Source: a virus | Virus record (IMG/VR): IMGVR_UViG_3300010371_000079 | Coordinates: 1 to 34,885 of that record | Reading direction: 5' to 3' (one strand) | DNA length: 34,885 nucleotides | Shown: one piece after another, positions 1-34,885 of the stretch | Numbering within the stretch: position 1 is the first letter of the stretch | How the letters are laid out: each line of letters starts with the position of its first letter | Position numbers and translations under genes: made by a program | Notes under the pieces: model-generated | Databases searched by the model: none | What the model was told of the DNA's origin: nothing | The model's input: only the letters and a program-made list of their open reading frames with translations

Positions 1-133
1 CTGTCACCGCCTCTATTAGCATAGAGTTCATGGATACTTCTGTGTCAAATGAAAGCTTACGCATGAAATGCCATATATCATGCGGCATTCTAAAGTTATA
101 GCTCTTTTGTTTGTCTTGTTTTGTTATTACCAT
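1..133 (-). CDS. Arc-like ribbon-helix-helix repressor, C-terminus cut by window edge
   Basis: Forty-four codons are visible. The order is a basic N-terminus, a strand with the residues SYNFRMP, then helix DIWHFMRKLSF and the SMNSMLIEAV helix, which is the Arc/Mnt ribbon-helix-helix plan: a dimer binds operator DNA with the N-terminal strand. The start is set by GGAGG at 144-148, ten bases before ATG. The 3' end runs off the window. If the map is circular and the terminal C is shared, the frame continues from 34885 and stops at 34862 (total 51 aa, about the size of Arc). It lies upstream of the leftward early promoter and has its own promoter. I infer that it is the master repressor; a plasmid-type CopG/partition regulator is the alternative. 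Confidence 0.75.
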   Translation of the reverse strand, partial: MVITKQDKQKSYNFRMPHDIWHFMRKLSFDTEVSMNSMLIEAVT

Positions 134-171
134 AATGTCATCGCCTCCAAGTGCATTCGTATTATGTAGTT

Positions 172-200
172 ATAATACCATAGCATTGGTTTGGGATAAA
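172..200 (-). promoter_or_regulatory. Sigma70-type promoter of the Arc-like gene with operator-like box
   Basis: Leftward -35 TTTATC (195-200), 17-bp spacer, -10 TATTAT (172-177). The -10 lies in the string ATGCTATGGTATTAT, which recurs almost exactly in the promoter at 3576-3603. This suggests autoregulation by the Arc-like protein. Confidence 0.6.
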
Positions 201-255
201 GTTTTTTGTGTATTATTTTGTTTTGATCTGGGCATTCAAGGAGAGTTAGGGCATA

Positions 256-387
256 ATGCTTGAAAGGGTTTGTTGTGGGTACATCTTGTTCCCACAACGG
301 GAACTTTTCATTTTTTATTATCGATTGAATGCGACCGACCAAAGTTTTCATTCAATCTATTTACAACCGGATACCAAGTTTTGGTGA
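256..387 (+). CDS. Possible 43-aa leader peptide upstream of the replication operon
   Basis: An ATG at 256 is preceded by AAGGAG at 238-243 (12-base spacing) and AGGG at 248-251 (4-base spacing). The peptide begins MLERVCCGYI and ends at TGA 385. No family is recognised. Its interest is positional: its codons run straight through the two competing hairpins at 272-304, so translation could decide which one forms. It may equally be a chance frame in the leader of the O-like gene. Confidence 0.3.
   Translation: MLERVCCGYILFPQRELFIFYYRLNATDQSFHSIYLQPDTKFW
272..315 (+). promoter_or_regulatory. Attenuator-like pair of mutually exclusive hairpins
   Basis: GTTGTGGG (272-279) pairs perfectly with CCCACAAC (291-298). 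The palindrome GTTCCC (288-293) / GGGAAC (299-304) is followed by TTTTCATTTTTT, like an intrinsic terminator. Both hairpins use bases 291-293, so only one can form. The 17-bp palindrome could instead be a protein operator. Confidence 0.45.
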
Positions 388-427
388 ATTACGGCTAGTG
401 TATCCTTACAACTGGGTAGATTATATC

Positions 428-1243
428 ATGCATTCTCAAGATGACAACATAGACTTAACATTTACTGTTAAAAGAGCAAAGCCACGTTACATAAATATCA
501 GCGAAGACATATACCTGGCATTATCTGGAAAAGCATTAAGGGTATATATTGCTTTGAGGTTTGAGTCCGATTATAGCAAAGACTGTTCATCCGTAGAAAA
601 AAACATAACATTCCTTTGTAACACATCCAAGGTAAAAAGAAGCCATTGCTTTGAAGCATTAAACGAGCTTGAAGATCACGGCCTTCTATTTCGAGAATCA
701 AAACTTGGTAGCCAATCTATTTACTGGGTAGCCTCAGATCTCAACCACTTCAAAGCTAAAGAAGAACCCATCCAGGATATGGACGGGTTAGAGGAACCCG
801 TCCAGCATGTGGACGACCCCGTCCAGCATGTGGATTACATAAACACTAATTCTTTCACTAATAAACCCTATACATATACACTTGAGCAAAAGTTGTACAT
901 TAATTCAGGACAGCAAAGACAAGCTTTAATTTTTAGAGAAGACTGTTTGAATGATCCAAAAGCAAAAGAGTTATATGAAAAACTTCCAGAAGATTTTAAG
1001 AAAGACAAGTCATTCCAGGATGTGTACGAAGAATGTCTTTCTAATTATGCTACCAAGTTAGAGCCTTTGCTTGTTAGCAAACAAAGGCTACAAGGATGGA
1101 TAAAAGAAAACATTGAATATCACAAGAAAAAAGAAATTCAAAAACAAAACACTGGGTACGAACAAAGAAAGACAGGAACTAGCAATTATCACGATGCCAT
1201 GAGCCAAGAGCCAAGCAACGGGAGAGTTACCTATGTCCAATAA
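428..1243 (+). CDS. Lambda O-like replication initiator (winged helix), carries the origin
   Basis: A 271-aa protein read from ATG 428. Residues about 20-105 form a winged-helix DNA-binding domain (YINISEDIYLALSG, then FLCNTSKVKRSHCFEALNEL as recognition region and a wing near GSQSIYW). Residues 111-136 are a short peptide repeat (EEPVQHVD, DPVQHVD) encoded by the iterons described separately. The C-terminal half is helical, charged and lysine-rich. It is followed with an 11-bp overlap by a P-like loader, the lambda O-P arrangement. In lambda, O binds iterons inside its own gene and hands DnaB-P to the origin; I infer the same here. The start is uncertain: an ATG at 329 is in frame but has no ribosome site, and ATG 428 has only a weak GGGTAG. 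Confidence 0.72.
   Translation: MHSQDDNIDLTFTVKRAKPRYINISEDIYLALSGKALRVYIALRFESDYSKDCSSVEKNITFLCNTSKVKRSHCFEALNELEDHGLLFRESKLGSQSIYWVASDLNHFKAKEEPIQDMDGLEEPVQHVDDPVQHVDYINTNSFTNKPYTYTLEQKLYINSGQQRQALIFREDCLNDPKAKELYEKLPEDFKKDKSFQDVYEECLSNYATKLEPLLVSKQRLQGWIKENIEYHKKKEIQKQNTGYEQRKTGTSNYHDAMSQEPSNGRVTYVQ
767..835 (+). repeat. Three 18-bp palindromic iterons: candidate replication origin
   Basis: Copies start at 767, 797 and 818. Copies two and three share CCCGTCCAGCATGTGGA exactly; copy one is CCCATCCAGGATATGGA. Each has inverted arms (GTCCA/TGGAC). Spacing is 30 and 21 bp. The array lies inside the O-like gene and is followed by AT-rich DNA (836-905) that could be the unwinding element, as in ori-lambda. 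Confidence 0.65.
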
Positions 1244-2147
1244 CGATATTGCAAATCCAAATACAGTGACATATTTAAACAATTTTGTTGATAGGGAATT
1301 TGTTATTGGCCTTTTTAACAAATTTGAAATCAAGTATGGAAAGCTTTGGACAGAGAGACTTGGGCCTGGTGGGAACTGGAAGTTATGCATTGATGACTGG
1401 GTGCAAGAACTTGGAAAGTTTACCATCAGGCAAGCGACAATAGCCAAAGAAAAGTTTTCTTCCATATATAAGGACTTTCCACCAACGCAACCTCAATTTA
1501 TCGATCTTTGTTTAAAGGAGACTGGATTACCAGAACCATCAGACATAATTAGATTAATGGTAGCAAAGGATTTCAGCCATCCCCTTGTAAAAATGGTTTA
1601 TGACAAGATAGGAAATTGGGATCTGCAAAACAGCAAAGACTATGAAATAAGAGAAAAGGTAAAAAACATCTATCATGGATGCCTTGCCGATTTTCAAATA
1701 GACCCACAAACCCAATGGGCACGACTTCAAGACTTTCATGCAGAAAAGCTTCGTCAATTACCCCCACCAGACAAAAAACCCAGCACCAAGGAAAGTGCAG
1801 CATTCAAGGAATGCATGGCAAAATGCCAGGAAATACTAAAAGGAAAAGGCGTAGAACCAAAAACCTACCGACAATTCGAAGAAGAAAAGATTTCCCCGAG
1901 CAACAACGCCTTTGACCCAAAAGTCTATGACGAGTTCCGAGAATATTTGCTATCAATCCCAGAAACAGAAACCATGACATTGCCGCCGAACTATGCCTAT
2001 AGTCGAATGAAGCTCATAGCACAACGAGAGCAGCCGTATTTCTTACGAAAGGCAGGTTATGACCCAAACCCACCTACTAACGACAAAACGCCTCCTAGGG
2101 GGTCTGGTGGTCCTCGTAGAGTGTATCCCAATTATGTCGGTGATTAG
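1233..2147 (+). CDS. Lambda P-like helicase loader
   Basis: A 304-aa protein. Residues 20-95 resemble the phage replication protein P family: KYGKLWT, then NWKLCIDDWVQELGKFT, then FPPTQPQFIDLC, which matches the family's WPPTxPEF motif. The known role is to bind host DnaB helicase and load it at the O-bound origin. The C-terminal half (from about 190) is lysine- and proline-rich and diverges from lambda P, ending in a Gly/Pro/Arg tail. It overlaps the O-like gene by 11 bp, so the two are probably translated together. No replicative helicase is encoded in the window, consistent with use of the host enzyme. Confidence 0.72.
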   Translation: MSNNDIANPNTVTYLNNFVDREFVIGLFNKFEIKYGKLWTERLGPGGNWKLCIDDWVQELGKFTIRQATIAKEKFSSIYKDFPPTQPQFIDLCLKETGLPEPSDIIRLMVAKDFSHPLVKMVYDKIGNWDLQNSKDYEIREKVKNIYHGCLADFQIDPQTQWARLQDFHAEKLRQLPPPDKKPSTKESAAFKECMAKCQEILKGKGVEPKTYRQFEEEKISPSNNAFDPKVYDEFREYLLSIPETETMTLPPNYAYSRMKLIAQREQPYFLRKAGYDPNPPTNDKTPPRGSGGPRRVYPNYVGD

Positions 2148-2473
2148 TGAACCTCGGGCTATGGATAGCCAGGAAAAACTACCTGTGTACGTTGGTGCGT
2201 AAAACCTCTGAGTTATTCGGTGGGGATGATATCGAGTTTCTTAGAGAACATTGCAGGGAGTTGATAGATACGTACTTTGATGAAAGAATCGAAGAGGCTA
2301 TAAGGTGCTATGAGGCAATCTTGGAAAGCTGCAAATACAGGGCAATGAAAACCACCATACCGGACAACAAAAATGGTTTGACCTGGGAGCTTATGCCGCC
2401 GTTTATACCGTACACAGACGAACTAAAGGAGAAATGCAGTGGAATACAAAAATGCAGCGGACTACAAAGATGA
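2147..2473 (+). CDS. Unknown protein in the replication operon (108 aa)
   Basis: A GTG start overlaps the TAG stop of the P-like gene (TAGTG), typical of coupled translation. There is no separate ribosome site. The sequence is soluble and acidic, predicted helical (ELFGGDDIEFLREHCRELID, then YFDERIEEAIRCYEAILESC). Its last 35 bases overlap the next gene in another frame. I do not recognise the family. A small replication accessory role is suggested only by position. Confidence 0.5.
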   Translation: MNLGLWIARKNYLCTLVRKTSELFGGDDIEFLREHCRELIDTYFDERIEEAIRCYEAILESCKYRAMKTTIPDNKNGLTWELMPPFIPYTDELKEKCSGIQKCSGLQR

Positions 2474-2729
2474 CTTTTATGACTGGCTAAGGGAAATAAC
2501 CTGGTTGTTGCCAATGAATATGTCGGTACATGAGGCAAGAATGTTGTACGACAGGAAGATTAAAGATGAAATGGAACAACTAAAGGAGATGGTAATTGAA
2601 GCCAACACGAACAGCACACCGGGAGAAAGAAGGGCTTATGTATTCGGAGCGGAAACTCCTAATACCATCAGAAGCAACGGAACAACGATCACTTGTCAAA
2701 TGGCTAAGCTACCACCCACTTGTTCGTGA
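2439..2729 (+). CDS. Unknown helical protein (96 aa) between replication genes and nuclease
   Basis: A GTG start is supported by AGGAG at 2427-2431 with a seven-base gap. Residues 1-60 are acidic and helical (DYKDDFYDWLREITWLLP, then KIKDEMEQLKEMVIEAN). It overlaps the previous gene by 35 bp and the nuclease gene by more than 130 bp, so one of these starts may be wrong: if the nuclease begins at ATG 2638 the overlap shrinks. No family is recognised. Confidence 0.5.
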   Translation: MEYKNAADYKDDFYDWLREITWLLPMNMSVHEARMLYDRKIKDEMEQLKEMVIEANTNSTPGERRAYVFGAETPNTIRSNGTTITCQMAKLPPTCS

Positions 2730-3057
2730 CTACTTTCTTAAAATCGACAATGAAGGCAAAAGGACAACTATTGAGAAAAAAGGAAAAATTATACCCGTTG
2801 GCTTGTTTAATGCATTTAAAATGGGATTAAAACCCGGTGCTGCCGACCTGTTCATTTTTTATCCAACAAAGAAGTATCACGGTTTGTTTCTCGAAGTAAA
2901 ACGGAGCAAAAAATATACTCCTTCCGAAATGCGAACAGATACCTGGATTGCACAACAGGAGTTTCTAAATAGTGTAAAATCTGTTGGATATGCAGGGGAA
3001 GTGTGCTATGGTGTTGAAGATGGTGTTTCAATCGTTGAGGCTTATCTCCTTGCATGA
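2596..3057 (+). CDS. VRR-NUC domain nuclease
   Basis: This is a 153-aa PD-(D/E)xK-fold nuclease of the VRR-NUC family. Numbered from the TTG start, the visible signature is EQRSLVKW (29-36), GLKPGAADLFIFYP (77-90) with D84, and LFLEVKR (97-103) with E100 and K102, followed by a Q near 123. Stand-alone phage VRR-NUC proteins are thought to act on branched or recombining DNA. TTG 2596 is preferred because AAAGGAG ends seven bases upstream; ATG 2638 also precedes the whole domain and is a fair alternative. It is the last gene of the rightward replication operon. Confidence 0.8.
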   Translation: MKPTRTAHREKEGLMYSERKLLIPSEATEQRSLVKWLSYHPLVRDYFLKIDNEGKRTTIEKKGKIIPVGLFNAFKMGLKPGAADLFIFYPTKKYHGLFLEVKRSKKYTPSEMRTDTWIAQQEFLNSVKSVGYAGEVCYGVEDGVSIVEAYLLA

Positions 3058-3115
3058 CATGATTGTTCATTATTAACTTCCTTAAGTTAGTCGCTCCGTT
3101 GTTAGCAGTTCCTTG

Positions 3116-3137
3116 CGCCCCGAATCAGTCCGGGGCG
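3116..3137. terminator. GC-rich hairpin between convergent units
   Basis: CGCCCCG (3116-3122) and CGGGGCG (3131-3137) form a 7-bp stem with an 8-base loop, lying between the nuclease gene and the leftward unit. There is no clear U-run on either side, so any termination would be imperfect or factor-dependent. Confidence 0.45.
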
Positions 3138-3143
3138 TCGGGA

Positions 3144-3410
3144 TTAATCGTTTTCTGCTGTCCTTTCCCAGTCGAACTGTGCTGAAAACCTTGACTCTCC
3201 TCGGTTCTGCGCTTCTTCTTCGATAAGTTTTTTTAAGTCTTCAAGCTCGTCATCGTCTAGTTCCGAAAGAATGCTTTCTATTTCTTGTAGGTATGTCAAT
3301 TCTTGATTAATAACGCATTCATTTTTTAATGTAACTGAATAATCGTTATTAACGGTTATTGATGTATTGGGAATTCCTTTTATTAATTCTATTTCTTTAA
3401 ATTTACTCAT
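3144..3410 (-). CDS. Unknown acidic protein of a counter-oriented two-gene unit (88 aa)
   Basis: The N-terminal half is predicted beta-rich (KGIPNTSITVNNDYSVTL). The centre is a strongly acidic helix (IESILSELDDDELEDLKKLI). It starts within the end of the preceding 44-aa gene (8-bp overlap), so they form one unit. The acidic protein after a very basic one recalls toxin-antitoxin or DNA-mimic pairs, but I recognise no family and do not assign a function. Confidence 0.55.
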   Translation of the reverse strand: MSKFKEIELIKGIPNTSITVNNDYSVTLKNECVINQELTYLQEIESILSELDDDELEDLKKLIEEEAQNRGESRFSAQFDWERTAEND

Positions 3411-3537
3411 TTTCTTCTATCTTTTTGCCGACAGCTATGAAATCACTTATTAATTTTTCTCTTTTCTTTTTTTTTCTTGCTTCTTGTTTTCTTTTTTTCT
3501 CTATAAGTTCGTTAAGTTTCTCTGTTATGTTTTTCAT
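3403..3537 (-). CDS. Very basic 44-aa protein, first gene of the two-gene unit
   Basis: The start ATG has GGAG seven bases upstream. The centre is nearly all Lys, Arg, Glu and Gln (EKKRKQEARKKKKREK), followed by a short hydrophobic stretch (SDFIAVGKKI). It probably forms a single charged helix that could bind nucleic acid. The purine-rich DNA makes its length easy to obtain by chance, but the ribosome site, the promoter directly upstream and the coupled downstream gene support it. Confidence 0.5.
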   Translation of the reverse strand: MKNITEKLNELIEKKRKQEARKKKKREKLISDFIAVGKKIEENE

Positions 3538-3575
3538 CTTTTATCTCCGGTTAGTTAATCGCTTTGTATGATGCC

Positions 3576-3603
3576 ATTATACCATAGCATCACTTTACGT
3601 CAA
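3576..3603 (-). promoter_or_regulatory. Strong sigma70 promoter with overlapping palindrome
   Basis: Leftward -35 TTGACG (3598-3603), 16-bp spacer, perfect -10 TATAAT (3576-3581). The -10 is embedded in GATGCCAT-TATACC-ATAGCATC (3570-3591), an inverted repeat with one mismatch. It shares ATGCTATGGTAT with the promoter of the Arc-like gene and GGCATCAT with the promoter at 34.86 kb. Confidence 0.75.
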
Positions 3604-3620
3604 CAGTTATTTCAATCTTT

Positions 3621-3648
3621 TTGCAATTATTTTCTAACATGCTAGTAT
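3621..3648 (+). promoter_or_regulatory. Possible promoter of the lysis/late genes
   Basis: TTGCAA (3621-3626), 16-bp spacer, TAGTAT (3643-3648), ending 27 bases before the endolysin start. The match is partial. It sits back to back with the leftward promoter at 3576-3603. Confidence 0.4.
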
Positions 3649-3675
3649 TTACTTAATAAAACCTTAAGGATCAAG

Positions 3676-4086
3676 ATGCCGAAGTTTTCCCAGGAGTCAT
3701 TTAGCAAGCTTTCAACCTGCCATGCTGATTTGCAAGCGCTGTTTTATGAGGTCATCAAGAACTTTGATTGCATGATACTTGAGGGATATAGGAACCAGGC
3801 AGACCAAGACCTGGCTTTCAAAGAAGGGCGCAGCAAGCTAACTTGGCCTAATGGCAAGCACAACAGACAGCCTTCAATGGCAGTTGATGTAACGCCATAT
3901 CCTGTAGATTTCAGCAACATTAAGCGATTGTACTGGTTCGCGGGCTATGTTATGGGAATTGCACAAAAGCTTAAAGATGAAGGCAAAATGACCCATTCAG
4001 TCAGGCATGGTGGTGATTGGTCGGGAGACAAAGAAAACCTTACCGAGAGCTTTTGTGATATGCAACATTTTGAACTTATCGAGTAG
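3676..4086 (+). CDS. Endolysin, M15/VanY-like peptidase
   Basis: A 136-aa protein of the L-alanyl-D-glutamate / D-Ala-D-Ala peptidase family (peptidase M15). Zinc-site residues are visible as H62 in GKHNR, D71 in MAVDVTP and H131 in QHFELIE; D114-W115 lies in the usual DW position and YRN (38-40) is the conserved arginine strand. It cuts peptide stems of peptidoglycan in the periplasm. There is no signal peptide, so it needs the holin encoded 24 bp downstream. AAGGA lies upstream of the ATG. Size fits phage M15 lysins. Confidence 0.85.
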   Translation: MPKFSQESFSKLSTCHADLQALFYEVIKNFDCMILEGYRNQADQDLAFKEGRSKLTWPNGKHNRQPSMAVDVTPYPVDFSNIKRLYWFAGYVMGIAQKLKDEGKMTHSVRHGGDWSGDKENLTESFCDMQHFELIE

Positions 4087-4110
4087 CTTTATGAATATGA
4101 GGTTACGCAT

Positions 4111-4326
4111 ATGGGTTGGATTAAGAAGAATTTCACGGGTATTAACGCGGCGATCTCGGCATCTGCTATTATGTGCTTTGTTCAGTTTGTTTCTGGTCTG
4201 GTGGGGGTATTCCGTACTGGGATTTTTGATGGCGATACGATAGAGAAGCTTCTTGCATCATTTGATGGGTTTGAGTCTGTGATATTGTTTGTTGTTATGA
4301 TAGTCTTGAACCGTAAAAAGAAGTAA
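4111..4326 (+). CDS. Holin-like membrane protein
   Basis: A 71-aa protein with two hydrophobic segments (about residues 10-34 and 54-68) and a short basic C-terminus (NRKKK). This topology is usual for small holins, which open the inner membrane to release endolysin. GAGG precedes the ATG by eight bases. It lies between endolysin and small terminase. The assignment rests on topology and position. Confidence 0.7.
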   Translation: MGWIKKNFTGINAAISASAIMCFVQFVSGLVGVFRTGIFDGDTIEKLLASFDGFESVILFVVMIVLNRKKK

Positions 4327-4358
4327 AATTTAATCAATTTGAAAAGAGGAATAATTGA

Positions 4359-4793
4359 GTGGAAGAGCGTAATCTTGGAGGCCAGCCAACCAAGTTCACT
4401 GCTGAAGCACGAGAGAAAATGCTTTATGCGATTAGCAAGGGCGCTCCTTATCAATTGGCCTGTGATTATGCGCGGGTAAGCTTTCAGACATTCCAAAACT
4501 GGAAGGCAAAAGCTACTAATGAAAAACTACCTGAGTACATTGAGTTCTTTGAAGACTTAAAACAAGCTCAAGGTGCAACTGCTGTACGATGGTTAGAAAA
4601 AATAGACGAAGCGATGGAAGAAGGTACATGGCAGACAGCAGCATGGAAGCTAGAGCGCAGGCAAGGAAGGTACTTTGCACCTCAAGCTGCAATTATCGAT
4701 GCCAATGAACGAATTGATAAACTTGAAGAAGGATCTACTCGTGAGAAAAGAAAAGGAAATGAAGAAGGACATGAAGATGATGGCAGCAGCTGA
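4359..4793 (+). CDS. terS: Terminase small subunit
   Basis: A 144-aa protein from GTG 4359, with AGAGGA upstream. Residues 8-60 are a helix-turn-helix (GGQPTKFTAEAREKM, then YQLACDYARVSFQTFQNWK), the DNA-recognition part of many small terminases. Residues 60-115 are helical, for oligomerisation (KQAQGATAVRWLEKIDEAM), followed by a RRQGRYFAPQA segment found in this family. The C-terminus is highly charged. It should select the packaging site and stimulate TerL. Unusually it is separated from TerL by eight small genes. The last 50 bases overlap the next frame. Confidence 0.8.
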   Translation: MEERNLGGQPTKFTAEAREKMLYAISKGAPYQLACDYARVSFQTFQNWKAKATNEKLPEYIEFFEDLKQAQGATAVRWLEKIDEAMEEGTWQTAAWKLERRQGRYFAPQAAIIDANERIDKLEEGSTREKRKGNEEGHEDDGSS

Positions 4794-4911
4794 GAAGCTT
4801 AAACATATGTCTCCTAAGATGCCTAAGCCTTCTAAGAGAAAGGACGGCAAAGAAGACAAGAAGATGATGGGCAACAAAGTACTGACCAAAGCAAAGGGCG
4901 ATAAATATTAA
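4741..4911 (+). CDS. Lys/Met-rich 56-aa protein
   Basis: Chosen start is GTG 4741, since AAGAAGGA (4726-4733) lies seven bases upstream; in-frame ATG 4759 is the alternative. The peptide is dominated by Lys and Met (MKKDMKMMAAAEKL, PKPSKRKDGKEDKK). It overlaps the end of TerS by 53 bp. No family is recognised; the charge suggests nucleic-acid or capsid contact. Confidence 0.5.
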   Translation: MRKEKEMKKDMKMMAAAEKLKHMSPKMPKPSKRKDGKEDKKMMGNKVLTKAKGDKY

Positions 4912-5003
4912 GGCATAAGCCTTTAAGAGGGAAGGTTTGAAGAACCGTAAAGCGAACTACTAACCGAAGAGTCAGCTTAAAGCAGCCACCAAAGGAGAAC
5001 ATC

Positions 5004-5177
5004 ATGGGCGCTAAATACACATCCAACAAGCCAGATGGCTATATGTCTACACGCAACAATATCTATTTGGAGCGCGAGAGGCTGCAAGAGATTCGAACAT
5101 TTAAGGAAGCAGGTGCCTGCCGCAATCTTCCCTCTCAAAGCAAAGAGAACTACGGTAAGAAGGAATATACTCGATGA
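5004..5177 (+). CDS. Unknown small protein (57 aa)
   Basis: AAAGGAG lies seven bases before the ATG, the best ribosome site in this cassette. It begins MGAKYTSNKPDGYMS and has a helical, charged centre (IYLERERLQEIRTFKEAG). It ends with TGA overlapping the next ATG. No family is recognised. Confidence 0.65.
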   Translation: MGAKYTSNKPDGYMSTRNNIYLERERLQEIRTFKEAGACRNLPSQSKENYGKKEYTR

Positions 5178-5344
5178 ACCATGCAATCCTAAAGGCAATC
5201 ATGAGCAACCTAGTGCCACTACTCGAAGAAGATTTTGTAAAGCATGAGCCTGAAATGCAGCAAGCATTGTTAGGAGAGGCCAAGGCGTTGTCATTGAAGG
5301 TTGATGAATGGCTTAAGAACAAGCTCGCTAAAAAAGGACAATGA
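5174..5344 (+). CDS. Unknown small helical protein (56 aa)
   Basis: Starts at an ATGA junction with the previous gene, so it is probably translationally coupled. It is two predicted helices (LKAIMSNLVPLLEEDFVKH and EAKALSLKVDEWLKNKLAK). No family is recognised. Confidence 0.6.
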   Translation: MNHAILKAIMSNLVPLLEEDFVKHEPEMQQALLGEAKALSLKVDEWLKNKLAKKGQ

Positions 5345-5345
5345 A

Positions 5346-5489
5346 ATGCCATTGTTCAAGGGTGCGAAGCCAGGGACACCGAAGTTTAAGCAAAATATAG
5401 AGACTGAAATCAAAATAGGCAAAAAGCCTCAAAAGCAAGCAGTGGCAATTGCATTTGCTGAAAGTCGTAAGGGTCGAGGGAAAAGGTAG
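5346..5489 (+). CDS. Small basic protein, DUF6496-like (47 aa)
   Basis: ATG 5346 is used because AAGGA lies upstream and the product begins MPLFKGAKPG. The segment KKPQKQAVAIAFAESRKGRG matches a basic motif (GKPxKQAVAIAxS) seen in small DUF6496-type phage and bacterial proteins of unknown function. It follows the previous stop by one base. Confidence 0.6.
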   Translation: MPLFKGAKPGTPKFKQNIETEIKIGKKPQKQAVAIAFAESRKGRGKR

Positions 5490-5677
5490 TGATTACATTT
5501 GAAGAGATCAGAAGGGAATTATTGACTGTTGACTCTTTCACTATGGGGGCACTAATGGCTTCTGGTAATGAAGCATTCAGTGTTATACACGAAGCATTGA
5601 TACTACTTATGAACGATATTGAAAAGGACATCACCAATGGCAACGCTAACAACCAAAGCACGAAAGAAAATCCCTAA
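5489..5677 (+). CDS. Unknown small acidic protein (62 aa)
   Basis: A GTG start overlaps the upstream TAG (TAGTG); GAGGG sits about ten bases upstream. Two predicted helices (FEEIRRELLTVDSF and SVIHEALILLMNDIEKDI). It overlaps the next gene by 41 bp. No family is recognised. Confidence 0.5.
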   Translation: MITFEEIRRELLTVDSFTMGALMASGNEAFSVIHEALILLMNDIEKDITNGNANNQSTKENP

Positions 5678-5861
5678 ATCGGAGTTTGGTTTACCAGGTG
5701 AGCGCAAATACCCGATGGAAAATCGTGCTCATGCTGCTAACGCGAAAAGTAGAGCATCCCAAATGGTTAAAAAAGGCAAGCTTTCGGAATCGTCTAAAGA
5801 TAAGATAGATGCAAAAGCCAATAGGATATTGGGCAATCATTACCCGAGTAGAAAGAAATAA
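5637..5861 (+). CDS. Unknown basic protein (74 aa)
   Basis: ATG 5637 has AAAGGA seven bases upstream. The product is Lys/Arg/Ser-rich, with RKYPMENRAHAANAKSRASQ and a C-terminal KIDAKANRILG. Very similar short basic proteins occur next to terminase genes in other phages, function unknown. Confidence 0.65.
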   Translation: MATLTTKARKKIPKSEFGLPGERKYPMENRAHAANAKSRASQMVKKGKLSESSKDKIDAKANRILGNHYPSRKK

Positions 5862-5870
5862 GGATGTTCA

Positions 5871-6053
5871 ATGAACACCATTCCAAATAAGTGGGTTGAG
5901 AAGGAACGCAAGAAGCGCGCTCCAGAGACCGCTCCATCGTACACTACAGACCGAACAGACTACTTCAAATACAGCACTCGTAAGCCAAAATCAAGACATG
6001 ATCCTGCTGCACGTGCCATTTACACTAAGACCCTGCGAGGGGTAAGGCGTTAG
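5871..6053 (+). CDS. Unknown basic protein (60 aa)
   Basis: AAGGA precedes the ATG by six bases. The product is rich in Lys, Arg, Thr and Tyr (KWVEKERKKRAPETAPSY) and ends one base before the next start. No family is recognised. Confidence 0.6.
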   Translation: MNTIPNKWVEKERKKRAPETAPSYTTDRTDYFKYSTRKPKSRHDPAARAIYTKTLRGVRR

Positions 6054-6248
6054 ATGAATTGCACAGCATGCAATTACCCATCATCAAGAGTCATTGAAAC
6101 GCGGCAAGATGGCTTCTCTGAGCATATTAGACGCAGACGCGAATGCATTAAATGTGGTGCGCGTTACACAACAATTGAACATGTTCGCGATACTGTAAAC
6201 AAAGCACCATACAAGACCCCGCCTCCACGCAAGGTATTAGAGAAATGA
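6054..6248 (+). CDS. NrdR-type zinc ribbon protein without ATP-cone
   Basis: A 64-aa protein that begins MNCTACNYPSSRVIETRQ and continues IRRRRECIKCGARYTT. The cysteines C3, C6, C31 and C34 and the RRRREC stretch match the zinc ribbon of the NrdR repressor, which normally binds NrdR boxes through this domain. The regulatory ATP-cone domain is absent, so it cannot sense nucleotides as NrdR does. It starts directly after the upstream TAG and overlaps TerL by four bases. A DNA-binding or packaging accessory role is inference. Confidence 0.75.
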   Translation: MNCTACNYPSSRVIETRQDGFSEHIRRRRECIKCGARYTTIEHVRDTVNKAPYKTPPPRKVLEK

Positions 6249-7798
6249 TGACTGCATCATCACTCGCCAAGCGCCTGGAAGACATAGAGGACTCAAGGCG
6301 CAAAGGGTCATTACGACACGTAACAATCAACAACCAACGGATGGTAATAAATGGACTTGAACAAGATAAAATCTATGTTCCGACTGCGACCGGTAGTCTT
6401 GCTCATAGCGATGACAGCTTTGTTCGCATCATTATGGGCCCTTACGGAAGTGGAAAATCAACGTGGGCAGCTTGCGAGATTGTTAAACGTGCCTGTGAAG
6501 TACCCGTGTGGCATTCAGGGAGGCGACGTAGTCGATGGGGAATCGTGCGAAATACCAGCGGGGAACTGTCAACCACTACCCTTGCCACCTGGTTAGCATG
6601 GTTTGAAGACCTAGGAGATGTTCGCAAGCGTCAGAAGCCCATAATGACCTATGAGCATACTTTCAATGATGGCCATGGCATTGTAGAGCTTGAACTTCTA
6701 TTCATTGCTCTAGATAGGCCAGAGGACGTAAGAAAGATAAAGTCCCTAGAGCTTACCGGATGTTACATCAATGAGCTTTCAGAGGTTCCAAAGGCCGCCT
6801 TGGCTCACATGAAGGGGCGTGTGAACCGATATCCATCAAAGGCATTTTGCCAGGAGCCATACTGGTCAGGTATCATTGCAGACACAAACCCACCAGAGGA
6901 CGACCACTGGATTTACAAAGACTTTGAGGAACAAACATTTGAGCATCATAAGCTATTTAAACAACCACCGGGTCTTATTAGGAACGATGGTCGCTGGCAG
7001 CGTAATCCTCTCGCTGACAATGCAGACCATCTTCCTGGAAACTATTACGAAATGCTTGCAGAAGGACAATCTCAGGAGTTCATTAAAGTATTTTGTCTTG
7101 GCGAGTATGGCTCTGTTGGGTTTGGTAAGCGCGTCTATCCTGAATTTAATCCTGATTTCCATGCTGTAGAATCACTATCCGCAATCCAAGGCGAGCAGTT
7201 GATCCTAGGATGGGACTTCGGGCTTACTCCAGCTTGTGTTGTAATGCAATTATCTCCTAGAGGACAGCTTTTGGTACTTAAAGAATACGTGGCAGACGGC
7301 ATGGGAATAAGAAGCTTTGCGGACTCAATCGTAATTCCAGGACTACTCAAAGACTTCCCATACTGCAAGGTAGGCATGAGTATTGCAGACCCAGCTGGCA
7401 ACAACCGTAGCGAAATCATAGAGGAGATGTCTTGCATAGGGGAGCTATCATCGCTGGGCATACAAACCCGTGGCGCAAGAACGAACGATATTGACCCACG
7501 CCTTGGGTCTGTAAGATACTTCTTAAATAAGTTTGTTGATGGCAAGCCTGGGTTTGTATTGGATAGGCGCAATTGCCCAACACTGTTTAAAGGATTTGTT
7601 AAAGACTATGTGTATGCGCGAGTGGCTGTATCGGGTGAGGAGCGTTATAAAGACAAACCGAATAAAAATATGGCCAGTCATCCTATGGACGCTTTGGGCT
7701 ATGGTTGCTTGGAAATTGCGAGTGATCGTATAGCCATGGACAAGATGGGAGATAAGACGCCTATTGATTACATGAACCCCGTTATGCGTTTATTTTGA
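6245..7798 (+). CDS. terL: Terminase large subunit
   Basis: A 517-aa packaging motor. The ATPase part has Walker A GPYGSGKST at 65-73 and a Walker B-like CYINELSEV around 173-181 with catalytic E177. The C-terminal RNase H-like nuclease shows D324 in GWDFGLTP, D382 in IADPAGN and D482 in HPMDALGYG. It docks on the portal, translocates DNA and cuts it. Length and domain order are normal. It begins at an ATGATG overlapping the zinc ribbon gene. The gene order with a P22-type portal suggests headful packaging. Confidence 0.95.
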   Translation: MMTASSLAKRLEDIEDSRRKGSLRHVTINNQRMVINGLEQDKIYVPTATGSLAHSDDSFVRIIMGPYGSGKSTWAACEIVKRACEVPVWHSGRRRSRWGIVRNTSGELSTTTLATWLAWFEDLGDVRKRQKPIMTYEHTFNDGHGIVELELLFIALDRPEDVRKIKSLELTGCYINELSEVPKAALAHMKGRVNRYPSKAFCQEPYWSGIIADTNPPEDDHWIYKDFEEQTFEHHKLFKQPPGLIRNDGRWQRNPLADNADHLPGNYYEMLAEGQSQEFIKVFCLGEYGSVGFGKRVYPEFNPDFHAVESLSAIQGEQLILGWDFGLTPACVVMQLSPRGQLLVLKEYVADGMGIRSFADSIVIPGLLKDFPYCKVGMSIADPAGNNRSEIIEEMSCIGELSSLGIQTRGARTNDIDPRLGSVRYFLNKFVDGKPGFVLDRRNCPTLFKGFVKDYVYARVAVSGEERYKDKPNKNMASHPMDALGYGCLEIASDRIAMDKMGDKTPIDYMNPVMRLF

Positions 7799-7818
7799 AC
7801 AAAAATTAGGATGTGTTA

Positions 7819-8193
7819 ATGAGAGATACAACAGATTTAGAATTGGCAATTGTTGGTTCAATTATGCTTGATGATACAGATGCGATCATGGTTGTGACGC
7901 GCCTGGAGGAAGGATATTTTAGGAGCCACTTAGCGCAAATGATTTTTAAGGCTATAGCTAAACTAGTATCTAGGGATATGCCAATTGATGCGATACTAGT
8001 TTCAAGCATTATCATTAGAGACGATCAGGGTGTTGATGAAGGAGATATTTATGAGGTTGCTTCAAAAGCACCTAATCCTAAAAATATTTCTGCTTATGTG
8101 TTTGAATTAATATGTCACCGAGAAGAAGATGGAACGATAGAAAAACCCCCTAAATTAAACGGAGAACAACCATGTCAACCCAATCAGAAATAA
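7819..8193 (+). CDS. Orphan DnaB N-terminal-like domain protein
   Basis: ATG 7819 has AGGA seven bases upstream. The 124-aa product matches the N-terminal domain of replicative helicase DnaB: LELAIVGSIMLDDTDAI (8-23), EGYFRSHLAQMIFKAIAKL (31-49), MPIDAILVSSII (54-65), then a YEVASKAPNPKNISAYV segment. The linker and RecA-like ATPase domain are missing, and the C-terminus is a short polar tail, so it is not a helicase. In DnaB this domain forms the trimeric collar that contacts primase and loaders. The product may compete with or modify host DnaB or the P-like loader. Its place between terminase and portal is odd. Confidence 0.75.
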   Translation: MRDTTDLELAIVGSIMLDDTDAIMVVTRLEEGYFRSHLAQMIFKAIAKLVSRDMPIDAILVSSIIIRDDQGVDEGDIYEVASKAPNPKNISAYVFELICHREEDGTIEKPPKLNGEQPCQPNQK

Positions 8194-8432
8194 CACTTGT
8201 CGTAAACTTTGCAGGTGAGGCCAATGCAATCATCCCGCGCATGTGTCGTCTATACTGCCCAAACAACACACTATCAGAGATTACAGCAGCAGGATACCTG
8301 GACAACTATTTGCACACCCAGAACATAAGCCTACTAGATACTGACTTCATAGCGGCAGTGGCATCTAATGGACACCAATGGTACAAAGCCGTGTTTACCG
8401 ATGGTTCATGCCAATTGACTGTGCTTCCATGA
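8172..8432 (+). CDS. Unknown phage protein (86 aa)
   Basis: GGAG precedes the ATG by seven bases; it overlaps the previous gene by 22 bp. The N-terminus is beta-rich (EITLVVNFAGEANAI), the centre helical (AAGYLDNYLHTQNISL), and the C-terminus ends SNGHQWYKAVFTDGSCQLTV. This looks like a compact alpha/beta phage protein, function unknown. Confidence 0.6.
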   Translation: MSTQSEITLVVNFAGEANAIIPRMCRLYCPNNTLSEITAAGYLDNYLHTQNISLLDTDFIAAVASNGHQWYKAVFTDGSCQLTVLP

Positions 8433-8632
8433 GGTTAATCACAGGCGAGAAAGACAGTTATTTTGCAATTCCCGCTAACCGCATTGACTGGATAAAACTA
8501 GAAGATGCGGCAGGAGGGCGCGTATTAATTAAGATTGGTACGGGTGGAGTTGCTCACCATTTCAATTATGATGACAAAGAATCAGCTGATATATTTTACA
8601 AAGAAGTAATACAAGCCTTAGAAGAACTATAA
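8429..8632 (+). CDS. Unknown small protein (67 aa)
   Basis: ATG 8429 overlaps the previous TGA (ATGA), which favours it over an in-frame ATG 17 codons upstream. The product begins MRLITGEKDSYFAI and is predicted beta-rich (ANRIDWIKLEDAAGGRVLIK) with a C-terminal helix (YKEVIQALEEL), a PH-like or SH3-like small domain by appearance only. Confidence 0.55.
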   Translation: MRLITGEKDSYFAIPANRIDWIKLEDAAGGRVLIKIGTGGVAHHFNYDDKESADIFYKEVIQALEEL

Positions 8633-8649
8633 ACCACAAGGAGCGATAA

Positions 8650-8901
8650 ATGCAGTTACAAGAAGCAATAGAGCAGCTAAAATCAGGCGCAGAACTATAC
8701 CGCACAGGATGGAACCCACAAGATGGATATATCCGCCTAATGCCTGGAATGAGCCATGTTTGGAAGATTGTATTAAGCCCGACACCAAATGCCGGAAATT
8801 ACATATTCAGCGTGGAGGACTTAACAGCAAATGACTGGGAACTCTTTTCATTGGCAACACCTTGTGTTGTTGAAGCTGAATTGGTAGAAGAAGCAGCTTA
8901 G
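8650..8901 (+). CDS. Tad2-like (DUF2829) protein, candidate anti-Thoeris sponge
   Basis: An 83-aa protein with the DUF2829 pattern: an N-terminal EAIEQLKSGAELYRTGWN (residues 5-22), a strand IRLMPG, a variable loop, and a closing DLTANDWELF (57-66). The family includes Tad2, which forms tetramers that bind and sequester the cyclic ADP-ribose signals of Thoeris defence. Binding residues cannot be confirmed by eye, and many DUF2829 members are untested. GGAG lies upstream of the ATG. Confidence 0.7.
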   Translation: MQLQEAIEQLKSGAELYRTGWNPQDGYIRLMPGMSHVWKIVLSPTPNAGNYIFSVEDLTANDWELFSLATPCVVEAELVEEAA

Positions 8902-8905
8902 TAAA

Positions 8906-8926
8906 AAGGGCGTATAATGCGCCCTT
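8906..8926. terminator. Hairpin before the portal gene
   Basis: AAGGGCG (8906-8912) and CGCCCTT (8920-8926) form a 7-bp stem around TATAATG. Read leftward it is followed by TTTTTAC, like a terminator; read rightward it has no U-run. The genes here run rightward, so it may block antisense transcripts or be an mRNA processing element. Confidence 0.4.
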
Positions 8927-8961
8927 AAATCCATACAAACCCAGGATGGGGAAAATAGCAA

Positions 8962-11166
8962 ATGGAAATCATTGCAGAGCAAATGGAAATTGATGATCTT
9001 GAATCCATCAATGAAGAGCTTCTTGCAGAGTTAGCAGCGGCAGGAATTGACGAGGCTGAAGTTTTAAAGAAAGCCCGTGAAGACATGGTCTTATGGGATG
9101 GATACTTCGGAGAAAACACAGTCCGCGGCAAGGACGACATGAACTTTGTCATACGTGATCAGTGGTCAGCAGTTGAGCGCTCAGAGTTCAGCCGAACATT
9201 CAAACCTGCAATGACCTTTAACAAGCTTTACGACACCACCAAGAAGGTAGTGGGAGAGCAACGCAAGAACAAGCCTGATTTGATGGTGCGCTCATTGACT
9301 GGCAAAGCCACTCAGGCACAAATCGACCTACGCGCTGATTTGGTACGCACAATTAGCTATCAATCCCAGAACGACCTCGTATACCAAACAGCATTTAAAC
9401 AAGCATTAATGATGGGCTATGGGGCTTTTGAGATAGTGCTCGATTACGAGTCCCCGAAGTCTTTTAACCAAGTCATACGCTATGAGCTTATCCCTGACGT
9501 TATACGCACCTCATTTGACCCATGCGCTTTAAAGCCACACAAAGGCGATGGTAATTTCTGCGCCAGGCAATACCTCTATACCAAAGAAGAGTTCTATGCG
9601 ACATACCCTCATGTATTAAACCCAGTTTCTTATTCCGATCCCCGTAGCCTTTTAGACTTCCAATGGGAAACACGAGACACCATCATTGTTTGTAAGTACT
9701 CACGCAAAGAATGGTTCCCCGTAAAGCTGTTTTTGCTATCCGATGGAAGAAGCGTTACAGAAGAAGAATGGGAGGACATGCAGCCAGAAATCAAGATGAA
9801 CGAAGAACTGGCCGCATCAAGTGCAGTAGTGGGCGACATAATACGCAAAGACATCCCCCGCATTGTCGGGGAAAGAATGAGCAAGGACTATAAGATACGA
9901 CAATACGTGCTCACACAAAACCAAATTATAAAATTTACAGAATGGCCATCTAAGTTCTTGCCAATGATATTCGTAGATGGTGACTCTAACTTTATCAATG
10001 GCCAGCAGTATACGCGCTCATTCATCCATGAGGCAAAAGATGCACAAAAGTTTATAAACTATGTAGGCAGCGAGATTGCCGCTGAAATCAAGAACAGAAG
10101 GCGCGAGCAGTGGATAGTAACGCCAGACAACATCAAGGGCTTTGAGCAGATGTGGCGCAATCCTGAACTGCAAATCGGGGCACTCGTATCAAACCCAGAC
10201 CCAAAAACTGGCATGATGCCCCAAAAGCAAGCCCCATGGGAGCTATCACAGACCCTCTTGCAGCAATATCAACGAGGTTCACAGGACATCAGAGAAATAT
10301 TAGGCTTTAGTGAGAACGAGGCGCTACAAGGGCATGATATGTCTGGGAAGGCGCGTCGCGAGAGAAAGCTTGAGGGCTCCATGTCATGTTATGTATGGTT
10401 TGACAACCTAAACCAGGCCATAGAGCAATCAGGGCGTGTAGTCCTCGATTTGCTTCCCGTAATAGCAGGACAAGAAGAGCGACATATGATTGTATCAAAG
10501 AAGGACGGGCGTACAGAGCCTATTACTTTGAACAAGATTGTAGGGCAAACCGAAAATGGGGATCCTATACGCGAAAACCAGCTTGATAATGAAGACTATG
10601 ATGTTGAGATTGATACAGGCCCATCATTCGCCGTTCAAAAAGACATAGCCCTTGAATACTTCCAGACAACAGTTGCGGCAAATCCCCAGGTATTTAACCT
10701 GATTGCCGACATATGGGCAGAGAACCTAGACATTCAACAGCGCGAACAGGTCAAGGGAAGGCTTAAAAACCTTGTTCCACCTGAGATAATAGCACAGGAA
10801 GAGGGCAAGCAGTTGCCGCCTAAGCCGCCGAGCCCAGAAGAACAGATGATGCAAGGACAGCAACAGCTTATGCAAATGGAAGTACAAGAAAAGATGGCTG
10901 AAATCAAGAACAAAATGGAAAAGCTTGAGCTTGATAAGCAAAAAATGAAGCTTGAAGAGGCTGACTTAATGCTTAAAGCCCAGAAGCTACAGCTGGATAG
11001 CCAAATGGATGTCTACAACCATCAGGCAGACATTCAGAAGACGAAGCTTGTTCATGGGTTAGACCGTCACAAGCACGAAACCGGGTTTGCAACCGATCTC
11101 GCTAAGATACTTGCAGACCTTCATAAGCATTCCAGCCCACAACACAAAGAGACAAAGAAAGATTAA
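8962..11166 (+). CDS. P22-like portal protein
   Basis: A 734-aa protein, close to the size of P22 gp1 (725 aa). The N-terminal region (GYFGENTVRGKDDMNFV, then QWSAVERSEFSRTFKPAMTFNKL) and the middle (YQSQNDLVYQTAFKQALMMG) match the P22 portal family. The last 120 residues are Gln/Lys/Met-rich helices (QQQLMQMEVQEKMAEIKNKM), the equivalent of the P22 barrel and C-terminal coiled coil. Twelve copies form the head vertex through which TerL packages DNA. The ribosome site is weak (GGGGA at a distance). Confidence 0.9.
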   Translation: MEIIAEQMEIDDLESINEELLAELAAAGIDEAEVLKKAREDMVLWDGYFGENTVRGKDDMNFVIRDQWSAVERSEFSRTFKPAMTFNKLYDTTKKVVGEQRKNKPDLMVRSLTGKATQAQIDLRADLVRTISYQSQNDLVYQTAFKQALMMGYGAFEIVLDYESPKSFNQVIRYELIPDVIRTSFDPCALKPHKGDGNFCARQYLYTKEEFYATYPHVLNPVSYSDPRSLLDFQWETRDTIIVCKYSRKEWFPVKLFLLSDGRSVTEEEWEDMQPEIKMNEELAASSAVVGDIIRKDIPRIVGERMSKDYKIRQYVLTQNQIIKFTEWPSKFLPMIFVDGDSNFINGQQYTRSFIHEAKDAQKFINYVGSEIAAEIKNRRREQWIVTPDNIKGFEQMWRNPELQIGALVSNPDPKTGMMPQKQAPWELSQTLLQQYQRGSQDIREILGFSENEALQGHDMSGKARRERKLEGSMSCYVWFDNLNQAIEQSGRVVLDLLPVIAGQEERHMIVSKKDGRTEPITLNKIVGQTENGDPIRENQLDNEDYDVEIDTGPSFAVQKDIALEYFQTTVAANPQVFNLIADIWAENLDIQQREQVKGRLKNLVPPEIIAQEEGKQLPPKPPSPEEQMMQGQQQLMQMEVQEKMAEIKNKMEKLELDKQKMKLEEADLMLKAQKLQLDSQMDVYNHQADIQKTKLVHGLDRHKHETGFATDLAKILADLHKHSSPQHKETKKD

Positions 11167-11325
11167 AACCACTACATGTAGCGTAATAATTAATATTTAG
11201 TGGCGTTATACTATGAATATCGGGCGCAGGACGCGCTCAGGGTTTCAGGCCGCCGTAGCGCCTAGGGTCAAGGTCAACCGAATGACTGAGACATCAAAGG
11301 ATGTCGACATGGAGTAGTTGAAATT
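11167..11325 (+). other. Leader region between portal and scaffold genes
   Basis: A 159-bp stretch with no confident gene. It holds a promoter-like TATACT (11207-11212) without a good -35, a stem GGGCGC/GCGCTC near 11220-11236, and a GC-rich ggCCGCCGTAGCGCC block. A 34-codon frame (11214-11318, beginning MNIGRRTRSG) is open but has no ribosome site. Confidence 0.35.
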
Positions 11326-12147
11326 ATGGACGAAGACGAAAACGTTTTAGCCGAAAACAATAGCGGTGATAGCGAAGATGTTGAGAATGGCGGTGTGGGC
11401 CCAGGTGATGTCGAGCAGCAAGGAATTGATGACGATGAACAGGGAAGTGGAGAAGATGATAGCCCCACAAGGTCTATCCAGAAAAGGATACACGCCCAGG
11501 CCAAAAAGCATGCAAGGGAGATGCGCCAAATGCAGGAGCAACTTATGCACATGCAATCACAATTTGGAAGTGATAGCGCCAATCCTCAACAAACCAACTA
11601 TCAAAGCAACTCTTACAACTCTCCTGGCCAGCCTAGCGCGCCCAGTATGACGGAAGAAGAGAAGATACATCATGCAGTACGTATAGCGCTTGGTGCCAAA
11701 GACCAACAGGAAAAACAAGCGCGTGACGCTGAACGACAAGCCCATGTACATAAGCAGTATCAACGCTTAAATGATGAGTTTGATCGGGCATCTGAACATT
11801 ACGATGATTTTGACGATGTGGTACGGCAAGAGGATGTGCCATTTACGCCACATGTACGCGACGCTTTGTTGCTCGTTGAAAATCCGGCTGATGTAGCTTA
11901 TAAACTCGGCAAAAACCGCAAAGAACTCGAACGTATATCTAAACTCCATCCCCTAGACCAGGCACGCGAGGTAAACAAGCTGTCTTTTGCTCTAAGAAGC
12001 GGGAACGATGGAAAGCAGTCAAACGCCACGAAATCATCTCCCTTAGGCTCCATAAAGCAAAATCCTGCTCATTCTTCAAATGCCGTTACGGACAAAACAC
12101 CTCCCTCTGTTATCAGGGCGAGGATGAAGGCTGGCACATGGAAGTGA
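11326..12147 (+). CDS. Scaffolding protein
   Basis: A 273-aa, highly charged, low-complexity protein lying between portal and coat as in P22 (gp8). Residues 1-48 are almost all Asp/Glu/Gly/Asn. Residues about 52-78 and 110-150 are predicted coiled coil (RSIQKRIHAQAKKHAREMRQ; KDQQEKQARDAERQAHVHK). The C-terminus is basic (VIRARMKAGTWK), matching the helix-turn-helix that contacts coat in P22 gp8. It should guide procapsid assembly and then leave. Identification is by position and composition, not by a conserved motif. Confidence 0.75.
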   Translation: MDEDENVLAENNSGDSEDVENGGVGPGDVEQQGIDDDEQGSGEDDSPTRSIQKRIHAQAKKHAREMRQMQEQLMHMQSQFGSDSANPQQTNYQSNSYNSPGQPSAPSMTEEEKIHHAVRIALGAKDQQEKQARDAERQAHVHKQYQRLNDEFDRASEHYDDFDDVVRQEDVPFTPHVRDALLLVENPADVAYKLGKNRKELERISKLHPLDQAREVNKLSFALRSGNDGKQSNATKSSPLGSIKQNPAHSSNAVTDKTPPSVIRARMKAGTWK

Positions 12148-12224
12148 GCCGGGGACTATGGATTAGACCCTAAACCCCGATCACGCCTAAGTGCCATTTA
12201 AAGGAATAAGTGGAGACTTAAGCA

Positions 12225-13436
12225 ATGGCTAATCAATTTATTACTACTGACCTTGTCAGTAATACTGCACTGGCAATGTTTGCCAACAACGCACCTTTTG
12301 TAATGACCGCATCGCGTATTTACCAAGATGACTTCGTGTCCTCTGGGTACAAAATAGGTGATACATTACAAGTTAGACGACAAAACCATTTCATCGTTGG
12401 AGATGGTAGCGTTGCAACACCACAATCAATTATAGAGACTGTAGAAACTATCGTCATTGCGCATCAATATCACGCGCTGATTGCATACACAATCCAAGAT
12501 TTGACATTAAGAATTGAGGACTTCTCACGCCTATTCATTGCCCCTGCCATCCAGGAAGTAATTACCCAGATGGAAAAGGACATTGCTAGTGCGGCAGAGC
12601 AGGAACTTAACTTCTTCACAGGTACTGCAGGTGTAAGCATCAACTCATTTACTACAGTTGATACCGCTGGTGCCAAGCTCTTAGAACAAGGCGTAAACAT
12701 CGCAAGTGACGCTTACATGGCCATGACTGTTCGTGATGGTTCAAGCTTAAAGGGCGCGCTCCTGAACAACTTTACCCCTGTGTTTAACGAAGACATCGTA
12801 CGTTCAAGCGCAATTGGACACTTGTCCTACTTTGACATTTTCCAGTCTCAGAACATCAAGCACCATATTGCGGGAGCAGGACCTCGCCTTCATAGCAGTG
12901 ACCCATTGCTTGTAAATGGTGCAGTTTCTTCGGGCAACACAATCATTATGGATGGTGCAACTATATCCATTACTGACTACTTTGTGGTTGGGGATGTTAT
13001 CTCAATTGCAGGTGTTGAATCTGTTAACCCTGTAGGACGTGCCTCAACAGGACAAGACATGCAGTTTGTAGTCACAGCCAATGCAAGCTCAGATGGTGGC
13101 GGAAATATCACTGTATCTGTAAGCCCAACAATTATTTCAGATACTTTGAACCCCAACCGTAACGTTAGCAATGCAGTTCCTAACAATGCGCCTGTTACCA
13201 TGGTTGGTACTCACAATGTAAACGTAGCATACCCAAGCCGCGGGTTAGACATTGTGTGTCCTCCATTGTACAAGCTACAAGTTCCTTACGCCTCTGTTGC
13301 TGTAGATCCAGAAACTGGATTGTCTTTGGCTGTTACCCAAACAGGTGACATCTTAGGCTATCAGAACTACATGCGTATAGACTTACTATGTGGCTTTAAA
13401 TGGCACCAACAATACGCTGTACGTGTACTCTCTTAG
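12225..13436 (+). CDS. P22-like major coat protein
   Basis: A 403-aa HK97-fold capsid protein of the P22 gp5 family (430 aa in P22). Typical stretches are the N-terminal FITTDLVSNTALAMFANN, then YKIGDTLQVRRQNHFIVGDG and the central helix TQMEKDIASAAEQELNFF. The glycine- and valine-rich block around 240-330 corresponds to the inserted I-domain. The C-terminus contains YASVAVDPETGLSLAVTQ. The ribosome site upstream is weak (GGAG with long spacing). Confidence 0.92.
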   Translation: MANQFITTDLVSNTALAMFANNAPFVMTASRIYQDDFVSSGYKIGDTLQVRRQNHFIVGDGSVATPQSIIETVETIVIAHQYHALIAYTIQDLTLRIEDFSRLFIAPAIQEVITQMEKDIASAAEQELNFFTGTAGVSINSFTTVDTAGAKLLEQGVNIASDAYMAMTVRDGSSLKGALLNNFTPVFNEDIVRSSAIGHLSYFDIFQSQNIKHHIAGAGPRLHSSDPLLVNGAVSSGNTIIMDGATISITDYFVVGDVISIAGVESVNPVGRASTGQDMQFVVTANASSDGGGNITVSVSPTIISDTLNPNRNVSNAVPNNAPVTMVGTHNVNVAYPSRGLDIVCPPLYKLQVPYASVAVDPETGLSLAVTQTGDILGYQNYMRIDLLCGFKWHQQYAVRVLS

Positions 13437-13447
13437 AGGCCAGAATT

Positions 13448-13636
13448 ATGCTTACTTGCGTACATAGTCCAATAGAGCCAATGAGGGTAGTCGAAGAACA
13501 TGAAGCCGAACGCCTAATGAATACAGGCGTTTGGTTTGATTGTCCTTCAAAGGCACAAAAGTACAGGGAAAAGGTAGAGGCTGAAGTTCTAAATGAACCA
13601 AAGGCCGCGCCTAAACAAAATGGGAGAAGAAAATGA
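13448..13636 (+). CDS. Small protein after coat (62 aa)
   Basis: ATG 13448 has GAGG eight bases upstream. Residues 8-40 resemble small proteins placed after phage coat genes (MRVVEEHEAERLMNTGVWFDC), followed by a Lys-rich tail. It may be a decoration or head-completion accessory; this is position-based. It overlaps the next gene by four bases. Confidence 0.55.
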   Translation: MLTCVHSPIEPMRVVEEHEAERLMNTGVWFDCPSKAQKYREKVEAEVLNEPKAAPKQNGRRK

Positions 13637-13836
13637 AAGACAATTCTATGGTGCAAAGCAACAATGCTTTCGTAAAGGCAGAGCAATCCAAGATGAAGAG
13701 CAAGATGGGCAATCGCCCAGGTGCCCCAGCTGAAATGAAGCATTTCGATGCCTACATGAGCAACGATGGCGAAGGTGCTCAAGAGTTTGGTCGCAAGCTT
13801 TGTAAAGGCATGGATGATGCGTTCCCGTTAAAATAA
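13633..13836 (+). CDS. Small Met/Lys-rich protein (67 aa)
   Basis: Begins at an ATGA junction. The sequence is polar and probably disordered at first (SNNAFVKAEQSKMKSKMG), then HFDAYMSNDGEGAQEFGRKL. It is the last gene before a strong terminator. No family is recognised. Confidence 0.55.
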   Translation: MKDNSMVQSNNAFVKAEQSKMKSKMGNRPGAPAEMKHFDAYMSNDGEGAQEFGRKLCKGMDDAFPLK

Positions 13837-13843
13837 GTCGATT

Positions 13844-13879
13844 AAACGTACATGAACATGGTGTCATGTACGTTTTTTT
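13844..13879 (+). terminator. Strong intrinsic terminator after the coat block
   Basis: AAACGTACATGA (13844-13855) and TCATGTACGTTT (13864-13875) form a perfect 12-bp stem with an 8-base loop, followed by a T run. It would let head genes be expressed more than the tail genes downstream. Confidence 0.9.
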
Positions 13880-13906
13880 GGTTTTTTTAAACATGAGGAG
13901 GCCGCC

Positions 13907-14644
13907 ATGGTTCAAATTGTAAGAACTTTAAACGAGTTAATTATAAACTCCTTGTACCTTATTGGGGAGCTTGGCGTAGGAGAACCAGCCGATTCATTTA
14001 TGCTGTCATCTGGACTCGAACTTACGAATGAACTACTGGCGCAATTTGCATTAGACAGCATATACATCCCGTATCTTACCGAAGTATCGTTTAACATGGT
14101 AACAGGTCAAGCCACCTATACGGTAAGTGACATGATACTTCCGGTAGACGTGCCATATAGCGAAATTGTAGATTTATCGTTTGCAAATTACACAGTACCG
14201 AGTGCAGGGCAGGGCATAATTTATCCTCTTCAAATCATAACAAAATCCCAGTATTACAATGTGACGCGCCTTTTGCCACTACAAACACGGCCAGGCTTTA
14301 TATTCTTAGACAAGCAGCCAGAGTACACAACTGTCACATTATACCCGCAACCCGATCAGCCATATCCTTGTCTATTGGGTGCGAAGCTAATGGTCAGCAG
14401 CATGGTTGCAAACCAACCATTGGACAGGCTGCCGCCATTTTATTATGGGTTTTTGAAATATAGCCTTGCACGAAAGTTTTTAAGTTATTATCCATCCGCA
14501 AATTGGCCTGAAACCTCAGAGCAAGCTTATCAGGATTATTACAACTCTATAAAGGGCGTAAACGAAACAGATTTGACCATCCGGCCAACGGCAATCCTAT
14601 CAAGACCAGAACCGTTCTACTGGCAAAACATTTTGGCGTATTAA
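13907..14644 (+). CDS. P22 gp4-like tail accessory / head completion factor
   Basis: A 245-aa protein in the P22 gp4 position. The N-terminal helix region (LNELIINSLYLIGELGVGEPADS), the middle (YTVSDMILPVDVPYSEIVDLSF) and the C-terminal YYPSANWPETSEQAYQDYY match the gp4 family. P22 gp4 binds beneath the portal and, in P22, has muramidase activity; I see no way to confirm that activity here. GAGGAGG lies upstream. P22 gp4 is shorter (166 aa). Confidence 0.75.
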   Translation: MVQIVRTLNELIINSLYLIGELGVGEPADSFMLSSGLELTNELLAQFALDSIYIPYLTEVSFNMVTGQATYTVSDMILPVDVPYSEIVDLSFANYTVPSAGQGIIYPLQIITKSQYYNVTRLLPLQTRPGFIFLDKQPEYTTVTLYPQPDQPYPCLLGAKLMVSSMVANQPLDRLPPFYYGFLKYSLARKFLSYYPSANWPETSEQAYQDYYNSIKGVNETDLTIRPTAILSRPEPFYWQNILAY

Positions 14645-14645
14645 T

Positions 14646-16517
14646 ATGGCGACTAAAGCCGAAGATTATGATTTTGTTGGAAGCTACGACAACCAGCGTG
14701 TGCTTCCATTAAGTGCGCAGCGTACAGTAAACCTATTTGAGTACATAGACCCGGAAGGAAAAAAGCCCAAGTGCTTATTGTCTACCGCAGGGCTTGTTAA
14801 TATTGAACTGGATTTACAATTTGGCACAGGGGGAAGTCGCGCCACATTCGTATTTAAAGATGCCATTTATCAAGTATATGGCGCGGCTGTTTATAAGATA
14901 ACAGGCTCTACGGGTTTTCTTAGTGCGGCGCACATTGGGGACTTGTCCACCACCACAGGCTATGTGGGCATTGACGCCAACACCTTCCAGGTAATTTTTG
15001 TAGATGGTGAAAAAGGGTTTATTTATGACACCCAAACGGTTGTAACTCCTGCATTCTTAGAAATTACTGACACCTCATTCCCAGACAACCCAATTGATGT
15101 TTGCTTCATTGATGGGTTTTTCATAGTAGCACACGGTGGCACAAACCAGTTTCAAATGTCCATGTTTAACCAGGGGCTTGTTTGGGGCCCAGACTTCACA
15201 ACAGGAACAGGAAACGCATTTGTTGCAACAAGTGGGGCATCCCCTGACTTGGTATTGACCACAGGAACGGTACTAAATTATCAAATAGGAACACCTGTAC
15301 AATTCAATGGCGCGGGAACATTGCCCGTAGGAACCCCTGCAATCTCCAAAGGCGTCACATATTACGTGGTTGGGATTACCGCACCTAACATAATTAGGAT
15401 TTCGACCACGGTTGGCGGTACACCCATTACTTTTGCAACCGCGGGAACCGCTCCGATATTCGTCACAAACAACGGTCAATTGCAATTAGGAACTATTTCA
15501 TCCCATCCCGGGAACATTGTGGGGTGTCGCACTCTGCACAGGCGCATATTCCTGTTTTCCGAGAACTATACAGAAGTGTGGGAAAATGCAGGTGCCGGAA
15601 CAAACCTTCCCATAAGGCGCAACAATTCATTGCTTATGGAAGTAGGGACGCCTGCAATTGGAAGCATTATTGTAGGTTTTGATCGAATGTTCTTCTTGGC
15701 GCAAGACAAAGATGGCCTTGCTGGAGTCATGGGGGTAGCAGGTTCCGAGTCAACGCTATTAAGCAATCGAGCCCTTGACTTCCAACTAGCACAATATGCC
15801 GCTGACCCATTAACAGGGGTTCGTGACGCCAGAAGTGTCTTAATCAAAGAAAATGGCCTTATTTTCTATCGATTAAACTTTACTCTTGCAAACCATACCT
15901 TTGTATTAAACGTCACTATGAGTACGTCAGAATCTCCACTATGGCATGAAGAAGAAGTACTTAATGGCGATAGGCATCCCGCACAAACCCATGCCTACTT
16001 TGATGGGGTCAATTATTATGCCGATTACAACCAGAAAAAGTTTTACATGGTAGATGATGAGGTATCAACCAATGATGGCGAGCATATTAGGCGCATGCGT
16101 ATAGGCAAGCAAATGACACCTGGTGGCTATAATCGTTTGCGAATTGACAGGTGGCAATTAGATCTTCTTCAAGGACAAAAGGACATACTTAGGCGCGTTG
16201 ATGTGACCCTAGATACTGAGGATAGCCAAGCAATTACTACAGAAACCGATATTGATCTCATACTTGATCAGGGCACATTAATAGGCGGGAGCCAGCCTGT
16301 TGTTTACCTTTCTTATTCCAAAGACGGAGGCCAAACCTATGGCTTTCAACAACAAGGACTTATGGGAAAGTTAGGAGAACGCACCTACCGTACAGTTTGG
16401 CGTAAATTAGGTACTACCCCGAGAGGCCAAGGATATGTTCCAAAAGTAGAGTTTTACGCCGACTATCCCTTTGTTGTATTGGGGGCTGCGTGGGCTTTTG
16501 AAGTATTGCCGGAGTAG
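14646..16517 (+). CDS. P22 gp10-like packaged-DNA stabilisation protein with inserted domain
   Basis: A 623-aa beta-propeller-type tail hub protein. Family features include SAQRTVNLFEYIDPEGKKPK (23-42), STAGL (46-50) and, near 283-312, GTISSHPGNIVGCRTLHRR followed by IFLFSENYTEVW. P22 gp10 is 472 aa; the extra length is largely explained by residues about 187-276, a Thr/Gly/Val-rich block (TTGTVLNYQIGTPVQFNG; SKGVTYYVV) that interrupts the match and looks like an inserted beta-sandwich. The protein plugs the portal and carries the tailspikes. It starts one base after the gp4-like gene. Confidence 0.85.
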   Translation: MATKAEDYDFVGSYDNQRVLPLSAQRTVNLFEYIDPEGKKPKCLLSTAGLVNIELDLQFGTGGSRATFVFKDAIYQVYGAAVYKITGSTGFLSAAHIGDLSTTTGYVGIDANTFQVIFVDGEKGFIYDTQTVVTPAFLEITDTSFPDNPIDVCFIDGFFIVAHGGTNQFQMSMFNQGLVWGPDFTTGTGNAFVATSGASPDLVLTTGTVLNYQIGTPVQFNGAGTLPVGTPAISKGVTYYVVGITAPNIIRISTTVGGTPITFATAGTAPIFVTNNGQLQLGTISSHPGNIVGCRTLHRRIFLFSENYTEVWENAGAGTNLPIRRNNSLLMEVGTPAIGSIIVGFDRMFFLAQDKDGLAGVMGVAGSESTLLSNRALDFQLAQYAADPLTGVRDARSVLIKENGLIFYRLNFTLANHTFVLNVTMSTSESPLWHEEEVLNGDRHPAQTHAYFDGVNYYADYNQKKFYMVDDEVSTNDGEHIRRMRIGKQMTPGGYNRLRIDRWQLDLLQGQKDILRRVDVTLDTEDSQAITTETDIDLILDQGTLIGGSQPVVYLSYSKDGGQTYGFQQQGLMGKLGERTYRTVWRKLGTTPRGQGYVPKVEFYADYPFVVLGAAWAFEVLPE

Positions 16518-16520
16518 CTT

Positions 16521-16820
16521 ATGGCCAGAGACTTAGACAACTTTCCAACATATGACCCATTGGTAAAGGACGGGGTATATTTAAGCAATGTTTGGTCTGA
16601 TTTCATGGCTAGTTTTGTAGAGTCATTGCGCGAATACTTATCATTGCATGGGATATTTGTGCCTATCTTGACCCAAGAGCAACGAGATGCAATACAAGCC
16701 CCTGTAGAAGGGCAAATGATTTATGTGTTTAATACGAGCCTCCCTGGGTTGCCTCGTACGGCACAATTACAGGTTTGGAAAGTCACGGCAGACGTTGGCC
16801 AGTGGAACGTTATCGTATAG
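16521..16820 (+). CDS. Small tail-associated protein (99 aa)
   Basis: Starts three bases after the gp10-like gene, in the position of P22 gp26 (needle), but too short and not coiled coil. The sequence has YDPLVKDGVYLSNVWSDFM, an FVPILTQEQRDAIQAPVEGQ segment and a beta-rich end (AQLQVWKVTADVGQWNVIV), which resembles small phage proteins ending in a trimer-forming knob. Structural role probable. Confidence 0.6.
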   Translation: MARDLDNFPTYDPLVKDGVYLSNVWSDFMASFVESLREYLSLHGIFVPILTQEQRDAIQAPVEGQMIYVFNTSLPGLPRTAQLQVWKVTADVGQWNVIV

Positions 16821-16849
16821 AATGAATTATTAATCTCAAGGAGTGAGAT

Positions 16850-17446
16850 ATGGATTTTGGAGGCGGTGGTTTTTGGGGCGGTGCAGGCCAGTTTTTAAAC
16901 GGAATGTTTGGAAATTCTGGAAAGCCCTACGATAAGGCAGCCCAACAATATCAAGACTGGACAAACAAGGGCGCCCAAGTAAACGCGCCTTTCTTTAATG
17001 CAGGCGCAGGAGCAATCCCTGATTATCAAAATTGGCTTCAGGGACAAAAAGACCCAAGTCAATTTATAAACAACCTAATGGGCGGTTATAGTGAAAGTCC
17101 ATATGCGCACAATCTACAAAACCAAAACATAAACGCCGGGAACAATTTTGCATCAGCCAATGGACTTACTGGCAGTTCCGCCATGGCGCAACAATTACAA
17201 CAAAATGCCAACAACATATCATCAGGGGATATGAATTCCTGGTTACAAAATGTATTAGGAATAAATAGCCAATATGGTGCCGGGCAACAAAACCTGATGA
17301 ACATGGGGCAGAATGCCGCCAATTCATTGACCAACCTTTATAACAATATGGGTGAGCGCATGGGTAATGCTGCCTTCGGTGCTGAAAAAGGTCGCCAGCA
17401 TGACAAAAGCAATATGTGGGGCGGTCTTTTTAACATGTTTTTTTAA
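16850..17446 (+). CDS. Probable DNA ejection protein, Gly/Asn/Gln-rich (198 aa)
   Basis: Extreme composition: a glycine-rich hydrophobic start (MDFGGGGFWGGAGQFLNG), then many Asn, Gln and Ala (LQNQNINAGNNFASANGLTG). It has the position and composition of P22 gp7, which is injected with DNA. GGAG precedes the ATG. The first 25 residues could insert in a membrane. Assigned by synteny. Confidence 0.6.
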   Translation: MDFGGGGFWGGAGQFLNGMFGNSGKPYDKAAQQYQDWTNKGAQVNAPFFNAGAGAIPDYQNWLQGQKDPSQFINNLMGGYSESPYAHNLQNQNINAGNNFASANGLTGSSAMAQQLQQNANNISSGDMNSWLQNVLGINSQYGAGQQNLMNMGQNAANSLTNLYNNMGERMGNAAFGAEKGRQHDKSNMWGGLFNMFF

Positions 17447-17455
17447 GGGATTGAA

Positions 17456-18796
17456 ATGCCATTACCATTACCAGGTGAATTTGAAGATTTTGTAAGTGGT
17501 GCCTCCAGAGGGAATGCACTTAAAAACCTTATGGCACAGAGAAGGTATAATGAGGCCAAGGCAAATTATGGACCCCAAACACTAATGGCAGAAGCCGCCT
17601 CAAAACTTGCCTATGCAAACCTTATGGGGCCACAGTTTCTAGCAAAGGCCATGCAAGACCCAATGTTCATGGGAAACATGACAGAAGAACAAAAATCCGA
17701 GATTGCCCGCATAGTTCATGGCGCAGGAACTGGTCAAGGAACGGGAGGAAACTTCTTAAGTCTAATGCCTGGACAACCACAAAACCAAACTAATTCAACG
17801 GGGTTTATACCGTCTGCCATAAACCATCTTAAAAACTTATTTGGCATGGGTACACCACAACCAACACAGCAAGGGATGTCAAGAAATGCAATTGTAAATC
17901 CTATGCCACAAAGACAGGCTGTTCCACAACAGGCACAACAAAGTATAGCACAAGTAGGTTCGTATGTTGATGATAATGGCAATCCGGTTGATGAAAATGG
18001 GGATTCTATTCCCACGCCTGTGACACCAGAAGAAGCCGCTTCTTTGCAAGCTCAAAACGATGCAGGGAATCCTCCTTCCAAACCAATTAAAATGACTGTA
18101 AATACAGGAAACAAGGCACCTATTAAAGAAGGGGCTTATGAAACAAAGGGAGGGAAATACCAGGGAAGATTCGAAGAAGAAAAGGAAATGGGCAAGATTA
18201 GGGCAAAACAACGATCGGAACTTGATAATCAGATTGAGCAGGCCATTGCATCAGAAGCACCCGTAAAGCATTTGGGGGAAATAATAAAAAACCCGATGTT
18301 CCAAAATATGAGAAAATTTCCCTGGTTCCAGAAGCTGCAATTAGGAATGAAAGCAACTAACGGTACTCGTGAAGAGCAAAAACTAATTGGTGATTTTCAA
18401 ACAACAGCGATGAAGGCAGTAGCGGAAACAATTAAGAGTTTTGGCGGTAGAATATTAGACAAAGAGGTAACACTTGCCAATGATATGAAGATAAGCCCGA
18501 ATGACACGATTGGGGTAATCATTGGTAAATACCCCTCCATTGTTGCCTTTAATGAAATGACAAAGCAAAGGGCAAGCATAGCTAGTAAAATAATGAAAGA
18601 TGAAGGGGCTAGCAAAGGGGAGGCTTTACAAAGAGCAGACAAGCAAGTTGACGGGGAAGCCATAAGAGCAAGAGTTGAAAAAGATATAGAGGGCTACCCA
18701 AACCACGATGACATTAAATATACAGCAAAAGAGCTGGGTATAACCGAAGCAGAAGTAATCAAAAGATTAAAAGCTAAGGGTAAATATCATGCCTAG
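17456..18796 (+). CDS. Probable DNA ejection protein (446 aa)
   Basis: It lies between the gp7-like and gp16-like genes, as P22 gp20 does (471 aa). The N-terminal quarter is alanine-rich helix (LMAEAASKLAYANLMGPQFL), the middle is Gln/Pro-rich and probably disordered (PTQQGMSRNAIVNPMPQRQA), and the C-terminus is charged helix. It overlaps the next gene by eight bases. Confidence 0.6.
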   Translation: MPLPLPGEFEDFVSGASRGNALKNLMAQRRYNEAKANYGPQTLMAEAASKLAYANLMGPQFLAKAMQDPMFMGNMTEEQKSEIARIVHGAGTGQGTGGNFLSLMPGQPQNQTNSTGFIPSAINHLKNLFGMGTPQPTQQGMSRNAIVNPMPQRQAVPQQAQQSIAQVGSYVDDNGNPVDENGDSIPTPVTPEEAASLQAQNDAGNPPSKPIKMTVNTGNKAPIKEGAYETKGGKYQGRFEEEKEMGKIRAKQRSELDNQIEQAIASEAPVKHLGEIIKNPMFQNMRKFPWFQKLQLGMKATNGTREEQKLIGDFQTTAMKAVAETIKSFGGRILDKEVTLANDMKISPNDTIGVIIGKYPSIVAFNEMTKQRASIASKIMKDEGASKGEALQRADKQVDGEAIRARVEKDIEGYPNHDDIKYTAKELGITEAEVIKRLKAKGKYHA

Positions 18797-20630
18797 AAAT
18801 TTACTTTCCGATGATACGACTCCTCAATATGCGCCTAGGCAACCTAGAAACCTATTGCTTGATGAAGAACCTAAAGAAGGTCTTAGCACATCTTTAATGA
18901 TGGCATTGCCACGTATTGCAGAAGATGTTGGAACAAAGGCCAACGAATTCTTTGGTAAGCTTCCTGGATACTACGAGAAGGCAAAAACAGAAGTTCCGGC
19001 AGCCATGGATTTAATTCATAAAAATAAAAATGCCGGACATCGATTAGGACAAGCAGCAGCGGGAGGGTTAGAATTTGCAAATTCCCTTTATCAATTGCCA
19101 GTCGCATTAAATAAATACTTTGAAGACAGATTGCATCTTGCTCCAAGAGGTTCTAATCAGTTATTACAAAAAATGTTTCCAAGTGCTCAAGGGCTTATTG
19201 AAAAAGGCTTTGACCAACCAAAATACCCAGGTGAAGCACTTACAAGGCAATGGCCTCAAGTAGTTCCCGCAGTGAACGCTCTAGGTAAACTGGGAATGGG
19301 TATTGGTAGGTTTGTTAAAAAAATACCTCCTTCAAATGCTTTCAGGGGCAATTTAACACCAGAAGAACTAGCAGAGAATCTGCGTATCACCCAAGGAACT
19401 GAAACAGGATTAGGGGACGTTATTGGTTCCCCTTGGCTTAAACGCATGTATGAAAATGTTGTTGCCAAAGTTCCATTTGCAGGCGTTACAGAATCCATGC
19501 AACGCAATGCAGGAAATATCATTAATAGAGGTCATAACATCATAGATGAGATTGGAGGCGGTAGAGACATTACAAATCTTGACCAATATTTAAATGATGC
19601 CCTTAAAGAATCCTATGAAACTCATCAGTTTGATAAAAATGCTGGATATAAAGAAGTAAATGATATTGCAAATAAAATCAAACTCAAATTAGATTTGCCA
19701 AACTTTGCCAAAGAAGCATCTAAATATAAAAATGCTATAGAAGAAACAAATATTTTAAAATATGAACCAGAAATGCAAAAACTAATGCATAAAATTGGTA
19801 GATATGAAACCCCTGTAAAAACAGAAACAAAAACAGGCAAAATTATAGATGAATTTGGAAATCCCATACTAAATGAGACAATGCATACATACCCAACTCT
19901 TGAAGAAGCAAATTTGCTTAAAGGAAAATTAAACGAACTGTCCAGGCAACATGGATCCTCTCCAAGCCCGTCTGATAGACACCTAGCCAAGGTATTTGGC
20001 GGACTTTCAAGAACCCTTAAAACAGATATACAAAATTCTATTGAAAAATCAGGCCATGAAGGGCTAAAAGGGAAGTATAAGCAATCAGAAGAACATTATG
20101 CTAAGAAATTCTCCCCATTCCTTGATAAACAAATCTATAAGTTTATTAATGGAAATGCCGATCCTGAAACACTAGTATCATCATTTATAAAAACCGGAAA
20201 GTCCACAGACCGAGCAAACCTAATTAATAAGCTTAACCAAAAACTTCCCCTGGAAGACAGGAATTTATTAGGATATACATATCTACAAAGGGCAATGGAC
20301 GAAAACAATGTTCTTAACCCCATGAAGCTTAAGACGCTATTAAGCAAAAATGCATTAGGAAACAAGCAATTTGAAGCCTTGTTTCCCGATCCAAAAATGA
20401 GAAATGCATTAAGAGATTATGTAAAACTTGTTGGAATGAACACCAAGGGACTAAACTTGATGCATAATCCAGAAACAGGCCAAATGGCCATGGACTTACT
20501 GCCTTTGATATCTAAGTCTCCTGCAAAATTGGCTGCAAAATTAATAGGCGCGCCTTATGTTGGTAAAAAATTAAGCTCAGAGAAGACCAGAACCAATCTT
20601 GTAAATAAGATGATAAAGAAATCAAAGTAA
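18789..20630 (+). CDS. Probable DNA ejection protein, gp16-like (613 aa)
   Basis: Similar in length to P22 gp16 (609 aa) and last of the ejection series. It starts with PRNLLSDD and PRNLLLDEE, a short peptide repeat of unknown role, followed by long helical regions rich in Lys and Glu (NEFFGKLPGYYEKAKTEVPA) and a C-terminal hydrophobic stretch (MDLLPLISKSPAKLAAKLIG). In P22 gp16 crosses the envelope with the DNA. Confidence 0.65.
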   Translation: MPRNLLSDDTTPQYAPRQPRNLLLDEEPKEGLSTSLMMALPRIAEDVGTKANEFFGKLPGYYEKAKTEVPAAMDLIHKNKNAGHRLGQAAAGGLEFANSLYQLPVALNKYFEDRLHLAPRGSNQLLQKMFPSAQGLIEKGFDQPKYPGEALTRQWPQVVPAVNALGKLGMGIGRFVKKIPPSNAFRGNLTPEELAENLRITQGTETGLGDVIGSPWLKRMYENVVAKVPFAGVTESMQRNAGNIINRGHNIIDEIGGGRDITNLDQYLNDALKESYETHQFDKNAGYKEVNDIANKIKLKLDLPNFAKEASKYKNAIEETNILKYEPEMQKLMHKIGRYETPVKTETKTGKIIDEFGNPILNETMHTYPTLEEANLLKGKLNELSRQHGSSPSPSDRHLAKVFGGLSRTLKTDIQNSIEKSGHEGLKGKYKQSEEHYAKKFSPFLDKQIYKFINGNADPETLVSSFIKTGKSTDRANLINKLNQKLPLEDRNLLGYTYLQRAMDENNVLNPMKLKTLLSKNALGNKQFEALFPDPKMRNALRDYVKLVGMNTKGLNLMHNPETGQMAMDLLPLISKSPAKLAAKLIGAPYVGKKLSSEKTRTNLVNKMIKKSK

Positions 20631-20673
20631 AAGTAGTATAAAATAATTGAAACATCACAAGGACTCGTGATAC

Positions 20674-22311
20674 ATGGCATCAACATTCAGCATAGCCCCA
20701 GAACCATTCTGGTATATCGTAAACCAAGCAGGGACTTCTGCGGGTGGTGCAAAGTTATATACAAGACGCGCCTTAAACCATGATGAAGACAAGCTAACAT
20801 ATCAAGATGCCGCCGGTAACGTCCCCTGGACAAACCCAATAATCTTTGGGCTAAACGGTGTTGCCCCGGGGCCTATATTTTGGGAATTTGATGATGCCCA
20901 GCCTGATGAGCTATATTACATATTTGTAAATGACGCTGAAGGCAATCTTCTTTGGGACATGAACAACTTTTCAGGCCAAGGAGGAAGTGGTGGAGGTGGG
21001 GATACAACAACGTTCCTTCCTCTTATAAACTACATCACCAACAACCAGTTTATTGATCATATAGATGACACCACCAACCCGGGCACAAACCTTGTTATCG
21101 CACCCTCCAACCATAAGGGATTTACGCCTTCCCCCACAGCAGTAACACCTGTTATTGGCACATGGGGGGCAGTGGGTAGTGATATACGATTTGTTAAAAA
21201 TGCTGCGGGAACCCCAGGTACAGATTCTATAACATTTGTTACCTTTGCGCTTGCCGATCCTGCCATGGGTTCATCGGATGTGACCCCCGTTGAATATGTT
21301 AAATACACATGTTCAGGAGCCGCTACTGGTGAGACTTTCAAGGCATTTCAATTTCCGATAACCCAAAAGGTAAAGAACCTTTCGAACCAATTAATGACAT
21401 TTAAAGTTTGGGCAAAGGTTGCCGCAACGGCAAAAACCCTGCAAGTATTTGTTCGCCAATACTTTGGTTCAAATACGGCTGTTGCAAGTGCTGAAGTCCA
21501 TCAACAAGTAGGAACAATAAGTCTCACAACCACGTGGACTGAATATACCATTTCATTAACAATCCCCACCGTTGCTGGTGGAACACTAGGTGCTGTAGGT
21601 TCTCAAACTGATGACGATGCCTTGTACATACAGCTTGGAATGCCCCTAGATCAGACCTCCGAGATATGGTTCATAAAGCCCAAGCTTTATTTAGGAACTA
21701 TCACCAATAGCAAAGAATTTGATGAATACGACGAAATATACTCAATCACAACCACTGCAAGAACGGGTGATATTAGAGTAAGCCTTACGCCTAACCCTCC
21801 AAGGGGTTGGGTGGCCATGAACGATACATCTATTGGTAATGTGGGATCGGGTGCCACGGGTCGCGCCAACAAAGACACCTTCCAGCTTTATTCAACGATT
21901 TATACATGCGTAAGCAACACGTACGCCCCTGTATCCGGCGGAAGAAGCGGTGGCGGGACTACAATGGCAGATGCCATTACAGACTTTCTAGCTAACAAAA
22001 CCTTAACATTGCCATCTTCATTAGGGCGCGCGCTCGCCGCTGCCGGAAATGGCGCAGGGCTTACCGCAAGGCCATTAGGCTCTACTGATGGATCTGAAAC
22101 AAGTAGCGGACTGGTAAGCCATAACCACCCACTATCATTCGTTGCACTGACATTGACAAACGTCCAAGCAGGAGCGGGTGCTCAAGCGCTTGTACCAAAT
22201 ATTGGCGGGATAGTATCAAATAATCCTGTGACCGTTGCAACCCAAGGGAGCGGCGCGTCTTTTAGCATAATGCAGCCCACGAGCTTCTTTAATGTGTTTA
22301 TAAAACTGTAG
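20674..22311 (+). CDS. Tail fibre with collar-type C-terminus (545 aa)
   Basis: Residues 1-100 (APEPFWYIVNQAGTSAGGAK, then YTRRALN and an AAGNVPWTNPI loop) resemble the N-terminal attachment domain of phage fibres. A Gly/Ser linker (GQGGSGGGGD) at about 101-110 separates a beta-sandwich carbohydrate-binding-like domain (about 120-350) from a C-terminal collar-like domain with SLGRALAAAGNG, SHNHPLSF and the ending MQPTSFFNVFIKL. It probably binds the host surface. It has the place of the P22 tailspike but no endorhamnosidase helix is evident. Confidence 0.75.
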   Translation: MASTFSIAPEPFWYIVNQAGTSAGGAKLYTRRALNHDEDKLTYQDAAGNVPWTNPIIFGLNGVAPGPIFWEFDDAQPDELYYIFVNDAEGNLLWDMNNFSGQGGSGGGGDTTTFLPLINYITNNQFIDHIDDTTNPGTNLVIAPSNHKGFTPSPTAVTPVIGTWGAVGSDIRFVKNAAGTPGTDSITFVTFALADPAMGSSDVTPVEYVKYTCSGAATGETFKAFQFPITQKVKNLSNQLMTFKVWAKVAATAKTLQVFVRQYFGSNTAVASAEVHQQVGTISLTTTWTEYTISLTIPTVAGGTLGAVGSQTDDDALYIQLGMPLDQTSEIWFIKPKLYLGTITNSKEFDEYDEIYSITTTARTGDIRVSLTPNPPRGWVAMNDTSIGNVGSGATGRANKDTFQLYSTIYTCVSNTYAPVSGGRSGGGTTMADAITDFLANKTLTLPSSLGRALAAAGNGAGLTARPLGSTDGSETSSGLVSHNHPLSFVALTLTNVQAGAGAQALVPNIGGIVSNNPVTVATQGSGASFSIMQPTSFFNVFIKL

Positions 22312-22326
22312 AAATAGGAGCCATAA

Positions 22327-22629
22327 ATGGCAGTTCAATTAGTACAAGTTCCAGCTTTAGACCCAAATGCCTACACGGGACCAACGCGAGTTATGGCAGG
22401 TGTAGCACGCACAGGCACCGTAACTCTGGATACCCTCTATGGTGCAAATGGTTCAGTAGAATTCGCACGTTGGCTATACGTAGGAGTCACAGGAACCATA
22501 TCCTATAGAAAATGGGATGGAACCGATCAATCTTTAGTAGGATTAGCCGCAGGGGTATGGCATCCAATTTATTCAATCCAAGTAAATACAGCTGGAACTA
22601 CTGCAACAAGCATAGTGTGGGGAAGTTAA
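22327..22629 (+). CDS. Small beta-rich structural protein (100 aa)
   Basis: AGGAG precedes the ATG. The sequence is beta-rich, with ARWLYVGVTGTISYRKWDG and VWHPIYSIQVNTAGTTATSI, like the trimeric knobs or decoration proteins in many phages. It lies among fibres, so it is probably virion-associated. Confidence 0.55.
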   Translation: MAVQLVQVPALDPNAYTGPTRVMAGVARTGTVTLDTLYGANGSVEFARWLYVGVTGTISYRKWDGTDQSLVGLAAGVWHPIYSIQVNTAGTTATSIVWGS

Positions 22630-22665
22630 TAAACTTCAAATTTAACAATAGAAAAGGACTTTAAA

Positions 22666-23949
22666 ATGACTACAACGTTTTCACAAACCGTGATTTCCCC
22701 ATGGCTAACACCTGTGAGGTTAGCATCTACATCAAACATTGCTGGAACTTATTACAATGGTCCTGCTAACAATGGTGTTGGTGCAACACTTACAATTGCA
22801 GCCTCATCATTAACGGTTGATAGTGTCGTGGCGGCAGTTGGTGACAGGATATTACTACAGACCCAAACCAATACCTATGAACAAGGCATCTATGTAGTAA
22901 CAAGCATTGCAAGTACGGTTGTATTGACCCGCTCAGAAGACATGCAATCTATTGAACAGCTAAAAGCAGGGTTCTACGTTGCAGTTGGTGCGGGCTCTGT
23001 AAGCGCTGGCAACTTCTACACCTTAGTAGAGCCATTGCCACAACGCTTAGGCATTGATGCAATGGTATTTAATGCCGATCCATCCGCAGGGGGGGTTACC
23101 TTTTCAGGTCCCGCATCAACTGCTAATGCATTGGCAGTATTCAGCGATACTTCAGGCAACCTAAAAGCTGCAAGCACTAATACTACTATTGGACAACCTC
23201 TAGCGGTAACAGGCGCACTGTCTTCTACTACAACCGTTACTTCCGGTACTAGCATGGCGGCAACTACCAGCATGACCGCAGGTACTACTATTACAGCCAC
23301 AGCGGGAGCTATCTCAAGTGGTGTGTCAACTGGTGGGTTTGTAGGCCTTGTTAAAGCATTCCCAACAACAGCCACAAGCGGCTTTATAGCCATTCAGGGC
23401 GCCGTCAACGGAAGCGGCAACTTCGGCACAACAATAAGCAATGCAACTACCCAAGGCCAAGCCCAGGTGGTTACTGTTCCTAATGCAGGGGCTGCCACTG
23501 CCAACTTCTTGCTTGACACAGGCACAGGAGCCACAGCCACTATAACCAATATAAGCACAGGTGCTACCCCTGTTCCTTTGGTAGACCCAGGTAGCTGTAC
23601 TATTACAGCAGCCGCAGGTGCCGCCAATACTGCAACAGTTACCGTACAGCTTAAGGATGGTGCAGGTACTAATATTGCCAGGAGTGTTGCCTTTAGGGTC
23701 TACGCCTCTTCTGCTGCCGACGGTCTTACACTTGCATCTGCTGCTTCAACTGGTTTTTCTGTTGCATCTGGTGGCTTGAGCCTTGCAAATGGTACAGCCG
23801 TAACAACGCAAATAAGTTGTATGTCTAGTGCTACAGGAGGTTGCGTATTGAGCCTACTTGATACGGGTAAGCAAACAAGCTATCTAGTATTAGTACTTCC
23901 AAGTGGCAATAAAATCTCTGCTCAACTGTCAGCAGGTTCTTACGGTTAG
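22666..23949 (+). CDS. Fibre or adhesin-like structural protein (427 aa)
   Basis: The N-terminal domain (SPWLTPVRLASTSNIAGTYY, then QGIYVVTSIAST, LKAGFYVAVGAGSVSAGNFY) resembles a beta-rich domain common in phage fibres and decoration proteins. It is followed by a Thr/Ser/Gly/Ala-rich stem with short repeats (TTTVTSGTSMAATTSMTAGT) and a C-terminal beta domain. AAAGGA lies upstream. It ends before a terminator. Confidence 0.65.
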   Translation: MTTTFSQTVISPWLTPVRLASTSNIAGTYYNGPANNGVGATLTIAASSLTVDSVVAAVGDRILLQTQTNTYEQGIYVVTSIASTVVLTRSEDMQSIEQLKAGFYVAVGAGSVSAGNFYTLVEPLPQRLGIDAMVFNADPSAGGVTFSGPASTANALAVFSDTSGNLKAASTNTTIGQPLAVTGALSSTTTVTSGTSMAATTSMTAGTTITATAGAISSGVSTGGFVGLVKAFPTTATSGFIAIQGAVNGSGNFGTTISNATTQGQAQVVTVPNAGAATANFLLDTGTGATATITNISTGATPVPLVDPGSCTITAAAGAANTATVTVQLKDGAGTNIARSVAFRVYASSAADGLTLASAASTGFSVASGGLSLANGTAVTTQISCMSSATGGCVLSLLDTGKQTSYLVLVLPSGNKISAQLSAGSYG

Positions 23950-23959
23950 TAGAATACAA

Positions 23960-23986
23960 GGGAGGGTCAAATACCCTCCCCATTTT
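23960..23986 (+). terminator. Intrinsic terminator within the fibre cluster
   Basis: GGGAGGG (23960-23966) and CCCTCCC (23974-23980) form a 7-bp stem with a 7-base loop, followed by CATTTTT. It comes just after the 427-aa fibre gene. Confidence 0.75.
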
Positions 23987-24000
23987 TAAAAGGACTTAAG

Positions 24001-24141
24001 ATGCAGGGTGCATACGGTGGTTTATTAATTATTATAGATTATGCAGGAGGAAGTGCAGCCCCTGAGCAATTCTTTCTTATAACCCACACAAACCTTGATA
24101 TTTTGACACAGTTGTCACAACGGATTTTTATACACCATTAA
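24001..24141 (+). CDS. Unknown small protein (46 aa)
   Basis: AAAAGGA lies six bases before the ATG. The product begins MQGAYGGLLIIIDYAGGSAA and has a hydrophobic N-terminal third. It lies between the terminator and the long repeat fibre. No family is recognised. Confidence 0.45.
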   Translation: MQGAYGGLLIIIDYAGGSAAPEQFFLITHTNLDILTQLSQRIFIHH

Positions 24142-24150
24142 AGGATTAAT

Positions 24151-26046
24151 ATGGCAGGGACGTTTATAGATGCATTGCCAGCAGTAGTTACCGCACAATT
24201 GACGGACGTTTTTCCCGTGGACCAATTGCCGGGACCCGTAACAAAGCAAGAGTCTAACGCCCAGCTCTTAAGCCTGTTTCAGGCCAATGGTCAGGCATTG
24301 ACAGAGGTAAATGATACTAACGTCACAATGACACTAGGTGGCAGCCCAACGACCGCCCTTCTAAATGCAACCTCCATGACCCTGGGATGGACTGGACAGC
24401 TTGCAGTCCCTCGAGGGGGAACAGGCAATTCCACTTTTACGGCCTATTCATTAATTTGCGCAGGCACGAGTGCAACAGGTGCTTTTCAGAACGTAGTAGG
24501 AACGGGAACCTTAAACCAAGCTCTGATATCTAATGGACCAGGAGCCTTGCCTAGTTGGCAAACCATAGACTTAGTAGTGCCCGCGGCACTCACAAAGACC
24601 GATGATACCAACGTTACTTTAACACTGGGTGGCACGCCTGCAACAGCATTGCTTCAAGCAACCTCCTTAACACTAGGCTGGACGGGAACGCTCTCTCCAA
24701 CTCGCGGTGGTACAGGAATTGGGACTTATGTCCTTGGTGATACGCTATATGGATCAGGAGTTAATACACTTGCAAAGTTGTCTGGAAATATAACCTCAAA
24801 CATCCAATATCTAGCCCAAACAGGTACAGGTGCGGTCAGCGCTGCTCCCGTATGGACCACTATATCAGGTGGAGACATAACAGGTGCCGCTCTTACCAAG
24901 GTCGACGATACAAACGTAACTTTAACTCTTGGTGGCACACCAAGCACCGCCCTTTTAAGGGCTGCTAGCATCACGGCTGGCTGGACGGGAACATTAGCAG
25001 CAACTCGTGGAGGAACTGCGCAATCTACTTACGCCACAGGCGATACGCTCTATGCAAGTGCCGCAAATACATTGTCTAAACTGACGGGAAACATAACCAC
25101 TGGAAAGCAATATCTCTCTCAAACAGGAACGGGGGCTGCTTCCCAACCACCTGCCTGGGCAACAATAAGTGGTTCTGATATTACAGGCGCGGCACTGACT
25201 AAAGCTGATGATACCAATGTGACTTTGACATTAGGAGGAAGCCCTACAACTGCTTTATTAAATGCATCAAGCATTACAGCGGGATGGACAGGGCAGCTTG
25301 GCCTTACGCGCGGAGGAACAGCCGCAAGCCTAACAGCAAGCAATGGTGGAATTGTCTATAGCACAGCAAGCGCCCTGGCCATATTAGCAGGAACAGCCAC
25401 AGCAGGGCAGATGCTACAGTCTGGGTCAAGCACCACTCCCGCTTGGTCTACTAGCACCTATCCTGCAACAAATGCTATCAATACGCTTCTTTATGCATCT
25501 AGCGCGAATGTAATGGCAGCACTGCCGACGGCTAATAGCTCTATATTAGTTACTAATAGCTCTGGAGTGCCTGCCTGGGGTACTACATTACCAGCATTCA
25601 CAACCTCTTCCATTACCTTTAGCCCAACGACTGGAGGTATTGTAGGCACTCCCACGAACGATAATGCAGCGGCCGGAAAGGTTGGGGAGTTTGTGACGAG
25701 TAATGTTGCCGCAGGATCGGCAACATCAATAAGCAGCGCTACTGCTACAAATTTGACCAGCATAAGTTTGACCGCGGGGGATTGGGACGTGTGGGGCAAT
25801 ATACGGCTTGCATCAACCGGATTAAATGCAGCTGCTGATGTCTGGATAAGCACCACCTCAGCAACTTTGCCAGATGCATCACTAAGAAATGGAATTGTAG
25901 TTACACATACTGCTGTGGCCTTGAGCGCTCCTACAGTTCGATTGTCTCTAAGTGGCACGACTACCGTCTATATATCGGCTCAGATAACAATAACTTCAGG
26001 CACATCTACGCAATGCGGAACACTTTCAGCAAGACGTGTAAGGTAA
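24151..26046 (+). CDS. Long tail fibre with four tandem ~100-aa repeats (631 aa)
   Basis: N-terminus ALPAVVTAQLTDVFPVDQLP is shared with the short fibre at 26286. Four repeats begin near residues 50, 147, 247 and 348, each containing DDTNVTLTLGG, TALL, GWTG and TRGGT. These resemble the beta-rich shaft repeats of phage fibres with a GGTG signature. The C-terminal domain (about 490-631: TFSPTTGGIVGTPTNDNAA, LTAGDWDVWGN, ending RRVR) is again shared with the short fibre. Likely trimeric and receptor-binding. AAAGGA lies upstream of the ATG. Confidence 0.8.
   Translation: MAGTFIDALPAVVTAQLTDVFPVDQLPGPVTKQESNAQLLSLFQANGQALTEVNDTNVTMTLGGSPTTALLNATSMTLGWTGQLAVPRGGTGNSTFTAYSLICAGTSATGAFQNVVGTGTLNQALISNGPGALPSWQTIDLVVPAALTKTDDTNVTLTLGGTPATALLQATSLTLGWTGTLSPTRGGTGIGTYVLGDTLYGSGVNTLAKLSGNITSNIQYLAQTGTGAVSAAPVWTTISGGDITGAALTKVDDTNVTLTLGGTPSTALLRAASITAGWTGTLAATRGGTAQSTYATGDTLYASAANTLSKLTGNITTGKQYLSQTGTGAASQPPAWATISGSDITGAALTKADDTNVTLTLGGSPTTALLNASSITAGWTGQLGLTRGGTAASLTASNGGIVYSTASALAILAGTATAGQMLQSGSSTTPAWSTSTYPATNAINTLLYASSANVMAALPTANSSILVTNSSGVPAWGTTLPAFTTSSITFSPTTGGIVGTPTNDNAAAGKVGEFVTSNVAAGSATSISSATATNLTSISLTAGDWDVWGNIRLASTGLNAAADVWISTTSATLPDASLRNGIVVTHTAVALSAPTVRLSLSGTTTVYISAQITITSGTSTQCGTLSARRVR
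24298..25320 (+). repeat. Four degenerate ~300-bp tandem coding repeats in the long fibre
   Basis: Repeat starts recur about every 290-305 bp. The copies differ by many silent changes while keeping the protein motif, so they are old or under selection against recombination. Copies two to four also share the segment between the TRGGT motif and the next DDTNV motif. Confidence 0.7.
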
Positions 26047-26087
26047 AATATGAGAAGCTCTCTATTTTTAACAAATAGGGCAATAGA

Positions 26088-26258
26088 ATGACGGACACGG
26101 TATTAGATGCTATAAGAGACTTAAAGGAATGGAATGAAGGGCGATTAGAAAGAATACGAATTGCCCTTGATCATAATCTTGAAAAAGAAAATAGAGAATT
26201 TTGGGAAGCCAGACTTAAACATGCACTTATGCTAAAAGAAACATTAAAATTGGATTAG
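26088..26258 (+). CDS. Unknown charged helical protein between two fibres (56 aa)
   Basis: AGGG lies seven bases before the ATG. It is one long charged helix (DAIRDLKEWNEGRLERIRIA; EKENREFWEARLKHALMLK). Placed between paralogous fibre genes, it could be a fibre assembly helper, but no family is recognised. Confidence 0.55.
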   Translation: MTDTVLDAIRDLKEWNEGRLERIRIALDHNLEKENREFWEARLKHALMLKETLKLD

Positions 26259-26285
26259 TAGCACAATATATTATAAGGAAATAAT

Positions 26286-26969
26286 ATGGGTATTAAAATT
26301 AGTGCATTGCCATCAATAGCCATACCAGCCTTAACAGACGTATTTCCAGTAGTGCAGGCTGGCGTGACTTACAAAGAAACAGTGCAACAATTGTCGGATT
26401 TAATAGGAGGTGTTGTTTCTGGAAGCATCATAGGGACTGCCAATCAAATAATTGTGACCCCAGGTGTTGGAAATGTAACCCTTAGCACCCCTCAAGACAT
26501 AGCAACAACGAGCAATGTAACATTTGGCAGCGTAACCTTTAGTCCAACCACAAAAGGAATAGTAGGGACTCCAACTAACAACAATGCAGCACCGGGATTT
26601 GTTGGTGAGTTTATTAGTAGCACTATTTTAAATGGATCTGCAGTTTCTTTCACAACAGGCGTCACACAGGATTTGACCAGTATTAGCTTGACCGCTGGGG
26701 ATTGGGATGTCTTCGCGAATGTTTGGCTTAATGCTGCGACGAGCACATCAAATATAGCATGTTGGATAAGCTCTACTTCTGCAACTCCTTCAGATGAGGC
26801 TTTTCAAAATATTACCTTCCCATCTGGGGTTTCTATGGTTTTGGGTGCAACAGCACCCTATAGAAGATTTAGCTTATCAGGAGGAGCCACAGTATATATA
26901 TCTGCAAACGTATCAGGGGTTGGCGCTCTTACCTGTTCCGGAGGAATCTACGCGCGTCGTGTAAGATAA
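26286..26969 (+). CDS. Short tail fibre, paralogue of the 631-aa fibre (227 aa)
   Basis: The first 40 residues (ALPSIAIPALTDVFPVVQ) and the last 145 (TFSPTTKGIVGTPTNNNAA, SLTAGDWDVFAN, ending YARRVR) match the long fibre, while the repeated shaft is absent. It is the last rightward gene. Its 3' end overlaps a small leftward frame. Likely an alternative or companion receptor-binding protein. Confidence 0.75.
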   Translation: MGIKISALPSIAIPALTDVFPVVQAGVTYKETVQQLSDLIGGVVSGSIIGTANQIIVTPGVGNVTLSTPQDIATTSNVTFGSVTFSPTTKGIVGTPTNNNAAPGFVGEFISSTILNGSAVSFTTGVTQDLTSISLTAGDWDVFANVWLNAATSTSNIACWISSTSATPSDEAFQNITFPSGVSMVLGATAPYRRFSLSGGATVYISANVSGVGALTCSGGIYARRVR

Positions 26970-27074
26970 TATTTCTTCAATAGACTCTTTTATATCAGTG
27001 TATTTGTCTACGTCAATGTAGAAGTTTGGGTCTTGAACATCCATTTCAAGTCCATCAACATCATAAAATCGCAT
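26913..27074 (-). CDS. Possible small acidic protein (53 aa), last gene of the leftward operon
   Basis: AAGG lies eight bases before the ATG. The product begins MRFYDVDGLEMDVQDPNFY and is acidic. The last 19 codons are antisense to the end of the short fibre, and only the first two thirds look like designed protein. It may be genuine with a casual 3' end. Confidence 0.4.
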   Translation of the reverse strand: MRFYDVDGLEMDVQDPNFYIDVDKYTDIKESIEEILSYTTRVDSSGTGKSANP

Positions 27075-27106
27075 GTTTATGGCCTTAAAAATTTGTGGAT
27101 GCTACA

Positions 27107-27271
27107 CTATTTGTTTTCTTTAAGCAAATTGCATTTTTTATTGCAGTCATCACAAAGATAAGATGGCTTTTGTCCATGCGACATTATGTTCCATGCGGCA
27201 TGGTCTTTTGGGGAAAGCTTTAAATTGCCACATATTATCCAAACTCGTGATTTACAGCAGTCGCTTAGCAT
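27107..27271 (-). CDS. Small zinc-binding protein (54 aa)
   Basis: The ATG lies inside the end of the recombinase gene (20-bp overlap). The product has SDCCKSRVWIICG near the start and LCDDCNKKCN near the end, a likely zinc-ribbon pair. Similar short Cys-rich proteins are common in phage early regions. Function unknown. Confidence 0.55.
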   Translation of the reverse strand: MLSDCCKSRVWIICGNLKLSPKDHAAWNIMSHGQKPSYLCDDCNKKCNLLKENK

Positions 27272-27863
27272 CTTCGTCCTTATTAAATTCCCATTCTGGT
27301 TTTTTAGCATAACGGCCAAGTATTTTATAGATTGTCATGCGAGAAACTTTAAGGGCACTTGCTGTCTTTCTGACGCTTTCCCCGTCCTCGATCATTGCCT
27401 TGGCCTTGGACACTAAAGCATCTGTGACCTTTGAAGGTCGTCCTCCTGTGCGACCAGCTTTCTTTGCAGCATCTATCCCTTCGCGTTGACGGGCTTTTAT
27501 CATTGTCCGTTCAAACTCTGCAAAAGACCCCATCATATTAAGCATAAGGGTAGAAAACGCATCCTTTTTTCCTGTAAAGGAAAGATTTTCTTTGATAAAC
27601 CGAACCTCGACTCCTTTTGTGATCAAAGAATCTACTATTTCCTGTAGGTCACGCAAATTTCTTGCTAGTCTGTCAATGCTTTCAACGACTAGAACATCCC
27701 CTTGTCTAACATAAGCCATGCAATCGGCAAGTCCTTGTCTATCTTTGGATGATCCGCTCATTTTGTCGACAAACTCCTTGTCTAGTTTAATGTCCGCTAA
27801 TTGCCTTGCTGTGTTTTGGGTATTTGTTGATACTCGGATATAACCTACAACTTGACTATTCAT
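27252..27863 (-). CDS. Serine recombinase (resolvase/invertase family)
   Basis: A 203-aa protein of normal size for the family. The catalytic domain shows YIRVST with R10 and nucleophile S12, the SIDRLARNLRDLQ motif (62-74), and FAEFERTMIKARQREGI. The C-terminal part has GRTGGRPSK and a helix-turn-helix (SVRKTASALKVSRMTIYKIL). It forms a 5'-phosphoserine link and cuts and rejoins DNA at short sites. No flanking inverted repeats were seen, so dimer resolution or plasmid-like maintenance is as likely as fibre switching. It overlaps the upstream gene by eight bases. Confidence 0.9.
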   Translation of the reverse strand: MNSQVVGYIRVSTNTQNTARQLADIKLDKEFVDKMSGSSKDRQGLADCMAYVRQGDVLVVESIDRLARNLRDLQEIVDSLITKGVEVRFIKENLSFTGKKDAFSTLMLNMMGSFAEFERTMIKARQREGIDAAKKAGRTGGRPSKVTDALVSKAKAMIEDGESVRKTASALKVSRMTIYKILGRYAKKPEWEFNKDEDAKRLL

Positions 27864-28041
27864 GATTTGTTCTTTTATGGTCTTTTCGAATGTCTATTCC
27901 TTTGGATGCTTTCTCTATTGCGAAAGCCATGCAATGAAAACCTATGTCTTTTAGACATATCTTTAGGTCTTTGTCTACTGTGATAATTCCACCTCTTACG
28001 AGGCAATTAAAGTCTTCTTCATCTAAACTAATATACTTCAT
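27856..28041 (-). CDS. Unknown small protein (61 aa)
   Basis: Starts at an ATGA junction with the upstream gene. It begins MKYISLDEEDFNCLVRGGII and may be an alpha/beta fold; its DIGFHCMAFAIEKA segment recalls small phage proteins of unknown function. Coupled to the recombinase downstream. Confidence 0.55.
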   Translation of the reverse strand: MKYISLDEEDFNCLVRGGIITVDKDLKICLKDIGFHCMAFAIEKASKGIDIRKDHKRTNHE

Positions 28042-28223
28042 TTGAATTCCTTTAGTTCTTCTGATTGCTGGTTAGTAATTATCTCTAAAATCATACAGAC
28101 GTCATCCAAGGATCTCTCTCCTTGGATGGATAAGGTTTTCATTTCCTTAGAAATAAGTAATTCCCTACGATATTCATTTGAAAAGTGAATCAATTGCATT
28201 ATTTGTTTTTCACTGATTATCAT
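28038..28223 (-). CDS. Unknown small protein, paralogue of the gene at 29548 (61 aa)
   Basis: ATG 28223 overlaps the upstream TAA (TAATG) and gives MIISEKQIMQLIHFSNEYRR. This aligns with MKITERQVMQLIRIALDYRS of the gene at 29548-29742; both also contain ITNQQS near the end. A duplicated small early gene of unknown role, predicted all helical. Confidence 0.6.
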   Translation of the reverse strand: MIISEKQIMQLIHFSNEYRRELLISKEMKTLSIQGERSLDDVCMILEIITNQQSEELKEFK

Positions 28224-28420
28224 TAAGTCATTCTCGCACATCGATCACATATTTTTGTTAAGCATTCTCCATCGCCAGGACATTCATGATCGCAATATTT
28301 ATCGATCATTGATTGTATTTTGTTATACAAGGCATCGTCATCAATAGGATGACCGGCAATTGCTATAGTTCCCATCATTTCATATAAATATTCAAGCTCC
28401 TCTTTAGTAAAATCATTCAT
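28223..28420 (-). CDS. Unknown small Cys-rich protein (65 aa)
   Basis: Starts at an ATGA junction. The N-terminus is helical (TKEELEYLYEMMGTIAIAG). The C-terminus has clustered cysteines (YCDHECPGDGECLTKICDRC) that could bind zinc. No family is recognised. Confidence 0.55.
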   Translation of the reverse strand: MNDFTKEELEYLYEMMGTIAIAGHPIDDDALYNKIQSMIDKYCDHECPGDGECLTKICDRCARMT

Positions 28421-28596
28421 GTAAAAAACCGGCCTCTTATGCTTTCTATGGCTCTTACAGCATCTGAAAGCATTTCGTCAGCACCACTCCTGTCCCCATT
28501 CTTTATCTTTCTTATAGCAAGCAATCTGGATACTGTCAGAATGTCTTCTAGTTCATTTAGTTCAAGTAAAATCATTTCCATCTCGAAGTCATTCAT
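28417..28596 (-). CDS. Unknown small helical protein (59 aa)
   Basis: ATG 28596 follows the previous stop by two bases and gives MNDFEMEMILLELNELEDIL. Two acidic helices with a short basic turn; similar in style to a number of small phage regulators, but not recognised. Confidence 0.5.
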   Translation of the reverse strand: MNDFEMEMILLELNELEDILTVSRLLAIRKIKNGDRSGADEMLSDAVRAIESIRGRFFT

Positions 28597-28598
28597 AA

Positions 28599-28841
28599 TC
28601 AAAACCAATGAAAGCCATGGGCCATGACAGCAGCCAAGCCACAAATAATAGTCACTAGAAACCTAAAGTCATATTTCATTTCCTTGCGTACGTCCTTAAT
28701 TTCTTCCTTGACCTCAAGTATGTTTTTCTCAATTCTGTTTAAGGTATCATTAACAAATATGATTGACTGCTCTAGGCACGCAACCTTGGTCTCTATATGC
28801 AATGGATATTCTGAAACACTATCTTCTGCTTTTTTCTTCAA
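28599..28841 (-). CDS. XhlA-like coiled-coil membrane protein (80 aa)
   Basis: TTG 28841 is preferred over upstream ATG 28952 because AGGGAG lies six bases before it. Residues 14-58 are a heptad-like helix (ETKVACLEQSIIFVNDTLNR, then IEKNILEVKEEIKDVRKEM), followed by a single membrane segment (FLVTIICGLAAVMAHGFHWF). This is the plan of XhlA-type proteins, some of which aid lysis. It lies far from the endolysin, so a role at the membrane in early infection is equally possible. Confidence 0.65.
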   Translation of the reverse strand: MKKKAEDSVSEYPLHIETKVACLEQSIIFVNDTLNRIEKNILEVKEEIKDVRKEMKYDFRFLVTIICGLAAVMAHGFHWF

Positions 28842-28956
28842 GTTTGACTCCCTTAATAAAGTTGACAATAGGAAAGAATTGCACTTCCTCGTTAACCACC
28901 GATACCAAAGACGACTAGAATGTTTCATCGTCAATACATGGGCATCACTCATACCC

Positions 28957-29103
28957 CCATAGACCCTCTATCAGCTAACCAAGATTCTATGGCCTCTTGT
29001 TCGCGTCACTGTCCGCGATGCTATTGTCATAATTGGTTGACAACCCGACAGTACTGCCCTGTCTAGCCCACTCCCGCCTGGCATCACGTGGGCATTACCA
29101 GGC
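28957..29103 (-). ncRNA. Dense RNA structure with two interlocked stem pairs (candidate ncRNA)
   Basis: GCCCAC (29066) pairs with GTGGGC (29088) and GCCTGG (29076) with CCAGGC (29098), in a-b-a'-b' order. CCATAGA (28957)/TCTATGG (28986) and CAAGA (28980)/TCTTG (28995) repeat that order. Between them are CGCG/CGCG (29002, 29014), the perfect palindrome GGTTGACAACC (29035) and GACAG/CTGTC (29047, 29059). The DNA is richer in GC than its surroundings. Strand is assumed from the promoter at 29266. Short frames cross it but look unlike protein. Confidence 0.45.
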
Positions 29104-29245
29104 ACTCTTCAGGATACGTTTCGCTCAACGCCGCGATTGTCATAATAAAAATAGTGACCGGAAGGATTGAACTTTCATCAATCAGATGGAGATATAACGT
29201 TCTATCTTTATCCACGGCATGGCTTAATGCTGCATCAGTTTTCAT
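29084..29245 (-). CDS. Possible 53-aa protein directly behind a promoter
   Basis: ATG 29245 lies about 14 bases from the predicted start of transcription, with only AAGAAG as ribosome site. The first 45 residues look plausible (MKTDAALSHAVDKDRTLYLH, then a hydrophobic SILPVTIFIMTIAAL). Its end runs into the interlocked stems. It could be a real short protein, or part of the RNA transcript with an open frame. Confidence 0.35.
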   Translation of the reverse strand: MKTDAALSHAVDKDRTLYLHLIDESSILPVTIFIMTIAALSETYPEECLVMPT

Positions 29246-29265
29246 GCTTCTTCACGGTTAAAATG

Positions 29266-29293
29266 AGTATACCACATTATTTGACATAGTCAA
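29266..29293 (-). promoter_or_regulatory. Sigma70 promoter inside the leftward operon
   Basis: -35 TTGACT (29288-29293), 16-bp spacer, -10 TATACT (29266-29271). The -10 context AATGTGGTATACT resembles the ATGGTAT box of the other leftward promoters. Confidence 0.65.
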
Positions 29294-29301
29294 CAATTAT
29301 A

Positions 29302-29335
29302 ATGTAACTAAGATTTCAAGGGATGTAACTGAGAT
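29302..29335. repeat. 13-bp direct repeat upstream of the internal promoter
   Basis: ATGTAACTAAGAT (29302) and ATGTAACTGAGAT (29323) differ at one base and are 21 bp apart, two helical turns. They lie 9 bp upstream of the -35, a place for an activator. Confidence 0.5.
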
Positions 29336-29367
29336 GGGTAAATTAATTTGTTAGGAAGTATACTTTA

Positions 29368-29547
29368 TTACACATCATCAAACCATTTTTTGAGAGCCAG
29401 GAAATCTTCTGGTTTTAGTTGATACCCAGGAAATGGCGTTCTGTCATTTATTTGTATAACATCTAAACTTATAATTTTTCCTTCATCTGATATGATCAAC
29501 ATTTGCAATTTCATATCTGCAAAATCTGCGCCAAAATATATTTTCAT
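29368..29547 (-). CDS. Unknown small protein (59 aa)
   Basis: ATG 29547 follows the upstream TAG without a gap. The product is alpha/beta by appearance (MKIYFGADFADMKLQMLIIS, then PGYQLKPEDFLALKKWFDD). It is the last gene before the internal promoter. No family is recognised. Confidence 0.55.
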   Translation of the reverse strand: MKIYFGADFADMKLQMLIISDEGKIISLDVIQINDRTPFPGYQLKPEDFLALKKWFDDV

Positions 29548-29742
29548 CTAATTAAATTTCTGGGTTTCAAATACCACATGCGATTGCTGGTTTGTAATAT
29601 AATTTATGAGTTGATCGATGCTTTGAATTAACTTTTCAGGCTCTCCTTCTGCTGTACCCATTGAAATTGCTAATTCTATCTTTGACCTATAATCTAAAGC
29701 TATTCTAATTAGTTGCATGACCTGTCTTTCTGTTATTTTCAT
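29548..29742 (-). CDS. Unknown small protein, paralogue of the gene at 28038 (64 aa)
   Basis: GAGG lies five bases before the ATG, just beyond the terminator-like hairpin. The N-terminal MKITERQVMQLIRIALDYRS and the late ITNQQS match the other copy. Predicted helical. Confidence 0.6.
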   Translation of the reverse strand: MKITERQVMQLIRIALDYRSKIELAISMGTAEGEPEKLIQSIDQLINYITNQQSHVVFETQKFN

Positions 29743-29750
29743 TTAATCCT

Positions 29751-29817
29751 CAAAATAAAAAAGCCCTTCCGTTTGAACTTAGATGCGAACATGCAAGGCT
29801 AGAGGTTTGAAGGGCTT
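29751..29817 (-). terminator. Large terminator-like hairpin after the tRNA-like gene
   Basis: AAGCCCTTC and GAAGGGCTT (29809-29817 and 29761-29769) form a 9-bp stem closed by about 39 bases, followed leftward by a T-rich tract (TTTTATTTTG). The next gene's ribosome site starts immediately after, so read-through or processing may be regulated. The large loop is unusual for a simple terminator. Confidence 0.6.
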
Positions 29818-29834
29818 ATAGGGTGGCGATCCTC

Positions 29835-29907
29835 TATTACAAGTCAGATTTGAACTGACGACCAACCCACGGTCGTGGTTTGCTCTACCCGTCTGAGCTA
29901 CTGCAAT
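29835..29907 (-). tRNA. tRNA-like gene with abnormal anticodon loop
   Basis: A full 73-nt cloverleaf can be drawn: 7-bp acceptor stem (two G-U), T8, D-stem GCTC/GAGC with GG in the loop, 4-nt variable region ending in C48, and a perfect T-stem GTCAG/CTGAC with loop TTCAAAT. The anticodon arm is AACCA-CGACCGT-GGGTT: base 33 is G instead of the near-universal U, and 31-39 is A/G. By position the triplet would be ACC (glycine). No CCA is encoded. It may be a decayed tRNA or a tRNA mimic. Confidence 0.6.
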
Positions 29908-30109
29908 TAACATTAGACTTTCTTGTCAACATCATCTTAAGCTAATGCCGCCATTACTTGTCACCTGCCACAAGGTGCTACCTCATGAAAGATTCGCCAT
30001 AAGTGTGCGGGGTTTTCAGCCCGCATCCATCTCTAGTATTCCCGATGCTGGAAGTCAAGAATTCCATATAAGCATCTTCGTATCGAAGTATGACCTTGCG
30101 TCTCAAGAC
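29908..30109 (-). other. Non-coding, structure-rich stretch upstream of the tRNA-like gene
   Basis: About 200 bp without a supported gene. Seen are CTTCG-ATA-CGAAG, TGCGGG/CCCGCA (30006-30025) with an 8-base loop reading CTGAAAAC on the minus strand, and CACCT/AGGTG overlapping CTTGT/ACAAG near 29957-29977. A 29-codon frame (beginning MEFLTSSIGN) is open but has no ribosome site. Probably further RNA elements. Confidence 0.4.
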
Positions 30110-30358
30110 TTAGCCTAGGTTGGATTGAGTCTCGTCCAAAGCCTCAAGGGCTTTAGTTAGTTCTAAATTATAGTTTATGTTGTCTGGGGTCAAGTCGCCT
30201 TCGTCCATGTGGTAAGTCAATGCTTTTAAGAAAGTGTACGCCTTCTGGATGGCTATGGGGTTACGTGCTTTGACGCTGCGCTCCATATTGTCAATGAATC
30301 TGTGAATATTCTTTAGTTCTCGCAATACACCAAGGCGCATTTTGTTTAAATCATTCAC
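30110..30358 (-). CDS. Unknown helical protein (82 aa)
   Basis: Overlaps the upstream gene by eight bases, with AAAGG close to the ATG. It is all-helical (RLGVLRELKNIHRFIDNMER; QKAYTFLKALTYHMDEGD), ending in an acidic helix. No family is recognised. It is the last coding gene before the RNA stretch. Confidence 0.6.
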   Translation of the reverse strand: MNDLNKMRLGVLRELKNIHRFIDNMERSVKARNPIAIQKAYTFLKALTYHMDEGDLTPDNINYNLELTKALEALDETQSNLG

Positions 30359-30557
30359 CTTTTATGTCTTTATATTTGACCATTAAATAGTCCATCATAC
30401 ATTCAAATATACAAAAATGCATTTCTTGGTTTAGGTATTCTGAGTTTGGACACTCGTAAATTACTGTCCAAGACTGTGCAAACTTAGGAGGCCACATTGG
30501 TTGGCTTAATATTTCTTTATTGCAGTGGTCGCAGGTTGTTTTTGTAGTTCTCGTCAT
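30351..30557 (-). CDS. Zinc-binding small protein (68 aa)
   Basis: CDHCNK near the start and HFCIFECMMDY near the end give four likely zinc ligands, a split treble-clef pattern found in many short phage proteins. ATGA overlap with the upstream gene. Function unknown. Confidence 0.6.
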   Translation of the reverse strand: MTRTTKTTCDHCNKEILSQPMWPPKFAQSWTVIYECPNSEYLNQEMHFCIFECMMDYLMVKYKDIKGE

Positions 30558-30733
30558 TCACTGGCGCCCGTATAAACTTCAGTTTTTATTTCACTCTTTG
30601 GTTTCTTCCCGCACACCAAGCAATTACCAATTGTTTTTTTATAGTGTGCCAATCCATTGTCTAGCTTTCCCATATACTGTATGTTTTCTTCATACGCATG
30701 GCCTATCAAAAAACAAGCAATCCTTTTAAGCAT
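30554..30733 (-). CDS. DUF1660-like small protein (59 aa)
   Basis: ATG 30733 has AGGAG five bases upstream. It begins MLKRIACFLIGHAYEENIQY and carries CLVCGKK near residue 43-49, the pattern of DUF1660 prophage proteins (hydrophobic start with GH, later CxxCGK). Function unknown. Confidence 0.6.
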   Translation of the reverse strand: MLKRIACFLIGHAYEENIQYMGKLDNGLAHYKKTIGNCLVCGKKPKSEIKTEVYTGASE

Positions 30734-30741
30734 TGTCTCTC

Positions 30742-30870
30742 CTAGAAAAAAAACATTGATACACCACATAATAATAGGGATGCGTCAATATAATCAAACT
30801 CCATTTCTAAATAGATCCTAGCCAAACAAAGCATCCCACATGACATGCCTATTATATGGTTCCAGATCAT
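30742..30870 (-). CDS. Small membrane protein (42 aa)
   Basis: ATG overlaps the upstream TGA (ATGA). Two hydrophobic stretches (MIWNHIIGMSCGMLCLARIY and SLLLCGVSMFFF) around a short acidic loop. Supported mainly by the exact fit between two coupled genes. Confidence 0.5.
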   Translation of the reverse strand: MIWNHIIGMSCGMLCLARIYLEMEFDYIDASLLLCGVSMFFF

Positions 30871-31028
30871 TTTGGTTCGCCGCAAAAATACCCATAGCTA
30901 ACCGGATATGGTTTTCCATGCATTTTCTGAATACCTCTAAGCTGCGAGAGTTCTTTTCTAAGCATCTTGCGACCACATTTGTTAGTACAACCAGGACTTG
31001 CACAGAATGTTTTGTCTTTGAAAGTCAT
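30867..31028 (-). CDS. Small Cys-rich phage protein (53 aa)
   Basis: The product begins MTFKDKTFCASPGCTNKCGR and ends YPVSYGYFCGEPK. Cysteines in CxxxxCxxxC and a final YFC resemble a widespread family of short phage proteins, probably zinc-binding. It starts two bases after the upstream stop without its own ribosome site. Confidence 0.65.
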   Translation of the reverse strand: MTFKDKTFCASPGCTNKCGRKMLRKELSQLRGIQKMHGKPYPVSYGYFCGEPK

Positions 31029-31029
31029 A

Positions 31030-31245
31030 TTAATTAGAATCCAAAGTCACACACATTACATTTCTTAAATGATATCCATTGCACACGGGACACCTATCTT
31101 GTTTGTGCGGTGGCCATTGTTGTTGCAGACCTGGGTCTTTAAGTAATTTCTCTAAATACGATGGTCTATCAATCGGCTGACAAGAACAAAATGGTGTAAG
31201 AGGCGCATTTATTCGATGGCATCGAGGACATTCCCATGGGTTCAT
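31030..31245 (-). CDS. Zinc ribbon-like small protein (71 aa)
   Basis: WECPRCHRINAPLTPFCSC forms one cluster and DRCPVCNGYH with a later Cys a second. ATGA overlap with the upstream gene. Function unknown; nucleic-acid or protein binding is inferred. Confidence 0.6.
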   Translation of the reverse strand: MNPWECPRCHRINAPLTPFCSCQPIDRPSYLEKLLKDPGLQQQWPPHKQDRCPVCNGYHLRNVMCVTLDSN

Positions 31246-31421
31246 TTATAAATAGCCTCATCTGTTCCCTTGTACAGAAGGTCAAGCACTTCTTTAATTC
31301 CTTCAATTCTATCAAATGGTATTCCATCATCACCAGACAATTCAATCAAGGTTCCAGTAGCAAGGCCAAGAAGAAAGCAAACCCTATTAAGCTTGTGTAC
31401 TAACATTTCATGTTCATTCAT
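31242..31421 (-). CDS. Unknown small protein (59 aa)
   Basis: Lies exactly between two ATGA junctions. It begins MNEHEMLVHKLNRVCFLLGL and has an acidic C-terminal helix (RIEGIKEVLDLLYKGTDE). No family is recognised. Confidence 0.55.
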   Translation of the reverse strand: MNEHEMLVHKLNRVCFLLGLATGTLIELSGDDGIPFDRIEGIKEVLDLLYKGTDEAIYK

Positions 31422-31600
31422 TTTTCTTTCAATCCCGCCAATGTTCCTGCATATTTCTCCTGTACTTTGCTCATAGCAGTCTCTGCCTCAATGTCGCAAA
31501 GCTCACGCCTTAACATATTAATAATATCAATATGATCATGGTTTAGTTTTATAGCAATAATGTTTAACGCTTCGTGTAGTTTTACGCTGTCTATTTGCAT
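31418..31600 (-). CDS. Unknown small helical protein (60 aa)
   Basis: AAGGA lies seven bases before the ATG. Two helices (VKLHEALNIIAIKLNHDHID; LRRELCDIEAETAMSKVQE). No family is recognised. It follows the 304-aa gene after ten bases. Confidence 0.55.
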   Translation of the reverse strand: MQIDSVKLHEALNIIAIKLNHDHIDIINMLRRELCDIEAETAMSKVQEKYAGTLAGLKEK

Positions 31601-31610
31601 TTATCTGTCC

Positions 31611-32525
31611 TTAAGCGGCTGCTTTTTTCAAGGGGTTTATTATTTCAAACTTAGTGCCGTTATATACAAATTCATTGGAACCTCTAAGGTGCTTTTCCAC
31701 ATCAAAATCGATTCCTGATTTCATGCGCCTTTGGTGGGCATTTACCCAGTGAAGTATAGGCCGCTTCCTTCCTGTTTCTGTCATGGGAAGCTCTCTTGAA
31801 TAAAACAAGCTCTTGATTTGCTCTTCGTGTACTGCGAAGGTGGCCTTAGCAATCCCTTCTTTGGCCAAAACGTTCCAAAGAAAACGCCTATCTTGATAAA
31901 ACTGAATTGCAGCGGTTGCCCATATTGTTACATTGTCCTCGCATGTCTCGCCACTACCGTTAGGTATGTCCTTAATGTGCAAGTCTCTTCCAGTAGTCCT
32001 GTCAGTTGTCCTTACATATCTATGGACAGGATAAAGGCTGCCTTTTGAATCTATAACAACATAATCAACCATGCCCTCAATAGCATTGTTGGTAAAATCA
32101 AGAAAAGCAATTCTATAAATACGCCCATTTACGTCTGACTTAAAAGGTTTTGGCAATGAATTTATTTTTTCAAGATAAGTTGTTTGTAGATAGGACAATT
32201 CGCTGTCTCTGTTGCCTTGCGTTGTTGTAAGTATTGCAAAGTCTGGCCTGCCATCATTGATTGGATCTATGGATTGGATCTTAGCAGACCTCCCATCGAT
32301 GGGCGAAACCTCTTCCATTATGATTCTATCATTTGAAGGAAAATAACAACCAAGCCGCTTTACTCTCATCAATAAATCTTCAGACAACCTACAGGCAGGC
32401 ACACTACGCTTTCTTACCTTTAGTTTTGACTCGTACATTGCAATAAGCCCACGAGCTACTTTGTCTTCAAACTCATCAGTCTCCCAGTATGGGCTATATT
32501 CCGTTAATGCAGATAACTGTATCAT
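31611..32525 (-). CDS. Unknown early protein (304 aa)
   Basis: AAGGA precedes the ATG by six bases. The protein is soluble alpha/beta. Notable parts are DGRPDFAILTTTQGNRDSEL (about 91-110), a VDYVVIDSKGSLYPVHRYVR stretch, and a C-terminal ILHWVNAHQRRMKSGIDFDV followed by KHLRGSNEFVYNG. Related proteins occur in other short-tailed phages beside recombination genes, without a known function. The HWVxAHxRR part may be a conserved core. Confidence 0.6.
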   Translation of the reverse strand: MIQLSALTEYSPYWETDEFEDKVARGLIAMYESKLKVRKRSVPACRLSEDLLMRVKRLGCYFPSNDRIIMEEVSPIDGRSAKIQSIDPINDGRPDFAILTTTQGNRDSELSYLQTTYLEKINSLPKPFKSDVNGRIYRIAFLDFTNNAIEGMVDYVVIDSKGSLYPVHRYVRTTDRTTGRDLHIKDIPNGSGETCEDNVTIWATAAIQFYQDRRFLWNVLAKEGIAKATFAVHEEQIKSLFYSRELPMTETGRKRPILHWVNAHQRRMKSGIDFDVEKHLRGSNEFVYNGTKFEIINPLKKAAA

Positions 32526-32586
32526 TAGTCTTCCTTTTCAAACTAAATCACCATTTTAGTGCTAGTACACTTTAACTATTCTGTAT

Positions 32587-32709
32587 TTATAAAAAACAAC
32601 CCATTAATATCGATAATCCTAAACAAAACATCATGGCAAACCCATCACTCATCCCAATTGCTTGACTTAAAGGAATACCAATCAAGCATCCTGCTAAAAA
32701 CCCAATCAT
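32587..32709 (-). CDS. Small two-span membrane protein (40 aa)
   Basis: AAGGAG lies nine bases before the ATG but is buried in the hairpin at 32720-32734. The product is almost all hydrophobic with a short hinge (MIGFLAGCLIGIPLSQAIGM, then FAMMFCLGLSILMGCFL). It sits between the SSB-like gene and the 304-aa gene. Function unknown. Confidence 0.55.
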   Translation of the reverse strand: MIGFLAGCLIGIPLSQAIGMSDGFAMMFCLGLSILMGCFL

Positions 32710-32719
32710 ATTGTTTGTC

Positions 32720-32734
32720 TCCTTTTAAAAAGGA
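32720..32734 (-). promoter_or_regulatory. Hairpin hiding the ribosome site of the 40-aa gene
   Basis: TCCTTTT and AAAAGGA pair with the SD in the 3' arm and the stop codon of the SSB-like gene inside the stem. Ribosomes ending on that gene would open it, coupling the two. Confidence 0.45.
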
Positions 32735-33240
32735 ACGTCCTCATCATTATGAGGTGGTGGCTCTTGCATGGGAGGTCTTTGGTAACTTCCTGGGATTTTA
32801 TAAGATGACTGCGAATCTCTCTTAATGTAGTCCTCAACCTTGTTTTTGTCTGGATATTTATCACCAGGCGACCTGTCTCCAAGCTTATCTTCTGGGATTT
32901 CTTTGCCTTCTTCAATGCCTAATTTTATACGTACCGTCTTGCCTTGTATTATGTTAGAACAAAGTCTGCCTGATTTGTACTGATCAATAACACCTGCGGA
33001 TTCGGCGCAGTGGATTGCTTTCCACATCATCGTGCGGGTGAACACGAGGAAGTCGCGAACTGGATGCTCATGACCCTGGGCGTCGTAAACATGCAATGTC
33101 ATATCCATCATTGGGTTTCCGCTGTTACTTGAAACCTTGTCCTCGGATTTTACGATTACTGCGTCATATTCGCCTTTTGGAAGAAGTTGGAATCGTTCTT
33201 GCATTGCTTCTGCTTCATCCATGACAGTATAATTTAGCAT
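32725..33240 (-). CDS. DUF669/SSB-like protein with acidic SSB tip
   Basis: A 171-aa protein. The N-terminal part (FQLLPKGEYDAVIVKSEDKV, then NPMMDMTLHVYDAQG, VRDFLVF) follows the DUF669 phage OB-like pattern. The C-terminus is a Pro/Gln linker ending NDEDVPF, the acidic-aromatic tip with which bacterial SSB recruits partners. It probably coats single-stranded DNA for the ATPase encoded upstream. Its start overlaps the ATPase stop. Confidence 0.75.
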   Translation of the reverse strand: MLNYTVMDEAEAMQERFQLLPKGEYDAVIVKSEDKVSSNSGNPMMDMTLHVYDAQGHEHPVRDFLVFTRTMMWKAIHCAESAGVIDQYKSGRLCSNIIQGKTVRIKLGIEEGKEIPEDKLGDRSPGDKYPDKNKVEDYIKRDSQSSYKIPGSYQRPPMQEPPPHNDEDVPF

Positions 33241-34088
33241 TATTCATCTCCTTTAATCTTAGATTTAAGATGGTCTATACACTTCTGTATAGCATCCCGT
33301 GGCATTTCCTCCCAACGCTCGGAGCTTCCTTTGTCTAGCCATTTTTGATAGATTTCGGCAGGGACTTTAATAAGGTCAATCAAGCGGTTAATTTCTGTAA
33401 CCTGTTCTTTGGTTGCTATCTCCTGGGCAACTGCATCACGCTCCAATATCTCGCGCCCGTAACGTTCGGCTATTTCATCATAGCTGAACTTAAAGCAGTC
33501 CATGTCTGGAAAGCCTTCTATTCTAGTCTTCTTGACAAGCCCTACACGATCACTTCCGCGCTTCTGGATCTCAAATACTAAGTCAAAAAGATAATCTAAT
33601 TTCTTATAGCAATCAAACGTTTGACCTAAAACCGCCAAATTCTGTCCATATTCATTCTTGGAATGCGAGGTTATGATAACGTTCATGTCTAACCTAAACA
33701 GCAGGTTTAGTAGCTGCTTCATGCGCTTATTGGCCTCCCCGTAATGCCTGCCAAACTCGCTTCCCACCTTCTTTTCAGCCTTTTCTAGTAAGTCGTTGTA
33801 TAACAACGTTAGGCTGTCTATAACAAGTGTCTTGTATTCGTGTTCGGTAGTGAGCAGGTCTTTTACTTGCTCTATGAGCTCGTCAAAGTCTATGGTCATT
33901 AAGACCGCACCTTCGGACTTCTCTATAAGTCTTACATACTGTGGTTTATTAGTTGAGCCTTCTGTATCAATGATATAAGGCTTGGGAAACTGGCAAGCCG
34001 CCACGGTCTTCCCCACCCCTGAGGCACCGTAAAACAAACACTTAAGTCGTTGTTCAATTATTGATGGTTTCTTTGCTTTTAAAGCCAT
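33240..34088 (-). CDS. Sak4-type RecA-like ATPase, single-strand annealing partner
   Basis: A 282-aa protein. ATG 34088 is used because AGAGAG lies seven bases upstream. Walker A GASGVGKT at 21-28, Walker B TLVIDSLT with D91, and a sensor-like VIITSHSK at 137-144 match the RecA-core AAA_24/Sak4 family of phage recombinases. These act with a phage SSB on single strands, and an SSB-like gene follows directly, as in known Sak4 pairs. The C-terminal third (EVTEINRLIDLI onward) is helical. It may recombine or repair phage DNA without host RecA. Confidence 0.85.
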   Translation of the reverse strand: MALKAKKPSIIEQRLKCLFYGASGVGKTVAACQFPKPYIIDTEGSTNKPQYVRLIEKSEGAVLMTIDFDELIEQVKDLLTTEHEYKTLVIDSLTLLYNDLLEKAEKKVGSEFGRHYGEANKRMKQLLNLLFRLDMNVIITSHSKNEYGQNLAVLGQTFDCYKKLDYLFDLVFEIQKRGSDRVGLVKKTRIEGFPDMDCFKFSYDEIAERYGREILERDAVAQEIATKEQVTEINRLIDLIKVPAEIYQKWLDKGSSERWEEMPRDAIQKCIDHLKSKIKGDE

Positions 34089-34139
34089 TTTAAATCTCTC
34101 TCTAGTTATGCCCACTTAAGGGCTTGCATTTAATCACCG

Positions 34140-34179
34140 ATGCGCACCATGTAGAGGACTAGCTCGTAATGGTGCGCAT
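34140..34179. repeat. Perfect 11-bp inverted repeat
   Basis: ATGCGCACCAT (34140-34150) and ATGGTGCGCAT (34169-34179) flank an 18-base loop. It lies in the 98-bp gap between the 20-aa peptide gene and the ATPase gene. There is no U-run, so it is more likely an mRNA processing or stability element, or a protein site. Confidence 0.55.
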
Positions 34180-34186
34180 GAATCAT

Positions 34187-34249
34187 TTAACGCTGTTGAA
34201 AATAAATACAAACAACCATAAATGCTATGAACATTAATAAGTACATCAT
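34187..34249 (-). CDS. Possible 20-aa membrane peptide
   Basis: GGAGG lies seven to eight bases before ATG and the start overlaps the upstream stop (TGATG). The peptide is MMYLLMFIAFMVVCIYFQQR, a single membrane span with a basic end. Very short, but the ribosome site is strong. Confidence 0.45.
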   Translation of the reverse strand: MMYLLMFIAFMVVCIYFQQR

Positions 34250-34770
34250 CACACCTTCCTCCACTCAATGTCCCCAGAATCCCTAGACTGATTAGCAAAG
34301 TACCCAAGTTCATTTTGTTGGTTATGAAGTACGTCATCGCATGCGTCATCCAGGATTTTCTGAAGGTCTTTGGCGTAGTAGATAGATATGTTTCTGTGGA
34401 CAATAGATGCGAAGTTGGCTTGTGTTTCCATGTTGTTGTCTTTTAGCATCTTCAATAGAGCACATGTGTAATTATTGTCTATTGAGAAATCGTCACCGTG
34501 TACGCAATCACTTGTCTCACGGCCTGTAAACTCGAAGTATTTTGCAAGAAATGCGCCCTGATCGCTGTCTGATAATTGCTCAAATGTAATATTGTAGCAA
34601 GTGCCGTCGAATTTGGCGTACTGCTCAACTAAATCCTGTGCGTATAAATGTAGGTCACGCTCATTGCTCAAACTGGTCACTTCCTGTGTCCATGGTAGAT
34701 CGAACGGATCATCATTTATGAATGACCCTTGATTTTTTAAATTGTTTTGCGATAACATTGCTTTGTTCAT
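34249..34770 (-). CDS. Unknown first protein of the leftward operon (173 aa)
   Basis: AGGA lies seven bases before the ATG. The N-terminus looks disordered (SQNNLKNQGSFINDDPFDLP), the rest helical and acidic (LHLYAQDLVEQYAKFDG; FASIVHRNISIYYAKDLQKI). As first gene after the strongest leftward promoter it would be made earliest in infection, a place often used for host takeover or anti-defence proteins. No family is recognised. Confidence 0.65.
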   Translation of the reverse strand: MNKAMLSQNNLKNQGSFINDDPFDLPWTQEVTSLSNERDLHLYAQDLVEQYAKFDGTCYNITFEQLSDSDQGAFLAKYFEFTGRETSDCVHGDDFSIDNNYTCALLKMLKDNNMETQANFASIVHRNISIYYAKDLQKILDDACDDVLHNQQNELGYFANQSRDSGDIEWRKV

Positions 34771-34847
34771 GTTAAATTCCTAGAAAGTGTTTAGATGAAT
34801 CTCCTGGGTTAGTAGTCTGAATCACTGCTAGCCCAACTTATAATGCT

Positions 34848-34876
34848 ATGATGCCACGATACTATTCTTCTGTCAA
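34848..34876 (-). promoter_or_regulatory. Main leftward early promoter
   Basis: -35 TTGACA (34871-34876, consensus), 17-bp spacer, -10 CATCAT (34848-34853). The region GGCATCATAGCAT over the -10 shares its boxes with the promoters at 172-200 and 3576-3603, so it is probably repressed by the same protein. Confidence 0.65.
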
Positions 34877-34885
34877 TTGTTTTTC

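Follow-up and report, generated by a model that had tools for sequence, protein, structure and literature searches.

Tandem tRNA-like RNAs with variable, pseudoknot-bearing inserts predicted in uncultivated tailed phages

Two pairs of interlocked stems lie close together in the leftward operon of the virus record IMGVR_UViG_3300010371_000079, of which positions 1-34,885 (34,885 nt) were analyzed and are referred to here as the window. The question raised by this locus is whether these stems form an RNA of their own or are parts of something larger. Both pairs are present as the first-pass annotation had described them. On the minus strand, the first pair reads GCCTGG-taat-GCCCAC-gtgatg-CCAGGC-ggga-GTGGGC, i.e., two perfect 6-bp stems that interlock as a-b-a'-b' and are separated by linkers of 4, 6 and 4 nt, and the second pair consists of interlocked stems of 7 and 5 bp. 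The direct repeat ATTGTCATAAT was found at 29023 and 29136 and nowhere else. The CCGCG that had been said to precede each of its copies directly adjoins the second copy, while at the first copy an ATGCT-type spacing lies in between (CCGCGATGCT). The region is richer in GC than its flanks (0.53 at 28950-29099 vs. about 0.30-0.38), and a promoter-like site stands where a dedicated promoter had been proposed (Table 1). Two interlocked perfect 6-bp stems within 38 nt are, however, matched 4 times in the window, compared to a mean of 2.1 in shuffled windows, though only 0.9% of the shuffles of the local 451 nt gave the interlocked 6/6-bp layout. Such layouts can be expected in a sequence of 35 kb and would be no proof of an RNA by themselves, so that the case for a structured RNA rests on homologs.

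A protein search with the gene that follows the flagged region identified the contig IMGVR_UViG_3300044837_000119 (L003/L004; other loci are numbered likewise), which is similar along much of the window and whose corresponding protein is 64% identical to that of the window. Placed side by side, the window and L003 have in common acceptor strands, a D-arm-like hairpin, a variable arm and a T-arm, and L003 carries a longer array behind the same promoter (TTGACA...GTATACT). Judged from these sequences, positions 29258-28863 (minus strand) of the window are predicted to encode three tRNA-like RNAs in a tandem array behind a promoter (Table 1), and the flagged pseudoknot site is predicted to belong to a row of small, tRNA-shaped RNAs that have no anticodon. 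In successive units, the repeated ATTATGACAAT makes up the 5' strand of the acceptor. The earlier impression of a duplicated unit was thus right in kind, but the units number three, and the flagged structures are real but lie within an element that is longer than had been given. Both pseudoknots are inserts within tRNA-like frames, placed where a tRNA carries its anticodon and variable arms.

Table 1. Features identified or predicted in the window at and around the array.
Feature	Positions	Strand	Basis or details
tRNA-Gly (ACC)	29835..29907	minus	upstream on the same strand; ARAGORN; Rfam tRNA, 41.8 bits
Promoter-like site	29266..29293	minus	TTGACT-16-TATACT, TG before the second hexamer; expected start near 29259
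tRNA-like unit 1	29157..29258	minus	alignment with L003 5446-5551
Unit 1, acceptor	29252-29258/29157-29163	minus	
Unit 1, D-arm	29232-29247	minus	
Unit 1, hairpin	29217-29230	minus	loop TAAGCC
Unit 1, variable arm	29186-29215	minus	
Unit 1, T-arm	29165-29183	minus	
tRNA-like unit 2	29039..29141	minus	sequence anatomy
Unit 2, acceptor	29134-29141/29039-29045	minus	
Unit 2, D-arm	~29117-29131	minus	GCGTT-GAGCGA-AACGT
Unit 2, H-type pseudoknot of insert	29066..29103	minus	GCCTGG/CCAGGC x GCCCAC/GTGGGC; ends 2 nt before T-arm
Unit 2, T-arm	29047-29063	minus	loop GGCAGTA
tRNA-like unit 3	28863..29028	minus	typical family member; structural scan and R1
Unit 3, acceptor	29021-29028/28864-28871	minus	
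Unit 3, D-arm	29001-29018	minus	loop GACAGTGA
Unit 3, interlocked stems of insert	28957..28999	minus	CAAGA/TCTTG x CCATAGA/TCTATGG
Unit 3, further possible stem of insert	28972-28979/28891-28898	minus	ends beside T-arm
Unit 3, T-arm	28872-28888	minus	loop TGCAATT
Unit 3, discriminator A	28863	minus	
Post-array gene	28602..28841	minus	coiled coil and membrane segment
Serine recombinase	27255-27863	minus	invertase/resolvase type; closes the leftward operon

Unit 1, which aligns with its L003 counterpart over the full length, is a separate subtype found only in the window phage and L003. In the window copy, 28 of the 30 scorable pairs form, and in five pairs both bases have changed, compared to 0-1 when the partner is slid. 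Homologs that keep an amino-acid sequence and lose the base pairing had been named in advance as evidence against an RNA; the opposite was found, as the orthologous stretch of L003 keeps the base pairing and is interrupted by stops in each of its three frames. This bears on the idea that the DNA encodes a small protein, i.e., a 53-aa ORF (29245-29084, minus strand) that begins right after the promoter with an ATG preceded by a purine-rich stretch. Given the broken frames in L003 and a protein search that gave no relative of this ORF, we regard a small protein gene as scarcely credible.

The D-stem type (GCGTT/AACGC) and the acceptor (GACAATCG) of unit 2 recur in other family members, and T-loops resembling its GGCAGTA are found in L003 (unit at 5817), L055 and L126. 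With this T-loop and a short D-loop, unit 2 scores below the reach of R1, a covariance model built from 18 units, which matched unit 3 at 38.4 bits (E 2e-8). Unit 3 is overlapped by a 117-aa ORF called from 28952, whose start is probably placed too early because its L003 homolog matches only from residue 23. No Pfam family was found for the post-array gene. In L003, CCA is encoded after units 1 and 3. L003 unit 3 (5702-5804) has a His-like anticodon arm (CCCGC-CTGTGAA-GCGGG), an acceptor of GACGGGG/CCCTGTC and a long, odd D region, and reaches only 19.3 bits with Rfam tRNA.

Relatives were first drawn from viral contigs by patterns of the unit 3 D-arm, and the conservation of this arm is therefore partly built in by the search. 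An earlier structural scan, in which D-arm, acceptor and T-stem pairing were required and the T-loop sequence was left free, yielded at least 92 distinct units after obvious chance matches had been taken out by hand, and a strand-symmetric scan that required a loose T-loop yielded at least 119 distinct units in at least 113 loci of viral metagenome contigs. Their consensus order is an 8-bp acceptor, C plus one base, the D-arm, the insert, the T-arm and the acceptor 3' strand. The acceptor has 7-8 bp (8 bp in most; 7 bp plus A, and CCA in some), the D-arm a 5-bp stem and the loop GAC[A/G]GTGA, the T-arm a 5-bp stem and a 7-nt loop, and the insert 29-309 nt (final base A in 90/92), while the shortest units are 82 nt long. 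T at -1, G1-C72 and A73 are common at the unit borders. TTA[TC] precedes 27 of 88 units vs. 0.8% of random positions, an encoded CCA is suitably placed in 8 of the 88, and the spacers between units are AU-rich. More than a dozen contigs contain two or more units, and tRNA genes neighbor units in several contigs. In the contigs checked, the units are accompanied by tailed-phage genes of different lineages: the portals of the window, L096 and L158 are P22-like, while L144 has a terminase and a portal of another type. By sequence comparison, the family is spread widely among uncultivated tailed phages.

The acceptor pairing of the family covaries strongly. In the core alignment of 63 units, 95.7% of the cells are paired, compared to 71% after shuffling and at most 43% after sliding, and 301 cells are changed on both sides vs. 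70. All eight acceptor pairs of these 63 cores change on both sides, and sliding the partner abolishes the signal. Further analyses revealed joint changes of D-loop position 18 and T-loop position 55, which in the non-redundant set are A-G in 60 units, G-U in 23, A-U in 3 and G-G in 0 (Fisher p 5e-18, uncorrected for kinship). L024 and L045, which have homologous inserts, differ at 18 and 55 together, and so do two units within one L003 array. Positions 19 and 56 are G-C in 60 of 63 units and G-U in 3. Since 18 and 55 change together, either A/G or G/U, they point to a tRNA elbow, and its contacts 18-55 and 19-56 are present, partly modified, along with the acceptor, D-arm and T-arm of a canonical tRNA. 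When only the T-arm and the 3' acceptor strand of a single acceptor type were used as a pattern, 45 loci were obtained, 40 of which have a matching acceptor 5' strand and then a D-arm upstream, 29 with GACNGTGA exactly and the remainder with near variants of GACNGTGA or new D-stems such as GCGTT/AACGC. R1, whose 18 units include none of the newly fetched loci, matched 30 of 30 such loci at E < 5e-4, with scores that derive in part from the motif used for fetching. Taken from the comparison of these sequences, a tRNA-like structure of the family is almost certain.

Constant ends, variable middles, tandem copies and module exchange are also what might be expected from a DNA element, i.e., recombination or replication hairpins like integron attC sites with cassettes in between. 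In the strand-symmetric scan, however, G-U pairs outnumber A-C pairs on the array strand (64 vs. 24), which is unexpected for a DNA hairpin, differs from the strand symmetry of an attC-like site and argues for an RNA of that strand. The 18/55 rule connects the loops of two hairpins, as the elbow of a tRNA does, and a promoter lies upstream in both the window phage and L003. A DNA element is thus considered highly improbable, and we retain the reading of the units as tRNA-like RNAs.

The proposal that the structured RNA had not been described before also held: as the first-pass annotation had suggested, the units were searched against Rfam, and no family reached its gathering score at the units of the loci tested, the pairing is kept in L003 by compensatory changes, and more than 110 relatives covary. 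Permissive Rfam searches brought up nothing besides ordinary tRNAs and weak matches that stayed under the cut-off. A consensus BLAST found no unit in 50,697 phages or in plasmids. Four near matches from cultured phages and a plasmid were checked and are regarded as chance matches; three lie inside annotated genes, and one is intergenic and has no T-arm. R1 found no unit in 398 Pseudomonadota genomes, where its sole match is an ordinary tRNA-Leu, and two pattern scans that covered a minority of the acceptor types (ending TAGC or near) found none in 84,980 genomes. Three genome-contig matches (L034-L036) were rejected as coding-like repeats that contain no unit, as was L146, an extra match to the unit 1 pattern that looks like coding sequence and in which the structure is absent. 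No description of the family was found in the literature searched, the coverage of which was incomplete, and the sequence family appears to be new.

The tRNA-like frame itself could suggest real or decayed tRNA genes, such as odd, intron-bearing or tRNA-Sec-like suppressors. L024 reaches 30.4 bits with Rfam tRNA-Sec, L024 and L045 share the loop TTTCAAC, which could read UGA, and the His-like arm of L003 unit 3 would also fit. Across the family, however, anticodon arms in the inserts are at chance level (2 found vs. 2.3 expected in shuffles), so that the canonical arm with a 7-nt loop is not a feature of the units. ARAGORN called none of them, and at gathering score the Rfam tRNA family matched ordinary tRNA genes in 13 loci and none of the units. 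Most members have A18/G55, and decay is ruled out because the covariation is strong. tRNA genes are therefore a very unlikely explanation.

What varies among the tRNA-like units is the insert, or head. A stem next to the T-arm that is crossed by another stem is enriched among the inserts (25.5 vs. 21.6, sd of mean 0.9), and this crossing layout is the a-b-a'-b' order noticed first in the window. Individually, 12 of 88 inserts have a significant pseudoknot (p 0.05 or less), and the folding energies of the inserts are weakly below those of shuffles. L031 and L032, which are 92.0% identical over 3014 bp and have the acceptor and T-loop in common, possess inserts no more alike than shuffled sequence, with switch points at the 3' strand of the D-arm and the 5' strand of the T-arm; in each insert, stems that cross next to the T-arm can still form. 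L054/L093 and L067/L099 likewise combine near-identical cores with inserts that are unrelated. In L041/L143 the insert is 99% identical and the flanks 84-88%, and in L013, L066, L115 and L117 the first 38 nt of the head are common (95-100%) on four different acceptors. As read from these sequences, heads are exchanged as whole modules between nearly identical phages, and the combination of such exchange with intervening conservation agrees with selection on the head.

These observations also bear on the possibility that the fold serves as processing punctuation only, by which a polycistronic RNA is cut while the insert drifts without function. The conserved acceptor, D and T parts, the varying inserts and the AU-rich spacers would agree with it. 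Conservation of inserts over whole modules, as between the more divergent flanks of L041/L143, and of the 38-nt stretch on four different acceptors would not, and drift would give graded divergence rather than the clean replacement seen in L031/L032. We consider mere punctuation improbable and favor a functional head.

Comparison of the inserts with their own contigs gave short matches in L052 and otherwise none besides L088, in which the insert at 3976 has a long exact antisense match near record offset 6864 on the opposite strand. The L132 insert at 10316 contains an apparent smaller tRNA-like fold (GGCAACG...GCGAG-TTCGATT-CTCGC-A-CGTTGCC).

Alternatively, each unit might be a cis-acting leader that regulates the next gene, like a riboswitch or a tRNA-mimic operator. 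In the window and L006, a ribosome-binding site follows 15-30 nt after the end of the unit and in some cases lies within a small hairpin. A same-strand ORF follows within 90 nt of 59 of the 88 units (67%), however, compared to 57% at random positions, and this absence of a preference for a pre-gene position speaks against leader function. The genes downstream of units differ, and tandem arrays and whole-head swaps would be odd for a leader. We therefore regard cis-acting leaders as unlikely. The small hairpin (CCTC-TATT-GAGG or similar) directly follows the last unit in L006 (4569-4590), L008 and the window (28862-28848), and in all three it overlaps the ribosome-binding site of the next gene.

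The preferred explanation is that the units are excised, tRNA-like RNAs that act in trans through a functional head, for which no target is named; from sequence we judge this to be reasonably probable. One promoter would transcribe the tandem units, host RNase P would cut their 5' ends from the transcript, and RNase Z or E together with the CCA-adding enzyme would handle the 3' ends, so that stable RNAs of about 85-360 nt may be released. Such excision by tRNA-processing enzymes is likewise favored, if slightly less firmly. The elbow and acceptor would then provide a frame for docking and protection, and the head may be the part acting in trans, where it would most likely bind or decoy a factor of the host or of a rival phage. 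A role of the head as a trans-acting part in conflict would account for its exchange in the way of an arms-race module. That heads act in conflict with hosts or rivals is suggested tentatively by the swap pattern, and equally speculative is the wider notion of a modular phage RNA weapon or shield, in which arrays would express one constant tRNA-like frame with pseudoknotted heads, every head would have its own target in a host or rival, and swaps between frames would bring in new heads.

If this explanation is true, an abundant, uncatalogued RNA family would be added to the uncultivated phages, the tRNA elbow would be seen to carry structured RNA domains that vary, and a covariance signature would be at hand for searching transcriptomes and phage collections. 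The head swaps between nearly identical phages also make the arms-race idea directly testable.

Other small elements occur in the same arrays. One, found in L010, L016, L054, L068, L119 and L141 (e.g., L119 4967-5015), has the sequence CCGAC[AG]ATACT...GG[GA]AAAATAGG, is closed by a short covarying stem (GGCC/GGCC, GTCC/GGAC or ATCC/GGAT) and is spaced by TTTAT. Another, GAGATCGCCGG...ATAGATCG...GGATGTAGG, is found in L068 (11277) and L119 (5289), and its ends covary (GTCTCC/GGAGAC and GGTTGCC/GGCAGCC). The L030 array also contains, upstream of its unit at 6142 (minus strand), two more hairpin elements that are closed by acceptors, GACAATAG...CTATTGTC and GATAGTAA...TTACTATC, and that precede a tRNA-Asn.

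Several known systems resemble the family in part. The tmRNA (SsrA) has a tRNA-like domain and a large pseudoknotted insert between its D and T parts, and the family too has an insert between these parts. Unlike tmRNA, the family has a D-arm with a 5-bp stem and units that stand in tandem and are as short as 82 nt. The G3-U70 pair of tmRNA is absent, as acceptor pair 3 is Watson-Crick in 87 of 88 units and U-G in one. ARAGORN found no tmRNA, and the inserts, down to 29 nt, do not show a tmRNA tag frame. Like tRNA-Sec and class II tRNAs, most members have a stack of 8 + 5 bp from acceptor and T-stem, and L024 and L045 have a long extra arm; the family as a whole differs in its D-loop and in having no anticodon arm, and the best match to tRNA-Sec (RF01852), that of L024 noted above, is below the gathering score of 47 bits. 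In type III toxin-antitoxin systems, the ToxI RNAs are tandem, pseudoknotted and processed from an array, but the units described here are closed by a tRNA-like acceptor and T-arm. GOLLD and ROOL are pseudoknotted phage or prophage RNAs of unknown function that often lie near tRNA islands (PMC12286853); they are far larger than the units and folded otherwise, and neither gave an Rfam match at the units.

The stable RNAs C and D of phage T4, of 139 and 119 nt, lie at the end of a tRNA gene cluster and have been called RNAs of yet unknown functions (PMC9697503). The T-arm of RNA C is canonical, and R1 weakly matches the 3' part of this RNA (17.7 bits, E 0.011) over the T-arm and acceptor only; the matched part has a paired 8-bp acceptor (ACGGAACG/CGTTTCGT). 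RNA C differs from the family in having no family D-arm, and RNA D is not matched by R1. In RNA C (L145 1109-1202, NC_000866), the 3' end CGTTTCGT can pair with the internal ACGGAACG to give a tRNA-like 3' domain that differs from the minimum-energy fold. In kind, the family lies near the tRNA-like domain of tmRNA and T4 RNAs C and D, and it may offer a way into the old question of what these two T4 RNAs do.
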